From Arthrobacter sp. zg-Y238 (GTDB taxonomy: Bacteria; Actinomycetota; Actinomycetes; Actinomycetales; Micrococcaceae): a stretch of 64,000 nucleotides of DNA. Location of the stretch: contig NZ_JANFLU010000012.1 in assembly GCF_024385525.1 (NCBI RefSeq), forward strand, positions 1-64,000, written 5' to 3'. The translations under genes and the position numbers were made by a program. Below are positions 1-64,000 of the stretch, one piece after another. Within the stretch, counting starts at the first letter, position 1; each line of letters opens with the position of its first letter. The notes under the pieces are model-generated. The model worked only from the letters and a program-made list of their open reading frames with translations. It ran no database searches and had not been told where the DNA came from.

Positions 1-264
1 ACACCAGCACCTGGACGGACACGACTTCAAACGGTCCGTCAAAGTATAAAGGGTGTTGTAGATCATGCTGCTTGCGTCCACTATGTGGTTCCCGGACAAC
101 AACCGTTGGTTGCTGTGCCTGGAACACCGAACCATTGCCCCTTGTCCAGGGGGCGGGTTCACATTTTTACCGCACTGCCCGGCACCCCTCATTCGGGGTT
201 GGTTCCGGGGGAGTGTTGTAACCATTGTTTTCCCCTCCCGCCTTTGGCGGGTGCGGGTAGAAGG
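1..264 (+). other. 23S-5S rRNA internal spacer
   Basis: No convincing protein is encoded here. The segment immediately precedes a 5S gene and resembles the 23S-5S spacer of Arthrobacter rRNA operons, so the 23S 3' end should lie at or just left of position 1. A short stem (CCCGCC, loop TTT, GGCGGG; 237-251) sits about 13 bases before the 5S start and may help processing. The assignment to spacer is from recognition and context. Confidence 0.6.
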
Positions 265-383
265 GTTACGGCGGTCATAGCGTGGGGGAAACGCCCGGTC
301 CCATTCCGAACCCGGAAGCTAAGACCCACAGCGCCGATGGTACTGCATCCGGGAGGATGTGGGAGAGTAGGTCACCGCCGGAC
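265..383 (+). rRNA. rrf: 5S ribosomal RNA, copy 1
   Basis: A 119-base gene starts GTTACGGCGGTCATAGCG and ends CACCGCCGGAC. The ends pair to form helix I, and the conserved loop segment CCATTCCGAACCCGGAAG is present. It belongs to the 5S component of the large ribosomal subunit. It follows a 23S-type spacer and is closed by a strong hairpin at 400-426. It is base-for-base identical to the second copy at 660-778. End positions are placed by analogy and could shift by one or two bases. Confidence 0.95.
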
Positions 384-399
384 AATATTTGAAGAGGTT

Positions 400-436
400 G
401 AGCCCGTACCAGTGTTGGTACGGGCTCTCCTTGTTT
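400..436 (+). terminator. Rho-independent terminator of rRNA operon
   Basis: Perfect stem GAGCCCGTACC / GGTACGGGCTC with a short loop, followed by TCCTTGTTT. It lies 17 bases after the first 5S gene, as expected at the end of an rRNA transcript. This means the second 5S may need read-through or its own promoter. Confidence 0.85.
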
Positions 437-659
437 AAGCGCCTGTTCAGCAGCCCCCCACAGAACCTGCTGGCTGCCCACCGGCAACGGCCGCAGTGGG
501 ACTAGGTTAGACACTGTGTTTATTCCGACACTTTAGGCCAAGTCCGGTTGGCCCGCGGTGGTCAAAACCGCCTGGAAGTCGCGGTAAGCTTAAAGAGCAG
601 AACCCGAAAGGGCAGTCTGTAACCGAAGATTTCCTGCCGCATTAGCCGGCAGGGCTAGG
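437..659 (+). other. Spacer between tandem 5S genes
   Basis: No supportable ORF. A stem CCTGCCG / CGGCAGG (633-653) ends 6 bases before the second 5S, in the same relative place as the stem before copy 1, although the sequences differ. AT-richer sequence around 505-535 could hold a promoter for the second 5S, but no clear -35/-10 pair can be assigned. Confidence 0.5.
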
Positions 660-778
660 GTTACGGCGGTCATAGCGTGGGGGAAACGCCCGGTCCCATT
701 CCGAACCCGGAAGCTAAGACCCACAGCGCCGATGGTACTGCATCCGGGAGGATGTGGGAGAGTAGGTCACCGCCGGAC
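660..778 (+). rRNA. rrf: 5S ribosomal RNA, copy 2 (tandem duplicate)
   Basis: Identical over all 119 bases to the 5S gene at 265-383. No 16S or 23S gene lies between the copies, so this is an extra 5S appended to the rRNA operon. It is followed by its own 13-bp terminator hairpin. Identity of the copies fits gene conversion or a recent duplication; the flanking sequences differ. Confidence 0.95.
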
Positions 779-790
779 ATACGTTGAAAT

Positions 791-826
791 AAGGATCCGC
801 ACAAGGATGTGCGGATCCTTATTTGC
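791..826 (+). terminator. Terminator after second 5S
   Basis: Perfect 13-bp stem AAGGATCCGCACA / TGTGCGGATCCTT with loop AGGA, followed by ATTTGCTT. It starts 13 bases after 5S copy 2. The GTG at 809 lies inside this stem, which argues against using it as the start of the next gene. Confidence 0.85.
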
Positions 827-874
827 TTAACTGCACCTTCCGCCCCGCTTTCCGGGCTCGACCCCCTGCCGAAT

Positions 875-1540
875 GTGCGCAAGCATGGTCCCGTGGCCGG
901 CGAAAACAGCAGCAGCAAGGGCTTTGCCCGAGTAAATTCCGGTCCGGACCTGGACCGCACCATGTTCTTCAGCGACGCCGTCTTCGCTATCGCCATGACG
1001 CTGCTGGCCGTGGATATCCGGGTTCCCCAGGTGCCGCCCAGCGAGCTTGGGGCGGCCGTGGCTGCCCAGCTTCCGGAGTTCGGCGCTTACGTCCTGTCCT
1101 TTGTGGTGACCGCCGCCTATTGGCTGAGCCATCACCGGCTCTTCCGGCTGCTGAAGGGATTTACCGGCCGGCTGCAGCAGCTGAACCTGGTGCTGCTGAT
1201 GTTCGTCGCCCTGCTGGGGTACGCCACCGACATGCTGGCGTTCTATGGAGACCAGCAGCTCGGCGTCGTGATTTATGCGGCGGCCCTGGGGCTTATCGGC
1301 ACCGCCAATACCGTGCTGTGGATCTATTGCAGCCGAGAGGGCCTTTTCCGGGACGACGTCGATCCGCGGCTTCCGGCGTTCGCGCAGGTCCGTGCCCCGG
1401 TCACCCCAGCGGTTTTCCTGGCCTCGATTCCCATTGCCATCCTGTGGAGTCCGCAGGCGGCCACCTGGTCTTGGCTGGGAATTATCGTTATCAATGCCTT
1501 GCTTCACGGCCTCGGCCGCAGACGGACCAGCCTGGCCTAA
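875..1540 (+). CDS. TMEM175/DUF1211-family membrane protein (putative K+ channel)
   Basis: About 221 residues with several hydrophobic helices. The N-terminal part has the RTMFFSDAVFAIAMTLL signature of the TMEM175 (DUF1211) family, whose characterised members are potassium-selective channels of two six-helix repeats. Bacterial members have one repeat and assemble as tetramers, which fits the length. The longest reading frame opens with GTG at 809, inside the 5S terminator, so an internal GTG (875 or 893) is more likely; neither has a clear ribosome-binding site. It stands alone between 5S and tRNA-Ser. Channel activity is inferred from family only. Confidence 0.75.
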   Translation: MRKHGPVAGENSSSKGFARVNSGPDLDRTMFFSDAVFAIAMTLLAVDIRVPQVPPSELGAAVAAQLPEFGAYVLSFVVTAAYWLSHHRLFRLLKGFTGRLQQLNLVLLMFVALLGYATDMLAFYGDQQLGVVIYAAALGLIGTANTVLWIYCSREGLFRDDVDPRLPAFAQVRAPVTPAVFLASIPIAILWSPQAATWSWLGIIVINALLHGLGRRRTSLA

Positions 1541-1620
1541 GCCACCAGTCACGGAGGGCCGATTCGTTGGTTTGGCCCTGTGTCGGGTAGTCTTATATCT
1601 GCTTCTACGGGAGCAAGCTT

Positions 1621-1708
1621 GGAGGATTCGCCTAGCGGCCTATGGCGCACGCCTGGAACGCGTGTTGGGTTAACGCCCTCGGGGGTTCAAATCCCCCATC
1701 CTCCGCCA
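1621..1708 (+). tRNA. tRNA-Ser (anticodon GGA), CCA encoded
   Basis: Acceptor stem GGAGGAT pairs with ATCCTCC (1698-1704), discriminator G1705, then CCA. The anticodon loop contains GGA, reading UCC/UCU serine codons. The T arm GGGGGTTCAAATCCCCC is canonical, and a long variable arm typical of class II tRNA-Ser is present. A terminator follows nine bases later. Confidence 0.95.
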
Positions 1709-1716
1709 GGATAAAG

Positions 1717-1752
1717 AAATACCCCGGTCTTCGGACCGGGGTATTTCTTTTT
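1717..1752 (+). terminator. Terminator after tRNA-Ser
   Basis: Stem AAATACCCCGGTC / GACCGGGGTATTT with a TTCG tetraloop and a CTTTTT tail. It separates the tRNA from the convergent ABC permease gene, whose stop is at 1763, and could act in both directions. Confidence 0.9.
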
Positions 1753-1762
1753 GCCCAAACAG

Positions 1763-4237
1763 CTACCGTTCGGCCCGCAGTGCGGCACGTGTGGCTACCG
1801 CAATGGAGCCCAGGCCGAGCGCCGCCGTCGCACCGGCGAGGCCGAGGTACACGGCCGGGACGATCGTGGGCAGCGGCAGCCCCGAGACGCTCACGGCGAT
1901 CCCCATCAGCGGCGGCAGGGCCAGGACGGTGCCGATGACGACGGCGGCCGCGACTATCAGCAGGGACTCGGCCCCCATCATCCGCCTCAGCTGGGTATCC
2001 GACGCACCCAGGGTCCGCAGCAGCAGCATCTCCGGCCGGCGCTTGGCCGTCGCCATCACCAGGGTGTTGACCACGGAGACAGCGAGGTATCCAAGCAGAA
2101 CCAGCATCGCGATCACCGAAACCCACGAGTCGGCATTCCGTTCCGCGGCTCCAGCTGCCCCGAGCTCCTCCTTATCCAGCAGCGTCAGCCCCAGGCCCTC
2201 GACGGCGGCGGACAGGTCTCCCGCGTCGGTATCGGCCGCCGTGCTGACCAGCAGGTAGTCGTTCAGCCCCGTGGTGGTGTGGCTTCGCAGCGTCTCGTTC
2301 GCCACCGCCACATCCCCGAATCCCAGCCCTCGTTCGTAGGTGGCGACGACGACGGCGGTCGCCTCGGTTCCGTCCCCGTAGTAGAAGTCGAAGTCCTCGC
2401 CCACGCCCGTGCCGGATTCCCGGGCCAGGTCCACGCTCAGCGCCACGGTATCGGCGTCCGCCAAGCGGTCCAGGGACCCTTCGTTTACATCCAGGTCCAG
2501 GGTTCCGTTCAGGTCCTCAGAGGCCAGGCCCTGAATAGCGTAGGGCTGTACACCGTCTTCCATGCCGGCGAAACCGGCCTTGGCAAGTACTGCGGAACGG
2601 GCCACCGGCGAGGTGGACTCCACGCCGGGCAGCTCCGCCACCTGGTCGGCGAGCTCCTCGGACACTCCGGACCCCGGAGCATGAACCAGATACCCGGCAA
2701 CCACCCCGTCCCGGGACTGCCGCTCGGCTTCCGTTGCCACTGTGGTCGGCATAAAGAACTGCACGGACCCGAGTGCAATGGCCAGGGCGAGTGGAACGAT
2801 TCCCGAGGCCAGGCGCCGCGGGAAAGCGCTGGCGTTGGCTTCCGCGAGGGCCAGCGACGCGGAGGGGCTGCGGCGGACCAGCGGCTGCACCAGTTTTAAG
2901 GCGCCCGTCACCAGCCATGGTCCCAGCAGGCCCGCGCCGATCATCAGGAGCAGGATGCTCGAGGCTGCCGCCGCCAGGCCCGCAGTGCCCGGGACTGCAA
3001 CCGGTACCAAGGCCGCAACGAGACCGGCAGCCAGCAGCGACAGACCGGTGATGACGCGTCCGCGGCCCAGCCGGGAAGCCTCCGTCGCGGAGTCCCGCAG
3101 GGCAGCCGTCGGCGCCGCACGAACCGCGCCCCGCGCCGAGACAAGCGAGGCTCCCACCGCCGCGGCAATGCTGATGGCTACCGCGGCCAGGGCCGGCAGC
3201 GGGCTGTAGGCCAGGACGAAGGTTTCGGGAAGCACGCCGCCGGCAACGAACTGGTTGCCCAGGAACCAGGCCAGCAGGAAGCCGGGTGCCGCACCCAGCA
3301 CTGCGGCAGCACTGGAAATCAGGAGGACTTCACGCATCACGATGCCCAGGGTCTGGTTCGCTCCGGCCCCCACTGCCCGCAGCATCGCGAATTCCCGGCG
3401 CCGGGCCATGATGGACAGGGACAGGGTCCCTGCTGTCACAAAGACCGCGGTCATCACGGCCACGCCCGCCAGCGACCCGCTGAGCAGCAGCAGCGTGGAG
3501 CGGGCGGCGGACCCGCCGAGATTCTCCACGTCTCCGCGGCGGTCCCCGGTATACCCGACGACGTCGGCCACCCGCGCCTCGATGTCGGCGGAGAGTTGTT
3601 CCGGGCGGACGCCGGATTCGGCGATGACGCCTACGGTGGCCACCGTGTCGCCGTGCGGCCACAAGGCCTGAGCCCCGACGGTGCTCAGGAAAGCGGCAGG
3701 ACCAGTGTCCACTCCCGACTCGGGAGCGGCGACGCCGGACACCGTGTACTCGGTTGGCTCCCCGCCGTGGGTGAGGGTGAGCGAGGTTCCCGGAGCAGCC
3801 CCGAAGGATTCATCCACCACCACTTCGGTGGCCCGCTCGGGAGCTTCCCCGGAAGTCAGTGTGTAGGGGGTCAGGGCCGCCGAGTCCCAGGCAGCGGCGG
3901 AAACCGCCGTACCGTCGGTGGTGGCCAAAGGAAGCTCGATGCTGCCCACGGCGCGTTCGACGCCGGGGACGGCCGCGATTTCCTCAACAACTTCGGCGGG
4001 GAGCAGGACGCGTTCGGCGAAGGGGGCGTCCATGTCCTCGACCACGGGATGTGCCTGCGGCGCACCCACTACGACGTCGGCCCCCTGCAGGCGCTGCGGG
4101 GCAATGCCGCCGCGGGTTCCGGATTCAATGAGGACGCCCATCGCGGTGATGAGCGCGGCGCACAGGAACACGGCTACAAAAACCCCGGCGAATCCGCCGC
4201 GGTGGTGCCGGATGGAGGCTCTGGCAAGAGAGAACAT
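1763..4237 (-). CDS. FtsX/MacB-type ABC transporter permease
   Basis: An 824-residue membrane protein with an N-terminal anchor (residues about 15-38) and a large extracytoplasmic segment, then two FtsX-like three-helix blocks: one around 255-370 and one at the C-terminus around 700-820. A central helix pair lies near 400-445. This is the layout of duplicated FtsX-domain permeases (MacB_PCD plus FtsX). The start lies one base past the stop of the upstream ATPase gene at 4239, so the two are coupled and should form one exporter. Such systems act in lipoprotein, peptide or antibiotic efflux; the substrate cannot be read here. The divergent two-component genes may control it. Confidence 0.9.
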   Translation of the reverse strand: MFSLARASIRHHRGGFAGVFVAVFLCAALITAMGVLIESGTRGGIAPQRLQGADVVVGAPQAHPVVEDMDAPFAERVLLPAEVVEEIAAVPGVERAVGSIELPLATTDGTAVSAAAWDSAALTPYTLTSGEAPERATEVVVDESFGAAPGTSLTLTHGGEPTEYTVSGVAAPESGVDTGPAAFLSTVGAQALWPHGDTVATVGVIAESGVRPEQLSADIEARVADVVGYTGDRRGDVENLGGSAARSTLLLLSGSLAGVAVMTAVFVTAGTLSLSIMARRREFAMLRAVGAGANQTLGIVMREVLLISSAAAVLGAAPGFLLAWFLGNQFVAGGVLPETFVLAYSPLPALAAVAISIAAAVGASLVSARGAVRAAPTAALRDSATEASRLGRGRVITGLSLLAAGLVAALVPVAVPGTAGLAAAASSILLLMIGAGLLGPWLVTGALKLVQPLVRRSPSASLALAEANASAFPRRLASGIVPLALAIALGSVQFFMPTTVATEAERQSRDGVVAGYLVHAPGSGVSEELADQVAELPGVESTSPVARSAVLAKAGFAGMEDGVQPYAIQGLASEDLNGTLDLDVNEGSLDRLADADTVALSVDLARESGTGVGEDFDFYYGDGTEATAVVVATYERGLGFGDVAVANETLRSHTTTGLNDYLLVSTAADTDAGDLSAAVEGLGLTLLDKEELGAAGAAERNADSWVSVIAMLVLLGYLAVSVVNTLVMATAKRRPEMLLLRTLGASDTQLRRMMGAESLLIVAAAVVIGTVLALPPLMGIAVSVSGLPLPTIVPAVYLGLAGATAALGLGSIAVATRAALRAER

Positions 4238-4238
4238 A

Positions 4239-4994
4239 TTAGCGCTCCCCGAGGTTGGCCATGTGTTCGCTGACGTCGTGGGCGGTGGCGCCGGTCATGC
4301 TGCCGTCCAGGCGCCCGTCCGCAAGGAAAATGACGGTGTCTGCGTGCCCGGCCGCCACCGGGTCGTGGGTCACCATGATCACCGTTTGTCCTAGCACGGA
4401 AACGGTATGCCGCAGCAGGTCCAGCACCTGGCGTGCAGTGCCGGAGTCCAGAGCGCCGGTGGGTTCGTCCGCAAAGACGGCGTCCGGGCGGGTGATCAGG
4501 GCCCGGGCAATGGCCGCCCGCTGCTGCTGGCCGCCGGAGAGCTCCTGCGGCTTCCGCTCACCCAAGCCGGACAGCCCGACGGCTTCCAGCACGTAGTCCA
4601 GCCAGACCTTGTCCGTTCCTCGTCCGGCCAGCAGCAGCGGCAGCGTCACGTTCCGCGCGACGGTCAGCTGGGGGAGCAGGTTGTAGGACTGGAACACAAA
4701 ACCGACGTGGTCCCGGCGGAAGCGGGTCAAGGCCTTGCTGTGGAGCTTCGAGATTTCGGTGGTGCCCAGCAGCACCCGGCCGCTGTCGGGGGCGTCCAGT
4801 CCTGCCGCGCACTGCAGCAGCGTGCTTTTGCCGGAACCCGAAGGTCCCATGATGGCGGTGAAGGTGCCGGCCGGAACGGCCAGGGACACATCACGCAGGG
4901 CGGGCACGCTGGTGTTGCCGGATCGGTAGCTCTTGGACACGCCCTGCAGCTGCAGGGCTGCGGGGCCGGAGAATTCGGCGGCGTCGGTGAACAT
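4239..4994 (-). CDS. ABC transporter ATP-binding protein (MacB/LolD type)
   Basis: 251 residues with Walker A GPSGSGKST, Q-loop VFQSYNLLP, signature LSGGQQQR, Walker B DAVFADEPTGALD and H-loop THD. The LSGGQQQR and ADEPTGALD forms are typical of the MacB/LolD/FtsE group that pairs with FtsX-like permeases. The frame stays open upstream, but the ATG at 4994 is chosen because AAGGA precedes it at good spacing and homology begins there. The stop is one base from the permease start. About 155 bases separate it from the divergent kinase, leaving room for two facing promoters. Confidence 0.93.
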   Translation of the reverse strand: MFTDAAEFSGPAALQLQGVSKSYRSGNTSVPALRDVSLAVPAGTFTAIMGPSGSGKSTLLQCAAGLDAPDSGRVLLGTTEISKLHSKALTRFRRDHVGFVFQSYNLLPQLTVARNVTLPLLLAGRGTDKVWLDYVLEAVGLSGLGERKPQELSGGQQQRAAIARALITRPDAVFADEPTGALDSGTARQVLDLLRHTVSVLGQTVIMVTHDPVAAGHADTVIFLADGRLDGSMTGATAHDVSEHMANLGER

Positions 4995-5150
4995 GGGGTC
5001 ATCCTTTTGGTCGAAGGTGCGGGTTTGTGCGGCACTTGCTGACTTCGACGCTACGGATTCCGGAAACGGGATCCGATACAGCCAATAGCCCGGTTTGGGG
5101 TATAGCTGGCTATACCGACAGGGGGAAAGGGGTCGGGCATAATTCAACGG

Positions 5151-6440
5151 GTGAGACTTCCCAGCCGTGCCAAAACCCGTCTCCGGGACGCGGCCTTCCT
5201 TGTGCGCGAAGGCTGGTATTGGTTGGCGTCCCTGACCGTGCTGGTAACCGGTATTGCGCTGCTGCCCTTCGTGGCCCTGGGAGTGGGCCTGTACGCGGTC
5301 CCTACCCTCCTGGACCTCCTGAACCGGCTGGCCGCGAGGGCGCAGGCCCGTTCGGCGGCGTTCTCCTCCGCTGTCATTCCCTTTGACCGGCGCCACCTCG
5401 CCGGCAGGTATTCGTTCACCGAGTTGGCCGCCCTGCTGAGCGCTCCGGAAACGAAGCGGGACCTGTCCTGGCTGCTCTTCCACTGCGCCTTTGCCGTACT
5501 GGCAGCGGCGCTGGCCCTCGCGCTTCCTTTCGGTGCCGTGCTCTATGTTGCGGCGGCGCCCCTGTGGCAGCTGTTCCCGCCGGACGCACCGCTGGAACTG
5601 ACCATCTTCGTCCGCAGCTGGGGTGATGCCCTCCTGATGATGCTGCTGGGACTTCTATACGCCGTCGGCTCGTGGGTGCTGCTGCCCTGGCTGGCACGGC
5701 GGTTCAGCGAGGCGACCCTGGGGATCCTTTCCCCGCGCCGGTATGCGGACCTGGCCCGCCGGATCTCCGACCTCTCGGCGGCCCGGGCCAGCGCCCTCGC
5801 CGCCCACGCCGCGGAACTGCGCCGGATTGAACGTGAACTGCACGACGGCGCGCAGAACCGGCTGGTCGGCGTCGTGATGATGCTGGGGCTGGCCCAGCGT
5901 GCGGCCGAAACCGATCCGGCGGCCGCCGTACCGTTCATCGGACGGGCGCAGGATGCCGCGTCCGAAGCACTCGCCGGGCTGCGCGCCGCGGTGCACGACA
6001 TTTATCCGCCGGTCCTGGACGAACTCGGCCTGGGCGGTGCGGCCTCGGCCCTGACCAGCCGCTCGCCCATCCCCACTTCCCTGAAGGTGGACGAATTGCT
6101 GCGCGCCCCGGCAGCAGTGGAATCGGCGGCGTATTTTGTCCTCGCCGAAGCCCTGACCAATGCTGCGAAACACTCCGGCGCCTCCCGGATCGACGTGGTC
6201 CTCCGTACTGAATCAACGGCGCGGGAGGATGTTTTGGTGATCCTGGTGAACGACGACGGCCGGGGCGGCGCGACCGTGTCACCGACCGCCGGCGCGCAGG
6301 CTACGGCCGACGCCAACGGCTCCGGCTCCGGCCTGGCCGGAATTGCCCGGCGTGCAGCCGCCTTTGGCGGCAGGCTGGTACTGAACAGCCCCGACGGCGG
6401 ACCGACAAACCTGAGAGTGGAGCTGCCATGCGCCTTCTAA
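5151..6440 (+). CDS. Sensor histidine kinase (HisKA_3 family)
   Basis: 429 residues, GTG start. Hydrophobic helices near 24-58 and 108-180 form the membrane sensor region, which resembles the putative sensor domain of actinobacterial NarL-type kinases. The H-box RIERELHDGAQNRL places the phospho-acceptor at about H231. The ATPase domain has N-box ALTNAAKHSG (N337), a G1 box NDDGRGG and a G2 box GSGSGLAGI. The last 13 bases overlap the response regulator gene, so the two are co-expressed. Genes for MacB-type exporters often sit beside such kinases, which suggests envelope-stress or antibiotic sensing; this is inferred from position. Confidence 0.93.
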   Translation: MRLPSRAKTRLRDAAFLVREGWYWLASLTVLVTGIALLPFVALGVGLYAVPTLLDLLNRLAARAQARSAAFSSAVIPFDRRHLAGRYSFTELAALLSAPETKRDLSWLLFHCAFAVLAAALALALPFGAVLYVAAAPLWQLFPPDAPLELTIFVRSWGDALLMMLLGLLYAVGSWVLLPWLARRFSEATLGILSPRRYADLARRISDLSAARASALAAHAAELRRIERELHDGAQNRLVGVVMMLGLAQRAAETDPAAAVPFIGRAQDAASEALAGLRAAVHDIYPPVLDELGLGGAASALTSRSPIPTSLKVDELLRAPAAVESAAYFVLAEALTNAAKHSGASRIDVVLRTESTAREDVLVILVNDDGRGGATVSPTAGAQATADANGSGSGLAGIARRAAAFGGRLVLNSPDGGPTNLRVELPCAF

Positions 6441-7072
6441 TTGCCGAAGATGATGCCCTGCTGCGGGCCGGACTGGAGCTGCTGCTTCGAGGAGAAGGCT
6501 TCGACGTGGTCGGCTCCTGGGACAACGCCGATGACCTGCTCGCCGCCTTCGAACCCGGCAGCGCCGACGGCGCCGTGCTGGACGTCCGGATGCCGCCGAC
6601 CTTCACCAACGAGGGGCTGCGGGCCGCCCTGGAACTGAGGTCCCGGGTCCCCGACTTCCCGGTGCTCGTCCTCTCCGCCTATGTCGAAGACCGTTACGCC
6701 AGCCGCTTGCTGGGCTCCGGCGCCCAGGGCGTGGGCTACCTGCTGAAGGAGCGGGTCGGCAACGTCGGTGAATTCGTGGACGGACTGCGGCGCGTGGCTG
6801 CCGGCGGCACCGTCATGGACCCGGAGGTCATCGCCCAGCTCTTCAGCCGGCGCAGCAACCAGGACCCCATCCGGTCGCTGACCCCGCGCGAGTTCGAAGT
6901 GCTGGGGCTGGTGGCCGAAGGGCTGGGCAACACCGCCATTGCCTCCACCATTTCCGTCTCCGAAACCGCGGTCAGCAAACACATCGGCAACATTTTCGCG
7001 AAGCTCGGGCTGGCCCAGTCGGACAGCGGCCACCGCAGGGTGCTGGCGACTCTCGCGTACCTCCGCTCCTGA
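6428..7072 (+). CDS. NarL/LuxR-family response regulator
   Basis: 214 residues. The receiver domain has acidic residues E7 D8 D9, phospho-acceptor D52 in VLDVRMPP, T/S position S83 and K107. A C-terminal LuxR-type helix-turn-helix (about 150-205) contains LTPREFEVLGLVAEGLGN and the recognition-helix stretch VSKHIGNIF. The start overlaps the kinase gene. The likely partner is the kinase upstream. Targets could be the divergent ABC exporter or the lipid-type operon 95 bases downstream; the sequence does not decide. Confidence 0.94.
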   Translation: MRLLIAEDDALLRAGLELLLRGEGFDVVGSWDNADDLLAAFEPGSADGAVLDVRMPPTFTNEGLRAALELRSRVPDFPVLVLSAYVEDRYASRLLGSGAQGVGYLLKERVGNVGEFVDGLRRVAAGGTVMDPEVIAQLFSRRSNQDPIRSLTPREFEVLGLVAEGLGNTAIASTISVSETAVSKHIGNIFAKLGLAQSDSGHRRVLATLAYLRS

Positions 7073-7167
7073 CCGGCGGGTCCCGCTTGTTTCGTCCCGG
7101 GTCTTGTTTCGCGGACGGCACCGGTGACAAGGTGTGATGCACTACAGCCGGGCGCAGGAGGACACAC

Positions 7168-8007
7168 GTGGAACAGGGCGGCGGAAAGGTAGCGCTGGTC
7201 ACCGGTGCTTCGCGCGGAATCGGCCGGCGTGTGGCGGAGCGGCTCGCGGCGCAGGGGACCGCCGTCGTCGTCAGTTACCGCCGGAATGCCGAACTCGCCA
7301 AGGAAGTGGTCACCCGGCTGCAGGAACTGGGCGGCAGCGGCATCGCGGTGCAGGCGGACGTGGAGAACCCCGAAGACATTGTCCGGCTCTTCGACGCCGC
7401 GGCGGACGAATACGGCCGGTTGGACTACTTCATCAACAACGCTGCTGCTGCCGCCTTCAAGAACGTGGTGGACCTGAAAACCCATCACCTGGACCGTGCC
7501 TACGCGGTGAATGTCCGGCCGTTTGTCCTCGGCGCCCAGGAGGCGGTGAAACTGATGGACGACGGCGGCCGGATAGTCGCGCTCACCAGTTACGGCAGCA
7601 CCCGGGCCTTCCCGACCTATGCCGCCCTCGGCTCCTACAAGGCTGCGGTGGAGTCCTTTGTCCGGTTCATGGCGGTGGAATTCGGTCCCTACGGCATCAA
7701 CGTCAACGCCGTGAACGGCGGGCTGATCGATTCCGATTCGCTGGACTACTTCTACTCCATGGACGGCATGGCACCGATGGACAGCGTGATCTCCCGCCTC
7801 CCCAAACGCCGGCCCGGCACCGTGGATGAAATGGCCGCCGCGGTGGAGTTCCTGCTCTCCGCGGGCGCCGAGTACATCACCGGCCAGGTCCTCGCGGTCG
7901 ACGGCGGACTCTCGGTCATTGCCCCGCCGTTCCATTCCGACGCGTCCGGCCCGCCGGTCGCCCTGCCGAACCGGCCCACCCGGCCCACCCGGGGCGGCAG
8001 CCGGTAA
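7168..8007 (+). CDS. SDR oxidoreductase, enoyl-ACP reductase-like (FabL/FabI type)
   Basis: 279 residues with cofactor loop TGASRGIG (12-19), which favours NADP(H). The active site has Y151 followed by K158, a Y-x6-K spacing. Classical SDRs have Y-x3-K; Y-x6-K is the hallmark of enoyl-ACP reductases FabI and FabL, and the overall sequence recalls FabL. A proline-rich tail of about 25 residues is extra. GTG start with GGAGGA upstream. It opens a tight operon with an acyl-CoA synthetase and a KAS II. It probably reduces an enoyl thioester, or possibly a 3-ketoacyl one. Substrate unknown. Confidence 0.75.
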   Translation: MEQGGGKVALVTGASRGIGRRVAERLAAQGTAVVVSYRRNAELAKEVVTRLQELGGSGIAVQADVENPEDIVRLFDAAADEYGRLDYFINNAAAAAFKNVVDLKTHHLDRAYAVNVRPFVLGAQEAVKLMDDGGRIVALTSYGSTRAFPTYAALGSYKAAVESFVRFMAVEFGPYGINVNAVNGGLIDSDSLDYFYSMDGMAPMDSVISRLPKRRPGTVDEMAAAVEFLLSAGAEYITGQVLAVDGGLSVIAPPFHSDASGPPVALPNRPTRPTRGGSR

Positions 8008-8026
8008 GAACTGAAAGGAAGCATCA

Positions 8027-9706
8027 GTGAGCTACGATCCCGCCCGCTACCGGAACTACTTCGAACATTCCCTGACCTACGCGGCCGGCTTCTCGCGCAA
8101 TGTCGCCCGGTATGCGGACCGCGTTGCCCTCACCGATCCGCCGACGGGCCGGGAATGGACCTACGCCCAGCTGGGCGAGGCCGTGAACTCCGTAGCGTGT
8201 GCCCTGGCCGAGCGCGGCGTGGGGCGCGGAGACCGGGTGCTTTACCAGCTCTACAACGGCATCGAGTTCGCGCTGCTGTACCTGGCGACCCAGCGCCTGG
8301 GTGCGGTCAGCGTGCCGGTCAATTACCGGCTGGCACCGGCCGAGACCGCGCACATCCTGCGGGACAGCGATCCGGCAGTGTTCGTTGTGGATGCCGAGCA
8401 TACCGAGACGGCTGCACAGGCGCTGGAGCTGGCCGGGGTATCGCCGGTGGTCCTGGTGGCGGGCGGCAGCGAGGCCGGGCACTGGGGGATGGGATCGGGG
8501 CAGCTGGGGCAGGACTTCGACGCCGCCGTCGACGCCGCGTCCGGGGACCTGCCGGACCTCCCCGCGGACTTTTCCACCTTCGAGGAAAGCACCCGCTTCT
8601 ACACTTCGGGCACCACCGGTATGCCCAAGGGGGTGCCGCTGCCGTCCATCGCCGAGCTGATGAGCGCGCACGACGTCATCATGCACTTTCCGCTCAGTCC
8701 GTCCGACCGCACCCTGAACATGACGCCGTGGTTCCACCGCGGCGGTCTGCACTCGGGCGGGCCCAACCCGGTGTTTTACATCGGCGGGTCCGTGGTCCCG
8801 CTGCGCAGCTTTAACCCGGCAACGGTGCTGGACTGGGTGGGGGAGCAGGGGCTGACGTATCTGATCGGTGCGCCGACCACGCTGGAGATGATCGCCGTCG
8901 AGCAGGAAAAGCACCCGCGGAACCTGGAGACGCTGCGCGGCATCGTCACCATGGGTGCACCGCTGGACCGCGCTGCCGCCATCCGGTACCAGGAACTGCT
9001 GACGCCGCGGATCTTCAACGGTTACGGAACCACCGAGGGCTTCTGGAACACGTTCCTGCGGCCCGAGGACCTCCCCGCCCATGCCGGCAGTGCCGGGCGC
9101 GCCTGCACGGACGACGACGTCGCCGTCGTCCGCGTGTTTGAAGGCCGCCGCGGGCAGCCGCACGAACTGGCCGCCCGGGACGGCAGCGAAATCGGCGAGG
9201 TGATCATGCGCTCGCCGAAATCGGGGTTCAGCTATGCCAACCTGCCGCAGGTCGAGGAGGAGAAGTTCCACGACGGGTGGCTTTATCCCGGGGACATGGC
9301 CACCTGGGACGCCGAAGGCTACCTGACCATCATGGGCCGCACTGATGACATGATCATTTCCGGCGGGGAGAACATCCATCCGGTGCAGGTGGAAGCGGCG
9401 CTCGCGGACCACCCCGGCGTCCTTGAATCCGTGGTGGTGGGAGTGCCGGATGACCGGTGGGGCCAGCGCGTGGTGGCGTACGTGGTGCGCCGGGACGCGG
9501 AGCTCGACGCCGACGGGCTGGATGCGTTCTGCCTGGCGCATCCCGGGCTGGCCGATTTCAAGCGGCCCCGGGGTTACCGCTTTGTTGACGAAGTGCCGAT
9601 GACCGCCACCGGAAAGAAGATGCATTACAAGGTGGCCGATTCCGCGGCGCAGGACTGGCTGGACGGCCGGATGCACGTGCCGGCGCCGGTCCGGAAGGCG
9701 GACTAG
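8027..9706 (+). CDS. AMP-forming acyl-CoA/acyl-ACP synthetase
   Basis: 559 residues of the ANL superfamily. The P-loop motif YTSGTTGMPKG is at about 192-202. The acyl-binding motif NGYGTTEG, hinge motif YLTIMGRTDDMIISGGENI and catalytic C-terminal lysine in TATGKKMHYK are all present, so the enzyme should adenylate a carboxylic acid and transfer it to a thiol. GTG start preceded by GAAAGGAAGC. It lies 20 bases after the SDR and ends directly at the ATG of the KAS gene, so the three are one transcript. It may prime or activate a fatty or aryl acid for the condensing enzyme next to it. Confidence 0.9.
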   Translation: MSYDPARYRNYFEHSLTYAAGFSRNVARYADRVALTDPPTGREWTYAQLGEAVNSVACALAERGVGRGDRVLYQLYNGIEFALLYLATQRLGAVSVPVNYRLAPAETAHILRDSDPAVFVVDAEHTETAAQALELAGVSPVVLVAGGSEAGHWGMGSGQLGQDFDAAVDAASGDLPDLPADFSTFEESTRFYTSGTTGMPKGVPLPSIAELMSAHDVIMHFPLSPSDRTLNMTPWFHRGGLHSGGPNPVFYIGGSVVPLRSFNPATVLDWVGEQGLTYLIGAPTTLEMIAVEQEKHPRNLETLRGIVTMGAPLDRAAAIRYQELLTPRIFNGYGTTEGFWNTFLRPEDLPAHAGSAGRACTDDDVAVVRVFEGRRGQPHELAARDGSEIGEVIMRSPKSGFSYANLPQVEEEKFHDGWLYPGDMATWDAEGYLTIMGRTDDMIISGGENIHPVQVEAALADHPGVLESVVVGVPDDRWGQRVVAYVVRRDAELDADGLDAFCLAHPGLADFKRPRGYRFVDEVPMTATGKKMHYKVADSAAQDWLDGRMHVPAPVRKAD

Positions 9707-10939
9707 ATGGACGAGCGCGTGGTCATCACCGGGATGGGGGCGGTGACGCCGCTCGGCGGTTCCTGGGGCGAGACCTGGGCGGGACTGAAGGACGGACGCA
9801 GCGGTATCGACAAGATCACCGCCTTCGACGCCTCCGAGTTCCCCACCCGGATTGCCGGGGAAGTGAAGAACTTCGATCCGGCGCAGTACCTGCCGGTCAA
9901 GCGGCTGCGCCGGTCCTCGCGGGCTTCCCACCTGGCGGTGGCGGCCTCGCGCGAGGCGGTGGCCGACGCCGGACTGGGAGTCACGCTGGAAGACACCGAC
10001 GCTGCGGTGATCATCAACAGTGCTGTCTCCGGGTATCCGGAAATCCAGTCCGCCACGGAAATCTTCCACCGTGACGGGCTGCGCCCCATCAGTCCCAGCT
10101 TCGTGGCGTCGTCGTTGACGAACATGCCGGCCTGCGAAGTGGCCATCGATTTGGCGGTCCATGGCCCGGTGAACGCCAGCGCCCTGGCGTGTGCCAGCGG
10201 CACACAGGCACTGCTCGAAGCACGCCGCACCCTGCTGGCCGGCGATGCTGACGTGGTGGTGGCCGGCGGAACCGACGCGGCCATCACCTCAGTGATGTTT
10301 GCCGGGCTCAGCGCCATGCGCGGGTTGTCCCGGAACAATGATTCACCGCAGGAAGCCAGCCGTCCCTTCGATGCGGACCGGGACGGTTTTGTCTTTGCCG
10401 AAGGAGCGGTGGTGTGCGTGCTGGAACTGCTCAGCCATGCCCGTGCCCGCGGTGCCGAGGTGTATGCAGAGCTGCTGGGCGGCGCACTGACGTCCGACGC
10501 CTTCCACATTGTCGCTCCGGATCCCGGCGGACAGTATGCGGCCCAAGCCATCTGCCGCACCCTGGACCGGTCCCGGCTGAACCCCGAGGACGTTGACCTG
10601 ATCTGTGCCCACGGAACCTCCACCCAGGCCAATGACCGGACCGAAACCAGAGCCCTGCACACCGCCTTCGGCGAGCATGCGTCGTCGCTCGCGGTCACGG
10701 CACCCAAATCCATGACCGGACATCTCATCGGCGCTGCGGGCACTCTCGGATCCCTGCTCTGCGTGATGGCTATCCGAGAGGGCGTCATTCCGCCCACTCT
10801 GAATTACAACACTCCCGATCCGGAGTGCGACCTCGACTACGTTCCGGGAACGGCCCGGGAAGCTTCCGTCCGGTATGCCCTAACTAACGCGTTCGGTTTC
10901 GGCGGGCAGAACGCTGTGGCGGCTTTCGGTCCTGTCTAA
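9707..10939 (+). CDS. Beta-ketoacyl synthase II (FabF-like)
   Basis: 410 residues, the usual KAS II length. The catalytic triad is complete: C162 in ACASGTQ, H302 in AHGTSTQAND and H339 in KSMTGHLIGAAG, with K334 conserved. It should catalyse decarboxylative condensation of malonyl-ACP with an acyl thioester. The ATG abuts the stop of the synthetase gene with no gap. No acyl carrier protein, ketoreductase or dehydratase gene lies beside it, so it must borrow those from elsewhere. The 3' end overlaps the convergent gene by 4 bases. Confidence 0.92.
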   Translation: MDERVVITGMGAVTPLGGSWGETWAGLKDGRSGIDKITAFDASEFPTRIAGEVKNFDPAQYLPVKRLRRSSRASHLAVAASREAVADAGLGVTLEDTDAAVIINSAVSGYPEIQSATEIFHRDGLRPISPSFVASSLTNMPACEVAIDLAVHGPVNASALACASGTQALLEARRTLLAGDADVVVAGGTDAAITSVMFAGLSAMRGLSRNNDSPQEASRPFDADRDGFVFAEGAVVCVLELLSHARARGAEVYAELLGGALTSDAFHIVAPDPGGQYAAQAICRTLDRSRLNPEDVDLICAHGTSTQANDRTETRALHTAFGEHASSLAVTAPKSMTGHLIGAAGTLGSLLCVMAIREGVIPPTLNYNTPDPECDLDYVPGTAREASVRYALTNAFGFGGQNAVAAFGPV

Positions 10940-12243
10940 GTGCAGTAGTAGTCGACCCCGGCCGCGTAGGCCTCCGGATAGAACTCCATGGCCAGGTCAT
11001 AGGTAGCTTCACTCCACTCATTCCCGATGCTCCTGGCCGAGTCCACGTAGTCCGGACTGAAGTCGGGTTCCAGGCGAGAGTTCCAGATATTCCGCTTTAT
11101 CCGTGACGAATGCAGCCAACCGTCCGCTTCGTCGGTACACGTGGCCTTCCAGTACGCTTCGAGATCTTCATAGACCTTGCCGACAGCCAACCTTCTGCCG
11201 TTGTCCCGTGCCGCTTCGTCGAGAACCCACTCGAGGTACTGCTGGGCATGTTCCCGTACGGCAGGATCCTTGATCTGGTCAATATTGTCCTGAATGTACG
11301 CTGCCTGATCGCGGTAGTTGCTGACGGCCTCTTCCCCGACCCGGTCCAGATAGCCCTGAACTTCCGGAGAAGACATCACGGGACTGTTCCAGAAGGCCTC
11401 ATAGTCATCTTCGAGCAGCTGGCCCTCTGAATTGGGGCGCGTCCTGACGGGGTTCAGCAGCAGATTGGCCTCATGGGTAGTTGAATCCAGAAGTTCCATA
11501 TCGCCCGAATGGCTGCTTTCCGGCGGCCGTGGAAATTTGCAGAAGTGGGGAAGCGCGGCCTCGAAGGCATCCGGGTAGACCTTGCCCACCAGAGCGGTTG
11601 CCTCTGCCTCCTGATCCCCGATTGCCTGCAGCGACAGGACCTGGGGGTCAGTGGTAATCCAGTTTCGAATGGGATGCCCGTCGTCCGCGTACATGACGTG
11701 AACCAAGTCGCTGCGGTGGCAGGTCTCTCTGGACAGCTGTGCCAGGTCCTCATAAACCACCCGCTTGGCGGCCTGGACCGACCCGTGTGAGAGGAACTCG
11801 GACACTTTGTCCACAGCGGCTTCGGCATTGGCCCGTTTGTCCGCGTCACTGATATCGGCCACCCTGCTGTAGGTGTACTCCATGTTCTCCTGGAGGCGCG
11901 CCTGCCATCCCTCGTTGATGAGGTCCAGCAGGGCGAGGGTGTCCGGGGTGTTCAAGGCGGGTTCAGCCCAGAAGGCCGCGTAGTCCTCCTCACTGATGTC
12001 TGCGGGGAGCGGGTCCGAGACGTCATGCAGGTCAGTGTGGGCCCCAACGACAATGCGGCCTTCCCTCAGGGAATCTTCCGCGGCCTGGGTATACGTCAAG
12101 TACTCAACCCACAGATAGGCAGCAACAAGGGCGGCGACCACAAAGAGGCTCACGAGGGTTACGACGATCATCCTCAGCCGCTTGGGCCCGCGCTTCCGGG
12201 GAGGAGTGAGATAGTCGGGCAGCACGATTGGATGTTCGGTCAT
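10936..12243 (-). CDS. Membrane-anchored extracytoplasmic protein with a duplicated domain
   Basis: 435 residues; family not recognised. A basic N-terminus is followed by one membrane helix (about 25-46), and the rest should lie outside the membrane. Two diverged repeats are visible: residues 85-235 and 278-434. Each opens with E-[ED]-DY-x-AFW, has a KVYEDL or VVYEDL helix followed by a Cys (C175, C369), and closes with YPDAFEAALPHFC or YPEAYAAGVDYYC (C235, C434). The Cys pairs at matching positions suggest one disulfide per repeat. ATG 12243 is chosen because the helix and basic start follow it directly. It is downstream of the PAP2 gene on the same strand. Confidence 0.7.
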   Translation of the reverse strand: MTEHPIVLPDYLTPPRKRGPKRLRMIVVTLVSLFVVAALVAAYLWVEYLTYTQAAEDSLREGRIVVGAHTDLHDVSDPLPADISEEDYAAFWAEPALNTPDTLALLDLINEGWQARLQENMEYTYSRVADISDADKRANAEAAVDKVSEFLSHGSVQAAKRVVYEDLAQLSRETCHRSDLVHVMYADDGHPIRNWITTDPQVLSLQAIGDQEAEATALVGKVYPDAFEAALPHFCKFPRPPESSHSGDMELLDSTTHEANLLLNPVRTRPNSEGQLLEDDYEAFWNSPVMSSPEVQGYLDRVGEEAVSNYRDQAAYIQDNIDQIKDPAVREHAQQYLEWVLDEAARDNGRRLAVGKVYEDLEAYWKATCTDEADGWLHSSRIKRNIWNSRLEPDFSPDYVDSARSIGNEWSEATYDLAMEFYPEAYAAGVDYYCT

Positions 12244-12284
12244 CGTGCTGCCTCTCAGTAGGGGGTGGTTCCCGCGGAGGAAGC

Positions 12285-13349
12285 CTACCGCACGGCCGAG
12301 GCAAGCTCCGGTTCGACGTCGGGCGTTGCTTCCTTCTCTGCCTGTCCGGCCCCCACAGCCTTCGCGGCCAGCCACACGGAGACGGCGCCGAGGGCAAGTC
12401 CGGCGACCACGTCCAGGACGTAGTGCCAGCCGAAGTAGACCGTGGCCAGGGTCGTCAGGACCACGTAGATCCACATAATCCATTGCGCCACTTTGGGCAG
12501 GCGGGTCAGGTGCGCCACCAGTGCTGCAGTGAAGACGATGGATGTGTGCAGGGACGCAAAGGCTGCAATGCCGTGCACGTTGTCCGTGGCAAACGGATCA
12601 GCCAGCACCTCGATCCGGTTTTCATACAGGCTGTCCTGCAGGCCGGAGACTGCGGTTTCCGGCAGGTCGGCAAACGGGGCGGCGTCGTAGTAGACCGGGC
12701 CCATGGACGGCAGGGCGTAGTAGCTGACGGTGCCGAGGATCCAGTTGAAGGACAGGGCCGTGGCATACCAGGCGCCGCGCTGCAGGTTGTTGGACCACAC
12801 CAGCGCCGCGGCGAGGGAGACCGGAACGAAGACCATGAAAAGCATGTAGACGCCGGAGAGCAGATCCGCGCTGAAACCGGTACCCAGCAGGTTATGCAGG
12901 ACGTCGCCGGGATAGTTTCCGCCGGCCAGCCATTTGTCCGAGTCCTCCAGCATGGGGTCCGTGAGGTGTTCCTGCAGGAAGGGCAGGAAGCTCTTGAGGT
13001 TCCGGTAGGACATGTACGCGAGGTAGAAGGTGATCAGTCCCGCCACGGCTACGGCCAGGCGGGGTCCGGACCAGCGCGTCCGCAGCACATGGGACGTGGC
13101 GGCTCCCGCGCCGCCCAGTTCGCGGCGTCGAGCGAGTACCCGGGGCACGACGTCGGCGGCGATCATGAGCAGCACAATCAGCGGCAGACGGATGTAGCTG
13201 GGTCCCAGGAAGCCGTCAGGATCACGGATGGGAAGGTCGCCCCATACGGCCGTAGCGACCATCAACACGGTGAAGGCTACGGAGATGGTCAGGGGGACGC
13301 CGAAGAGGCGGCGCCAGGCAGGGCGGACGGAGCCGGCTTCGATAGTCAT
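12285..13349 (-). CDS. PAP2-family membrane phosphatase
   Basis: 354 residues with about six membrane helices. The phosphatase motifs ASLHTS and GWHYVLDVVAGLALG carry the serine and histidines of the acid phosphatase C2/C3 motifs. An SMGPVYYDAAPF segment before them resembles the AUR1/inositolphosphotransferase-like PAP2 subgroup. It probably acts on a lipid phosphate on the outer face of the membrane. The gene begins in a divergence-free upstream region without a clear ribosome-binding site and lies 41 bases before the duplicated-domain protein, so the two may share a transcript. Confidence 0.88.
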   Translation of the reverse strand: MTIEAGSVRPAWRRLFGVPLTISVAFTVLMVATAVWGDLPIRDPDGFLGPSYIRLPLIVLLMIAADVVPRVLARRRELGGAGAATSHVLRTRWSGPRLAVAVAGLITFYLAYMSYRNLKSFLPFLQEHLTDPMLEDSDKWLAGGNYPGDVLHNLLGTGFSADLLSGVYMLFMVFVPVSLAAALVWSNNLQRGAWYATALSFNWILGTVSYYALPSMGPVYYDAAPFADLPETAVSGLQDSLYENRIEVLADPFATDNVHGIAAFASLHTSIVFTAALVAHLTRLPKVAQWIMWIYVVLTTLATVYFGWHYVLDVVAGLALGAVSVWLAAKAVGAGQAEKEATPDVEPELASAVR

Positions 13350-13450
13350 GAGATATTTTTATCCCACAATTGTCATAAACCTGTTATCGAGGGACCCCCA
13401 CCCTCAGTATGCTTTCGATCACGCGGAGGGCCTGTTTCCGCCGTCGTCGT

Positions 13451-13486
13451 GGCCGGAAGCCTGGCCGGAAGCCTGGCCGGAAGCCG
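13451..13486 (+). repeat. 12-bp tandem repeat, three units
   Basis: GGCCGGAAGCCT occurs three times in a row, the last unit ending in G. It lies in the 223-base gap between the PAP2 gene start and the end of the DsbA-like gene. No coding role is supportable on either strand. It may be slippage-prone. Confidence 0.8.
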
Positions 13487-13572
13487 GCGCTGGTAGCTGC
13501 CCGGTGGCCTCCGGCGGCAGGCCGGACCGCTACCGCTGGGCGGGCAGTCCGGCCTGGTCCGGGATGCTGTCC

Positions 13573-14265
13573 TTACTTGTTCAGGGCAGCGTCCAGCTGT
13601 TCCTGGATGGCGCCGTAGTCAACGGAGTCCAGCTCCAGCATCTCGTTGTCGAGGATCAGCGAGGGGGTGCCGCGAAGCTGGAGGTCCTGGGCGTCCTCCA
13701 AGTCGCGGGCCACCCGGTCCTTAATGGCGTCCGACGTGTAATCGGCTTGGAACTTCTCCGTGTCCAGACCCAGGTCCTCGGCGTAGGAGAGGAAGAGGTC
13801 GTCGGCCTCCTCCGTGCTCAGGGCCTTCCAATCCTCCTGATGCTCGAAGACGGACGCAGCCATTTCCTCCAGGGCGCCCTGTTCTGCTGCGGCTTCCACG
13901 GCGCGGGCAGCCGGCGCTGCGTTCTGATGCTTGGGCAGCGGGTAGTTCCGCACGAGGATGCGGACTTCATCCCCATAGTCGTTCTTGGCCTGCTGGATCA
14001 GCGTGTCCATCTGAGCGCAGTAGGGGCACTGGTAGTCGGTAAACAGCACCAGGGTGGCTTTGGGGTCTGCGGGGTCGGTGATTGCCCTTGCATCCGCAGG
14101 AGCCACCTGGTCGATGCGGTCAGCGGGGATGGAGGTTTCCGCCGACGGGCTTGCTTCTGCCGTGGCGGTGTCTCCCGACGATCCGGAATCCGACGCCGCA
14201 CAGGAGACCAAGGTTCCGACTGCGAGCAGCCAGGCAATCAGCAGGGCGAGGATGCTCTTGCGCAT
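13573..14265 (-). CDS. DsbA-like thioredoxin-fold lipoprotein
   Basis: 230 residues. The signal peptide ends in a lipobox, LVSC, with the lipidated C22, followed by a Ser/Thr/Ala linker. A DsbA-type domain starts near residue 68 and has active site C80-P-Y-C83 in LFTDYQCPYCAQ, with the cis-Pro region in LRGTPSLIL. It should act as a thiol-disulfide oxidoreductase on the outer face of the membrane. ATG 14265 is chosen because GGAAGGA lies just upstream. The neighbouring Cys-paired membrane protein at 10936-12243 is a conceivable client; that link is inference only. Confidence 0.9.
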   Translation of the reverse strand: MRKSILALLIAWLLAVGTLVSCAASDSGSSGDTATAEASPSAETSIPADRIDQVAPADARAITDPADPKATLVLFTDYQCPYCAQMDTLIQQAKNDYGDEVRILVRNYPLPKHQNAAPAARAVEAAAEQGALEEMAASVFEHQEDWKALSTEEADDLFLSYAEDLGLDTEKFQADYTSDAIKDRVARDLEDAQDLQLRGTPSLILDNEMLELDSVDYGAIQEQLDAALNK

Positions 14266-14444
14266 AGTTCCTTCCAGTGAAGTATCAGGGTTCGCGGTTC
14301 GGCGCGCTCTGCGGGCCTCCAACGGCGGTGTCCGCCCGTCAGGCGATGGCTGCCACGGGCGATGTCCACCCGTGAGGCCCAGGCTGCGCCCACTATTTTC
14401 GATGCTCCCACCGGATCGGACCGTCCGGTAGCCTGCAATCCGGC

Positions 14445-15359
14445 ATGGGTTTATATGCTTTTGATATGGCTCAGGCGTGGCCGAACCTTTCGGTGCTGGA
14501 ACTGTTCGTTGCCGTGGTGGATGAGGGCAGCGTGGCTTCCGGGGCGCGGAAACTGGGTATGGCCCAGTCCAATGCGAGCCGGTCTATTGCCGAGTTGGAA
14601 GCGGATTTGAAGACTCCTCTGCTTGAACGCAGCCCGCGCGGTTCGGCACCTACAGCGATGGGACTCCTGCTGGCGGACTCCGCTCGGGAACTGTTGGAGG
14701 CGGCGCGGCGCTTCAACAGCGTGGTGCGTGCCGGCCGAAGCGGCGAGGCCATGGAACTCCGTGTGGGTGCCAGTCTCACCATCGCGGACATGCTGTTGCC
14801 GGCCTGGGTTGCCGAGCTGAAGCGCCGGCTGCCGCAGGCCCGCATTGATGTGCGGGTGGAGAACTCGGCACAGGTCATCGAGGAGGTGCAGCGCGGCACC
14901 CTGCAGCTGGGGTTTGTCGAGACTCCGAATCTGCCCGTGCGGCTGAATGCCCTGGTGGTCCGTGAGGACGAGCTGGTGGTGGTTGTTGGTCCGGATCACG
15001 AATGGGCCAACCGGACCCGGATCGGTTTGCAGGAACTGGCGGAAACCCCACTGGTTGTTCGGGAGCCCGGGTCTGGTACCCGCGAAGCGTTGCAGCAGGT
15101 ACTTGCCGGGTACGACGTCGTCGAACCGGCCCAGGTGCTCAGCAGCAATGCTGCGGTGCGGGTTGCTGTTGCTGCCGGAGCCGGCCCGGCCGTGTTGAGC
15201 GAACTGGTGGTTCGCGACCAGCTTGCCAGCGGGGAGCTGCTGCGGGTTCCTTTCGAAGGTGAGGGAATCAGCCGACCCCTGACTGCCATCTGGTCCGGCC
15301 CCCGGCGGTTGAGCGGAGTCGCGGCCGAGCTGGTGGCGGTGGCTGCGGGTCGAACTTAG
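14445..15359 (+). CDS. LysR-family transcriptional regulator
   Basis: 304 residues. An N-terminal winged helix-turn-helix spans about 10-68 (LSVLELFVAVVDEGSVASGA, then QSNASRSIAELE), followed by a periplasmic-binding-type effector domain. The second ATG at 14466 is an equally good start because the HTH homology begins after it; neither has a strong ribosome-binding site. No target is divergent in the usual way, since the DsbA-like gene is read away from it across 179 bases and could be regulated. The stop codon lies in a 15-bp tandem repeat. Confidence 0.88.
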   Translation: MGLYAFDMAQAWPNLSVLELFVAVVDEGSVASGARKLGMAQSNASRSIAELEADLKTPLLERSPRGSAPTAMGLLLADSARELLEAARRFNSVVRAGRSGEAMELRVGASLTIADMLLPAWVAELKRRLPQARIDVRVENSAQVIEEVQRGTLQLGFVETPNLPVRLNALVVREDELVVVVGPDHEWANRTRIGLQELAETPLVVREPGSGTREALQQVLAGYDVVEPAQVLSSNAAVRVAVAAGAGPAVLSELVVRDQLASGELLRVPFEGEGISRPLTAIWSGPRRLSGVAAELVAVAAGRT

Positions 15360-15386
15360 GTTCAATCCGGCTAGGTTCAATCCGGC
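15357..15386 (+). repeat. 15-bp perfect tandem duplication at convergent gene ends
   Basis: TAGGTTCAATCCGGC occurs twice without a gap. The first copy supplies the TAG stop of the LysR gene, and the second supplies the TGA stop of the convergent acetyltransferase gene. The duplication therefore separates two stop codons that would otherwise lie within one 15-base unit. Confidence 0.9.
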
Positions 15387-15976
15387 GTCAGCCGCAGGGC
15401 CGGTTGAACGGTCTTGCGCATCACTGTCTTGTTCTTGCCGATGTGGCGTTCGAACGTGAATCCCGCCTTCTCGAACATGGCCCGTGTGCCGTTGTGAAGG
15501 AACGAGGATGATGTTCGCTTGCCCGGGGTGAGTTCGTTGGGGAATGAGACGACCTCGCCTCCGCCTGCCTGTGCGATCAGTTCGAGCGCACCGTCCAGTG
15601 CCTCCCGTGCCACGCCGGTACGTCGATGGTCGCGGTCGACGAAGAAGCAGGTGATGCGCCACGGCGCCGGCTTGGTCTCGCCGGCGTCGTACTGCTTGCG
15701 GTGGTAGATCCCCGGCAGTTCAAGCGGACTGCCGTACTGGCACCATGCGATTGCGTCGTCGCCGTCGAAAACGAGTGCCGCGTGTGCTGCGCCTTCCGCC
15801 ACGAGTCGCTGCTTGAAGGTCGGCCCGTCGTACTCGCTTTTGACGGTGCCCTTCGTGTCGCCGTGGAAATACGAGCAATAGCACCCGCCCCAGACCCCGT
15901 TGTGCTTCTGTGCGAGTGCAAGCCACGCCGGAAACGTTGCCGGAGTGAGCGGCTGAATTACGTGCGGCATGGTCAT
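15377..15976 (-). CDS. GNAT-family N-acetyltransferase
   Basis: 199 residues. The core contains FFVDRDHRRTGVAREALDGAL, which is the GNAT motif A with the pyrophosphate-binding R-x-x-G-[VI]-A turn. A Cys-rich N-terminal stretch GGCYCSYFHGD is shared with a recognisable subgroup of small bacterial acetyltransferases of unknown substrate. The start codon overlaps the stop of the upstream gene as ATGA, so it is translated together with the PCD-VOC protein. Acceptor unknown. Confidence 0.82.
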   Translation of the reverse strand: MTMPHVIQPLTPATFPAWLALAQKHNGVWGGCYCSYFHGDTKGTVKSEYDGPTFKQRLVAEGAAHAALVFDGDDAIAWCQYGSPLELPGIYHRKQYDAGETKPAPWRITCFFVDRDHRRTGVAREALDGALELIAQAGGGEVVSFPNELTPGKRTSSSFLHNGTRAMFEKAGFTFERHIGKNKTVMRKTVQPALRLTPD

Positions 15977-16728
15977 GATTCAGCCTGCGTTGCCGGCGTC
16001 TCGGCAACGCACAGGACCGCTCTATTGCCGTCTTGGTCGGCGATCACGGTGAGTGACGGTGAACCGCTGTCATCCACGACGGTTCCCCCTGCAGCGACTG
16101 CAGCGATGATTCGCTGCTCGGCCGCCTCGGGCGCCACATAGACCTCGATGTGGAACCGTTGATTCACGTGCTCGTTGGCTTCGCCGAACCACAGGTTTGG
16201 TATCCGCCCCGTCGCGTCCCGGATCTCGTCGCTGGGCGACCCGTGGCCCTGGGCATCCGCATTGCCTGTCAGCAGGGCTGCCCACACCGGGGCAATCGTT
16301 GCTGAGCGGGCCGTGTCGAGGCCGAGTTCGAGGACGCTGACCGAGGCCGGGTCGGCGTCGAGCTGGTGGTCCGCGGCGATCTCGGTGATCAGCCTCGCGA
16401 GGTCGACATCCTGCTGGGTCACCCATTCGACGACATGTTCGACGCCTTCACCATCGCGGTAGATGGCGTCAGCGCTGACCAATTTGAGGTCGACGTATCC
16501 GGTGCCGATCGCCACGCTCGGGTGGTGTCCGAGGGTGTCGCCCGCCTCACCTACCGCTGTCACGAACCGTGCGCCGGTGCCGAAGTCCTCGACCAGGTAG
16601 CGGGCGTGCAGTCCTTGGGCTAACTTGCGCCAATCGGTCAGCTTGGCCTCGGCGATCGCCTCACCCGACAGCATGTCCATGTTCCGACGCCCGATCTGGG
16701 ATTCAGCTGCAGCGTTTGAGCTCGTCAT
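15973..16728 (-). CDS. Pterin-carbinolamine dehydratase-like domain fused to a VOC domain
   Basis: 251 residues. Residues about 15-115 resemble pterin-4a-carbinolamine dehydratase, including the LGHHPSV motif that carries the catalytic His pair. Residues about 118-245 form a glyoxalase/VOC-like half (PNLWFGEANEHVNQRFHIEV, then VVDDSGSPSLTVIAD). ATG 16728 is chosen because a perfect AGGAGG lies 9 bases upstream; longer frames have no such site. It is coupled by ATGA to the acetyltransferase gene. The fusion occurs in actinobacteria, but I know of no assigned reaction. A true pterin role is uncertain. Confidence 0.78.
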   Translation of the reverse strand: MTSSNAAAESQIGRRNMDMLSGEAIAEAKLTDWRKLAQGLHARYLVEDFGTGARFVTAVGEAGDTLGHHPSVAIGTGYVDLKLVSADAIYRDGEGVEHVVEWVTQQDVDLARLITEIAADHQLDADPASVSVLELGLDTARSATIAPVWAALLTGNADAQGHGSPSDEIRDATGRIPNLWFGEANEHVNQRFHIEVYVAPEAAEQRIIAAVAAGGTVVDDSGSPSLTVIADQDGNRAVLCVAETPATQAES

Positions 16729-16826
16729 TTTTGAGTGCCTCCTGTACATGTGCGAACAGTAAATCCGACGTCGAATGCATCTACAAGGAAAATCAGCCTC
16801 TGGTTCATTGGGAGAGTTCCAGCCCT

Positions 16827-16866
16827 CTTACTGCGAAGGTGCCCGCCTTACTGCGAAGGTGCCCGC
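16827..16866 (+). repeat. 20-bp perfect tandem repeat
   Basis: CTTACTGCGAAGGTGCCCGC occurs twice back to back, in the gap between the PCD-VOC gene start and the end of the HNH gene. A short open stretch follows on the plus strand (about 16870-16959, containing EVFTPLALLCTELFNLL) and ends in a stop. It may be the tail of a lost gene but cannot be assigned. Confidence 0.85.
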
Positions 16867-16955
16867 ACGACGACGGAGATCGCGGAGGTGTTCACGCCGC
16901 TGGCTCTGCTGTGCACCGAGCTGTTCAACCTGCTCCGGCGCGGACCGGGGCGTGT

Positions 16956-18728
16956 CTAGAACGGCGGTGCCTGTTCCTGCGGCGCCGATTCCTGTAAAGG
17001 TTCCCTCTGCTCATGCTCTGGTCGTAGGTTCGGCGCCGGATCCGGTGGCACCAGGTCCAAGTACGGCTCGGTGCGGTAAGTACGTCCGGTCGGCGAAGTC
17101 CACTCGATTACCCCGGGTTCGGGCTGGCACGCTTTCCAGAAGCCCAGGCTCTTGAACCGATGGTGCCGTCGGCAAAGGTGTTCCAGGTTTCCGTGGTCGG
17201 TCGGGCCGCCTTTCGCCCAGTCGATGGTGTGATCGATGTCCGCGTTCGCGGTGCTGACCCGGCAGCTGGGGAACCTGCAGGTTCCGTCCCTTGCGCGGAG
17301 CCAGCGTCTGAGACCTGCCGGGACTTTTCGACGCCGTCCCACCCCGAGGATTTCACCTGTCTGCGGGTTTTGGGCGAGTCCGGTCCAGCCGACGGCGTTG
17401 CGGGCCAGCCGTCGGGCCGCCTCTGCACTGATAGGTCCATAGCCGTGCAGTTCGGCGGGCTGGTTATCGGCGCCGAAGAGGGTTTCGGCGTTGATCAGAA
17501 CCATGATTTCTGCCCGCGGGACAATCCCTTCGTCTGGTCCAGCCTCGTCTCCGAGGCGCTGGCCGCCGGAAAATCCAACGTCGCTGTCGTTCCCGGTGAC
17601 TCCTCCTGGGTGTTTGGGCTCGCCGGTTTGTTCGCCGTCGTGTCCACTTTCGCCGTCGTGCCTACCTCCGCGGTTGGTTCCGGTCCCGCGCCGGGTTCCG
17701 GTCGCGGCGAAAGTTCTGCCACCCATCAGCAATTGCGCGAGAATGTCTGCGCGCAGTTGGTCCGTGGTCCGGGAATCCCCGGCCGCCTGCTCACCACGTG
17801 CCGCGGTACTCAGGGCCGTGTAAATCTGCTGCGCTTCGGCCGCACGCAGGTGGCCGGACAGGCAGGACATTCCGTCCTCCTCCCGGTCCAGAGTGACCTT
17901 ACGCTGCTCGAAAGCTGACTGGTGTTGTTTGCTGACAGTGTCCGGAAACTTCCTTTCACGCAGCCGCTTGGCCTTGGCCGAGAACTGCGCCCGCGTCTGA
18001 CTCTCCGCTGCTGCCAGCAAGTCTGCTTCAAACTCAGGAAGCTGGCCGGGAGGAACGTTCTGGCACTGGTCCAGCACCACTTGGGCGTGCTGGTAGGACA
18101 GCCGTCCTTCCTCCAGCCCGGCCAAGGTGGCGGTATGGGTGCTGCAAAGTTTGCCTGCTTCGAACATCATGCGCTGAGCGGTGACCTGCGGAATGTTCAG
18201 AATGGCTGCACATTCTGACGCTGCCAGGCTGAACGCCATCCCGGGTTCGAGCCGCCCCGAAGCGGCGTGGAAGCTGTCCCGGAAGATCTCCTGCATCCGG
18301 ACCATCAAACGTGCCTCCAATGCCTGGACCCAGGACATCAAATGCCCCATCCGGGACAGGGCATCGCCCACCATCTGCTCGTCAAAGGCTTCAAGGTTCT
18401 GCAGTGCCAGTGTCCCGGTAAAGCCGTCCGGATACACAGGGCTTCCGACAGGAGTGGAACCATCGGCGGCAGGCTCAGCAGGCTCAGCAGGCTCAGCAGG
18501 CTCAGCAGGCTCTGCAGGTGCGGCCTCAGCGTCGTTCTCGGGAGTGTCAGCAGAAGTAGAGGTATCCGCGTCAGCGGCGTAGGCAGGCTCAGCGGCAAGT
18601 TCCGCCCGGTAAACCGACACGGTGCACGGCGGGCGCGGCGGCTCGGCCCCGCCAGCCTGCCCATCCGGCTGCCGGTTCTCAGTGCCTGGCTCTTCGGTTA
18701 TCCGTTCGGTGTTTCCGAGCTGATCCAT
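16956..18728 (-). CDS. DUF222/HNH endonuclease-domain protein
   Basis: 590 residues. An acidic, Ala/Pro/Glu-rich N-terminus includes five AEP-type units (coded by a 9-bp repeat). A DUF222 helical domain spans about 120-350, and a C-terminal HNH module near 475-530 contains CRFPSCRVSTANADIDHT, then WAKGGPTDHGNLEHLCRRHH. These multicopy proteins are characteristic of Arthrobacter and relatives. Some are linked to the DUF222-HNH introns/13E12-like repeat family, but their role is unclear. The HNH residues look intact, so it could cut DNA. It stands alone on its strand. Confidence 0.9.
   Translation of the reverse strand: MDQLGNTERITEEPGTENRQPDGQAGGAEPPRPPCTVSVYRAELAAEPAYAADADTSTSADTPENDAEAAPAEPAEPAEPAEPAEPAADGSTPVGSPVYPDGFTGTLALQNLEAFDEQMVGDALSRMGHLMSWVQALEARLMVRMQEIFRDSFHAASGRLEPGMAFSLAASECAAILNIPQVTAQRMMFEAGKLCSTHTATLAGLEEGRLSYQHAQVVLDQCQNVPPGQLPEFEADLLAAAESQTRAQFSAKAKRLRERKFPDTVSKQHQSAFEQRKVTLDREEDGMSCLSGHLRAAEAQQIYTALSTAARGEQAAGDSRTTDQLRADILAQLLMGGRTFAATGTRRGTGTNRGGRHDGESGHDGEQTGEPKHPGGVTGNDSDVGFSGGQRLGDEAGPDEGIVPRAEIMVLINAETLFGADNQPAELHGYGPISAEAARRLARNAVGWTGLAQNPQTGEILGVGRRRKVPAGLRRWLRARDGTCRFPSCRVSTANADIDHTIDWAKGGPTDHGNLEHLCRRHHRFKSLGFWKACQPEPGVIEWTSPTGRTYRTEPYLDLVPPDPAPNLRPEHEQREPLQESAPQEQAPPF
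18471..18515 (+). repeat. 9-bp tandem repeat inside the HNH gene
   Basis: AGGCTCAGC is repeated four times, followed by one variant unit AGGCTCTGC. In the reading direction it encodes consecutive Ala-Glu-Pro units in the linker. Unit gain or loss would keep the frame, so linker length can vary between strains. Confidence 0.9.
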
Positions 18729-18994
18729 ACCTCAGGATTTCATCCGGCACTGACATTTCAGGCCCAAAAACAGGCCGAAAACAGAGCTCGGGGAAACCTC
18801 AAATACCCGTCTTTCGAACGCAATTACCTGCTGGCACACCGACGGCCGGTAGGCCTGGAGGCACCCTCCGGCCTGCTGGAGGCGGGTGCAAGTAGCAACA
18901 TGACGGCGGGTTCTGAACGAGCGCGACCGCGGCAAGGACGACGACGCCGGCCGGCGGACCCCACCGCGCGGCAGCTCGGACTGCCCGCCAGACC

Positions 18995-19915
18995 CTACTG
19001 CGGACCGGAAAGCCGCCCGATCCGCTCGCGGGCAGACCGTTCGCTGGGTCCCTGCGGACCGAGCCCAAGCCGGATAACACCCAAAACAAGTTTCACGGGA
19101 AACTTCATTGGCACGGGAACCGGACCCAGGTGCGGAGCCCGCAGCCCCAACATCTCCCTGTGCTTCGGCTCCAGGCTGGCTACAGCCCCGGCAAACAGCA
19201 CCCGGTACCCGATCCGCTGGTTTCCCGGCAGGGGAGGACGGCGAAGGAACCCCAGCGCCTCCCGCACATAGTCGCTGTTGCGCAGCTGGGTATCGTAGCC
19301 GGCCATCTGCTTCCGCAGATCGGCTTCGGAACGCGGCGGATCCGGAATACCCATCAACTCACCCGCCACCGCCCACTCCGCCACATAGGCATCAGCCCCG
19401 CCCGGAATGGGACCGCCGTAACGCTGGTGCGAGGAGAGGAACGCGTCGGCGAAGGCCAGATGCACCCAGCGGGCAATCTCGGGATCATTGGCTGAATACG
19501 GCCGCACCGCGCCGTCGGCGTCTACATAAGTGCCGTGCACGCGTTCATGCAGCCGCAACACCCAGTCGGAGCCCGCCTTGGCAGCGGCCGTGTCCCCGTA
19601 GGTGACGGTGAAGATCCAGCGGATGGTTCCGGCAAGCCGACCCAGCGGATCGTCCTTGTAGTCGGAGAAGTCGTGGACCCCGGCCATCGCCCCGGGATGC
19701 AGCGCCTGGAGCAGCAGGGCCCGGATGCCGGCGATGATGGGCGTCATGGACCCGTGCACCGCCCAGACCGCGGACTCGGGACCGAAGTGGCCGACGTCGT
19801 CGCCCTCCGCCAGCTCAAGCTCCCACTGCGGGATCTCGGCGGCGTTGTTGCTGAATGTGCCGATCAGCTGGCGGCGCCAGGACGCGATCGCCCGGGGAGG
19901 AGAAAAAACGCTCAT
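18995..19915 (-). CDS. MpaB-family (DUF2236) oxygenase-like protein
   Basis: 306 residues. The family signature region includes WAVHGSMTPIIAGIRALLLQ, then LHPGAMAGVHDFSDYKDDP, followed by RLAGTIRWIFTVTYGD and a C-terminal HREMLGLRAP element. This matches the DUF2236/MpaB fold, which is heme-containing in the latex-clearing protein Lcp and in MpaB. The conserved His residues near the first block fit heme or substrate binding. Many actinobacteria carry several copies, and the substrate is unknown. About 100 bases separate it from the small membrane protein gene upstream on the same strand. Confidence 0.85.
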   Translation of the reverse strand: MSVFSPPRAIASWRRQLIGTFSNNAAEIPQWELELAEGDDVGHFGPESAVWAVHGSMTPIIAGIRALLLQALHPGAMAGVHDFSDYKDDPLGRLAGTIRWIFTVTYGDTAAAKAGSDWVLRLHERVHGTYVDADGAVRPYSANDPEIARWVHLAFADAFLSSHQRYGGPIPGGADAYVAEWAVAGELMGIPDPPRSEADLRKQMAGYDTQLRNSDYVREALGFLRRPPLPGNQRIGYRVLFAGAVASLEPKHREMLGLRAPHLGPVPVPMKFPVKLVLGVIRLGLGPQGPSERSARERIGRLSGPQ

Positions 19916-20019
19916 CTTCCCCAGTGTCCATCCGTCCGGACCGCTTGCCTAGTGCCCCTAGTGCCCCTTGTGACCGCCCGGTGTTCGGTACTGCCGGCCC
20001 CGCAGGTTACGGACGCAGG

Positions 20020-20214
20020 CTACGGCCGCGGGCCGTGGTCCGGCCCTCCCTCACGCTGGTGCCGCTGGAAGGCCAGCACCGGGGCCGCTGCGAAGAACAG
20101 CAGCGCAGCGAGCCACAGAATGCCCGCAATGTTCCCCAGCGGCCCCATCGTGGCAAGAAGAATGCAGGCAACGCCGGTTAGCATCACGGCGTTTACCGTG
20201 TACTTGTCTTTCAT
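20020..20214 (-). CDS. Small two-helix membrane protein downstream of jetC
   Basis: 64 residues with two hydrophobic segments (about 8-27 and 30-48) and a hydrophilic, Pro/Gly-rich C-terminus. ATG 20214 is chosen because AAAGG lies just upstream. It begins 21 bases after the jetC stop on the same strand and is probably on the same transcript. This is the position where jetD follows in many Wadjet operons, but it has no likeness to JetD. Function not recognised; a chance neighbour is equally possible. Confidence 0.6.
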   Translation of the reverse strand: MKDKYTVNAVMLTGVACILLATMGPLGNIAGILWLAALLFFAAAPVLAFQRHQREGGPDHGPRP

Positions 20215-20235
20215 GTCATTACCTTTCATACACGC

Positions 20236-23200
20236 CTAGCGCAGCAGGATGTCCACCGACCGGGAGTTGCCCATGGCCCGTTCCATCACGCCGGAACGGT
20301 TGGTGACGTCGTCGCGCAGGATTTCCGTGACCGAGCCCAGGAACCGGGAGAGGTCCACCTTGTCCTCCGGTGCGGCGAGCAGCAGCTGGAAGCCGAACTC
20401 GTGCAGCGCGTTGATGGACGCCTCGGCAAAGGAGAGGGACGACTTTACAAACGCTTCGTCCATCATCACGGTTCCGTACGTGCTGAAGCCCTGGGACACA
20501 ATGCCCAGTTGGTAGGCCAGCGCCGAGGCCATGATGAACGCGGTGAACCGCTGGCCCTCGCCGCCGGACATCAGCGACGCCTGCAGGTTGGTGTAGGTGT
20601 GCCCGCTGGCGAGACGGTGGGTGCAGGTGATGGTCACGTGCGAGCGGACATCGAGCACCTCGGCCCGCCAGCGCTTCTCCTCGGGATCCTTCAGCCGGTC
20701 CACCAGGGCCTCGAGCGCGGCGTACCGGGCGTCCATGTCCGCCTTATCCTGCCGCGAGCCCATCATGGGCAGTGCGTTCTTCAGTTCGGTGCGGAACTTG
20801 TGCGCGGCGTCGGGAACGGTGGTGGCGACCTCGATCTCCAGGTGGCTGCTGGCAGAGTATTCCACCCGGCGGAGCACGGAGTTCAGCGGCAGCAGGCGCG
20901 AGGAGATGCTGCGGCGTTCCTCGTCGAGCAGCTGCAGCAGGTCGCTGAACCGCTCGTAGGTGCGGTTGTTGAAGTACTCGCGGAACTCGGCTTCGCGCTG
21001 CGGCAGGCCCTCGGAAATGATGTCCTCGAAGCGGTCCTCGTAGGCGCCGGCGGATTCCACCGACGTGCCGAAATCCGAACCCCACTTATCGCTGAACGTC
21101 TCGAACGTGCGTTCCAGCTTCGCGCGGGTTTCCAGCAGGGTCTTCTCCAGCCGGGCCTGCTCGGTGATCAGGGACCGTTCCACCTCGCCGGCGGCCTCCT
21201 TCAGGCGGGCCGGGTCGGTCAGTTCCCCGAAGGGATCGAACAGTTCGGCCAGCGCGGAACGGAGTCCCTCGGACAGCGCTTCGGGTGCCTTCGCGGAGAG
21301 CGCGGTGCGGCGCTCGACGGCGGCGGCCAGGTCGGCGTCGAGCCTCGCGGCGTCGCCCTTGAGCACGCCGACCTTCTCGGTGGCTGCGGTGAGGTCCAGC
21401 TCGGCGGTGTCGAGCTCGAAGCGGATCTGCTCCAGATCGGCGTTGGCATCCCGAGCGGATTCGAGCCGGTCATTGGCGACGGCGACGGCGGCCCGTGCGG
21501 CGTCGGCCGACAGTTCCTCCCAGGTCCGCTCATCGGCAGCGATGGCGCGCACGGCGGCGAGCCGGCGGACCAGCTCGTCCTGCTCCTCGGCGTGCTGCCG
21601 GGAGAGGTTGTCCGCTTCCTCGAAGACGCTGCGCAGGGCCAGCAGCTCGTTGCCGAGCGCCGCGACGGTGTCCTTGTTGTCAAAGCCCAGGACGTTGTCC
21701 GAGGCCTTGGTGTGCCGGTCATCCTTTTCGGTGGTGCTGCGGTTGCGCTTGACCGCACCGCCGAGGCTCACACCCTTGGCGACGTCGGCCAGCCCGGCCG
21801 GGTCCTCGACGCAGACGAAGTCGTAGTGCGCGGTGATTTTGTGGCGGACCCACTCGCCCATTTCCGAGTCGTGGGTGAGCAGCTTGGTGATCAGGTCATC
21901 GGGGCCCGGCTCGGCGGGGCCGTCCACGGGAACGGAGACGTCGATGCAGCGGACATAGCCGTGCATGTCATTCTCGCTGAGGTACCGGGTGACGGCGGCC
22001 ATGTGCTCGCCGGGCACCAGCAGGGCGGTGGCGAGAGAACGCAGCGTGCGCTCGGCGGCAGGACGCCACTGCGCGTGCTCGTTGGGCAGGTCGATGAGTT
22101 CACCCGCGAACGGCATGTCCGCTTCGTCGATGCCGGTGGCGGCGCAGATCCGGGCCCGCTGATCCAGGGAGTCCTGCCGGATGTTGGAGGTGCGGCGGCG
22201 GAATGAGCCGATCTCGTTTTCCAGCTTCGCGATCTGGCCCTTGAGGGACCACGCCTCGCCGTGCGCGTTGCTGCTGCGCTCGCGGGCGGCGTCGAGCTCG
22301 GTGCCGAGCGACTTCACCAGCTCGGCGGCGCGGCTGCGGGCGGTGACCAGCCCGGCGGGGGAGAAGTCGACCTCGATCCCCGCCGCGGCGAGCTCGTCCT
22401 TGGCGGCGTTCTCCACGGTTTCCCGGGAGCGCAGCTGCGCGGACGCAGCCGCGAGTTCCCGTTCGAGGGTGGCTATGGCTCCGCCGCCCTCTTCGGTGTA
22501 CCGGGTGCTGAGGGCATCGCGCTGGTCCTTCAGCGTGGCCCGGCGGGTTTCGGCGGCGGAGAGTTCGGAGCGGGCTTCAGTTGCGGCCTGCTCGAGTTTC
22601 TCGGCGGTGCGCTCGGCGCCTTCGAGGGCGAGGCGCTGCCGGTAGGCGGGCAGGCCTTCCTTGGCCAGGGCGCGGTTGTGCGCCAGCGCGTCGGCGGCTT
22701 CGCGGTAGCGGGTGTGCAGTTCCGGGACGGACTGCAGGTGGTCGCGCTGCTGCCGGGCGCGTTCGAGCTGGCGGCGGATGCTGCGCAGGTGGCTGAAGTC
22801 CTCCACGGCCTCTTCGGCGGCGGTGAGGGTGCGCGGGGTGTCCAGCACGTGGTTGCGGAAGAAGTCATTGACCGTGCCGCCCAGACCCTTGCCGGTCTGC
22901 AGGATACGCAGCAGGTTGAAGGCCTTCTCGTCCTCCACACCCAGGGCATGCCGGTAGCGTTCGGCGAACATCTTGTGCGAATCGAACACTGCGGCACCGG
23001 GCAGCAGGGATTCCAGGCTTCCCTTGGTGAAGCGGCCGCGCATGCCGGCCTGCAGGGCCTTAAGGTCCAGCGGGCGGTTGTGCACCAGGTAGTAGCGGCC
23101 CAGGTTGTGCTCGGTGCCGGTGGCGGGGAGGTCCATGACTACAGAGAGGGAGGTGATCTGCCCCAGGCCGTTGTCGAACGTCAGGCAGACCGCGGACCAG

Positions 23201-23547
23201 GTGGCGCCGGGGCGCTGGTAGGCGGTGCCCGCGCCGTCGTCGGCCCCCTGCGTGCCCAGGCGTCCGCGCATGTAGGAGAACGCGTTGCGCTTTTCCTCGG
23301 CGTTGGTGCCGGAGTTGTTCTGCGCGGCCTCGTTCATCCGCGGGCGGGCGTCCATGACCTGGAGCATGGCGTCGAAGATGGTGGATTTGCCCACGCCGGA
23401 GTCGCCGGTGAGCAGCGTGCCGGCACGGTCCACCTTGATGGTGTGCGCGCCGTCGAAGGTGCCCCAGTTGACGATCTGCACGGAGGCGAGCCGGTTCTGG
23501 CCGGGGTTGATCAGGTCTCCCATGGGGAGGGTGGTTTCGATGCTCAT
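20236..23547 (-). CDS. jetC: JetC/MksB SMC-like ATPase of a Wadjet/Mks complex
   Basis: 1103 residues. Walker A TGDSGVGKST is at 47-56. A long coiled-coil-rich middle follows, with a hinge-like globular part around 450-640. The C-terminal head has ABC signature SGGEGQR (994-1000) and Walker B VMMDEAF (D1030, E1031). N-terminal motif VNWGTFDGAHTIKVDRAGTLLTGDS, broken by the P-loop, is typical of MukB/MksB/JetC. With its kleisin and KITE-like partners it should form a DNA loop-extruding ring. The start overlaps jetB as ATGA. All ATPase residues appear intact. No jetD follows. Confidence 0.93.
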   Translation of the reverse strand: MSIETTLPMGDLINPGQNRLASVQIVNWGTFDGAHTIKVDRAGTLLTGDSGVGKSTIFDAMLQVMDARPRMNEAAQNNSGTNAEEKRNAFSYMRGRLGTQGADDGAGTAYQRPGATWSAVCLTFDNGLGQITSLSVVMDLPATGTEHNLGRYYLVHNRPLDLKALQAGMRGRFTKGSLESLLPGAAVFDSHKMFAERYRHALGVEDEKAFNLLRILQTGKGLGGTVNDFFRNHVLDTPRTLTAAEEAVEDFSHLRSIRRQLERARQQRDHLQSVPELHTRYREAADALAHNRALAKEGLPAYRQRLALEGAERTAEKLEQAATEARSELSAAETRRATLKDQRDALSTRYTEEGGGAIATLERELAAASAQLRSRETVENAAKDELAAAGIEVDFSPAGLVTARSRAAELVKSLGTELDAARERSSNAHGEAWSLKGQIAKLENEIGSFRRRTSNIRQDSLDQRARICAATGIDEADMPFAGELIDLPNEHAQWRPAAERTLRSLATALLVPGEHMAAVTRYLSENDMHGYVRCIDVSVPVDGPAEPGPDDLITKLLTHDSEMGEWVRHKITAHYDFVCVEDPAGLADVAKGVSLGGAVKRNRSTTEKDDRHTKASDNVLGFDNKDTVAALGNELLALRSVFEEADNLSRQHAEEQDELVRRLAAVRAIAADERTWEELSADAARAAVAVANDRLESARDANADLEQIRFELDTAELDLTAATEKVGVLKGDAARLDADLAAAVERRTALSAKAPEALSEGLRSALAELFDPFGELTDPARLKEAAGEVERSLITEQARLEKTLLETRAKLERTFETFSDKWGSDFGTSVESAGAYEDRFEDIISEGLPQREAEFREYFNNRTYERFSDLLQLLDEERRSISSRLLPLNSVLRRVEYSASSHLEIEVATTVPDAAHKFRTELKNALPMMGSRQDKADMDARYAALEALVDRLKDPEEKRWRAEVLDVRSHVTITCTHRLASGHTYTNLQASLMSGGEGQRFTAFIMASALAYQLGIVSQGFSTYGTVMMDEAFVKSSLSFAEASINALHEFGFQLLLAAPEDKVDLSRFLGSVTEILRDDVTNRSGVMERAMGNSRSVDILLR

Positions 23548-24308
23548 GCCGGCTCCTCGCCGTCGTTCTCTTCAGCGGGGGTTTTGTCGTCGGGGGTGCT
23601 GTCCAGGACCAGCGCGGGAGCGTCGTCATCGTCCCCGCCGAGGGTCTGCATAAAGGTGATGATGTCGCCGATCTGGCTGTACGGCAGGGCCAGCGGCAGG
23701 GCGTTGGAAATGACCCAGACGTTGTCCAGCTCGGTGGGGAGCAGCAGGCGGCGGTCCTGCACGAGCTTGCGGATGGCGGCGTCGGCCAGGTCCTCCACGG
23801 ACTTCGCGTCGCGCTGGCCCGGATCCACGTAGCCCTCGAGCACCTCGATGATGTCCTGCCGGGCGATGGTGGCCTCGTTTCCGGTGCCGGTGTGGCGGTC
23901 CAGGATCAGCCGCATGCGCAGCAGCAGCAGGGTTTCCTCGCGGGTCATTTCGCGCTGGCGCTGCAGGGCGGAGGTGTGCGGTTCGGCCATTTCCACCGGG
24001 CGCAGCAGGGCGACCTTGCGGTCCTCGTCAATGACCAGGGTGAGGAACAGTTCGCTCAGCCGGACGCGCAGCTGCTCCTGGTTGTCCACCACGGTCTCGT
24101 ACACGTTGTCCGAGGAGTTCGCGTCCAGGTACGGGCCGCGCAGCAGCCGGATGAGGGCCTGCCGCAGCTTCAGCGGCAGGGTGCCGGTGTCGCCGGGGAA
24201 CAGTTCCGGGCCGTCGACGAGGAGGTCGCGCGGGGCTTCTTGTTCCTGCGCTTCGTCCAGCTCCGGATCGAAGTCCTCCGGGGCTGCTGTTGCGGTGGTC
24301 TCGCTCAT
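23544..24308 (-). CDS. jetB: JetB/MksE (DUF4194) condensin accessory subunit
   Basis: 254 residues, acidic at both ends, with a winged-helix-rich core (about 40-220) typical of DUF4194, the KITE-type subunit that binds the kleisin in Wadjet/Mks complexes. It is coupled on both sides: ATGA overlap with jetA upstream and ATGA overlap with jetC downstream. The order F-E-B (A-B-C) is the canonical one, and this order plus length identifies it better than any single motif. Confidence 0.88.
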   Translation of the reverse strand: MSETTATAAPEDFDPELDEAQEQEAPRDLLVDGPELFPGDTGTLPLKLRQALIRLLRGPYLDANSSDNVYETVVDNQEQLRVRLSELFLTLVIDEDRKVALLRPVEMAEPHTSALQRQREMTREETLLLLRMRLILDRHTGTGNEATIARQDIIEVLEGYVDPGQRDAKSVEDLADAAIRKLVQDRRLLLPTELDNVWVISNALPLALPYSQIGDIITFMQTLGGDDDDAPALVLDSTPDDKTPAEENDGEEPA

Positions 24309-25762
24309 TTTTCAGGGGCTTTCGCGACGGCGACGGCGGGCAGCAGCGCGGTGCGCTCGCTGCCGTCGATCTGGGTAAAGGTGACGGATTCAAGGTGTTG
24401 CTTGGCAGCAGAGTCGGCGGCTGAGCCGCCGGCGAGCAGGGCGCGGATGCTGTTCAGGTGCCGGTGTTCGGGCGGCAGCTGCTCGAAGACCTGGGCCACG
24501 GTGGCGCTGGCGCGGGTCGCCGTCGCCCGGGAGACGGCGTCGGCCAGTACCCGCCGGTCCGCGCGCGGGGTGCGGACCGAGCGGTGGATGTCCGCCTCGG
24601 TGAACTGCGGCGGTTCGGGCAGGGTGGGCGGGGCGGCATGGTCTTCGGGGTTGTAGACCCGGACCATGCTGAGGGATTCGAAGCCCGAGCCATGCAGCTG
24701 CGGTGCGGGTACGACGGCGGCCCGGCGGCGTCCGCGCGGAGCCTTGTGGATGGCGGTTTCGGCGGCGCGGATGAGCTGGCGCAGCTGGACAGATTCGCGG
24801 TACTCGTCGCTCTGCACGTAGGTGTGCATGGATTCGGAGAGCCGGCCGTAGATCCGGTGGATTTCGGTGGCCTGGTCGCGCATGTCGCTGATCAACCGGT
24901 ACAGGCTCTGCCGGTCCTCGGGGCTCATGTCGTCGGCGAAGTCCCGTTCCAGCACCTCCGCGATGGCGGCGCGGAAGCGGGCCTGCTGGTCGGCGTCGTT
25001 CAGGAAGGCGGTGAAGCCCTCGTAGGTGCGGCCTTCGGCGGTGCTGCGCAGCTTCTTGTCCGCTTCGAGGATTTCGCCCATGGTCAGGCCCTTGGCGGCG
25101 TTTGATTCCACCATTTCCTGGCGTAGGTCATGGAGCATCTTTTCCAGACCGTCGCGCATCCGTTTGAAGTCGGCGGGCAGGGCGGCGGCCAAGTCGAGGA
25201 TGTCGCGGGCGGCTTCGACGGCGGTGTCGTCCGGCAGGGGCGGGGGAGCCTCGCCGGATTCCAGGGCGCGAATCATTTCCTCGCGGCGGGCGACCTCTTC
25301 TTTGAGGACGGCGATGCGGGCGGCCGGGTCCGGGTTGGATTCCTGCGCGAGGTTTTCCACCCGGTCCAGCAGGGTGGCCAGGCGGGAGGAGTTCAGGGAC
25401 GTTTTGTCGCTGGTGTAGCCGTCCAGGTAGGAGAGGAAGCGGGCGGAGGATTCGGTGAGTTCGTAGACGAACTTCCCGTCGGCGCGGGGCCGGGCCAGGA
25501 AGCGGCGGGCCACCCAGTCATCGGCGTAGTTCCGTCCGGTCCAGTCTTCGCGCAGCTGCACGCCGTCCATCCGGAGCCGGTTCAGGAAGGAGTCCGTCAT
25601 GGCGTGGAAATCGTCCAGCGGAAGGCGTGGCCGGGTGCGCGTGAAGGCCTCCCGGAAGAGCGCCGGCACCCAGGCGTTGGCGTTGGTCAGTTTCCAGCCG
25701 GGGGAGGCCTGGAGCCGCTGCAGTTCGGCCCAGCGGGCAACGGCGTTCTCGATGAAGGACAT
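24305..25762 (-). CDS. jetA: JetA/MksF (DUF3375) kleisin-like subunit
   Basis: 485 residues. It opens with ENAVARWAELQRLQASPGWK and continues through the LPLDDFHAMTDSFL and RNYADDWVARRFLARPR segments typical of DUF3375. A winged-helix N-terminus is followed by a helical middle with coiled-coil character (about 155-300) and a Pro-rich stretch before the C-terminal part. It should bridge the JetC heads. ATG 25762 has GGAAAG upstream. It is the first of three coupled genes, 274 bases after the OLD nuclease gene on the same strand, and probably has its own promoter there. Confidence 0.9.
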   Translation of the reverse strand: MSFIENAVARWAELQRLQASPGWKLTNANAWVPALFREAFTRTRPRLPLDDFHAMTDSFLNRLRMDGVQLREDWTGRNYADDWVARRFLARPRADGKFVYELTESSARFLSYLDGYTSDKTSLNSSRLATLLDRVENLAQESNPDPAARIAVLKEEVARREEMIRALESGEAPPPLPDDTAVEAARDILDLAAALPADFKRMRDGLEKMLHDLRQEMVESNAAKGLTMGEILEADKKLRSTAEGRTYEGFTAFLNDADQQARFRAAIAEVLERDFADDMSPEDRQSLYRLISDMRDQATEIHRIYGRLSESMHTYVQSDEYRESVQLRQLIRAAETAIHKAPRGRRRAAVVPAPQLHGSGFESLSMVRVYNPEDHAAPPTLPEPPQFTEADIHRSVRTPRADRRVLADAVSRATATRASATVAQVFEQLPPEHRHLNSIRALLAGGSAADSAAKQHLESVTFTQIDGSERTALLPAVAVAKAPEK

Positions 25763-26036
25763 TCTGCGCTTTCCGCCCGTGCGGTGGGGAAAAACGGGCC
25801 TCCTCGATTTTAGCCGGGTGGAGCAGCGGGGTGGGGCAGGGGTGTACGAAGGCTAGGAATGAGATGGAGGAAGATGCTCGTCAGTCCAGTCTTAGCTTCG
25901 TCCCAGGGCGCCGTCTTCCGTATTTCCGGTATGCCCGTTGTGGCTGCGGTACTGGCGGCATGGGTTTCAAGGCGCCGCGGGTAAAGATTCTACCCGCGTA
26001 CCGCTATGGGATGGAGGATGGGAACCGATACTGGCA

Positions 26037-27992
26037 TCACGGGCGCCTTGACTGTGCCGATTTTATGTCCAGAGCAGTGATGAGTTCGGTGTGGAGGGCG
26101 CGAAGGGAAGTCACCCCTTCTTCGCTGGGTATGGCTTTCCCATGTTCGGCGAGGTAGCTCGCTACGTCGCGTTTGCCTGGGATGCGCAACTCAGGCATGG
26201 ATCTGGCCCAGCTCTCTAGTTGTTTGGGTCGCGGTACACCATTGTCATCGTCTATTGCAGGCTGCCCCATGATCCTGGCTGCTGGGTTCCACTCCTGCAG
26301 TAGACGCCCGTACATCAGCTTATATTCATCGGCGTCTAGAAGGTGCTCGAGCATAAGCGCGCCGAGTTGCACTACCTTGTTTGGTGCGACCCCCGCAGCA
26401 ACGAGACTCTTTTTCAGTGTCTTTCCGCCATTGTCCCCATCTACAAGGAATGCAACTCGTGCCCCTTCCAAATCGAGCCCGGCGTAGTCCTCTGGCGATA
26501 TCTCCGAGAGTCCAGGAGCAACTTGGTATGGCAGCTCCCCTAGACCTGTAGCTGCTCGGATGAGGGATGGCAGTAGCAGCATTTCCGTGGCACCTTCGGC
26601 AAGGACCACATATCGAGCTGTTGAAAAAGCTGAGGCCCCTGCCCCCATTGCGATCATAAGAGGCGTGAAGCCGCTTGCATTCCGCCAAAAACTGTTCTCA
26701 ACAGTACTCTCTTGAGAATTTTTCGCCTTTGGAAGCACCGCACGAACACCGGTACCTAGATCGGACGGCAAACACGCCGGGGAATGCGTAGTGTAGACGA
26801 TCTTTGCGACCTCATGTTGTCGCGAAAAGGATGCAACTAGATCCGCCTGGGCGTCTATGTGGAGGTGTGTTTCCGCTTCGTCGATAAGAATAATTGGTTT
26901 GACATCAGTCGTTTGCCTCGCGAGAAACGCTGCAAGGGCAACGTACATTCGAAGTCCTGCGCTGCGTTCATCGATTGGCGTGACCACATCATTGCCTTGA
27001 AGTATTTCTAGGTAAATAGTGGAAGTTTCCAGGTTGAACATTACCGACAAGTCGGATTGTCGCCAAGACTCAGCGAACTTGCGGCTAAGGGTATTGTTTG
27101 CCTTTCGGATCCGAGTTCCATACGATGCACGATTCCCATCTTCAATGTCCGAATATAATTCCGGCAGGGAAAGATCCGCCATATCCGCAAGGTTCTGGAG
27201 GGACTGGGGAATATCATCGAGCGTACGTTCGGTCAGGGTGAAAGCTGAAGGCAACGTGCGGTCGGCCTCCGAGAAGACTAATGCCTTGGGAAGAAATTCA
27301 ACAAGCCGTTTGCGAACCTCGGGGGCGGGATCATCCTCTTCGATCCAACTCAATAGATCTGCGACGGCTTGAAAAACGTCCTCGGTAATCGGATGGGATT
27401 CTGTTGACTCATGCAGGTTCAAGATCTGATCATGAAGTGGAAGGAGGGCCTCCATGAGTCGATCTTGTCCTGCCGCCTCCTCCAGACTTAGAATTAATGC
27501 CTTTAGACGTTTACCGAAATCTTCGCGAAGTTCGGCGTCGCTCTCGATTTCTGATTCTTGTGAATCTGACTGTCTCAAAAGCATATTTTCGACCGTTGTA
27601 TGAAAGCGAGCAACGAGGGCGTTGACTCTACTTTTCGACCTAGTCGGCCGAGGCTCAATATTCAGATATCTAGTTGTATCACCTGCCCTCCTAGATAGTT
27701 CCATCTTTCGTGGAAGTTCCTCGAGGTCCATATCAGCGAAAGATTGCATTTCGTGCTCCTCGAGCACATATATGCCCGTGACGACAGTCGAGTCATCGCT
27801 AGGTCTAACTGTTCTGGACCGTCGCGCTGGAGGAAGGGTGGAGGAATCGTCACTCAAATAGTGCAGCGCATCGAGGAGCGTCGACTTTCCAGCTTCATTT
27901 GGTCCGACAATCGCTATGACGCGAGGTGCCATGTCCATAGATCCCTGGGCGATTCTGCCGAATCCCGTTATAGATACTTTCGATAAACGCAA
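26037..27992 (-). CDS. OLD-family ATPase with TOPRIM nuclease domain
   Basis: 651 residues. An SMC/RecF-like ABC ATPase has Walker A GPNEAGKST (30-38), signature-like ERSAGLRMYVALAAFLA (342-358), Walker B IILIDEAE (367-374) and H-loop THS (402-404). The C-terminal TOPRIM domain has E466 in VLAEGATE and the D518-x-D520 pair in FLVDGD, so the metal-binding residues appear complete. OLD proteins are DNA nucleases; several act in phage defence, alone (P2 Old) or with a partner (GajA of Gabija). No GajB/UvrD-like helicase is adjacent. The TTG start is the best in frame. GC is clearly lower than in the neighbours, which suggests transfer. Confidence 0.88.
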   Translation of the reverse strand: MRLSKVSITGFGRIAQGSMDMAPRVIAIVGPNEAGKSTLLDALHYLSDDSSTLPPARRSRTVRPSDDSTVVTGIYVLEEHEMQSFADMDLEELPRKMELSRRAGDTTRYLNIEPRPTRSKSRVNALVARFHTTVENMLLRQSDSQESEIESDAELREDFGKRLKALILSLEEAAGQDRLMEALLPLHDQILNLHESTESHPITEDVFQAVADLLSWIEEDDPAPEVRKRLVEFLPKALVFSEADRTLPSAFTLTERTLDDIPQSLQNLADMADLSLPELYSDIEDGNRASYGTRIRKANNTLSRKFAESWRQSDLSVMFNLETSTIYLEILQGNDVVTPIDERSAGLRMYVALAAFLARQTTDVKPIILIDEAETHLHIDAQADLVASFSRQHEVAKIVYTTHSPACLPSDLGTGVRAVLPKAKNSQESTVENSFWRNASGFTPLMIAMGAGASAFSTARYVVLAEGATEMLLLPSLIRAATGLGELPYQVAPGLSEISPEDYAGLDLEGARVAFLVDGDNGGKTLKKSLVAAGVAPNKVVQLGALMLEHLLDADEYKLMYGRLLQEWNPAARIMGQPAIDDDNGVPRPKQLESWARSMPELRIPGKRDVASYLAEHGKAIPSEEGVTSLRALHTELITALDIKSAQSRRP

Positions 27993-28356
27993 TGAAGGTG
28001 CCCCCTGGTGTACTTGAGTGAAAACGCCCAGGTCTCGCGCTTTGCAGCTTGCGAGCGAGAACCACAGTTCGGTCCAACACTAACTCAACGGACTGCAATA
28101 TGGCGGTAGCATTTTCAGCGCATTTTCAACGGCGGAGAGCCCATCGTGTTGGAGCAGGATCGGCGTCAGCTTGCGAGCCTGATGGCGCCCTCCGTAAGGT
28201 CCGGGATCAGGACTGGGAGCGCAGGAGTCAGTTACGACGGCCCGCGACTGGTGATCGGGTTGAAGTCAGATTAGGCCCTCGGGGTCCTTCCCCAATCGAC
28301 AGCATGCCGGGGAGTAGCGCGCCAAAAGTGTTAAGTTCGGCCGACCTAGGTGAAGC
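27993..28356. other. Intergenic gap, nothing assigned
   Basis: 364 bases between the OLD gene start and the end of the putative HEPN gene. No open frame with a credible start is supported on either strand. It should contain the promoter of the OLD gene. An AGGGGGCACC stretch upstream of its TTG is the only ribosome-binding-site candidate. Confidence 0.5.
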
Positions 28357-29757
28357 CTATGGAACGAGGAGCGTCCCCACTCTGTACATTTCCGCACGCA
28401 GGACATCCGCGCAGATTCGTTCGAAGGCCATCAACCATTCATCTGGGTCGCCTTGTGGGGCAACGGTGGCGAGTGCTTTCCGGTACCAATTTCGCGCCAT
28501 CTGGTCAGGATCGCCAACCATGAATCTGCCATAGTGTGCGGTGGCGTTCCTCCTGGCGTACCAATGCGTGACGGCCGACGCGAGGTCGGGGGCCGGGTGC
28601 ACCATGCTCTGCTCGTCTATTGGCATTGTGCTTCGAAACAGGCGTCCAGCGATGAGCTGGTAAACCCTTGGAGCCGCCTTGGACGAATCGAGGTTTCCGG
28701 GCCACGGCGTTCCGTCGAGTCTTGTGACAGGACGACCGGCCTCGATTCGACCTATGGCTAACGTTTCAAGTGCGGACCAGAGCCTGAAGTATCTGGCATC
28801 AGGGGATGGATCTGCCTGGGCCTCGCGGAAGAGGTCTAGACACAGTTTCAACAGTGGATCATGATTCAGGGCAGTCTGCTGGAGTACCAATTGCGACTGG
28901 TTTTCGCCAGCGAGGATGCCACCAATTAGGTTGCCCCTATAGGTAGATTGTTCAAATCGAAACTTTGAAGCAATCGTTTCACCGTCTTGGAGTTGTTCCA
29001 CGCACGTGACGACGGGACGTCCGCTTGCGCCTCGATTTACCGACAAGATTGATAAGAGGTTGTCTCGGGCTTCCGTGCAAATCTGCATAGCGAGTTCGAT
29101 CGATTCAGCAAAGACATTCTCGAATGCGAACACCGATACAGGCTGATGACGTCCAAAGGCTTCAGCCCAACCTGGCTGGAGTGGTTGCGCGCTCCAGCCG
29201 AGTTGAGCGATGGCGCTATTTACGAGCTGCTCGGCGTCTGCACCTGATGGCCTAGCCTCTATGCCAAACACCCGAATACCGGGAAGCCTCATCTGAGTAG
29301 TAAGGAGGAGACCTTGCACGATGCAAGCAATGCGATAGTGCGAGGAGCCCGGAACGGTGGGGTCGCCGAGCGGCACGCCATAGCGTTCGTATTGACTTTT
29401 CTGTATGTCGGCATATCGGGCTACAACCTCAGGATCGGAGCGTCCCAATGGTCTAATCGGGTCACATATACAAACGCTGATGTTTGGAAGATCGAGTCTT
29501 TCGCTGTCGAGCCAAACACTACTAACAAATAGTGCAGTTTCACGTGTTTGTCGCGGTATTTCTATTTGTGCGTATGCAGATCCGTTACCCACTAGCTCTA
29601 ATGGGCAGTCCATGCGCCAGGAAGTTTCTAGATTGTCGGTACCAGAGATGACTGCGGCCACTTGCCTTGCTGATGCTGGTAAGTTCTCCACCCGGATGGT
29701 CGCCTTTTGCCCGCTATGAACGACTTGTGGCCATAACCTACCCCTGATGTTGCTCAT
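28357..29757 (-). CDS. Unknown protein with a putative C-terminal HEPN RNase domain
   Basis: 466 residues; no family recognised with confidence. The C-terminal third looks helical and holds YFRLWSALETLAIG (about 323-336) and ARRNATAHYG, giving R403-N-x3-H408. That fits the R-x4-6-H catalytic motif of HEPN ribonucleases, and the preceding LWSALETL helix recalls ApeA-like HEPN proteins. The N-terminal half is mixed beta/alpha and could be a sensor. It sits upstream of the OLD nuclease on the same strand, in an AT-richer stretch than its surroundings, which fits a defence role. No clear ribosome-binding site; start uncertain. The HEPN call is by motif only. Confidence 0.6.
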   Translation of the reverse strand: MSNIRGRLWPQVVHSGQKATIRVENLPASARQVAAVISGTDNLETSWRMDCPLELVGNGSAYAQIEIPRQTRETALFVSSVWLDSERLDLPNISVCICDPIRPLGRSDPEVVARYADIQKSQYERYGVPLGDPTVPGSSHYRIACIVQGLLLTTQMRLPGIRVFGIEARPSGADAEQLVNSAIAQLGWSAQPLQPGWAEAFGRHQPVSVFAFENVFAESIELAMQICTEARDNLLSILSVNRGASGRPVVTCVEQLQDGETIASKFRFEQSTYRGNLIGGILAGENQSQLVLQQTALNHDPLLKLCLDLFREAQADPSPDARYFRLWSALETLAIGRIEAGRPVTRLDGTPWPGNLDSSKAAPRVYQLIAGRLFRSTMPIDEQSMVHPAPDLASAVTHWYARRNATAHYGRFMVGDPDQMARNWYRKALATVAPQGDPDEWLMAFERICADVLRAEMYRVGTLLVP

Positions 29758-29798
29758 ACTCAGATAATAACGGCGAAATCAGTCGAAGGCGTGTGTCT

Positions 29799-30000
29799 TC
29801 GTGAATGAAGGAGACTATCCGTCCGTTTTCGTCTTGGCCCTCGATGACCCCGCCGGATGCGCCACCTGCACCGTGGTCGGATCCCAGCCCGGGCTCATCA
29901 CAGCGGCATGGAACTGTTCCTCCACCGCCTCGGGATCGTCATTGTTGACCTGTGCGATTGGGGTGCTGGCGGGCACATGGAAAGGGTTGTCCTCGACGAG
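29799..30000 (-). pseudogene. Decayed, internally deleted copy of the DUF3090/SCO1664 gene pair
   Basis: 29863-30000 matches 41600-41740, the middle of the DUF3090 gene, at high identity (for example the shared peptide NPFHVPASTP and GWDPTT). 29799-29850 matches 40969-41022, inside the SCO1664-family gene, at roughly 80 percent by eye. The intervening 580 bases or so are missing, so this is a single-deletion fusion of two adjacent genes that has lost its ends and correct frame. A 94-codon frame persists but lacks any complete domain. Confidence 0.85.
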
Positions 30001-30125
30001 GCGGTCCTGCCAGCCGCGAGGAAACGGCGCCGTATGTGAGCCAAGCGACCCGCCACCCCTCTGGTACAGCCCGATCCCGCCGCCTAGACTGACGGCCATC
30101 CGAGCGCGCCGACCTGAGGAGCAGC

Positions 30126-31844
30126 ATGCCCACGATCGCCGAGACCGTCGTCCACAACCTCGCCGCCAATGGGATCCAGCGAATCTGGGGAGTTCCCGGA
30201 GACTCCCTGAACGCGGTGACCGAGGCCATCCGCCGGGAGAAGGGCATCGAGTGGATGCTCACCCGGCATGAGGAGGAGGCCGCGTTCGCTGCCGCCGGGG
30301 AGGCGGCGCTGACGGGCGAGCTCGCGGTGTGTGCGGGCAGCTGCGGACCTGGAAACATGCACCTCATCAACGGGCTCTACGACGCGCACCGAAGCCGGGT
30401 TCCCGTGCTCGCGATCGCCTCGCACATCCCGAGCGACGAGATCGGCAGCCAGTACTTCCAGGAGACCCGACCCACCGAGCTGTTCCGTGACTGCACGGTC
30501 TTCTGCGAGATGGTGCTGAGTCCTGAGCAGATGCCGCGGCTGCTGGAGATCGCCATGCGGACGGCCATCGAGAAGAGGGGCGTGGCGGTGCTCGTGATGG
30601 CGGGCGACACCGCGCTGCAGGACGCCGCGGACGAGCGCGTCTTCACGGTCCGCCGCACCGACCCGGTCATCGTGCCCTCCCCGGCGGAGCTGCAGGAAGC
30701 CGCCGCCACGCTGAACTCCTGCGGGAACGTGACCATCCTGGCGGGCGCCGGCGTCGAGGGGGCGCGCGAGGAGGTCCTCGCCCTCGCCGACGCACTGGGA
30801 GCACCGATCGTGCATGCCCTCCGCGGCAAGGAATTCATCGAACACGACAACCCGTTCGACGTCGGCATGACCGGGCTCCTGGGCTTCGCGTCGGGATACC
30901 GGGCGATGGAGGACTGCGACGCGCTGCTGATGCTCGGCACCGACTTCCCATACCAGCAGTTCTACCCGAAGAAGGCGAAGATCCTGCAGGTCGACATCCG
31001 GGGCGAGCAGCTCGGCCGCCGCGTGCCGCTCACCCAGGGCATGGTCGGCGGGGTGCGCGAGACGGCGTTGGCGCTGCTGCCGCTGCTCGAGCGCAAGTCC
31101 AACCGCACCCACCTCGAGAAGTCCCTAGACCACTACCGCCGCACCCGCGCCCAGCTCGACGACCTTGAGAAACAGGGCCCGGGCACCATCCATCCGCAGC
31201 ACCTTGCCCACCTGATCGACGAGCTGGCGGCCGACGACGCGGTCTTCCTGCCCGACGTCGGCACTCCGGTCATCTGGGCGTCCCGGCACCTGCACATCGG
31301 CGCGCGACGGCGGCTGATCGGCTCCTTCTGGCACGGCACCATGGCGGCGGCGACCCCGCTCGGCATGGGCGCCCAGGCTGTGGACCGGAACCGGCAGGTC
31401 GTGGTCCTCGCCGGCGACGGCGGCCTCGCGATGATGCTCGGTGAGCTGCTGACGGTGGTGCAGCATCGGCTGCCGATCAAGATCGTCGTGTTCGACAACG
31501 CGGCGCTCAGCTTCGTCGAGGTGGAGATGAAGGCGGCGGGCATCGTCAACTTCGGCACCGGGCTCGAGAACCCGGACTTCGGTGCGGTTGCGCAGGCGGT
31601 GGGGATGCACGGTGAGAGCGTGACGCGCCCGGAGGACCTCGAGGCCGCCCTGCGCCGTGCGTTCGCGTACGACGGCCCCGCGCTCGTCTCCGTCGCGGTG
31701 GAGCGGCAGGAGCTCTCCATGCCGCCGAAGATCGACGCGAAGCAGGCCACGGGCTTTGCGGTCTACGCGATGCGCACGGTGCTCGCCGGCAACGGCCGCG
31801 AGCTCATCGATCTCGCCCGGGCGAACGCGCGTCAGCTGCTTTGA
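30126..31844 (+). CDS. poxB: Thiamine-diphosphate enzyme, pyruvate dehydrogenase (quinone)-like
   Basis: 572 residues. The N-terminal Pyr domain carries the catalytic Glu in RHEEEAAFAAAGEAALTG; a central FAD/nucleotide domain follows; the C-terminal PP domain has the ThDP motif GDGGLAMMLGELLT, then FDNAALSFVE. Overall layout and segments such as GVPGDSLNAV and SCGPGNMHLINGLYD match PoxB/pyruvate oxidase, which oxidises pyruvate to acetate with electrons passed to quinone at the membrane. Related ThDP enzymes cannot be fully excluded. GAGGAGC precedes the ATG. It is monocistronic and its GC is very high compared with the low-GC genes before it, so the region is composite. Confidence 0.85.
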   Translation: MPTIAETVVHNLAANGIQRIWGVPGDSLNAVTEAIRREKGIEWMLTRHEEEAAFAAAGEAALTGELAVCAGSCGPGNMHLINGLYDAHRSRVPVLAIASHIPSDEIGSQYFQETRPTELFRDCTVFCEMVLSPEQMPRLLEIAMRTAIEKRGVAVLVMAGDTALQDAADERVFTVRRTDPVIVPSPAELQEAAATLNSCGNVTILAGAGVEGAREEVLALADALGAPIVHALRGKEFIEHDNPFDVGMTGLLGFASGYRAMEDCDALLMLGTDFPYQQFYPKKAKILQVDIRGEQLGRRVPLTQGMVGGVRETALALLPLLERKSNRTHLEKSLDHYRRTRAQLDDLEKQGPGTIHPQHLAHLIDELAADDAVFLPDVGTPVIWASRHLHIGARRRLIGSFWHGTMAAATPLGMGAQAVDRNRQVVVLAGDGGLAMMLGELLTVVQHRLPIKIVVFDNAALSFVEVEMKAAGIVNFGTGLENPDFGAVAQAVGMHGESVTRPEDLEAALRRAFAYDGPALVSVAVERQELSMPPKIDAKQATGFAVYAMRTVLAGNGRELIDLARANARQLL

Positions 31845-32178
31845 GCCCCGGGCCACGCCATGGAGGGAACGGTGGTCGCGTGACGGACTTTAATGGGATA
31901 ATGAGAAATCAGGAGGTGGACATTTATTTCAGGTCCCGGTGTCGTGATGACACTCCCAGAGGAGCGTATTTTCTAATGTCCCGGAAGTGTACGGATACTT
32001 AAAAGTAGAACAAGAGATTACCAGCCACCATGAAACTGGCGATCGGTTACATATGGCGGGCTATCTGTAGGCAGCTGCAGTATTTCCGCTCTTGCCCAGC
32101 ATTCCTCCAAGTTGTTCGTTCAAGCACAGCAGGCCCCACGGGGCCTTTTTTTATGCCCAAAATTAGGAAGGAACCAAA
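31845..32178 (+). other. Intergenic leader region ending in a terminator
   Basis: 334 bases with no credible gene longer than about 75 codons. It contains a small inverted repeat, GTGTC-N5-GACAC (31939-31953), several GGAGG-like stretches without a convincing frame, and at 32131-32152 a strong intrinsic terminator only about 27 bases before the next start codon. A short RNA or an attenuated leader for the next gene is possible. Confidence 0.5.
32131..32152 (+). terminator. Intrinsic terminator/attenuator before an unknown gene
   Basis: GC-rich stem AGGCCC, loop CACG, GGGCCT, followed by seven T residues. It ends 26 bases before the ATG at 32179, leaving just room for AGGAAGGA. If functional it blocks read-through into the next gene. 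Confidence 0.75.
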
Positions 32179-32862
32179 ATGTCCACTCTCTTTGCCCGTC
32201 CCGTCGACAGCCTCTGCCGCAGGTCCATCACGCCATCAAAAGCAGGCATCGGCGTAGATGGCCGGAGTTCGTTCGAGGTGGTCATGGACTCCGCAGTCAG
32301 GCTGCTGGCAGATCGGGCCCGGCTGTCCTCGCCGCGTACCATCAACGGACTTTGCGGCCTGATTGCTCGTGCGGAAAGAACCGTCATCACTGCGGATCTC
32401 AAGTCCTCACTCATCGCTGTCTGGAAGGCCCTGTTAGCGGTAGTCGAAACGCCCGCCCACAACCAGTCGTTGGAGGTTCGACGCCAACTGCTTGTTGCCC
32501 TGGCGAAGATGCTCTGTAGTCCGATAGAGATGCCTCTTCGTGAGCGTCAGCGTTATTGGGAGATGTTGAAGGTTTACCTCCTTGTGTTGGAAAGCACCCC
32601 CAGCTACGAGGACGCGCTGGTGCGGATCGACCTGCGTTTCCCCCGATGGATGGACGTCCTCCACTCAGCCGTGCGGAACGGAAGAATCCAGCCGATTACC
32701 GCTCCTTCGGAGAACGCGGGCCGTAGAAGGTACCTCAGTACAACCGAAGGTGTAGACCGAGCGCGTTGCTTGTCGGCTGGTACCTTCCACGCCACAAATG
32801 ACGAAGCCCAATACTTCGGAAACACCTCGGATCACTGGAGGAGGCATACGTCCCACCGGTAA
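32179..32862 (+). CDS. Hypothetical protein, cassette gene 1
   Basis: 227 residues, not recognised. The middle (about 35-150) is predicted helical with LxxL-rich amphipathic segments; the C-terminus is polar with Arg and His. No signal peptide or membrane helix. A good site AGGAAGGA lies 8-15 bases before the ATG, and third-position bias is coding-like but weaker than in neighbours. It is bounded by terminator-like hairpins on both sides and followed by a second unknown gene, so it behaves like an independent cassette. Confidence 0.65.
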   Translation: MSTLFARPVDSLCRRSITPSKAGIGVDGRSSFEVVMDSAVRLLADRARLSSPRTINGLCGLIARAERTVITADLKSSLIAVWKALLAVVETPAHNQSLEVRRQLLVALAKMLCSPIEMPLRERQRYWEMLKVYLLVLESTPSYEDALVRIDLRFPRWMDVLHSAVRNGRIQPITAPSENAGRRRYLSTTEGVDRARCLSAGTFHATNDEAQYFGNTSDHWRRHTSHR

Positions 32863-32880
32863 TAACTAGCTCCTACCTTT

Positions 32881-32916
32881 GCCCCGCCTTCGTCAGGGCA
32901 AGGGGCTTTCTTGTTT
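32881..32916 (+). terminator. Terminator-like hairpin between two unknown genes
   Basis: Stem GCCCC/GGGGC with an inner GCC/GGC helix, followed by TTTCTTGTTT. It starts 18 bases after the stop of the first cassette gene and ends about 26 bases before the next ATG, the same spacing as the hairpin at 32131. Confidence 0.65.
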
Positions 32917-32941
32917 AACGGCCTTCGAAAGGACTACCTGT

Positions 32942-33484
32942 ATGCCTACCTCATCCCTTCCATCGGACCCCTCCCTGTTCCTCTGGGCATCTCACCTCGG
33001 CCGCGCCGCCGGCGACATTGATTCCTCCCAGCTGAGTCGCGGGATTGCCACTGTTGGGCCCCTTATTGAGCAGTACATCGACGGTTATCGTCGCGGTAAA
33101 GGTCTGCCGGTAATGACCATGCTCAGCATTCTGGAAATCTGCCGCACCGGGCAGGAAACTCCGCCCTTCTGCGATGGACGCACCAAACTACTCAACGTCT
33201 GGGCATGCCTGGGCAACTTGAATGGTGTCCGTGGAACCCCGCTGTCCGGTCTTACGGAGCGAGTAGAGCTGATCCTCGCGCTTAATGACCTGCTCATCAT
33301 TGATGAGACGCCGCCCAACGTGGAAATTTACATCGCCGTCTTGGACGCAGAGTTGGCATCTATGCCGTGGGAGCTTCTGGGCCTGTTGCCTGCGGATTGT
33401 GCCCTGCACATCCAACAGATAGATGAAGATTGGCGCGCTTCCGTGATGGACGAACCCACAGAGGAGATGCCGGAGAGCGGGTGA
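32942..33484 (+). CDS. Hypothetical protein, cassette gene 2
   Basis: 180 residues, not recognised. Mostly helical and soluble, with an acidic C-terminus; no signal peptide or membrane helix. ATG 32942 is chosen because AAAGGA lies 9-14 bases upstream; an upstream in-frame start would read through the hairpin. It follows cassette gene 1 across a terminator and is closed by another at 33513. No catalytic motif can be named. The pairing of two small unknown genes could suggest a toxin-antitoxin-like or plasmid-derived unit, but nothing in the sequence proves it. Confidence 0.65.
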   Translation: MPTSSLPSDPSLFLWASHLGRAAGDIDSSQLSRGIATVGPLIEQYIDGYRRGKGLPVMTMLSILEICRTGQETPPFCDGRTKLLNVWACLGNLNGVRGTPLSGLTERVELILALNDLLIIDETPPNVEIYIAVLDAELASMPWELLGLLPADCALHIQQIDEDWRASVMDEPTEEMPESG

Positions 33485-33512
33485 GGGTGACATCCAGGGC
33501 GCCGGCGTCGCA

Positions 33513-33556
33513 AAGGCCCCACTCCGCTGCTAAATGACAGAGAGTGGGGCCTTCGT
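33513..33556. terminator. Bidirectional terminator closing the cassette region
   Basis: Perfect 12-bp stem AAGGCCCCACTC / GAGTGGGGCCTT around a 17-base loop. It lies between the plus-strand unknown gene and the minus-strand MHS transporter and can serve both; the A/T flank is modest. Confidence 0.75.
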
Positions 33557-33584
33557 AGGACTGGAGTCTGCTGACGCTGAGTCC

Positions 33585-34859
33585 TTACGGCTGCTTGTAA
33601 CGCGTCCGCGCGAAGAACAGGCCGACCAGGGAAATCACGGCGATGGCCATGTAGTACAAGCCCGGTGCGCTCAGCGACCCGGTGACATCCAGCAGCCAGG
33701 TCAGCACCAGCGGCGCAATACCGCCCAGCAGCGTTACCCCCACGTTATAGGTGATGGCCAGTCCGGTTCCTCGAATTGCTGCCGGGAACATCGAGGAGAG
33801 CAGGGCCGGAAGCGGTCCAAAGTAGAACGCCATAATGACACCAAGCAAGCCTATGACGAGCACTAGTGTTGGAACCGTTGGGTTGGTGACCATGAGCTGG
33901 AACAGCGGCCAGGCAAGGAGCAGCGCACCGAGTGCCGCATAGGTCATAACTTTGGCGGGTCCCACCCGGTCCGCCAGATGACCAACAAACGGCACACCCA
34001 CGAGGGTGATAAGACCGGCGACCACGCCGCCAAGGAATGCCGCGGTTGCCGGGATTTCCAGGTTCGTCACAGCGAACGTCGGCATGTAGAGAATCATGTA
34101 GACGGAGATGGTTGCAACACCAACGGCAGCCGAAGCGGCAAGAAGGCGCCCGTAGTGATTCACGAGCAGTGTCTTAACCGGAGAGGACACCTTTTCACTG
34201 TGAATGAAGTCCTCGGTTTCTGAGAGCTTGGCGCGGATGTAGAGTCCTACCGGGCCAATGAGCAGGCCGACGAAAAACGGCACACGCCAGCCCCAGCTGT
34301 TCAGTGCCTCTTCGGAGAGTCCCTCGGTCAGCGCGAAGCCAAAGCCTGAGGCGAGCACCATCGCGGCGCCTTGGCTTGCCACCTGCCAAGAGGAATAGAA
34401 CGCTTTCTTATGTGGTGCCGTCTCAATCAGAAATGCAGTTGCAGTGCCGAATTCGCCACCTGCGGAGAATCCCTGGATGAGGCGCGAGAGCAGGATGATG
34501 ACCCCGCCCCACATGCCCACCATTGTGTAGGTGGGTGCCACCGCCATGATCAGCGTCCCGACCATCATCAGCAGCAGGGTCAGTGACAGGGCATTCTTGC
34601 GTCCCTTGCGGTCCGCGTAACTACCCAGCACCATGCCGCCCAGGGGGCGGACGACGTAGGAAATCGCAAAAGTGGCAAAGGTCAGGATCAGTGCGAACGT
34701 CGGGTCCGAATCCGGGTAGAAGTTCTTCGCAATGACGGTTGCGAAGGTTGCGTAGACGATGATGTCGAACCATTCGAGGGCGGCACCAATCGAACTACTA
34801 ATCACCGCCTTCTTGGCGTCTTGAAATTGCTTCGGCGTTATCGTCGTTGGTGCGCTCAT
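33585..34859 (-). CDS. MFS transporter, metabolite:H+ symporter (MHS) family
   Basis: 424 residues with 12 membrane helices. The motif RPLGGMVLGSYADRKGRKNAL between helices 2 and 3 and the RLIQGFSAGGEFG motif are diagnostic of the MHS group (ProP, ShiA, KgtP and citrate or dicarboxylate carriers). It probably imports an organic acid or amino-acid-type solute with protons. AGGAGC precedes the ATG. It lies 33 bases after argE on the same strand, so the solute could be an N-acyl amino acid that ArgE then deacylates; this is inferred from position. Confidence 0.88.
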   Translation of the reverse strand: MSAPTTITPKQFQDAKKAVISSSIGAALEWFDIIVYATFATVIAKNFYPDSDPTFALILTFATFAISYVVRPLGGMVLGSYADRKGRKNALSLTLLLMMVGTLIMAVAPTYTMVGMWGGVIILLSRLIQGFSAGGEFGTATAFLIETAPHKKAFYSSWQVASQGAAMVLASGFGFALTEGLSEEALNSWGWRVPFFVGLLIGPVGLYIRAKLSETEDFIHSEKVSSPVKTLLVNHYGRLLAASAAVGVATISVYMILYMPTFAVTNLEIPATAAFLGGVVAGLITLVGVPFVGHLADRVGPAKVMTYAALGALLLAWPLFQLMVTNPTVPTLVLVIGLLGVIMAFYFGPLPALLSSMFPAAIRGTGLAITYNVGVTLLGGIAPLVLTWLLDVTGSLSAPGLYYMAIAVISLVGLFFARTRYKQP

Positions 34860-34892
34860 GAGGTGCTCCTGGTGGGCGTAAGTGTTGGCAGG

Positions 34893-36065
34893 CTAGGCGG
34901 TGAGGGCTTTCACAAGGTTGTCGATGAATGATTCGCACTCGGCGATCTGTTCCAGGGCGATGAATTCATCAGGTGCATGCGCCTGGGCAATGTCGCCGGG
35001 GCCGCAGACAACCGTGGGAATGCCCGCGTTGAAGAACAACCCCGCCTCGGTGCCGTAGGTTGCCTTATCCGGGCTCGGCGTTCCGCCGAGGTCGGCCGCC
35101 AAGGAGACTATCGAGGCCTCGGCGGGGGTATCGAGCCCGGGGGTCTGGGCCAGCACTGTGAATTCGACGCGTGCTTCGGGGTTTAGGGCCTTCATGAGCG
35201 CTTCAATGCGCAGTGCTTCGGCACGGAAGCTTTCGATGAGCGCTACCGGGTCATCGGCACCGATGGAGCGGAATTCAAAGTGAAGCGTGCATAGCGCCGG
35301 AATGGTGTTTACCGCGATACCGCCCTGGATCTGGTTCACCGTGGTGGTGGTGTAAGGGACGATGTAGGCTTCATCGGCGGCGCCGGTGCTGGCGAATTCC
35401 CTGGCTTTGGCATTAACAAATGCCGCAAAGTCGGCGGCCGCGGAAATCGCGTTGACGCCCAGAGTGGTCAGTGAGGAATGTGCCGCAATTCCGTGAAAAT
35501 CTACCTTGATGACATTGACCGATTTGTGCCCGCGCACCACACGCATGGAGGTGGGCTCCCCAACGATGGCGCCGCGCGGCTTCAGGCCGTCGGCGGTGAT
35601 AGCCGCTACCAGGTCAACCGCTCCGATGCAGCCGACTTCCTCATCGTAGGAGAAGGCTAGGTGGATAGGTTCACTGAGTTTGGCCTCGACCATTGAGTCG
35701 AGTTTGGCCATCACCACGCCGATAAACGATTTCATGTCGCAGGCGCCACGGGCATAAAGCTTGTCGTCGCGTATCTCAGGGGTGAACGGATCGGAGCTCC
35801 AATCCTGTCCGTCAACCGGAACAACATCGGTGTGCCCGGAGAGCACAATGCCGCCGGTCCGCGTGCCATCGCCTGCGGGAATGGTTGCCAGCAGATTTGC
35901 CTTCTGCCCGGTTGCATCGTGGATGAGCTTTGATTCGATGCCCAGAGTACTGAGGCGTTCACCCACGTAGCCGAGCAGCGGAAGATTGCTGTCCCGGCTG
36001 ACCGTATCGAAATTAATCAGTTTCGTAATTTCTTCAAGCGTTGCATCGCTCGGTGTAGGTGACAT
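34893..36065 (-). CDS. argE: Acetylornithine deacetylase (ArgE-like M20 peptidase)
   Basis: 390 residues. M20 metal ligands and catalytic residues are visible: LSGHTDVVPVDG, YARGACDMKSF, the DEEVGCIG Glu pair, GEPTSM, and a C-terminal His in DIAQAHAPDEF. The closest match by reading is ArgE, which releases acetate from N-acetylornithine, but M20 relatives act on other N-acyl amino acids. AGGAG precedes the ATG at ideal spacing. It is first in a two-gene operon with the MHS transporter and away from other arg genes, which favours a catabolic or scavenging role. Confidence 0.82.
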   Translation of the reverse strand: MSPTPSDATLEEITKLINFDTVSRDSNLPLLGYVGERLSTLGIESKLIHDATGQKANLLATIPAGDGTRTGGIVLSGHTDVVPVDGQDWSSDPFTPEIRDDKLYARGACDMKSFIGVVMAKLDSMVEAKLSEPIHLAFSYDEEVGCIGAVDLVAAITADGLKPRGAIVGEPTSMRVVRGHKSVNVIKVDFHGIAAHSSLTTLGVNAISAAADFAAFVNAKAREFASTGAADEAYIVPYTTTTVNQIQGGIAVNTIPALCTLHFEFRSIGADDPVALIESFRAEALRIEALMKALNPEARVEFTVLAQTPGLDTPAEASIVSLAADLGGTPSPDKATYGTEAGLFFNAGIPTVVCGPGDIAQAHAPDEFIALEQIAECESFIDNLVKALTA

Positions 36066-36288
36066 ATTTACTCCTGGTATTCATCGAGACAGCCGCCAAG
36101 GCATCCGCATTTTCGGCGGACGGCTAGCCGCGAGTCTGTCACTGGGGGCCTTTCTTGTCACACTGTTGCGGCCTCGTGACGTCATACCGTGCCTCAATGT
36201 GGCCGGAGTTCGTTTCCGCTGTTAAATGGCAGCACAATCAGTTCCATGGACGCCCCGGAAACGATCGCCTACCCCCTGGAGTGAGCGA

Positions 36289-36771
36289 ATGACAATTGAA
36301 TTACGTGTGATGCCGGCCGAACGATTCGCCGCGTGGCTCGAGGAATCGCGCCGCGGCTACGAGCAATCACGCATCGAGTCAGGAGAGTCCACCGAAGTGG
36401 CGGCGCAGAAAGCGCGGGCGGGGTTCGCGGCGTCGTTCCCGGACGGGCAGATCGCGCCGGGCCAGCTCGTTTACGACGTCGTCGCCCTCGATGGCAACGG
36501 AGCGTCCACGGTCGTCGGGTATCTCTGGATCTCGCAAACCGGGGATAGGGCAGACGCGTGGTGGGTTTCGGATATCGAGATCCACGAAGATCACCGGGGC
36601 AAGGGCTACGGCCGTGCCGCAATGCAGCTGGCGGAGGGTGCCGCCGCCAAACAGGGTGCTGCGACGCTGGGCCTCAATGTGTTCGGCTACAACACCGTGG
36701 CCCATGACCTGTATGAGTCCCTGGGCTATGAGACCGTCTCCACGCAAATGCGTAAGCCGGTAGGGCAATGA
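36289..36771 (+). CDS. GNAT-family N-acetyltransferase
   Basis: 160 residues. Motif A is IEIHEDHRGKGYGRAAMQLAE with the R-G-x-G-x-G/A acetyl-CoA loop; NVFGYNTVAHDLYESLGY forms the family's C-terminal beta-alpha unit. GGAG precedes the ATG at 36289; the frame extends upstream but without support. Acceptor substrate unknown. It stands alone, divergent from argE across about 220 bases. Confidence 0.88.
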   Translation: MTIELRVMPAERFAAWLEESRRGYEQSRIESGESTEVAAQKARAGFAASFPDGQIAPGQLVYDVVALDGNGASTVVGYLWISQTGDRADAWWVSDIEIHEDHRGKGYGRAAMQLAEGAAAKQGAATLGLNVFGYNTVAHDLYESLGYETVSTQMRKPVGQ

Positions 36772-36855
36772 AACACCCACCCAGGGCACTGGCCGCCGGC
36801 GGACGCTGAGTACGGCGGCTGTCGCCGTGTCCCGGCGTCCCGCCGTCGTCATTCC

Positions 36856-37215
36856 TTAGGACTGAGGGGTTTTAACCGCAATCACCGGAGCATTGGCCTC
36901 CAGCAGGATCTGCTGCGCTGTGCTGCCGAGCAGGAACTTGCCCACCTTGCTGCGGTGCCTCACTCCGATCACCACGGCCGAGGCGCCCACCTCTTCGGCG
37001 GCGTCGAGGAAATCCCCCACGGCGTCGCGGTCACGGGCATCCGGCAGCCGGAAGGTGACCGGAACGCCCTGAAGCTCGGGGCCCTCAGGGTCGAGCTGAG
37101 TGCCCTCGAGGTTGAAAACCACCAGGTCTTCCTGACGGCGTCGGGCTTCTTCGAGCGAGGCAGCTAGTGCAGCTTCGCCCTCGGGGGTGCTGGTGCGGGC
37201 AACAATGACGGTCAT
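36856..37215 (-). CDS. Universal stress protein (UspA) family
   Basis: 119 residues, shorter than the usual 140-150. The nucleotide-binding pattern G-x2-[HR]-x7-G-x9-G-S-T/S is recognisable in GVRHRSKVGKFLLGSTAQQI, so ATP or AMP binding is possible. The N-terminal beta strand MTVIVART lacks the usual Asp after the first strand. It is divergent from the tct operon across about 200 bases. Confidence 0.85.
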   Translation of the reverse strand: MTVIVARTSTPEGEAALAASLEEARRRQEDLVVFNLEGTQLDPEGPELQGVPVTFRLPDARDRDAVGDFLDAAEEVGASAVVIGVRHRSKVGKFLLGSTAQQILLEANAPVIAVKTPQS

Positions 37216-37334
37216 AAGTACTCCGAGGTAGGAGGGGATTGTCCTTCAGGTTCTCCACGCCAAGTAGAAAAAGCAAAACCTTCGCAATTTATTAAGCGCG
37301 GCGGCCAAGCCGACTCCCTCAATATGACTCAGAT

Positions 37335-37353
37335 CACCTAGGGTCATTAGGTG
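37335..37353. promoter_or_regulatory. Inverted repeat between uspA and tctC, possible operator
   Basis: CACCTA-N7-TAGGTG, extendable to GATCACCTA / TAGGTGGTC with one mismatch. It lies 69 bases before the tctC start in a divergent intergenic region, so it could control either gene. No regulator gene is adjacent; the match to any known operator was not tested. Confidence 0.45.
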
Positions 37354-37421
37354 GTCGGCTCAACGCTGAGTACCGGCCAGCTTTTATGTCTCTACCACCC
37401 CCACTAAGGACAGTTGATTTC

Positions 37422-38435
37422 GTGAGTTCATCACCAGATCGAGCCGGGTCCGGCGCACGTCGCAAGCATCCGGTCTTTATGGCCGTCTATGGCATCGTGG
37501 CTGCTGCCACGATCGGCCTGGCCACCTTCGTTTCCATCCAGTCCGCATCCGGCGGTTCGGACATTCGTGCCAATCTCACTCTGATTGCCCCCGCAGGTGC
37601 CGGCGGAGGCTGGGACATGTTCATGCGCGAGCAGCAGCAGGCCATGCGCGCCAACGGCCTGGTGAACAACACGCAGGTAGTGAACATCCCCGGGGCAGCC
37701 GGCACCATCGGCCTCGGCCAGCTCTCCACCATGTCCGGGCAGGCCAACAACCTGATGGTCACCGGCGCAGGCCTGGTCGCCGGCGTCGCGCAGCTGGACT
37801 CGGCGGTTACGCACGACGACGTGCGGCCCATCGCCCGGGTGGTGGAGGAGTACGACGTCGTTGTGGTTCCGGCCAGCTCCCCGTACAAGACACTCGACGA
37901 CCTGGTGCAGGCTTGGAAGGCCGACCCGGCAGCGATTGCCTGGACCGGCGGCGGCACCTTTGACCAGCTGGTCATGACCGAACTTGCGCTCGCTGCCGGC
38001 GTGGATCCCTCCGACACCACGTACATTCCGAAATCCGGCGGCGGCGAGGCGGCCCAGGCACTCATCACGGACACCGCCAAAGCTGCCACGTCCGGTTACA
38101 AGGATGTGGAAGACCAGATTGACTCCGGGCGCCTGCGCGCACTCGGACTGGCCGCCCCGCAGCGGCTGGACGGCGTCGATATTCCCACCCTGACCGAGCA
38201 GGGCTACGACGTGGACCTGGCCAACTGGCGGGCCATCCTGGCTCCTCCGGGAATCACGGATGAGGAATTCGCGGAGCTTCGGACCCTGGTGGAGGAAACC
38301 ATCGCGACCCCTGAGTGGCAGGACGCCGTGGAGCGCAACAAATGGGTCGATGTGTACCTCACCGGAGACGAGTTCGATGAGTTCATGATCTCCGAGCAGC
38401 AGCGCATCGGCGAACTCGTGAAGGAGATCGGCTGA
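37422..38435 (+). CDS. tctC: TctC, substrate-binding protein of tripartite tricarboxylate transporter
   Basis: 337 residues with an N-terminal hydrophobic export/anchor segment (about 19-40) and no lipobox. The mature part has the Bug/TctC fold, with LIAPAGAGGGWDMFMR and VNIPGAAGTIG matching the two citrate-carboxylate binding loops. It should bind a di- or tricarboxylate outside the cell and deliver it to TctAB. GTG 37422 is chosen for AAGGA upstream (11-base spacing); an ATG at 37386 in frame lacks support. Its stop overlaps the tctB start. Confidence 0.92.
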   Translation: MSSSPDRAGSGARRKHPVFMAVYGIVAAATIGLATFVSIQSASGGSDIRANLTLIAPAGAGGGWDMFMREQQQAMRANGLVNNTQVVNIPGAAGTIGLGQLSTMSGQANNLMVTGAGLVAGVAQLDSAVTHDDVRPIARVVEEYDVVVVPASSPYKTLDDLVQAWKADPAAIAWTGGGTFDQLVMTELALAAGVDPSDTTYIPKSGGGEAAQALITDTAKAATSGYKDVEDQIDSGRLRALGLAAPQRLDGVDIPTLTEQGYDVDLANWRAILAPPGITDEEFAELRTLVEETIATPEWQDAVERNKWVDVYLTGDEFDEFMISEQQRIGELVKEIG

Positions 38436-39010
38436 TGAGTAATCCAGTGCCCCCGTCCGCCGGCATGGCGGAGACGCAGCGGCCCGAAACGGCCGGAACA
38501 TCAGACGCGACGCTAGCCGTCCGGACCTCATGGCGGGATGGCCGCAGCGGGCTGCTTCTCTCGCTGCTCATGGTGCTCTTCAGCACCTATCTGCTGATCG
38601 GCATCCTGACGATGGACGTGGGGGAGGGCACGGACTTCCCCGGTCCGAAATTCTTCCCCGGCATCCTGATGGTCGCCGGATACGTCCTGGCCGTTCTGCT
38701 GGCGCTGCACTACCTGCGCTCACCGGAACATCCCACGGAGACTTCCGCACGGACGTATCGAACCTTCACGGACTGGTCGGCAGTCCTCTGGTCGGCCGGA
38801 GGCTTCCTGCTGTTCGCCCTGACCCTGGAAACACTGGGCTGGATTATCGCCGCAGCCATGCTGTTCTGGTTCGTCGCCAAGGGCTTCGGCAGCCGCCGCC
38901 CGCTGTTCGACATCTCTTTCGCCCTGCTGATCAGCAGCGCAATCTACCTGGCATTCTCGGTCGGCCTGGGACTGAACCTCCCCTCCGGCATTCTTGGAGG
39001 CGGTTTCTGA
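38435..39010 (+). CDS. tctB: TctB, small membrane subunit of tripartite tricarboxylate transporter
   Basis: 191 residues with four membrane helices (about 42-62, 78-95, 113-133, 145-185), the standard TctB topology. It shares one base with the tctC stop (TGATG), and AAGGAG lies upstream inside tctC. It pairs with the 12-helix TctA as the membrane part of the secondary transporter. TctB is the least conserved subunit, so the call depends mainly on operon position and topology. Confidence 0.9.
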   Translation: MSNPVPPSAGMAETQRPETAGTSDATLAVRTSWRDGRSGLLLSLLMVLFSTYLLIGILTMDVGEGTDFPGPKFFPGILMVAGYVLAVLLALHYLRSPEHPTETSARTYRTFTDWSAVLWSAGGFLLFALTLETLGWIIAAAMLFWFVAKGFGSRRPLFDISFALLISSAIYLAFSVGLGLNLPSGILGGGF

Positions 39011-39011
39011 C

Positions 39012-40517
39012 ATGGATTCACTCAACCTCTTGGCGGAAGGCTTCTCTTCCGCCCTGACCCCAATGAACCTGCTGTGGGTACTTGTCGGCTGCCTGCTGGG
39101 CACCGCCGTCGGTGTCCTGCCGGGACTGGGCTCTTCGATGGCAGTGGCCTTGCTGCTGCCCATCACTTTTGCCCTCGATCCGACTGCCGCGTTCATCATG
39201 TTCGCCGGCGTGTACTTCGGCGGCATGTTCGGCGACTCCACCATGGCCATCCTCATGAACACTCCGGGGCAGGCTTCGGCCATCGCGTCCACGTTCGAGG
39301 GGCACAAAATGGCCAAGGACGGGAGGGCCCCCCAAGCGCTGGCCACCGCGGCCATCGGCGCGTTCATCGGCGGCATGGTCGCATCTGTCCTTGTCGTCTT
39401 CCTCGCCCCGGCCCTGGCGGATTTCTCAGCGAACTTCGGCCCCGCCGAGTTCTTCGCGCTGGCTTTATTCGCTTTCGTCGCCACGTCCTCCGTGGTGTCG
39501 GACTCAGTGGTGAAGGGCCTCGCGGCGCTGGTGATCGGCCTGGGTATCGCCACGGTGGGCATCGACCCGTTCTCGGGTGCGGAACGCTTCAGCTTCGGTG
39601 CGCCCCAGATGTTCGACGGCATCTCCCTGATTACCGTGACCGTAGCCATCCTGGCCCTGGGGGAGGTATTCCATATCGCCTCCCGCATCCGCCGCGATCC
39701 GACCGGCCAGCAAATCAGCTCCGCCGGCCGCCCTTTCCTCTCCCGTGCCGAGCTCAAAGAGGCAGCCCCGGCCTGGGCCCGGGGCACCGCCATCGGACTG
39801 CCCTTCGGTGTTATCCCGGCCGGCGGGTCCGAGATTCCGACCTTCATCTCCTACGACGTGGAGCGGCGCATTGACCGGCGCCGCAAACAGCCGAAGTTCG
39901 GCAAGGGCGCCATCCGCGGCTTGGCCGCTCCGGAGGCCGCCGGCAACGCCACCACAGGCACCGCGATGGGAGCTTTGCTGGCTTTGGGCCTGCCGGTTTC
40001 GGCGACCGCCGCGATCATGCTCGCCGCGTTCCAGCAGTACGGGCTGCAGCCGGGACCGCTGCTCTTCGACCGATCGCCTGATTTGGTGTGGGCGCTGCTG
40101 GCAAGCTTCTTCATCGCGATGATCGTGCTGCTCATCGTCAACCTGCCCTTCGCCGGGCTGTGGGCCAAGCTGCTGCTGATCCCGGCCCCGTACCTATACG
40201 CCGGGATTACCGTCTTCTGCGGTCTGGGCGTTTACGCCACCTCCGGGGCGGTGTTCGATCTGCTGATGCTGCTCGGGCTCGGCCTGGTCGGCTTCCTCAT
40301 GCGTCGTCACGGGATGCCCCTGGCCCCCTTGATGATCGGTGTTGTGCTGGGCCCGTTGGCGGAAACGAGCATGCGCGATGCCCTGCTCTCATCCAACGGT
40401 GACTACTCCGTGTTTGTGACCGGGCCCATCCCGCTGGTGCTCTACGCCCTGCTCCTCATAGTGCTGGCGGTGACCTTGCGGTCCAAGATCGTGAACAGGA
40501 CCCGGCAGGACGTGTAA
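39012..40517 (+). CDS. tctA: TctA, large membrane subunit of tripartite tricarboxylate transporter
   Basis: 501 residues with about 12 helices. TctA signatures are present: GCLLGTAVGVLPGLGSSMAV, the FGGMFGDSTMAILMNTPG block and GLAAPEAAGNATTGTAMGA, the conserved glycine-rich repeats that line the transport path. ATG 39012 has GGAGGC 11-16 bases upstream. It ends the three-gene operon and is followed by a strong convergent terminator. Solute probably citrate or a related carboxylate; the adjacent genes do not name it. Confidence 0.94.
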   Translation: MDSLNLLAEGFSSALTPMNLLWVLVGCLLGTAVGVLPGLGSSMAVALLLPITFALDPTAAFIMFAGVYFGGMFGDSTMAILMNTPGQASAIASTFEGHKMAKDGRAPQALATAAIGAFIGGMVASVLVVFLAPALADFSANFGPAEFFALALFAFVATSSVVSDSVVKGLAALVIGLGIATVGIDPFSGAERFSFGAPQMFDGISLITVTVAILALGEVFHIASRIRRDPTGQQISSAGRPFLSRAELKEAAPAWARGTAIGLPFGVIPAGGSEIPTFISYDVERRIDRRRKQPKFGKGAIRGLAAPEAAGNATTGTAMGALLALGLPVSATAAIMLAAFQQYGLQPGPLLFDRSPDLVWALLASFFIAMIVLLIVNLPFAGLWAKLLLIPAPYLYAGITVFCGLGVYATSGAVFDLLMLLGLGLVGFLMRRHGMPLAPLMIGVVLGPLAETSMRDALLSSNGDYSVFVTGPIPLVLYALLLIVLAVTLRSKIVNRTRQDV

Positions 40518-40539
40518 GTTCCCGCCTGTTTCAGACCAG

Positions 40540-40583
40540 CCCGTGAGGGGCCTTGCCGACAGGCGGGGCCCCTCACGGGTTTG
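40540..40583. terminator. Bidirectional terminator between tctA and the SCO1664-family gene
   Basis: Perfect 13-bp stem CCCGTGAGGGGCC / GGCCCCTCACGGG around a 14-base loop, then TTTG. It lies between convergent genes that end at 40517 and 40596. Confidence 0.85.
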
Positions 40584-40595
40584 TGCAACGGAATG

Positions 40596-41363
40596 TTAGA
40601 ACAGCGGCCAAGGCACCGCAGGCATGTCACCGCTCGGAGCGGGAAACATCCCAGCCGAACGAAGCCGGACGCAGCGCGCGGCAAACGCCTCAATCTCTTC
40701 AGCAGTGAGCAGCTTCGCCAGCTGCGAGCCCAGCTCACCCTGCAACCCTTCAACAACCCGGTCAACACCCGCAAGTTCCTCGGCGCTCAACTCGTCGCCG
40801 ATCCAGCCCCACAGCACCGTGCGCAGCTTGTGCTCGCTGTGGAAGGTGAGTCCGTGGTCCACGCCGTATCGGTGCCCGTCCGCCATGGCGAGGACGTGGT
40901 CGCCCTTGCGGTCGGCATTGTTGACCAGGACGTCGAACACGGCCATCCGCCGCAGCGCCGGAGTGTCCTCATGAATCAAGGAAACGATCCCCCCGCTTTC
41001 GTCCTGGCCCTGGAGGACCTCTTTCCACCCGGTGTCCGGCACGTCCTCCTCCGGCACCAGATCCACGGCGGTCTGCTCGGGATCGGTCTCCTGCCAGAGC
41101 TGGACCATCCCTTCACCGAACCGGCCGTCCCGCAGCCAGGTGCGCGGCACGATATTCCAGCCCAGCACCTCCGACACCAGGTAAGCGGCCACCTCGCGGT
41201 GCGCCAGGCACCCCTCGGGAAAGTCCCAGAGCGGTTTCTCGCCGGCGATCGGTTTGTAGACCACGACCGCCCCGCCGATGCTACCCAGGAAGGTGGCATT
41301 GGACGCCGTCGTGAGGCGGCCGGTGAGCGTCAGCTCCGCGGTGACCAGGTCGGGCGCGGGCAT
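40596..41363 (-). CDS. SCO1664-family protein (PI3/PI4-kinase-like fold)
   Basis: 255 residues. The segments VVVYKPIAGEKPLWDFPEG and FDVLVNNADRKGDHVL, then GVDHGLTFH match the actinobacterial SCO1664 family, whose fold recalls lipid/protein kinases with K, N and D-x-G-like positions. The start overlaps the stop of the DUF3090 gene by one base (TGATG). It is third in the conserved trio with DUF3090 and the MSMEG_4193 phosphomutase. No biochemical role is established to my knowledge. Confidence 0.9.
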   Translation of the reverse strand: MPAPDLVTAELTLTGRLTTASNATFLGSIGGAVVVYKPIAGEKPLWDFPEGCLAHREVAAYLVSEVLGWNIVPRTWLRDGRFGEGMVQLWQETDPEQTAVDLVPEEDVPDTGWKEVLQGQDESGGIVSLIHEDTPALRRMAVFDVLVNNADRKGDHVLAMADGHRYGVDHGLTFHSEHKLRTVLWGWIGDELSAEELAGVDRVVEGLQGELGSQLAKLLTAEEIEAFAARCVRLRSAGMFPAPSGDMPAVPWPLF

Positions 41364-41923
41364 CAGGCCTCGGGGAAGGTGCAGGTGTGCCCGTCGGCGT
41401 CGATCGGCTGGCCGCAGATCACGCAGATCGGACGCCCGGCGCCTACCACTTCCCGAGTGCGCTTGGCGAAGGCCCGAGCCGTGCCGACCGGCATCCGCAC
41501 CCGCAGCACCTCTTCGGCGTCGTCGGTTTCGTCGTCGTCTTCCTCGAGGAAGCCGTCATCGTCCTCATCCACTTCTTCAAGGGGGTAGGCCTCGATGACG
41601 ACCTGCGCCGTCGTCGGATCCCAGCCCAGGCTCATCACGCCGGCGCGGAACTGTTCCTGCACCGCCTCGAGATCGTCATTGTCCACGAGCTCCAGGGGAG
41701 TGCTCGCGGGAACGTGGAAGGGGTTGCCGTCGACGGTCATGAGCTGGTCGAGGATCTCGTCGATCTTCTCGGCGAGCTGGGCCGACTGCAGTTTCTCCAG
41801 GGCAATGCTGACAATCTGCTTCCCGGTGCGCACCTGCAGGTAGAACGTGCGCTGGCCCGGAACGCCGACAGTGCCGACGACGACGCGGTCCGGCCAGTCG
41901 AAATCGTGAACGGTTGTAGGCAT
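41363..41923 (-). CDS. DUF3090 family protein
   Basis: 186 residues. The beta-rich N-terminal half (FDWPDRVVVGTVGVPGQRTF) and the acidic linker before a C-terminal zinc-ribbon-like motif (C-x2-C in CVICGQPIDADGHTC) match DUF3090. The C-x2-C plus H-x-C could bind zinc. It is translationally coupled to the SCO1664-family gene and 15 bases after the phosphomutase gene. Part of this gene is present a second time in decayed form near 29.9 kb. Confidence 0.9.
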   Translation of the reverse strand: MPTTVHDFDWPDRVVVGTVGVPGQRTFYLQVRTGKQIVSIALEKLQSAQLAEKIDEILDQLMTVDGNPFHVPASTPLELVDNDDLEAVQEQFRAGVMSLGWDPTTAQVVIEAYPLEEVDEDDDGFLEEDDDETDDAEEVLRVRMPVGTARAFAKRTREVVGAGRPICVICGQPIDADGHTCTFPEA

Positions 41924-41938
41924 AGAACTACTCTAGGC

Positions 41939-42640
41939 TCATCGGGCCGGCGGTGCCGCGTGACCTGCACCACCGCCGACCGCGGCGTCGTCCGACGTTG
42001 GGCTGGCCGCCAGCCAGGACAGGTCCCCGGCATCGGTGTTGATCGCGAGGACGGTGGGGCGTCCCGAGCCGTAGTGCACGATCGACACGGAGGCGGGGCC
42101 CACATTGAGGCGCTGGAACATATCGAGGTGCATGCCGAGCGCGTCGGCGAGGACCGACTTGATGATGTCCCCGTGGCTCACCGCCACCCAGACGGCGCCG
42201 GGCCCGTGCTCGGCTTCGAAGGCTGCATCATGGCGCCGGATCGCTGCCACCGAGCGGGCCTGCATTGCGGCCATGGACTCGCCGCCGGGAAAGGCGACGG
42301 CGGAGGGCTGCGACTGCACCGTCGCCCAAAGCTTCTCCTTCGCGAGCTCCTCGAGCGTGCGGCCCTGCCAGGAGCCGTAATCGCACTCGGTGAGGTCGAT
42401 GTCGACCGGCGCATGAGGGTTGCCGGTCTGGCGGTCAAGGATGAACTGCGCGGTCTGCCGGCAGCGCTCGAGGGGACTGGACACTACGCCGACCACGGGC
42501 ACGACGGCGAGCCGGTCACCGGTCGCGGATGCCTGGTCGCGGCCCACCTGGTCGAGTTCGACGCCGGGGGTCCGGCCAGCCAGCACTCCGGAGGCGTTCG
42601 CGGTGGTGCGGCCGTGCCGCACGAGGATTACTGTTGCCAT
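41939..42640 (-). CDS. Histidine phosphatase, MSMEG_4193 family
   Basis: 233 residues. The RHG motif LVRHGRTTANASG carries the phospho-histidine, SSPLERCRQTA holds the second Arg, the acid residue lies in TECDYGSWQGRTLEEL, and VSHGDIIKS supplies the second catalytic His. It should hydrolyse or transfer phosphoryl groups. It begins the conserved three-gene unit with DUF3090 and SCO1664-family genes; the short C-terminus is Ala/Gly-rich. Substrate unknown. Confidence 0.9.
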   Translation of the reverse strand: MATVILVRHGRTTANASGVLAGRTPGVELDQVGRDQASATGDRLAVVPVVGVVSSPLERCRQTAQFILDRQTGNPHAPVDIDLTECDYGSWQGRTLEELAKEKLWATVQSQPSAVAFPGGESMAAMQARSVAAIRRHDAAFEAEHGPGAVWVAVSHGDIIKSVLADALGMHLDMFQRLNVGPASVSIVHYGSGRPTVLAINTDAGDLSWLAASPTSDDAAVGGGAGHAAPPAR

Positions 42641-42701
42641 CTCCCCAGAGTAGTCACGTCGGCGACGGCGGCGGGAACAAGGGGGTTGCTTGCATTACAA
42701 C

Positions 42702-42711
42702 CTACCGGTAG
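42702..42711. promoter_or_regulatory. Palindrome upstream of padR-like gene, possible operator
   Basis: CTACCGGTAG is a perfect 10-bp palindrome 10 bases before the PadR start, inside AACCTACCGGTAGCC. PadR regulators usually repress their own operon, and a short palindrome overlapping the start region would suit this. No proof of binding. Confidence 0.4.
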
Positions 42712-42721
42712 CCTGCATTGC

Positions 42722-43063
42722 ATGACACCTTCCCCCGAATCGGTTTTGACGCAACTCCGCAAGGGCACCGTGGATTACTGTGTTCTCGCCTGTCTGCGCT
42801 CCGGGGCCGCGTACGGACTGGAGATCGCCGAGCGCCTCGGGGAGCGGAAAGTCCTGTTCGCCAGCGGAGGCACGCTGTATCCGCTGCTCTCACGGCTACG
42901 ACAACAGGGGTGGGTAACCACGACGCTGGAGCCATCCCCGGTCGGACCTCCCCGCCGCTATTACCACCTCACCGATGAGGGTGAGAACGCCCTGAAGGTC
43001 TTTACCGAGACCTGGCACCTGTTCGCCGCGGACGTCACGACCATGATCAAGGAGACCCCATGA
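42722..43063 (+). CDS. PadR-family transcriptional regulator
   Basis: 113 residues with a winged helix: KGTVDYCVLACLRSGAAYGLE, then SGGTLYPLLSRLRQQGWV and the wing GPPRRYYHLTDEGENAL. These are the classic PadR s2 subfamily motifs. The stop overlaps the next start as ATGA, so it is coupled to the HAAS-domain membrane protein. PadR-HAAS pairs typically control their own expression or envelope functions in Gram-positive bacteria. Confidence 0.93.
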   Translation: MTPSPESVLTQLRKGTVDYCVLACLRSGAAYGLEIAERLGERKVLFASGGTLYPLLSRLRQQGWVTTTLEPSPVGPPRRYYHLTDEGENALKVFTETWHLFAADVTTMIKETP

Positions 43064-43539
43064 ACACCACCGAACCGATGCCTGCACTTCTGGAGGCTTA
43101 CTTCGCCGACCTCGACCGCGCCCTGATCGGCGCCGATCCGCGGGAGCGCGCTGAAACGGTCCAAGCGATGCGCGAGGATGCGGCCGAGATGCTCGCTCGG
43201 GAAGGTGCTTCGGAGAAGACTGCTGAACGTATCGTCGTCGAATTCGGGCCCGTGGAGCAGGTGGCTGCCGCCGCCACGCCGGCTCCCGCGCCAGGACCCG
43301 GTCCGACGCGTTCCTGGGCCGACATCTGGCTGCTCGTTGGCTCCATTGCGGGCTTCGTGTATTGGATGCTCCCGTTCATTGCCATCGCGATGCTCATCTG
43401 GGCGGTCTTGCGGATGAGGCGCAATACCGGAAACCGGACTCTGCAGCGGGTGGCTCTGTGGGTGTCCATTGCGGCGGTCGCGTTCTCCGTGGGGCTGTTC
43501 ATCATGCATTCCGTATCGTCCCTTTTGGGGATGAGCTGA
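43060..43539 (+). CDS. HAAS-domain (DUF1700-like) membrane protein
   Basis: 159 residues. The N-terminal helical HAAS domain (about 8-70, with ALIGADPRERAETVQAMREDA) is followed by a Pro/Ala linker and two membrane helices (about 92-113 and 130-155). It is coupled to the PadR gene by a 4-base ATGA overlap. HAAS proteins often accompany PadR regulators and membrane partners; here it may serve as a membrane-bound signalling partner of PadR. Confidence 0.82.
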   Translation: MNTTEPMPALLEAYFADLDRALIGADPRERAETVQAMREDAAEMLAREGASEKTAERIVVEFGPVEQVAAAATPAPAPGPGPTRSWADIWLLVGSIAGFVYWMLPFIAIAMLIWAVLRMRRNTGNRTLQRVALWVSIAAVAFSVGLFIMHSVSSLLGMS

Positions 43540-43569
43540 CACGAACACCGACCGCCATTCGAGGGTCCT

Positions 43570-43878
43570 CTAGAGCGGGTCAGATTCCATGGTCGTCGTT
43601 GCTTCTTCGCTCGCCTCGGCATGGCGGATAACCAGGGAGGTCGTGATCAGTAGGCCGGAGAGCAACACGCAAAGCACCACCAAGATCAGGTAGACGAACG
43701 ATATCAGCACGGCTGCAGGTGCTGATTCCCAGAGCACGGGGATCAGACTGACGCTCCGGCTATCTCCGATGCCGAAGTTCCTGTTGATGAATGGACCCAG
43801 AACAATTAGAACGACGGCGGCGAGACCGAGCCGGGTTCCGAACCTCATCGTTGATTTGGCCAGCGCTGGACCGGACAT
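43570..43878 (-). CDS. Small membrane protein, function unknown
   Basis: 102 residues with two membrane helices (about 15-33 and 50-78) and a polar acidic C-terminus. ATG 43878 has AGGAG 6-10 bases upstream; the frame stays open further upstream without support. It is convergent with the HAAS gene. Not recognised. Confidence 0.6.
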   Translation of the reverse strand: MSGPALAKSTMRFGTRLGLAAVVLIVLGPFINRNFGIGDSRSVSLIPVLWESAPAAVLISFVYLILVVLCVLLSGLLITTSLVIRHAEASEEATTTMESDPL

Positions 43879-43986
43879 CTCGCTCCTAGGGGTTGGCCGG
43901 AGGTTCATGCAACAAACTGCATTTGCTTTGAGTATGGGTGCACTCTGCGGCGGTATCAATGCTGCACGCGGGTACCCCTAGGGGGA

Positions 43987-44835
43987 TTATGCGAGGTTGC
44001 CTGGGTCAACCGCCAGGACGAGCTCCACGTGGTCCTGCCCGAGGACGTAACGGAATCGGCTGAAATCCGGCACCAGTTCCTGCTCCACAAGGGTTCTCGT
44101 CAGGTATTCGACCGCCGCAGCGTAAGCCGCCATCGTGGGCACTGCGGGTAGGGCCACGCTGAACTCCCGGCGGCCGGGGAGGTGCAGGACGGAGGCGTTG
44201 CCGGGAAGCGGGTGCAGGGCACCATCTGCGGGAAGGTCCACGGCGATAATCCAGTCCGGCCCCTGAGGCGTCTTCGCTTTCTCCTTATCCTCCTCGGTCT
44301 GGAGGGCGTACTGGCACCAGGGCGGCCCGGCGACGTCCACGCCCGCGTCCACGAGTTCGCGCCGCAGTGCCTCCGCTGCCGTACGGACCCGCTTTGGCAG
44401 CATCACGCCGTCCGATGCGGCTGTTTCACCCGGCACCTGGCGGATTACCGCCGCAGCCGGGGGCGTGTCCCGGGCATCGGCCCGCGGCCACCCGGTGGCG
44501 AGTTGCCAGGCCTGGGCCATGGCGTTGTCCTCCTGGCTTCGTTCACGCGTCAATTCGGTCTGATGCTCGGTGAGGATTTCGGGCAGCAGATCGGGATTGG
44601 CCAGTATGGTCCGGATCTCACTGATGCTCACCGCTGCCCGGCGCAGGGCCATGATCAGCAGAGCGCGGTGCGTCTGGTCGAAGGTGTAGCCGCGGTACCC
44701 GGTTTCCTCGTCGATCTGGGTTGGTTCCAGAAGGCCCTGACGGTGGTAGTAGCGCAGGGTCTGCGCCGGGAGTCCGGTCATCTGGGCGAAATCGCCGATA
44801 GAGAGAAGGGGTCGCTGGGTCATGGAATCAACCAT
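43987..44835 (-). CDS. MerR-family transcriptional regulator
   Basis: 282 residues. The MerR DNA-binding domain covers about 9-80 (LSIGDFAQMTGLPAQTLRYY, then YRGYTFDQTHRALLIMALRR). The long C-terminal part has an effector-binding (GyrI-like) appearance, with beta strands and a charged EEDKEKAK loop. ATG 44835 has AGAGG upstream; ATG 44823 is an alternative. It is divergent from the deoxyribosyltransferase-like gene across about 150 bases. Effector unknown. Confidence 0.88.
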   Translation of the reverse strand: MVDSMTQRPLLSIGDFAQMTGLPAQTLRYYHRQGLLEPTQIDEETGYRGYTFDQTHRALLIMALRRAAVSISEIRTILANPDLLPEILTEHQTELTRERSQEDNAMAQAWQLATGWPRADARDTPPAAAVIRQVPGETAASDGVMLPKRVRTAAEALRRELVDAGVDVAGPPWCQYALQTEEDKEKAKTPQGPDWIIAVDLPADGALHPLPGNASVLHLPGRREFSVALPAVPTMAAYAAAVEYLTRTLVEQELVPDFSRFRYVLGQDHVELVLAVDPGNLA

Positions 44836-44986
44836 GAGGCCTCTAGTAGGTAGAAGGTCAAACCGGGCGCCGCCCGCCGATGTGTGAGTGGCAACGCTAC
44901 GTGGCTGCTGCGCACAGATAGGGGCATTTATGAGTGCCGGCTCAGTAAGGAACAATGGCCGCAGTTCCAATCAGGAGGGAGAAGCT

Positions 44987-45409
44987 TTGAAAAGGTTCTA
45001 TGTTGCGTCGAGCTTCAGAAATATCGTCAACGTGCGGTACGTCGCGCAAGCCCTGGAAAGCAAGGGCTACGTCAACGCGTACGACTGGACGCAGAACGCG
45101 TCAGTGCGCGATGCGGGCACGGCCACCCTCGATGATCTGCGCTCCATCGGGCAGCAGGAGAGAGATGCAGTGATGGGGGCCGACGTCGTCGTTATCCTGC
45201 TTCCGGGCGGGAAGGGCACGCATGTTGAGCTTGGCATCGCAATCGCTCAAGGCAGAAGGACAATCCTGCATTCCGCGGACGGGGACATCAATAACCCCGA
45301 GACCACCAGCACGTTCTACCACCTACCCGAGGTGGAGAAGTGCCACGGAACGCTGGACGACCTCCTGGCCGTGATCGTCGGCCGGGAAGTGCCCGTTGCC
45401 TCGGCCTGA
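44987..45409 (+). CDS. Nucleoside 2-deoxyribosyltransferase-like protein
   Basis: 140 residues. It opens KRFYVASSFRN, resembling the substrate-binding loop of the nucleoside deoxyribosyltransferase fold, with GADVVVILLPGGKGTHVELG carrying the likely catalytic Glu and ribose-binding region. The TTG start at 44987 is chosen because a perfect AGGAGG lies 8 bases upstream and homology starts there; longer ATG starts lack support. Members act on nucleosides or serve as sensors of nucleotide-derived signals. The substrate is unknown, and it stands alone. Confidence 0.78.
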   Translation: MKRFYVASSFRNIVNVRYVAQALESKGYVNAYDWTQNASVRDAGTATLDDLRSIGQQERDAVMGADVVVILLPGGKGTHVELGIAIAQGRRTILHSADGDINNPETTSTFYHLPEVEKCHGTLDDLLAVIVGREVPVASA

Positions 45410-45464
45410 CTCGTTTCTGTCGCGGTGAGGGACCCTCCTACGCACAGCGGACGTCATGCTCGCT

Positions 45465-45878
45465 TCAGGCTACGAAGATGCAGAACGGATGACCGGCCGG
45501 ATCGGCGTAAACGTACAACGGCTCGTTCAGGTCGTCCGTACGGTCGAAGCGGAGCTCTGCCCCCAACGCCAACGCCCTGGAGTGATGATGCTCGAGTGTC
45601 TCCCGGTCAGGGACTGTCAGGTCGAGGTGCATCTGCATCGGCACATCAGGCAGCGGCCATGTTGTCCTCTTCAAATGGTCAACGTGCTGAAAAGCAAGCT
45701 TGCGGCCGCCCTGTCCATCAGTGAGAACGAGCCAATCGACGTCGTCAGGCATGCCCTCACCCACGGGCTCATCTCCTGGCCGGTACTGGAGCCCGAGCAG
45801 GTGGCGGTAGAACTCAGCCAGTCCTCGCACATCAGTAGTGTCGAGAACCATGTGAAGCACCTGAGGGAATACGCTCAT
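45465..45878 (-). CDS. VOC/glyoxalase-family protein
   Basis: 137 residues with two beta-alpha-beta3 modules: LHMVLDTTDVRGLAEFYRHL at the start and HLDLTVPDRETLEHHHSRA in the middle, ending in YADPAGHPFCIFV, the typical last strand with its metal-ligand region. Such proteins act in small-molecule modification or resistance. No partner gene is evident. Confidence 0.87.
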   Translation of the reverse strand: MSVFPQVLHMVLDTTDVRGLAEFYRHLLGLQYRPGDEPVGEGMPDDVDWLVLTDGQGGRKLAFQHVDHLKRTTWPLPDVPMQMHLDLTVPDRETLEHHHSRALALGAELRFDRTDDLNEPLYVYADPAGHPFCIFVA

Positions 45879-45931
45879 GGGCCGAGACTAACGATCATCA
45901 AGGTTCCCTGGCCAGCCTTCGCCACACCACA

Positions 45932-46894
45932 TCAAGCCGCCGGCATCGGTGCTACCCGCTGGCGTGTTTCGGATCGTAGTCCCAGATAGGTGCCGGTAAT
46001 GATGAGTGCGGCGCCGAGGATGCCCAGAAGCGTGAGGGTTTCCCGGCCGATAGTGGTTCCGATAAGAACGGCCCAGATGGGTTCGGTTCCCATCAGGAGG
46101 CTAACCCGGGAGGCGGATGTTTGTTGAATGGCCCAGGTCTGGATGAGGAAAGCGAACACGCTGCACGCCAGCCCAAGGTAGAGCACGCCCATCCATTCGC
46201 CCGCATCGAAGCTGTGCACTGCCTGAAGCACACCTTGGTAATCGGCGCAGGTATAGACGACGGCGCAGACCGCGCTTTGGGCCAGGGTCAAATTCAGCGC
46301 GCTGTAACCTCGGCCCCGGGTAAGGGCGGAGACCGCGGTGACGTGGATGGACCGTACGACGGCTGCGGCCAGCACGAGCATGTCCCCAAGCGTCGGTGCC
46401 GCGAATCCGTCGCCGGAGACAAGAAGGCACACGCCCACGACAGCGACGACGCCCGCGATGAATACCGTGCGCGGCACCCGCACCCGGAAGCCAACGCTTT
46501 CAGTGAGTGGGGTGAAAACAACGACGAGACTGATGATCAGCCCGGCGTTCGTCGCGCTGGTGCCGGCGATCCCGTGGGTTTCGAGGATGAGTACCGCGGC
46601 CTGGGTGAGACCCAGGACGACGCCGACTATGAGTTCGCGGCGCACGGCCCGGCGGCGTTTCCAGATCAGCCAGATCAAGGCCAGTGCCAGCGTGGTGATG
46701 AGAAAACGCAGAGAGAGGATGACGGTGACGCCGACCGTGTCGGTGAGGGTTTTGGCTGCAAGGTAGCTGCTGCCCCACGCGATAGCGACCAAGAGCAGGA
46801 ACAGGTCCACCCTGCGCGCAGCGACAAGTGAGGAGAGCGGGCGACGTCGTTCGTCGCGTATGGGAGGGGCGGGAGCGGGGCGTGGGGAGGGCAC
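45932..46894 (-). CDS. EamA/DMT-family transporter
   Basis: 320 residues with ten membrane helices in two EamA repeats, each with the GSSYLAAK-like and WAVLIGTTIG-like conserved helix-3/4 motifs. It opens with GTG and a Pro-rich cytoplasmic tail. It is divergent from a LysR gene across about 70 bases, the standard layout for LysR-controlled exporters, so it probably exports a metabolite or amino acid. Confidence 0.88.
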   Translation of the reverse strand: MPSPRPAPAPPIRDERRRPLSSLVAARRVDLFLLLVAIAWGSSYLAAKTLTDTVGVTVILSLRFLITTLALALIWLIWKRRRAVRRELIVGVVLGLTQAAVLILETHGIAGTSATNAGLIISLVVVFTPLTESVGFRVRVPRTVFIAGVVAVVGVCLLVSGDGFAAPTLGDMLVLAAAVVRSIHVTAVSALTRGRGYSALNLTLAQSAVCAVVYTCADYQGVLQAVHSFDAGEWMGVLYLGLACSVFAFLIQTWAIQQTSASRVSLLMGTEPIWAVLIGTTIGRETLTLLGILGAALIITGTYLGLRSETRQRVAPMPAA

Positions 46895-46966
46895 CCCGCA
46901 AGTCTTATGGCAATGTACCCGTAAGACGAGAGGGCATTTGATGAACTAATGGTTTAGATTCCCCTT

Positions 46967-47863
46967 ATGGATCTCCACCAGTTGCGGTTGCTTAGGGAGT
47001 TGGGCGAGCGGGGAAGCCTTGCCGCCGTCGCCCGCGCGCTCCATGTCTCTCCGTCAGCCGTGTCGCAGCAACTCACGGCGTTGCAGCGTCGAGTCGAGGT
47101 TCCTCTGACCGAACGACGGGGACGGAATCTTGTCCTGACCGGTGCCGGTCAGGCCTTGGCCCGAGCTGCTGTCGATATCAGCGTTGCCATGCGCTCCGCT
47201 GAGCAGGCCGTCAGCCACTATCTCCAAGACCCCCGCGCGACGGTGAGCCTCTGCGCGTTCAACAGTGCGGGCCTGACCTACTTCGGCCCCCTGCTCCAGG
47301 CCCTATCCGGTGAGGGCAGCCCGCGGCTGATCTGCTCCGACCGGGATGTGGGGCAGGAAGAGTTCCCATCCCTGACCGCGGATTACGACCTGGTCATCGC
47401 GCACCGCCTCGAGCACAGCACGCCGTGGCCCGAAACCATCACCGTCCTGCCGCTGGTGCGCGAGCCCCTGGACGTCGCCATGTCAGAACAACACCGGCTC
47501 GCCAACGCATCAAGCGTCAGCATCGCCGACCTCATCGATGAAGAATGGGTGTCCGTTCAGGACGGATTTCCGCTCATGCCTGCTCTGCAGGCGATTGCCG
47601 TTCACGCCGGCCAACCCCTCAACGTCACGCACCGGATCAACGAGTTCTTCATCGGGGCCGCGATCGTCTCCGCCGGACCTGCCATCGCACTGATGCCCCG
47701 CCACACCGCCTCCCCGCCGCCTGGCAGCGGAATTGTTCTCAAACCAATCCGCGATCTACCGCTGGCCAGGCGCGTTGATGTCCTCTGCCGTCCAGAAGCC
47801 CTCCACAGGACCGCAGTCCAACAGGTCGTCACCGCTCTTCGGCGGACGCGGGCCGGTAAATAG
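46967..47863 (+). CDS. LysR-family transcriptional regulator
   Basis: 298 residues. N-terminal HTH (LRLLRELGERGSLAAVARAL, then SPSAVSQQLTALQRRVEVPL) and an effector-binding domain with two alpha/beta lobes. It is divergent from the EamA transporter and precedes the amino acid permease by 87 bases on the same strand, so either could be its target. Confidence 0.92.
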   Translation: MDLHQLRLLRELGERGSLAAVARALHVSPSAVSQQLTALQRRVEVPLTERRGRNLVLTGAGQALARAAVDISVAMRSAEQAVSHYLQDPRATVSLCAFNSAGLTYFGPLLQALSGEGSPRLICSDRDVGQEEFPSLTADYDLVIAHRLEHSTPWPETITVLPLVREPLDVAMSEQHRLANASSVSIADLIDEEWVSVQDGFPLMPALQAIAVHAGQPLNVTHRINEFFIGAAIVSAGPAIALMPRHTASPPPGSGIVLKPIRDLPLARRVDVLCRPEALHRTAVQQVVTALRRTRAGK

Positions 47864-47950
47864 TGCTCGACTACTTGCCTCAACGCTTTTGGTGCAGCGG
47901 ATTTCGCCAAAGTAGTTGCGCAGGGACGACAAACAGAATCCAATAGCCCC

Positions 47951-49294
47951 ATGACGAAGGAACCCGGCACGGCCACATCAGACACACAGCCCGGGCTGAA
48001 GCGGGCAATCGGCGTGCCGCTGCTGTTCGCATTTATCGTGGGCGACACCCTTGGTGCCGGCATCTACACCCTCGTGGGTACCATGGCCGCCGACGTCGGT
48101 GGCGCGATCTGGATACCCCTCCTCATCGCACTGGTCGTCGCGCTACTTACTGCCGCGACATACGCGGAACTGATCACCAAGTACCCGCACGCCGGAGGAG
48201 CCGCCCGCTACGCCGACCGGGCTTTTGGCATCCCCTACGTGTCATTCCTCGTCGGATTCCTGATGATGGCCTCAGGAATCACCACAGCCGCTGCCCTCGC
48301 GAACGCCTTCGCGGGCGATTACCTCACCGCACTCATTGACGTGCCGTCCGCCCCCGCAGCGGTCGCGTTCATCATCTTGCTGACCTTGATCAACCTTCGC
48401 GGCGTCCGGGAGTCCCTCGCCGCGAACCTCGTAGCTTCTGTCATCGAGGTATCCGGCCTCGTCCTCGTCATCGTCGTGGCCGCCATCGTCCTCGCCTCCG
48501 GCAACGGGGAACCCGCCCGGCTCCTCGAGTTCGCGCCGGACGTACCGCCGTTCCAAGGCGCCTTCGCCGCATCGATCGTCGCGTTTTTCTCTTTCCTGGG
48601 CTTCGAGGCGGCAGCAAACATGGCCGAGGAAGTACGTAACCCATCCAAGGCCTACCCTCGCGCACTGTTCGGTGCTATCTGCACCGCTGGGGTCGTCTAC
48701 CTCCTCATCGCTCTCGGTGCGGTCATTGTCATGCCCCCGGCCGAACTGGCCGATTCCACGGGACCTCTGCTCGACGTCGTCGCCGCCAGCGGCATCGGAA
48801 TCCCGCCCGGACTATTCAGCATCATCGCCCTGATCGCCATTGCCAACGGAGCACTGCTGTTCATGGTCATGGCCAGCCGTGTCGGCTACGGATTGGCAGA
48901 AGCAGAACTGCTCCCTCACGCCTTCGCTCGGGTGCTGCCAGGCCGTCGCACTCCCTGGGTCTCCATTGTTGTGGTTGCCGGACTGACGATCGTCCTTACC
49001 CTCCTCGGAAATGTCGCCACATTGGCCGAAACCACCGTGCTGCTCCTACTCCTGGTGTTCCTTTCTGCCAACGTCAGCGTCCTCGTCCTCAAAAAGGACA
49101 AAGTGGACCACGACCACTTCTCAGCCCCACGATTTCTGCCGATTCTCGCGATCATTGCGAGCATCGCACTCCTCACACAACAAAGCGGGATTGTCTGGCT
49201 CGGCGCCGCCGCCTACGCAGTGGTCGGATCCTTGTTGTTCCTCGCTGCCAGAGCCGGGCGTAAACGCCAGGAACGCGTGAACGCTAGTAGCTAA
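47951..49294 (+). CDS. APC-superfamily amino acid permease
   Basis: 447 residues with 12 membrane helices. Helix 1 has the APC motif AFIVGDTLGAGIYTLVG, and the helix-6 region FFSFLGFEAAANMAEEVRNPSK is diagnostic. It likely imports an amino acid or amine with protons. It lies downstream of the LysR gene and ends 4 bases inside the convergent DUF3500 gene. Confidence 0.92.
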   Translation: MTKEPGTATSDTQPGLKRAIGVPLLFAFIVGDTLGAGIYTLVGTMAADVGGAIWIPLLIALVVALLTAATYAELITKYPHAGGAARYADRAFGIPYVSFLVGFLMMASGITTAAALANAFAGDYLTALIDVPSAPAAVAFIILLTLINLRGVRESLAANLVASVIEVSGLVLVIVVAAIVLASGNGEPARLLEFAPDVPPFQGAFAASIVAFFSFLGFEAAANMAEEVRNPSKAYPRALFGAICTAGVVYLLIALGAVIVMPPAELADSTGPLLDVVAASGIGIPPGLFSIIALIAIANGALLFMVMASRVGYGLAEAELLPHAFARVLPGRRTPWVSIVVVAGLTIVLTLLGNVATLAETTVLLLLLVFLSANVSVLVLKKDKVDHDHFSAPRFLPILAIIASIALLTQQSGIVWLGAAAYAVVGSLLFLAARAGRKRQERVNASS

Positions 49295-50568
49295 CGAGGC
49301 GGGCCGCCGTTGGGCGGGGTGCCGCCGCCGGGTGGTCCGCCGGCGGGACCGCTGCCGCCGCCCATACCGGAGGCCGTTTGCTGCGTCACGCTGTTGGCAT
49401 AGTCGTTTGTGGGGTCGCGGTAGATGGTGTGGACGTGTCCCCAGCCGGAGGTGGACACTCCGTCGACATCTGCGCCTGCCGAGCCCTGCTGCGCCTGGAA
49501 GGCGACATAAACGTTCGGCCCAGAGATCGAGAACGAGATTCCGTCCCCGGAGCTCATGTCGTATGTGGTCTCACCGGACCACGCGATGACGGTGTCATCG
49601 AGTGTGGCTTCGATCTTCGCCCGGGAGCCGGCTGTGGTCTGCTCGTCAGCAATGCCGGACCAGTTCGCGATGAGATCGAGGAGCAACTGCTTCTGCGCGT
49701 CGGTCAGATCGGCGCCGGTGAGGCCGGCTCCGGCGTCGAAATCACAGGCATCGCCAGGTGCACACATGCTGACGTCGCCCGACGTGAGCGTCGCCTGCTG
49801 TTCCCCCGTCAAGCTGTCAAAGAATGCGAACGCATCGGTGTAGATGCCGTCGAACGGCCGCACTTCGTTGCCGTTGGCGTCGGTGTAAACGGCAGGCTGC
49901 ACACCGAGGTGGGTGGGAGCGAACGTGATCGCGTCCATCGCGCCATCGAGGGTCGCGTTGATGCCGAGGTGGTGGCCGCCGAACTGCACTTCGAAGGCGC
50001 CGGTGTCGGACGGGTCACCGAAGAAGGCGATGTAGTACTGGCCGAGGGACTGCTCGGTGCTGCTGCTGTTCTGCTGCAGGTACTCGTCGCCACCCATAAT
50101 TCCGGACACCGTGTCGTACGCCTCGTCGCTAAGCAGTGCCTGCAGGACCGCCAATGCTGCGGTCTTCTGCTCGTCGGTCAGGTCGGCGAGATTCAGGCCG
50201 GCACGCTGGACGAATGTCACGGGAAAGTTTGACCAGGACGTCGTCTTCGTCGCGTCGTCGTAGTCATACAGGACCGTATCGCGCTGCTCGTCGCTGAGCG
50301 TCGCCAGGAAGGCCTCAGCGGCAGCTGCCGTCGAGGAAATCGTCCCCTGGGTTGTCGTCGACGACGTCATTTTCGGGTCCGCGGCCGTGCTGCTGCTCGA
50401 ATCACTCGTAGCAGAGGGGGATGCCGTGCCGGAGGTGGGAGCGACGTCGGCCGCGCAGCCGGTCAGGGCGAGGCCGCCTGCCAGGAGGAGCGAGACGGCC
50501 CGCAGGGCGCGCCGTCGTACCAACGACGACGCCGCGGGCAGGGTATCGGTGGTTCTGGATGACCTCAT
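49291..50568 (-). CDS. DUF3500 lipoprotein
   Basis: 425 residues. The signal peptide ends in lipobox LTGC with C38. A Ser/Thr linker leads to the DUF3500 domain (about 75-395), whose characteristic segments include WSNFPVTFVQRAGL and GWGHVHTIYRDPTNDYA. The last 25 residues are Gly/Pro-rich and unstructured. It should be attached to the outer face of the membrane. DUF3500 has no assigned activity that I know of. The 3' end overlaps the permease gene by 4 bases. Confidence 0.9.
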   Translation of the reverse strand: MRSSRTTDTLPAASSLVRRRALRAVSLLLAGGLALTGCAADVAPTSGTASPSATSDSSSSTAADPKMTSSTTTQGTISSTAAAAEAFLATLSDEQRDTVLYDYDDATKTTSWSNFPVTFVQRAGLNLADLTDEQKTAALAVLQALLSDEAYDTVSGIMGGDEYLQQNSSSTEQSLGQYYIAFFGDPSDTGAFEVQFGGHHLGINATLDGAMDAITFAPTHLGVQPAVYTDANGNEVRPFDGIYTDAFAFFDSLTGEQQATLTSGDVSMCAPGDACDFDAGAGLTGADLTDAQKQLLLDLIANWSGIADEQTTAGSRAKIEATLDDTVIAWSGETTYDMSSGDGISFSISGPNVYVAFQAQQGSAGADVDGVSTSGWGHVHTIYRDPTNDYANSVTQQTASGMGGGSGPAGGPPGGGTPPNGGPPR

Positions 50569-50860
50569 GTGAACACAGTAGAAAAAGCGCCTTGCCGTTC
50601 GCTTCCTAGTTGCTGAGAGCCTTCTGAAACCGTGTGTCGAGTATCCGGAAACGGGCCGGCTTACGCGTCAACACGGCTCAGCGTTCCGCCCCCTAATGAA
50701 AGGGAGAAGACGTCTTCCATATACGATAAGCAGACTTAGCTTTGACGGCGGCCAGCCGGAAATGCATACAGCAGCGGACCTGCACCCCGGCCAAACGGGG
50801 CGGACCCGGTGCAGTTCGTTAATATGACATGGACTACGTCCGCCGATATGAAAGTGAATT

Positions 50861-51976
50861 ATGGAAGACGCCGTTATGACGGGTACCAGTGTGGATTCGA
50901 GTGGAGAAGGCAAACACCGGCCAGCTGGCCCGGCCCGCCAGCGGCACCTCAGCGACTTCACGGCTTTGACCCGGCAGATCCAGGAAGCCGGGTATATGCG
51001 CCGGAACTACGGCTACTACTGGGCCAAGCTGATCGGGGTAACCCTGATTGGTCTGGTGCTGGCCCTGGCTTTCATCCTGCTGGGGGACACCTGGTGGCAG
51101 ATGGTGACCGCGGTGGTGCTGGCGTTGCTGATGACGCAGATCGCGTTCCTGGGACACGACGCCGCACACCGGCAGATCTTCGTGTCGCCGAAGTGGAATG
51201 AGTGGGTCTCGCTGATCGTGGTTAATCTCTTTGCCGGCATGGGCCTTGGCTGGTGGAATTCAAAACACAGCAAGCATCATGCTGCACCGAACAAGATCGG
51301 CACGGACCCGGACATCGCTCCCGGCGTCCTGGCCTTCACTCCCGAGGCGGCCGAAGCGCGCAAGAACCGTTTCACGCGCTGGCTTGCCACCAAACAGGGT
51401 TACTTTTTCTTCCCGCTGCTCCTGCTCGAGGGCGTCAACCTGCATGTGCAGGGCATTAAACGGGTGCTGGGACGGGGCCGGATCAAGCGGCGGTGGGTGG
51501 AACTTAGCTTCATCACTGTGCGCCTGGTCAGTTACGTGGCGCTGGTCTTCGCCGTGCTTTCACCGGGCAAGGGCGCAGCATTCATCGGCGTCCAGCTCGC
51601 CGTCTTCGGGCTGTATATGGGTATTTCCTTCGCCCCGAACCACATCGGCATGCCGATCGCGCCCCGGGAAGCGGGCATCGATTTCCTGCGCCGCCAGGTC
51701 TTGATGAGCCGTAACATCACCGGCGGCCGGTGGGTGGATACCTTTATGGGAGGTCTGAACTTCCAGGTGGAGCACCACCTGTTTCCCTCCATGTCCCGCC
51801 CGAATCTGCGAAAAGTTGCCCCGCTGGTCCGCCAGTACTGTGACCAGCTGGGGGTGCGGTACACCGAAACCGGGTTTGGCCAGTCCCTGAAGGACGTCAC
51901 CGCCTATATCAACAGGGTGGGCCGCGGCGGCGTCGATACGTGGGCATGCCCGCTGGCCAGCACGCACCGCGTGTAG
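50861..51976 (+). CDS. Fatty-acid desaturase (acyl-CoA/acyl-lipid type)
   Basis: 371 residues with four main membrane helices. The three His boxes of the diiron desaturases are present: GHDAAH (99-103), HSKHH (136-140) and QVEHH near 305, with HLFPSMSRPNL next to the last. It should introduce a double bond in a membrane fatty acid using O2 and an electron donor. The alternative start ATG 50876 has GGAAG upstream. It stands alone; a 292-base gap upstream holds no other gene. Confidence 0.93.
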   Translation: MEDAVMTGTSVDSSGEGKHRPAGPARQRHLSDFTALTRQIQEAGYMRRNYGYYWAKLIGVTLIGLVLALAFILLGDTWWQMVTAVVLALLMTQIAFLGHDAAHRQIFVSPKWNEWVSLIVVNLFAGMGLGWWNSKHSKHHAAPNKIGTDPDIAPGVLAFTPEAAEARKNRFTRWLATKQGYFFFPLLLLEGVNLHVQGIKRVLGRGRIKRRWVELSFITVRLVSYVALVFAVLSPGKGAAFIGVQLAVFGLYMGISFAPNHIGMPIAPREAGIDFLRRQVLMSRNITGGRWVDTFMGGLNFQVEHHLFPSMSRPNLRKVAPLVRQYCDQLGVRYTETGFGQSLKDVTAYINRVGRGGVDTWACPLASTHRV

Positions 51977-52093
51977 TTCGTAAACCCTGCCGCGCCTACG
52001 CGCGGGCCGGCGTCGCCTCTGCCTGGGAAACCAGACTCCGTACTGCGACGGCGGCCCGCGGGGCAGCGGACGCCCTGCAAGAATGTTCCGGTG

Positions 52094-52657
52094 ATGAAAA
52101 GCCGAAAACCGCGACGACCGGACGTGACGACGCTGGAGCTGATCGGGGGGCCCGAGCGACTCGAACTTCACCTCCACAGCTACGACGACCGGTGGCCGGC
52201 AATTTATCTCACTCACCGTCACCGCATTGAGGGTGCCATCGGGACAGCGAACGCCGGGATCGAGCACATCGGCTCGACGTCGGTTCCAGGACTGGCAGCG
52301 AAGCCGATCATCGACATCGTGGTTGCGGTAGAGGACATCACCGCCGAAGAGGACTACCTCGATCCGCTCATCGCCGCCGGATACGAACTGCGGGTACGCG
52401 AACCGGGACATCGCCTCGTACGCACACCGGCCCGTGACGTGCACGTGCACCTGTACGGGCGAGACGATCCTGCCGTGGACGAATACCTCATCCTGCGCGA
52501 CCACCTGCGGGCAAATGCGGATGACCGCGCCCTCTATGAGAGCACTAAGAGAGCGCTGCTCAGCAGGCAGTGGGACGATATGAACGACTACGCCGACGCC
52601 AAGACCGACGTCATCCTGGCGATCAAGGCACGGGCAAGAGCAGCTCGCGGAGGCTAA
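52094..52657 (+). CDS. GrpB-family nucleotidyltransferase-like protein
   Basis: 187 residues. The motif HIGSTSVPGLAAKPIIDIVVAV contains the G-S-T...D-I-x-V pattern of the GrpB (UPF0157) branch of the nucleotidyltransferase superfamily, and VHVHLYGRDDP matches the later family block. A GTG just before the ATG at 52094 is an alternative start. No partner gene. Substrate unknown. Confidence 0.88.
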   Translation: MKSRKPRRPDVTTLELIGGPERLELHLHSYDDRWPAIYLTHRHRIEGAIGTANAGIEHIGSTSVPGLAAKPIIDIVVAVEDITAEEDYLDPLIAAGYELRVREPGHRLVRTPARDVHVHLYGRDDPAVDEYLILRDHLRANADDRALYESTKRALLSRQWDDMNDYADAKTDVILAIKARARAARGG

Positions 52658-52685
52658 TCAGATAAACAGGTGGCCATGCTCGTGT

Positions 52686-53273
52686 TCATCCGGCCGAGAC
52701 GGAGTTCGTACCCTCGGTTTCGATCAAGGGGTCCCCTGAGGTGTAGGTGACGGTGTTGTTCTCTCCTTCGACGTCGATGTCACCGGTCTCCTCGACGCCG
52801 ACAGAGTTCGCAGTTCCGTCCACATCGATGTCGGGCACATTGCTGAGGGTGGCTGAATTATTGTTGCCCTCAATGTCGAGGCTTTCGGCGTCCTCGCCGC
52901 TGACTGAGTTGTTATTGCCCCGGATGTCGATGTCTTCACATTGACCAGTGGTCCGCACCGTGGAGCCATTTGTCTCGACGTCGATGTCCCCGCCGCCGGA
53001 GCAGGTAATGCTGACGCTGGTGTTCGCTTCAGTGATTTTATGTTCCTGCCCCCGGCTGAGGGTGATCGTCGCACCGGAGCCGCCGGATGTCGTTGATGCG
53101 CTTGGGTCCGTCGCGGAGGCCGTGGCCGTGCTCTCCGGTGTTCCGACGCTGGTTGATGATGGGGTTCCGGTTTCCTCGGGTGTCGGCGCCGGGTCGGCAG
53201 AGCATCCGGCGATGAGTGCCAGGCCCGCAACGGCGGTGATCACGGGGGCGGTGATGCGGGAGCTTCGGTACAT
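52686..53273 (-). CDS. DUF3060 repeat lipoprotein
   Basis: 195 residues. Signal peptide with lipobox LIAGC (C24), a Thr/Ser/Pro-rich spacer (about 28-70), then about five 20-residue units of the type xDIDIxGxNNSVxxxxx. These are the DUF3060 repeats, likely to stack into a right-handed parallel beta solenoid. AGGAG precedes ATG 53273. The protein should sit on the cell surface; role unknown. Confidence 0.85.
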   Translation of the reverse strand: MYRSSRITAPVITAVAGLALIAGCSADPAPTPEETGTPSSTSVGTPESTATASATDPSASTTSGGSGATITLSRGQEHKITEANTSVSITCSGGGDIDVETNGSTVRTTGQCEDIDIRGNNNSVSGEDAESLDIEGNNNSATLSNVPDIDVDGTANSVGVEETGDIDVEGENNTVTYTSGDPLIETEGTNSVSAG

Positions 53274-53309
53274 GCGGGTCTCCTCAGCTAGGCGGGGCTG
53301 GATGTTGTA

Positions 53310-53430
53310 TCGGCCTGCCCGGAGAGAAAGCTGCAGCTGCCCGAGCAATTCCTCAATTGGGGCTCTTCCGTTTGCCTGTTAATCATCCAGCATCTTGCAC
53401 CGGATGGCCACGCAACTCCGCAGAACGCTG
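53310..53430 (-). pseudogene. Decayed fragment of the 55762-56538 membrane-protein gene
   Basis: Aligns with 55877-55998 on the same strand at roughly 75 percent by eye, with small indels; shared blocks include CTCCAGCATCTTG-like and ATGGCCACG segments. The frame is broken and only about a sixth of the gene remains. It ends a few bases before the SDR gene stop at 53435. Confidence 0.8.
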
Positions 53431-53434
53431 GGGG

Positions 53435-54262
53435 TCAGGCAGCTGGCCGCCGGGTGAGACGCTCGGTGATGAGCCGGTTGGCCCAGTTCGGAGTCATCTG
53501 GGAGAGCATGACTAGGAAGCGTGCCTGCGGTCCGACGGCGTGGTGGACGTTGCGGGGCCACTTCCGATTGAGGCGGGACCTGATGCTGCGTTCCACGGCG
53601 GCGACGGCAGCTGCGGCAACGTCGGTTTCGTTCAGCCGCACGCCGAGCGACTGGATTGCTCCGATACTGACGCCCTTAACCATCCCGGTGTTGACGAACA
53701 GCGGCCACAGATCGAGCACGGCAATGCCATGCTCCGCCCATTCCAGTTCCAGTGCCTCGGTCAGGCCGCGGACCGCGAACTTCGTGGCGCCGTAGGTGGC
53801 AAGATCGGGCTGCCCGTAAATGGCTGAGGCGGATCCCAGGTTGAGCAGCACCGGCCTGTCAGCGTTCTTCAGGTACGGGAACGCGGTATGCGCACCGTTG
53901 ATGGTGCCGAGAACGTTGACGTCCACGAGCGCCCGGTGCCGTTCAAGGTCTGTATCAACGAACGGCCCGGCAGCCAGCAGCCCGGCGTTGTTGACCAGAA
54001 GGTCCAAATGGTCCTCGCCAACGGAGGCCAGGGCGTCGCGCCACTGCTGGGCGTCCCGGACATCGAGTGTTCCCGTGACCACCGTGGTGCCATGCTCGGC
54101 AGCGATGTCCTTAAGTTCGGCGAGGCCCTGGCTTTCGATGTCGAAGGCGCCGACTTTCCATCCATTGCGCAACAGCCGGGCCGCGGTGGCGTGCCCGATA
54201 CCGCGGGCGGCGCCGGTGACGACGGCGACGCGGCGCGAGTGCTGCTCAGTGTTCCCGGCCAT
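53435..54262 (-). CDS. Short-chain dehydrogenase/reductase
   Basis: 275 residues. Cofactor loop TGAARGIG, NNAG motif and the classical active site S...Y-x3-K in YGATKFAVRG. It starts 1 base past the stop of the flavin monooxygenase gene, so the two form one transcript. The SDR may act on the alcohol or ketone paired with the monooxygenase step; the substrate cannot be read. Confidence 0.9.
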   Translation of the reverse strand: MAGNTEQHSRRVAVVTGAARGIGHATAARLLRNGWKVGAFDIESQGLAELKDIAAEHGTTVVTGTLDVRDAQQWRDALASVGEDHLDLLVNNAGLLAAGPFVDTDLERHRALVDVNVLGTINGAHTAFPYLKNADRPVLLNLGSASAIYGQPDLATYGATKFAVRGLTEALELEWAEHGIAVLDLWPLFVNTGMVKGVSIGAIQSLGVRLNETDVAAAAVAAVERSIRSRLNRKWPRNVHHAVGPQARFLVMLSQMTPNWANRLITERLTRRPAA

Positions 54263-54263
54263 G

Positions 54264-55649
54264 TCAGGCCCCCACACTGTCGGTTGCGGCCTGCGCAGCG
54301 GTTCTGCGCCGCGCTCCGGCATCGCGCTCCCTGCGCAGGGCACGCATGTAATCGACGAAATCCACCTGGATGGTGTGCCGCTTGCTGGCGACGTACCTTT
54401 TGGTGATCGCCTTGCGGTGGCGGTCGATCTCGGCGTCCATCGTGGCCCGCTCGGGCAGAACGTAACGGCCCTGGAGATGGTCGGCGGCGAGCTCGGACTG
54501 CCGCTCGGCGATCGGCATTACCGCACCGAGCGGTTGAACCAGTCCGATGAAGTACAGCCCCGGCACCGTCGGGTGGAACATCCGCTGGTAGAGCCGGATC
54601 TCGTTATCTCCGGAGGGGTCGAGGAAGCCGGCGTCAAAGAACGGGAACGAGATCTTGTAGCCGGTGCAGTAGATCACCAGGTCGGCCGCGACGCGGGTGC
54701 CGTCGGTGAAGACTACGCTGTCACCGTCGAAACGCTGGATGTTGGGCTTCGGGACCACGTCACCGTGGGCCAGCCTGTCGAGTATCCGGCTGGAGACGGT
54801 CGGGTGGGCCTGGGCGAACTTGTGGTCGGGTTCCTGAAGGCCGTAACGCGACATTGGGCCGGTGGCGGCGCGCATGACCACGCGGGCGACGCCCCAGCGG
54901 ACCCGGGACGGGATCTTCTCGTGCGCTCCGATCTCGTCGAAGGGCTTGCCGAAGACGTACTTGGGAATGATGTGCACGCCCCGACGGTGGGAGAGGTAGG
55001 TCTCGGCCGCGTGGTAGCTGGCATCTGTACAGATATCCATGGCCGAGTTGCCCATGCCGAGCACCACGATCCGCTTGCCGGTGAGCTGTTGCTCGTCCGT
55101 GTAGTCGTGGGAGTGCATCTGCTCACCGGTGAAACCTTCGGCGCCGGGGAAGGGTGGCTCCGGCATGCGGGGGTCCCAGTGGTGGCCGTTGGCCACTATG
55201 ACCGAGCCGTAGCGCCGGGTCTCGGCGGTGCTCAGCCGAACCTCGAAGCCGCCGCCGGGCAGGGGGCGCACGTGCTCCACACCGGTGTTGAAGGTGATCT
55301 TGTCCCGGAACCCGAAGTGGTCGACGTAGGCGTCGAAGTACGCCGCGACCTGGTCGTGGCGTGCGAAATTGGGCAGGTTCGCGGGCATGGGAAAGTCGCT
55401 GAATTCCATCCGGCTGCGCGAGGTGTTGATGTGCAGGGACTTGTAGGCCGCGGACACCCCGTTGCTGTTGCCCCATACCCAGTTGCCGCCGACCCGGTCC
55501 GAGAGTTCAAAGCAATCGAAGGCAAGTCCCCGTTCGTGGAGAACTTTGGCCGCAGTGATTCCGGAGCAGCCCGCGCCGATGACGCATACGCGCTCGCGCT
55601 CGCTGCTGCCGAGCTCGTCGGCGGGTGCTGTGCTGTGGACTGTCGTCAT
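54264..55649 (-). CDS. Flavin-containing monooxygenase (FMO/BVMO type)
   Basis: 461 residues. FAD-binding GAGCSG (25-30), NADPH-binding GMGNSAMD, and the FMO-specific C-terminal TGY in VIYCTGYKISFP. It should oxygenate a substrate with O2 and NADPH; an FMO rather than a classical BVMO signature is seen. It is first in a two-gene operon with an SDR and has a good palindrome (55688-55701) about 40 bases upstream. Confidence 0.92.
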   Translation of the reverse strand: MTTVHSTAPADELGSSERERVCVIGAGCSGITAAKVLHERGLAFDCFELSDRVGGNWVWGNSNGVSAAYKSLHINTSRSRMEFSDFPMPANLPNFARHDQVAAYFDAYVDHFGFRDKITFNTGVEHVRPLPGGGFEVRLSTAETRRYGSVIVANGHHWDPRMPEPPFPGAEGFTGEQMHSHDYTDEQQLTGKRIVVLGMGNSAMDICTDASYHAAETYLSHRRGVHIIPKYVFGKPFDEIGAHEKIPSRVRWGVARVVMRAATGPMSRYGLQEPDHKFAQAHPTVSSRILDRLAHGDVVPKPNIQRFDGDSVVFTDGTRVAADLVIYCTGYKISFPFFDAGFLDPSGDNEIRLYQRMFHPTVPGLYFIGLVQPLGAVMPIAERQSELAADHLQGRYVLPERATMDAEIDRHRKAITKRYVASKRHTIQVDFVDYMRALRRERDAGARRRTAAQAATDSVGA

Positions 55650-55687
55650 TGGCGCTCCAAGCAGGTGGATGTAGGCCGGGCAATACT

Positions 55688-55701
55688 GTGACCTACGTCA
55701 C
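55688..55701. promoter_or_regulatory. Palindrome upstream of the FMO-SDR operon, possible operator
   Basis: GTGAC-CTAC-GTCAC, flanked by ACT on the left and TGTA on the right. It is centred about 45 bases before the FMO start. TetR- or CRP-type repressor sites have this shape. No regulator gene lies nearby. Confidence 0.5.
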
Positions 55702-55761
55702 TGTAGACTTACCCGGCCGCGCCAAGCGTTAGCAACACCCCGGCAGGCGGCGTCGTGCTGG

Positions 55762-56538
55762 CTACTTAATCCCGAAGTCGAAGCCGCCCTGACGGTGCCC
55801 GAACCGCTCCCGAAGGAAGTTGCCCGTGTTGGTCAGCTCCGCAGAGGTGCGGCGGTGACGGCTGGCGTGCAGCGTCTCGGCCTGTCCGGCAAGGAGCTGC
55901 AACTGCTCGGCCAGTTCCTCGTTGGGGGTCCTTCCGCTCGCCTGTTTGGTCTCCAGCATCTTGGGCGGAATGGCCACGTAACTCTGAAGAACGCTCGGCA
56001 GGTAGTCACGCACAGTGGCGGACAGTTCGTACTCAAATTGGGGATCGCCCAGCGGCTGGCGCGTTTCGGCGTCGATCACCGCGTCCAGCGTCTGGCAGGT
56101 TTCCAGAATGCTGACGTAGGCCTCGGACGGAAGGCGGCTCCTGTTTCGTTTGGCGAGGGCGGCAGACCAGGCCAAAGCGGAGGACAGGTCCTCCGGCGGC
56201 GTTGTCGCTGTCCCGGGCTGGGCCGGGGCGCCGGCCTGCTGGGGCATAACCTGCGGTCCCCGGGTCCTGGGGTGCAGCCACAGGTCCCGGAGCATGTAGG
56301 ACCGCATACCCGCTACGGCTATGAGCCCGAGAACCACGAAGAACGAGAGGATGAACTGCGCTGCGTTCCCGGGCAGGGCGACGGCCGCCAGGACGAGCGC
56401 AACGTATAGGCCACCCTCAAGGATCACTTTCCAGTTACTCCTGCGTACCCCGATCATCAGCACCAGGAGTGGCATAAAAGGAAAGAAGAGGAGCGCGACG
56501 GTGACTTTGAAGATGTTCCCCACGGTAAGGCGAGACAT
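55762..56538 (-). CDS. Membrane protein of unknown function
   Basis: 258 residues. Two or three N-terminal helices (about 8-30, 38-56 and 60-78), then a Pro/Ala linker and a soluble helical C-terminal domain (about 120-255) rich in Gln, Leu and Arg. ATG 56538 is chosen for GAGAGG upstream; ATG 56541 is nearly as good. It is upstream of the FMO-SDR operon on the same strand, and a decayed piece of the same gene lies beyond the SDR. Confidence 0.75.
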   Translation of the reverse strand: MSRLTVGNIFKVTVALLFFPFMPLLVLMIGVRRSNWKVILEGGLYVALVLAAVALPGNAAQFILSFFVVLGLIAVAGMRSYMLRDLWLHPRTRGPQVMPQQAGAPAQPGTATTPPEDLSSALAWSAALAKRNRSRLPSEAYVSILETCQTLDAVIDAETRQPLGDPQFEYELSATVRDYLPSVLQSYVAIPPKMLETKQASGRTPNEELAEQLQLLAGQAETLHASRHRRTSAELTNTGNFLRERFGHRQGGFDFGIK

Positions 56539-56779
56539 CATGATCCTCTCGTGAATGGATAGTGGCGGAGCTGCAGCCAACTACGCCAGATTACAACTCC
56601 ACTCTGGTTGTCGGCTGTGGACTCCGATCCCGGTTTAGGCTGCCAGCAAAAGCAGATGTTCTACCCGTATATAACCGTCCCGGCAGGCTTTGAATTCCCA
56701 CAGGTTTGAACACCAGGACGGATTGGCGCGGGCCTCCTCAGCGCCAGGCCCGCCGGAGGCATCTTGTTACAGTGGCGCC

Positions 56780-57616
56780 ATGAAAGTCCGTCCCTACAGC
56801 GAAGTTGATGTCTTCTCCTCTGAGCCGTATCGGGGCAATGCGTTGGCGGTTGTTCACGACGCCGACGGCCTGAATGCCGAAGAGATGCAGCGGTTCGCAA
56901 CCTGGACAAACCTCTCGGAGACGACGTTCCTCCTGCCACCAACCACACCGGAGGCTGACTACCGGGTGCGGATCTTCACCACCAAGGAAGAACTGCCTTT
57001 CGCCGGCCATCCAACCCTTGGAACCGCCAAAGCCTGGCTGGACGCCGGGGGATCGCCAAGGCCCGACGGAACAGTCATCCAGGAATGCGCGGCAGGGCTG
57101 ATAACGATCCGCGTAGCGGGGGATCAGCTGGCCTTCGCGGCGCCGCCGCTCACCCGCTACGAACCCGTGGACGAGCCGCTGGCGCAACGGATAGCGGCAA
57201 TTCTGGGGATCCCCCGGGAGAACATCCTTGATGCGTCCTGGCTGGTTAATGGTCCTCGATGGATTGGGATTCGGCTTTCCTCTGCACAGGAAGTCTTGAG
57301 CCTGCTGCCCGATCCGGGCAAGGCCGGCGATCTGGAAATCGGCGTGGTGGGGCCCTATGGGCCCATGGAGGAAACCCAGTTCGAGGTGCGTGCCTTCGTC
57401 GGAGGCGACCCCGTCTGGGAAGACCCCGTGACCGGCAGCCTGAACGCGGGCCTGGCACGCTGGCTGACCGACACAGCTGTGGCGTCGCCGCCCTACACCG
57501 CTTCACAGGGAACGGTTCTTGGGCGCAGAGGCCGTGTCCATGTCAGTCTCAGCGAGGGGAAAATCTGGGTTGGAGGACAGGTCACGGGCTGCATCGGGGG
57601 GACGGTCCGGCTGTAG
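56780..57616 (+). CDS. PhzF-family isomerase/epimerase-like protein
   Basis: 278 residues, the usual length. The catalytic Glu (E47 in NLSETTFLLPP), the PFAGHPTLGTA loop and the C-terminal DPVTGSLNAGLARWL motif identify PhzF. Family members isomerise small molecules; only a few make phenazines, and no phenazine genes are here. No clear ribosome-binding site before the ATG. It stands alone, followed by a weak GGGCGG/CCGCCC hairpin (57622-57646). Confidence 0.9.
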   Translation: MKVRPYSEVDVFSSEPYRGNALAVVHDADGLNAEEMQRFATWTNLSETTFLLPPTTPEADYRVRIFTTKEELPFAGHPTLGTAKAWLDAGGSPRPDGTVIQECAAGLITIRVAGDQLAFAAPPLTRYEPVDEPLAQRIAAILGIPRENILDASWLVNGPRWIGIRLSSAQEVLSLLPDPGKAGDLEIGVVGPYGPMEETQFEVRAFVGGDPVWEDPVTGSLNAGLARWLTDTAVASPPYTASQGTVLGRRGRVHVSLSEGKIWVGGQVTGCIGGTVRL

Positions 57617-57671
57617 TGTTCGGGCGGCAGTCGCCGTCGTCCGCCCAAGCGACGCGAATTCCAGAACGCGG

Positions 57672-59366
57672 CTAGGTGCTTCGCCCGGCGGGAGAGCGCG
57701 GCGCTCGGACGAGAGGACTAGCCGGGTCGCCAAGGGCCCGATGCACGGACGCGACGGCGCTTGACCCTTCGCCGACCGCTGCCGCGATGCGCTTCATAGA
57801 GCCGTGACGGACGTCGCCTGCTGCAAAAACGCCTGGCGTGGAGGTTTCAAAGGGCATAGGTTCGCGGCCCAGCGGCTGCCACTGGTCCAGGGCCTGGATG
57901 GCGATGTCGGTTCCGGTACGGATGAAGCCTGCAGTGTCTCTATCCAGGGTGGGCAGCCAGGCGCTGGCAGGGTCGGCTCCGATGAAGCAGAACAGGCCGC
58001 GCGCATCCACCGAACCGGCGGTATCGATGCGGACCGAATCCAGGGCGGAGCCACCGTCCAATCCGATGATGTTCGATTCGGTATGGATACGGATTCGGGG
58101 ATCCTCCCGCAGGCGGTCCACGAGGTAGGAGGACATCCGCGCACCAACCTCGGTTCCCCGCACCACCAGATGGACCTGGCATCCATGGGATGCGAGATAG
58201 AGCGCCGCCTGGCCGGCCGAGTTCGCCCCGCCGACCACAACCACCGGGTGGCCTGTGACTTGGCGCACCTCGAGGCTGGTAGCGGCGTAATAGATGCCGC
58301 GTCCCTCGAAGTCCTCCCACCCCTGAACACCGAGACTTCGGTAGGCGGCCCCGGACGTAATCAATGCGGTGCGGGTATGGAGGGTAGCGCCGTCACCCAG
58401 CGTGAGCCTGAGGCCATCAGTCATAGTCTCGAGAGACACCGCATCGCAGGGCGCCCAGATCCTCACCCCGAACTTGATCGCCTGCAGTGTGGCTTGGCGG
58501 ATGAGGTCTCCGCCGGCAACTCCAAAGGGAAAACCAAGGAAGTTCTCGATTCGAGAGGTCGACGCCGCCTGGCCGCCGGGCGCGACGGCGTCGAGCACCA
58601 CCGTGCTCAGCCCTTCGGAAGCTGCGTAGATGGCCGCCGCGAGCCCGGCAGGTCCGCCGCCCACGACTAGCAGGTCCGTCGCGCCCTCGTGGTGGGGCTG
58701 GTAACTCAACCCGAGCCGCTCGGCGATAGTCCCCGGCGTCGCACGCTTTATCAGCTTGCCCTGGATCAGCGCTGCCGGCAGATCATCGGCTGCGATGCCG
58801 TGGCCGTCGAGGACGCCCATGTCGTCCGGCGGGACGACGAAGACGGTATGAATCAAATCCAGACGCTCTGCGAAGCGCCGAAGAGCCAGCAGTCCGCTCG
58901 ATGCTTCCGTGCCGATGAACTTGAGCGTCATGGCTGCCGGGCCCCGACGAAGCGCTTCACGGCGTTCCCAGAGAGTATGCAGAACAATTCCGCCCAGATC
59001 GTCATCCTGGTTCATAACCAGCCGCAGGTCCTCGCGGGCCAGGCGGCGGATCCGGCCGGACTCCTTCACCCGCGCCGACAGGAGTGCGGACTGTCCGTTG
59101 AGCAGCCCGAGCTCGCCGGCGAACGAGCGCGGTCCCAGCGTGCTGAGAACGGTTTCTTCATCCCACCACAACGGGTCGCGGACCATTTCAATGGCCCCCG
59201 ATTCCACGAGGATCATCGGATAGTTCAAATCTCCTGCGCGAAAGACATAGTCGCCGGCGCTGACGTCGGTTGGCGCGGCCAGAGAGAGGAGTCTGTCCCA
59301 CTGGGAGTCGGAAAGACTCGGCACATCGCTGGTTCGCTGGGCGGGGTGCTCACTGACATCCGTCAT
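57672..59366 (-). CDS. cNMP-binding protein fused to thioredoxin-reductase-like flavoprotein without CxxC
   Basis: 564 residues. Order: cyclic nucleotide-binding-like domain (about 20-140, with GELGLLNGQSALLSARV), thioredoxin-like linker (145-215), FAD domain with GGGPAG (236-241), then the NADPH domain with GGANSAGQA (379-387). In thioredoxin reductase a CATC motif stands in the position where this protein has A-A-T-S (361-364), so it cannot pass electrons by that disulfide. GGAAGGA precedes ATG 59366. Such proteins form a known but poorly described group. Confidence 0.88.
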   Translation of the reverse strand: MTDVSEHPAQRTSDVPSLSDSQWDRLLSLAAPTDVSAGDYVFRAGDLNYPMILVESGAIEMVRDPLWWDEETVLSTLGPRSFAGELGLLNGQSALLSARVKESGRIRRLAREDLRLVMNQDDDLGGIVLHTLWERREALRRGPAAMTLKFIGTEASSGLLALRRFAERLDLIHTVFVVPPDDMGVLDGHGIAADDLPAALIQGKLIKRATPGTIAERLGLSYQPHHEGATDLLVVGGGPAGLAAAIYAASEGLSTVVLDAVAPGGQAASTSRIENFLGFPFGVAGGDLIRQATLQAIKFGVRIWAPCDAVSLETMTDGLRLTLGDGATLHTRTALITSGAAYRSLGVQGWEDFEGRGIYYAATSLEVRQVTGHPVVVVGGANSAGQAALYLASHGCQVHLVVRGTEVGARMSSYLVDRLREDPRIRIHTESNIIGLDGGSALDSVRIDTAGSVDARGLFCFIGADPASAWLPTLDRDTAGFIRTGTDIAIQALDQWQPLGREPMPFETSTPGVFAAGDVRHGSMKRIAAAVGEGSSAVASVHRALGDPASPLVRAPRSPAGRST

Positions 59367-59488
59367 GTTGATCCTTCCGCAGGGATGATGCTCATCCGGA
59401 GAAACGCGGAGCTGGGAGGTGGATTGAGGATGCAGTGAGATTACCCGATTGGACCCGGAAATGGATGCCCCCGCCGGAACGTCAGACG

Positions 59489-60964
59489 CTACGACCCGGC
59501 GTCGCCGTCCCGGACCGCCGCGAGTTCCAGGACGCGGTCGCGGCAGAGCCGCCAGCCGAGCATCAGCGCGGGGATGATGACCACCAGGGAAGCGATGGTC
59601 CAGGTGCCCACGGGCGAATCGAAGGCCATCAGGATCAGCACGGCGAGAAGGAACACGAGCGTGATCCAGCCGGTCACGGGAGCGCCGGGCATCCGGAATG
59701 CGGGACGTTCCAGCTCGCCGCGCTTGGCCCGCTTGGCCAGCTCCATCTGGCACAGGACAATCATGGCCCAGGTGCTGATGATGCCCAGCGACGCAACGTT
59801 CAGGACAATTTCGAAGGCGTCTGCGGGCACCACGGCGTTGAGGACGACGCCGAGGAGGGCCACCACGGCGGTCAGGGCGATACCGCCGTACGGGACACCG
59901 GCCTTGTTCATCCGCGCCGCGAACTTCGGGGCGGAGCCGGCCACGGACATGGAACGCATGATGCGGCCGGTGGAGTACAGGCCGGCGTTGAGCGAGGACA
60001 GCGCCGCGGTGAGGACCACCAGGTTCATGATCGCGTCCACGCCGCCGACGCCGATGGAACCGAAGAAGGTCACGAACGGGCTTTCGCCGGCGTGGTAGGC
60101 GTTGTAGGGCAGCAGCAGCGAGAGCAGGACCAAGGTGCCGACGTAGAACACGGCAATGCGAACAACCACCGTGTTGATGGCCCGCGGCATGATCTTCTCC
60201 GGGTGCTCGGTCTCGCCCGCAGCGGTGCCGATGAGCTCGATCGAGGCGTAGGCAAACACCACGCCCTGCATTACGACGACGGCGGGCAGCAGGCCGTTGG
60301 GGAACAGGCCGCCGTTGTCCGAGATGAGGCTGAAGCCGACCTGCTGGCCGTCCACCGGGGTGCCGAAGATGACGAAGCAGATGCCCACAATCAGGAAGGC
60401 CACCAGGGCCACTACCTTGATCAACGCGAACCAGAACTCGAGTTCGCCGAACACCTTGACGCTGACGAGGTTAAGTCCAAGTACCAGGATCAGGGCGGCC
60501 AGGGCCCAGGTCCATTGCGGCACCTCGGCAATGGGGGCCCAGTATTTCTTGAAGAAGTTCATGTACAGCGCGACGGCGGTGATGTCCACAATTGCGGTCA
60601 TGGCCCAGTTCAGCCAGTACAGCCAGCCGGACACAAAGGCGGCCTTCTCACCGAAGAACTCGCGGGCGTAGGAGACGAAGGAGCCGGTGGTGGGCCGGTG
60701 CATCACCAGTTCGCCCAGGGCCCGCAGGATCAGGAAGGCGAAGAAACCGCAGACGGCGTAGCTGATGACCAACGACGGCCCGGCCGTGGCCAGCCGGCCG
60801 CCGGCACCCATGAACAGACCGGTACCGATGGCCCCGCCAATGGCAATCATTTGCACCTGGCGGGGCTTGAGGCCCTTCTGGTAACCCGCGTCCTCGTGCT
60901 CGATACTGGTTTCGGCTGTGCGGTCGGGAGCCTTTTGCTCCGGGCTGGCCGCTTGCTGTGTCAT
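59489..60964 (-). CDS. Amino acid permease (GABA/asparagine permease type)
   Basis: 491 residues with 12 helices. The AAT-family signature [20 protein letters not shown] and the [18 protein letters not shown] block place it with AnsP, GabP and CycA carriers. AAGGA precedes the ATG. A single gene with a long upstream gap. The exact amino acid is unknown. Confidence 0.92.
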
Positions 60965-61488
60965 TGGTGGTTGTCCTTTTATCTATTTGAGCCGGCGGGG
61001 TTATCGCCGGAGTTGCAAACCGCAGCGGCAGGCGTTGAAGGGCGTTGGCGTGTGCTTACTCATGCTCTCTGGTTGTTCGGGGCTCTAACAAATTCACCCG
61101 TAGACTATGGCGCCGGTCGCATCGCAGCGTCAAAAACGGAAGCATGGTGAGTATTTGCCACAAGGGCGTTTACGGGGCGGACCCTGTCCGGGTGGGTGTA
61201 GAACCCAGCACAGGAGGATGAGGGCCGGCTCCAGGGTGCCGCGCCCGTCGAAGCAGCTCGTGTGACGAGAATGAGACCCCGATGCCCAGCAGCGTCAGTA
61301 TCGGAATGCCCGCGGCATGCTCATCAATACCCTGATGGCCTGCGGACGTAGATGGACCCGGACCCCGCAGGCAGTCAGCTGGCCGAGCGGGTGCTGAGGA
61401 AACCACGGCCCCGCCCGCGGGCTGCCCGGCCCCATGGGAACCGGGCCGGGCAGATTGTGAGGGACAGGGCGGGCAGGATTGCGGAGCA
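60965..61488. other. Long gap, nothing assigned
   Basis: 524 bases upstream of the amino acid permease and downstream of an SDR gene. Short minus-strand frames exist (for example ending in HELLRRAR-type sequence), but none has a start, length or motif to support it. It may include a gene remnant and the promoter of the permease. Confidence 0.4.
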
Positions 61489-62181
61489 CTAGAAGGGGGC
61501 GGTACCGGACCTGTCGATGAACGTGCCGGTGGGGCCGGAGCCGCCGCGGGTGGCCAGCTCCACGATGGCGTCCGTTCCCTCGCGTATTGTCTGGGTGCCC
61601 TGCCGCCCGTTGAAATCAGTGGCGGTGTAGCCGGGGTCCGCAGCATTGATGCGGAGCTCCGGGAACGCCTTGGCGTATTGCACGGTCAGCATGGTGACGG
61701 CGGACTTGGAGGAGGTGTAGAGCGGCATCACCACGGTGGACTCGACGCGCTCCGGGTCGTGCGCAAAGCCGAAGGAGCCCACTCCGCTGGTGACGTTCAC
61801 AACCGTTCCCTCGGCGGACCCCCGCAGGAGCGGCAGGAAAGCGTGCATCACGCGGACAATGCCCACCACATTGGTGCCGTATACCGCCTCTGCGTCCGCT
61901 GCCGTCAGTTCCTCCGCCGGGGCGTAGGGTCCGGGAATGCCTGCGTTGTTGACCAGGACGTCCAAGCCGCCGGCAGCTGCCACGGTCTTGGCTGCGGTCT
62001 CCACAGAGGACTCATCGGTGACATCGAGCTGGACGAACGTGCCGCCGAGTGCTTCGGCCGCTTCCCGCCCGCGGATTTCATCGCGCGCCCCCATCCAGAC
62101 GGTATGCCCCGCCTCGAGGAGACGGCGTGCTGTTTCATAACCCAGGCCTTTGTTGGCGCCGGTAATCAGTGTTGTTGTCAT
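61489..62181 (-). CDS. Short-chain dehydrogenase/reductase
   Basis: 230 residues. Cofactor loop TGANKGLG, NNAG motif and active-site S...Y-x3-K in YTSSKSAVTML. Divergent from an HTH regulator across about 100 bases, which probably controls it. Substrate unknown; resembles the carbonyl-reductase-like SDRs often paired with such regulators. Confidence 0.92.
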   Translation of the reverse strand: MTTTLITGANKGLGYETARRLLEAGHTVWMGARDEIRGREAAEALGGTFVQLDVTDESSVETAAKTVAAAGGLDVLVNNAGIPGPYAPAEELTAADAEAVYGTNVVGIVRVMHAFLPLLRGSAEGTVVNVTSGVGSFGFAHDPERVESTVVMPLYTSSKSAVTMLTVQYAKAFPELRINAADPGYTATDFNGRQGTQTIREGTDAIVELATRGGSGPTGTFIDRSGTAPF

Positions 62182-62282
62182 GGCTTTAGTCTTGGCCCGC
62201 TGCGGACTGATGTCGTGGCACGGGCCAGCATATGGACTGTCAGGGCCACCCAGAACCGGTTTGCGGCTGGCAGACTCTCTCC

Positions 62283-63149
62283 ATGCAGGATTCTGATTTG
62301 GGTGCCATTCTCCGTTCCTGGCGTGACCGCCTGCAGCCGGCGGACGCGGGCCTGCCCGTCTACGGGTTCAGGCGGGCGCCGGGGCTGAAGCGGGAGGAGC
62401 TGGCCCAGCTGGCAGGTGTCAGTGTTGACTACCTGGTGCGCCTTGAGCAGGGCCGTGCCCGCCGGCCCTCCGCCCAGGTGGCGGCGGCACTGGCACGTGC
62501 GCTGCAGCTGAGCGACGCCGAACGCTCCCATCTCTTCGAGATTTCCGGGCTGCTTCCGCCCGGGCCCGGAGAAGTTCCGACGCATATCCCGCCCAGCGTG
62601 CAGCGGTTGGTGGCGCGGCTCGGTGAAGTACCGGTGGCCGTATTCACTGCCGCCTGGGACCTGCTCTCCTTCAGTCCGCTGTGGGCGGCGCTTCTCGGGG
62701 AGCCCGCCCCGCCCGACAAGGGCCGTCCCAATCTCCTGCGCTCGCACTTTGCCGGGAGAACGCTGGGCAGCAGCGGAATACGGATCATCTGTCCGGAGGG
62801 CAGCCTGGAGATCTTTGAAGCCTCCCTGGTGTCGGACCTGCGCCGTGCTTACGGACGGTACCCGCATGACCACAGGGTGCAGGAGCTGATTGCTGATCTG
62901 ACTGCGTCCAGTGAGCGTTTCCGTGCACTGTGGGACAGCGGAACCGTCAGCGAGCACCAGTCCGAAATGAAAGTGGTGCAGAACGCTGTCGTCGGGGATG
63001 TGGAGCTGGACTGCGACATTTTCACCGTGGCTGGCACGGACCTGCACATTGTCGCCTACACCGCCGCCGCCGGATCCGAAGCGGCAGGGAAACTCGATTT
63101 CCTGCGCGTCTCGGCTGTCGCGGCCACAGCACTTCCGCTGGGTGCGTGA
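62283..63149 (+). CDS. XRE/MmyB-like transcriptional regulator
   Basis: 288 residues. The N-terminal HTH covers about 10-70 (RRAPGLKREELAQLAGVSVD, then RLEQGRARRPSAQVAAAL), followed by a MmyB-like ligand-binding domain (about 105-280, with WDLLSFSPLWAALLG). This type typically senses a fatty acyl or similar small ligand. Start 62283 is set by the domain; upstream codons lack a ribosome-binding site. Divergent from the SDR gene. Confidence 0.92.
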   Translation: MQDSDLGAILRSWRDRLQPADAGLPVYGFRRAPGLKREELAQLAGVSVDYLVRLEQGRARRPSAQVAAALARALQLSDAERSHLFEISGLLPPGPGEVPTHIPPSVQRLVARLGEVPVAVFTAAWDLLSFSPLWAALLGEPAPPDKGRPNLLRSHFAGRTLGSSGIRIICPEGSLEIFEASLVSDLRRAYGRYPHDHRVQELIADLTASSERFRALWDSGTVSEHQSEMKVVQNAVVGDVELDCDIFTVAGTDLHIVAYTAAAGSEAAGKLDFLRVSAVAATALPLGA

Positions 63150-63178
63150 CCGCTCCTTGCCCGACTGCGGTGCGGCTG

Positions 63179-64000
63179 TCACCATCCGCCGCGCGTAGGC
63201 GTGTGCCCCTTCCGCGCGTCGTCGGGCATGGCCATTTCGGCCCGCAGGCCCAGCAGCCGGATCGGCCGGCCGGGTTCGATGGCGCCGGAGAGATCCAGGG
63301 CCCGGGCGAGGACGTCCTCCCGGTCGAAGGTCTCCGGGATCTTCCGCGCATGCGTCTTTGTGGTGAACGGCGCGTACCGGACCTTGAGGGTCAGCCCGAT
63401 CACCGGCCGCCCTTCGGCCGCCACGTCCTTCAGGACCTGCGCGGTCAGCTCGCGGACGGCGTCGTTCACTTGGGCCGGCTCGGTGAGGTCCTGCTGGAAG
63501 GTGGTTTCCCGGCTGTGCCCGCGGGCCACCCACGGGGTGTCGTCCACAACGCTGCTGCCGTCCCCGCGCCCGAGTTCGTTGTACCAGGGGCCCATCTTCG
63601 GTCCGAACTCCGGAACCAGCGTCTGCGGATCGGCCGCGGCGAGCTCGGCAACAGTATTAATCCCCAGCTTCGCCAGCCGGCCGGAGATCTTGCTCCCGAC
63701 ACCCCACAGCTCCTTGGTGGGCCGCTCGCCCATGAAATCAAGCCAGTTCGCGGTGGTGAGGCGGAAGACGCCGGCGGGCTTGCCGAAGTCCGTGGCGTTT
63801 TTGGCACGGATCAGGGTGTCGCCGATGCCCACGCTGCAGTGCAGCTGCGTGCGTTCCAGGACGTCGGCCTGGAGCTGCCGGGCGTAGGATTCCGGATCTT
63901 CCGTCTCCACCCCCACGAAGGCCTCATCCCAGCCCAGGACCTGCACGACGGCGCCGGGCTGGGCGCGCAGGGTAGCCATCACCGCGTCCGACGCCTCGAG
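63179..64000 (-). CDS. dinB: DNA polymerase IV (Y family), partial at right edge
   Basis: The frame stays open to the window edge, so the N-terminal part is missing. The metal-binding region appears as LGWDEAFVGV (the usual form is S-x-D-E-A-F), followed by the family segments KNATDFGKPAGVF, LWGVGSKISGRLAKLG (helix-hairpin-helix) and the C-terminal little-finger domain. It should carry out error-prone translesion DNA synthesis. The 3' end is convergent with the HTH regulator. Confidence 0.9.
   Translation of the reverse strand, partial: LEASDAVMATLRAQPGAVVQVLGWDEAFVGVETEDPESYARQLQADVLERTQLHCSVGIGDTLIRAKNATDFGKPAGVFRLTTANWLDFMGERPTKELWGVGSKISGRLAKLGINTVAELAAADPQTLVPEFGPKMGPWYNELGRGDGSSVVDDTPWVARGHSRETTFQQDLTEPAQVNDAVRELTAQVLKDVAAEGRPVIGLTLKVRYAPFTTKTHARKIPETFDREDVLARALDLSGAIEPGRPIRLLGLRAEMAMPDDARKGHTPTRGGW

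Follow-up and report, generated by a model that had tools for sequence, protein, structure and literature searches.

The jetA, jetB and jetC genes form a single intact operon

The window, i.e., the whole stretch of 64,000 nucleotides that was analysed, carries homologs of JetA (MksF), JetB (MksE) and JetC (MksB) within one operon on the minus strand, spanning positions 20236-25762 (Table 1). All three frames are uninterrupted from start to stop, and ATGA overlaps can be read at both the jetA/jetB and the jetB/jetC junction, as an earlier note on this DNA had claimed. The products were assigned by Pfam matches (DUF3375 for JetA, DUF4194/MksE for JetB and AAA_29/SbcC_Walker_B for JetC), by the top PADLOC models (JetA1 with 729 bits, JetB1 with 247 and JetC1 with 1045) and by sequence matches to the solved Wadjet complexes in the PDB (E 1.1e-72 for JetC, 2.2e-19 for JetA and 7.1e-6 for JetB). 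The Walker A (GDSGVGKS), signature (MSGGEGQ) and Walker B (VMMDEAF) motifs of JetC are all intact.

Table 1. Features of the jetABC locus and of related loci (window positions unless a locus is named)
Feature	Position	Strand	Basis
MpaB/Lcp oxygenase-domain gene, downstream of the operon	18995..19915	-	Pfam
Putative membrane protein after jetC, 69 aa from first ATG	20020..20229	-	membrane nature by eye
Conserved jetABC block	20233..25848	-	DNA homology, six genus comparisons
jetC / mksB, SMC ATPase, 1103 aa	20236..23547	-	ATGA overlap with jetB; Pfam, PADLOC, PDB
jetB / mksE, KITE, DUF4194, 254 aa	23544..24308	-	ATGA overlap with jetA; Pfam, PADLOC, PDB
jetA / mksF, kleisin, DUF3375, 485 aa	24305..25762	-	Pfam, PADLOC, PDB JetA chains E 2.2e-19
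jetA leader with GCTAAAATC, putative promoter	25763..25848	-	invariant in 12/12 genus genomes
Variable cargo insert between jetA and poxB-like gene, GC 0.546	25849..30044	.	DNA comparison, GC
OLD-type ATPase-TOPRIM protein, 651 aa, TTG start, GC 0.523	26037..27992	-	Pfam, PADLOC, alignment, model
466-aa protein upstream of OLD, no family	28357..29757	-	Pfam, PADLOC, NCBIfam
poxB-like gene, bordering the insert upstream (window and four relatives)	30126..31844	+	DNA/locus comparison
RecB-nuclease/helicase gene (28 further genomes alike)	L048:12291-15917	-	
RecB-nuclease/helicase gene beside JetD-less jetABC	L181:5229-8849		

In six comparisons within the genus, DNA homology upstream of jetA starts 52-86 nt out from the gene, and in five of the six its downstream end falls at 20233-20277, level with the jetC stop or slightly within the gene; in the sixth (L035) it continues into the MpaB-type gene. 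Within GCTAAAATC of the jetA leader the hexamer TAAAAT is promoter-like, resembling the -10 region of a promoter. This suggests that jetABC has a promoter of its own, and, because the promoter-like sequence is invariant, the operon is probably independent for its transcription of the OLD gene which lies upstream.

The operon holds the same place throughout the genus: the MpaB-type gene downstream and/or the poxB-like gene upstream (a name which we presume from its sequence) is found in 11 of 12 genomes, the latter as a fragment in L037. Two upstream clusters of L041 (c28 and c39) are common to L040 and L043. In L035 and L036, fragments of the 5' part of jetA lie about 3 kb upstream of the intact gene (L035:14885-15454 and L036:14848-15249); the L035 fragment adjoins a 5' fragment of the poxB-like gene, of which L036 keeps 40 bases. 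These jetA fragments are the scar of an earlier duplication or recombination. Elsewhere in the window, two 5S rRNA genes with equal scores stand about 395 bases apart on the plus strand (267-383 and 662-778).

The slot after jetC holds a small open reading frame, where the earlier note had placed a 64-residue membrane protein; the slot is indeed occupied, by 69 aa when counted from the first ATG, and by 64 aa when counted from the second Met. The profile search which that note had proposed for this protein yielded no family at E <= 0.01 in Pfam, PADLOC or NCBIfam. As its relative was found in L035 only (48%) among 40 fetched loci, the protein was rejected as a conserved part of the operon.

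JetD is absent from the genome

Type I Wadjet includes the JetD TOPRIM nuclease, which we found neither in the operon nor elsewhere in the genome. The earlier note had seen no jetD beside jetABC, which is correct, and had proposed a genome-wide search for an unlinked copy. In the organism's own genome (3.55 Mb in 20 contigs, 100% complete) neither the JetD_C (PF09983) nor the DUF3322 (PF11795) profile gave a match at E <= 0.001, and the C. glutamicum positive control matched in both searches; an unlinked JetD in the same genome was thus rejected. Among 12 sampled genomes of the genus, whose species are not independent of each other, all carry jetABC (JetA identity 78-100%) and none has a JetD match.

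A survey of the family covered 197 Micrococcaceae genomes and detected JetA relatives (E <= 1e-20) in 100 of them and JetD_C matches in 49. JetA of the window's type, defined by a score above 400 bits (43-100% identity), is present in 86 of the 197 genomes. No JetD match exists anywhere in 58 of these 86; the remaining 28 have one elsewhere, partial in some of them. Nine of the 28 were compared by place: in seven the JetD match shares a contig with JetA, the nearest lying 267 kb away, and in two it does not. For the other 19 the two are on different contigs. The slot after jetC is at or off the contig end in two of the 86 genomes (G052 and G076).

Thirty-three window-type loci from 11 genera (32 fetched loci and the window) were read on both sides of the operon. 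With our own JetD profile, in which the source JetDs score 345-522 bits and a fragment in L062 scores 59, nothing better than E 1 was obtained on either side of these loci, and no fourth gene is common to all 33. A fourth gene or constant neighbour for the whole clade was therefore rejected; the commonest neighbour, a RecB-helicase (see below), is not found in the window's genus.

The OLD-type gene lies in a variable insert upstream of jetA

The OLD-type gene is on the same strand as jetA and is separated from it by 274 bp. Its product combines an ABC ATPase with a C-terminal TOPRIM domain with conserved acidic residues, as in OLD-family nucleases. Residues E466, D518, D520 and G523, which we take to be those of the TOPRIM-type motif, are invariant in 39 sequences (alignment A2, for which 44 of 50 OLD-relative loci were checked and 38 used), so the earlier description of an upstream OLD-family protein with an intact-looking TOPRIM site holds. 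The AlphaFold2 model of the protein (mean pLDDT 85.0) matches best the heads of ABC ATPases, the top one from a condensin, and it also matches Gabija GajA (8x5i, E 4.8e-10); since the TM-scores are about 0.3, this fold match is weak, and it is supportive, not strong. Sequence matches in the PDB cover the ATPase part. The 466-aa protein encoded upstream of OLD has no relative among the 66 loci of the OLD search described below. Its C-terminal RRNATAHYG is RNxxxH-like and, we presume, possibly resembles a HEPN motif.

Both genes belong to an insert of low GC content (0.546, in comparison to 0.684 in the conserved block and 0.642 in the window), on the far side of which homology resumes at 30044-30070 in four of six relatives. 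The stretch upstream of jetA, compared between the window (25849-30044) and L034-L044, differs in gene content between genomes, and its genes are recognisably of the defence type in seven of the 12 genus genomes, including the window. L035 has a PDC-M68B/DUF2326 protein beside a weak ABC-3C CTD10 match, with clusters common to L036; PDC-S54, like PDC-M68B a PADLOC candidate family, was found in L039, AAA_13 together with Schlafen AlbA in L040 and AAA_23 with ABC-3C CTD6 in L041, and L043 carries the reverse transcriptase of a retron III-A, its PRTase and an AIPR protein. A scan of one to three proteins from each of L034, L037, L038, L042 and L044 revealed no family of the defence type.

An OLD relative (E <= 1e-20) was detected in one of the 12 genus genomes and in three of the 197 family genomes, and the stretches fetched from the other two of these three (L054 and L055) contain no jetABC. 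We also scanned a species-genome collection for the OLD pattern, in the results of which records very near the window's genome may be absent. This yielded 66 loci, including 50 (L114-L163) at E 2e-57 or better. Just one of the 50, L134 from Nocardioides sp. LHD-245, has jetABC within 10 kb, and jetD is present there. Flanks of at least 5 kb on both sides were available for about 34 of the 50 loci, and the full 10 kb for about 22, so a few OLD neighbours could be missed. A weak jetC match in L174 (E 5e-4, 52 residues), which is among the 16 poor OLD matches, was not counted. Judged from these sequence comparisons, the OLD gene can be read as cargo outside the jet operon, and together with the 466-aa gene it is probably unrelated, recently acquired cargo consisting of defence genes.

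A RecB-nuclease/helicase gene accompanies jetABC in sister genera

In 29 of the 86 window-type genomes, from five sister genera, a gene whose product of about 1200 aa combines RNase_H_2 and AAA_11/12 helicase domains lies within 10 kb of JetD-less jetABC, always upstream and co-directional. Counted by genus, the linkage was seen in 11/11 genomes of g23, 11/11 of g24 (at about 1.5 kb in a relative of this type), 4/10 of g25 (at a distance of 74-112 bp in these four), 2/3 of g18 and 1/1 of g31. On an Arthrobacter megaplasmid, a 79%-identical protein, annotated as a bifunctional RecB family nuclease/DEAD/DEAH box helicase, is encoded 151 bp upstream of jetABC, and over the 19 kb that were read there the JetD profile gave no match with an E-value below 1. 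The gene has no match in any of the 12 genomes of the window's genus.

The window-type loci form one clade and are kept by selection

The 33 window-type loci form a single clade with 100% SH-aLRT on both the JetA and the JetC tree; these are quick trees with long branches elsewhere. The JetA tree has 79 rows and the JetC tree 77, from which L087 and L108 are missing; L054 and L055, which are without jetABC, do not appear in any tree. L087 (3012-10818) has a jetA-like and a jetB-like ORF about 5.5 kb apart, and jetC was not found in the stretch fetched. Outside the clade, JetD is missing from the stretch read in 19 loci and present in 26, numbers which are not frequencies because these loci were chosen partly by their JetD state; L108 was not counted, as the contig ends within its JetC, and its no-JetD label does not amount to a real absence. 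JetD-less and JetD-bearing operons are intermixed in this part of the trees (L074-L107). On the JetC tree of sampled actinomycetes the JetD state changes at least six times; thus, the nuclease comes and goes, and the trees do not separate its loss from its gain.

All three genes are under purifying selection. In comparison to the nearest relative, dN/dS is 0.09 for jetA, 0.06 for jetC and 0.35 for jetB, and over four relatives it ranges from 0.06 to 0.44, below 1 in all 12 comparisons. The Walker A pattern is kept in 50 of 51 JetD-less JetC rows and the Walker B DE pattern in 51 of 51. The signature reads SGGEGQRFT in 29 of the 33 window-type rows (SGGERQRFT in two, with two more mis-anchored), whereas SGGQ is found in most JetD-bearing rows; we attach no functional claim to this difference. 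An N-terminal LFxGD/LWxGD motif of JetB occurs in most JetD-bearing rows (L061, L062 and L110-L113 being exceptions) and in most JetD-less rows too, and was therefore rejected as a mark of lost contact with JetD. Most JetD-less rows have preserved the short N-terminal part of JetB that precedes GDxG, so a site that may contact JetD shows no sign of decay, which counts against the condensin reading given below. Plasmid records were searched as well: 8 of 72,556 gave JetA matches, the two closest being megaplasmids from Arthrobacter, 754 kb and 1.35 Mb long, so the JetD-less clade is not strictly chromosomal.

What the JetD-less complex may be

We consider it probable that jetABC encodes an MksFEB SMC complex of a lineage devoid of JetD/MksG, acting as an accessory condensin, and that the OLD and 466-aa genes are cargo beside it. 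As in MksBEF-type condensins, MksF, MksE and MksB are present without MksG, and the SMC ATPase motifs are intact and kept by selection. Coexistence with SMC-ScpAB is indicated by ScpA, the subunit that was searched for, which was found in the genome. Dimers of JetC, with the JetA kleisin and the JetB KITE subunit, would bind DNA, and the complex would extrude loops with ATP like Wadjet and MksBEF, with no cutting step. Its role would be that of a second, accessory organiser of the chromosome beside SMC-ScpAB, like P. aeruginosa MksBEF. By this precedent, that of a motor without a cutter which is kept by selection, we infer that such a chromosomal role is the most likely one. Published precedent for this reading is found in the excerpts of PMC10586767 and PMC7617805. 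What counts against the condensin reading is that, in the excerpts of PMC7083940 and PMC10123090, the MksB of another actinobacterium, C. glutamicum, has no chromosome role, although it works there with MksG.

The earlier note had left two options: an Mks condensin, or a new Wadjet variant in which the OLD protein replaces JetD and cuts the plasmid DNA sensed by JetABC. The latter is tempting, given that the gene is adjacent, on the same strand and only 274 bp from jetA, with its TOPRIM-type residues intact. However, the co-occurrence check proposed by that note found OLD in 1/12 genus genomes and jetABC in 12/12; together with 3/197 family genomes (two of them with no jetABC in the fetched stretch) and 1/50 OLD-relative loci, the single one bearing jetD, this amounts to no conserved linkage of OLD to a JetD-less jetABC, an outcome which the note had named as refuting the proposal. 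Moreover, OLD is located in the low-GC insert and not in the conserved block, the conserved leader sequence belongs to jetA itself, and OLD has an ATPase of its own. OLD as a JetD substitute was therefore rejected, and is in our opinion very improbable; the sequence evidence favours the JetD-less Mks complex. The part of the first option that stands is the JetD-less Mks-type complex, present in all genus genomes, in one clade and with dN/dS below 1, the chromosomal role being a suggestion. Nor is it likely that the RecB-nuclease/helicase of sister genera is a functional partner of JetABC. Its upstream, co-directional position within 10 kb in 29 of 86 genomes, and the similar arrangement on the megaplasmid, with no jetD in the stretch read, speak for it. 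Against it, matches to the gene are lacking in 12/12 genomes of the window's genus, 4/4 of g20 and 4/9 of g7, all with jetABC; it was matched in genomes without a JetA match, e.g., G002; in 37 further genomes both genes are present, but on separate contigs or over 10 kb from each other; and linkage within a genus may be plain inheritance. As it is absent in the window's genus and present without JetA in G002, it is at most an optional partner. Equally doubtful is a swap of executors, in which the RecB-helicase would substitute JetD in five sister genera and the motor of the window's genus would be freed of nuclease partners altogether.

JetABC could still act against plasmids, either through a nuclease of the host, unlinked or recruited, or just by compaction, which we regard as unlikely, yet less so than the readings above. 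The proteins are near kin of the type I Wadjet models JetA1, JetB1 and JetC1, and defence genes are frequent upstream of jetA, a neighbourhood compatible with a defence role for JetABC. JetABC might recruit an unlinked nuclease, since 28 of 86 window-type genomes have a JetD match elsewhere, in part incomplete, and sister genera have the RecB-helicase neighbour. The defence-rich neighbourhood and such possible recruitment also weigh against the condensin reading. However, 58 of the 86 genomes, and the entire sampled genus, have no JetD match, and we count the excerpted evidence in PMC10586767 against this explanation. Finally, the operon could be a broken Wadjet that has recently lost JetD and is decaying, in line with the changing JetD state on the JetC tree. 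This is hardly credible: dN/dS is well below 1, jetA, jetB and jetC are long open frames in the 33 window-type loci, the Walker motifs are almost universally kept, and the JetD-less state is common to a clade spanning 11 sampled genera. Frameshifts in most strains, which would be expected of a decaying system, were not seen.

With the tempting false lead of OLD set aside, the analysis defines a JetD-less JetABC clade of one family, kept in every sampled genome of the genus, in which it can be tested directly what purpose a Wadjet motor serves once the nuclease is missing. The six or more changes of JetD state on the JetC tree allow nuclease-bearing and nuclease-less forms to be compared, within one genome in 28 of 86 cases.

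Comparison with known systems

Paenarthrobacter presumably belongs to the same family as the organism of the window. For Paenarthrobacter lasiusi S21, the gene listing in Table 6 of PMC11719660 contains a JetA-JetB-JetC locus without jetD, which on this listing is like that of the window; unlike the window's genome, that of S21 also has a separate, complete type I JetABCD (PMC11719660). Automatic calls of this kind, which count jetABC alone as Wadjet (PMC11719660, Table 6), may overstate the anti-plasmid defence of the family. In the excerpted text of PMC7617805, MukBEF, like several other members of the Wadjet group, is without MksG/JetD; operons with and without MksG are catalogued there, with the neighbouring proteins checked by AlphaFold2, and those without it share this absence with the operon of the window. 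JetD-less operons of the Wadjet group are thus already published (excerpts of PMC7617805 and PMC11719660). In the literature searched, outside which most subscription papers fall, we found no account of JetD-less Wadjet or of an MksB condensin under the term Micrococc-.

With type I Wadjet JetABCD and C. glutamicum MksBEFG, the window shares homologous JetA, JetB and JetC in the same order; in contrast to them, its genome has no JetD/MksG match. The nuclease-bearing MksBEFG of C. glutamicum targets plasmids, not the chromosome, according to the excerpts of PMC7083940 and PMC10123090. P. aeruginosa MksBEF, for which the excerpt of PMC10586767 describes a chromosome role, is likewise a three-subunit MksF-MksE-MksB complex without a nuclease that coexists with SMC-ScpAB, of which ScpA was found in the genome of the window's organism. 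The likeness to it is one of gene content, whereas by profile the proteins of the window are closest to the PADLOC models JetA1, JetB1 and JetC1.
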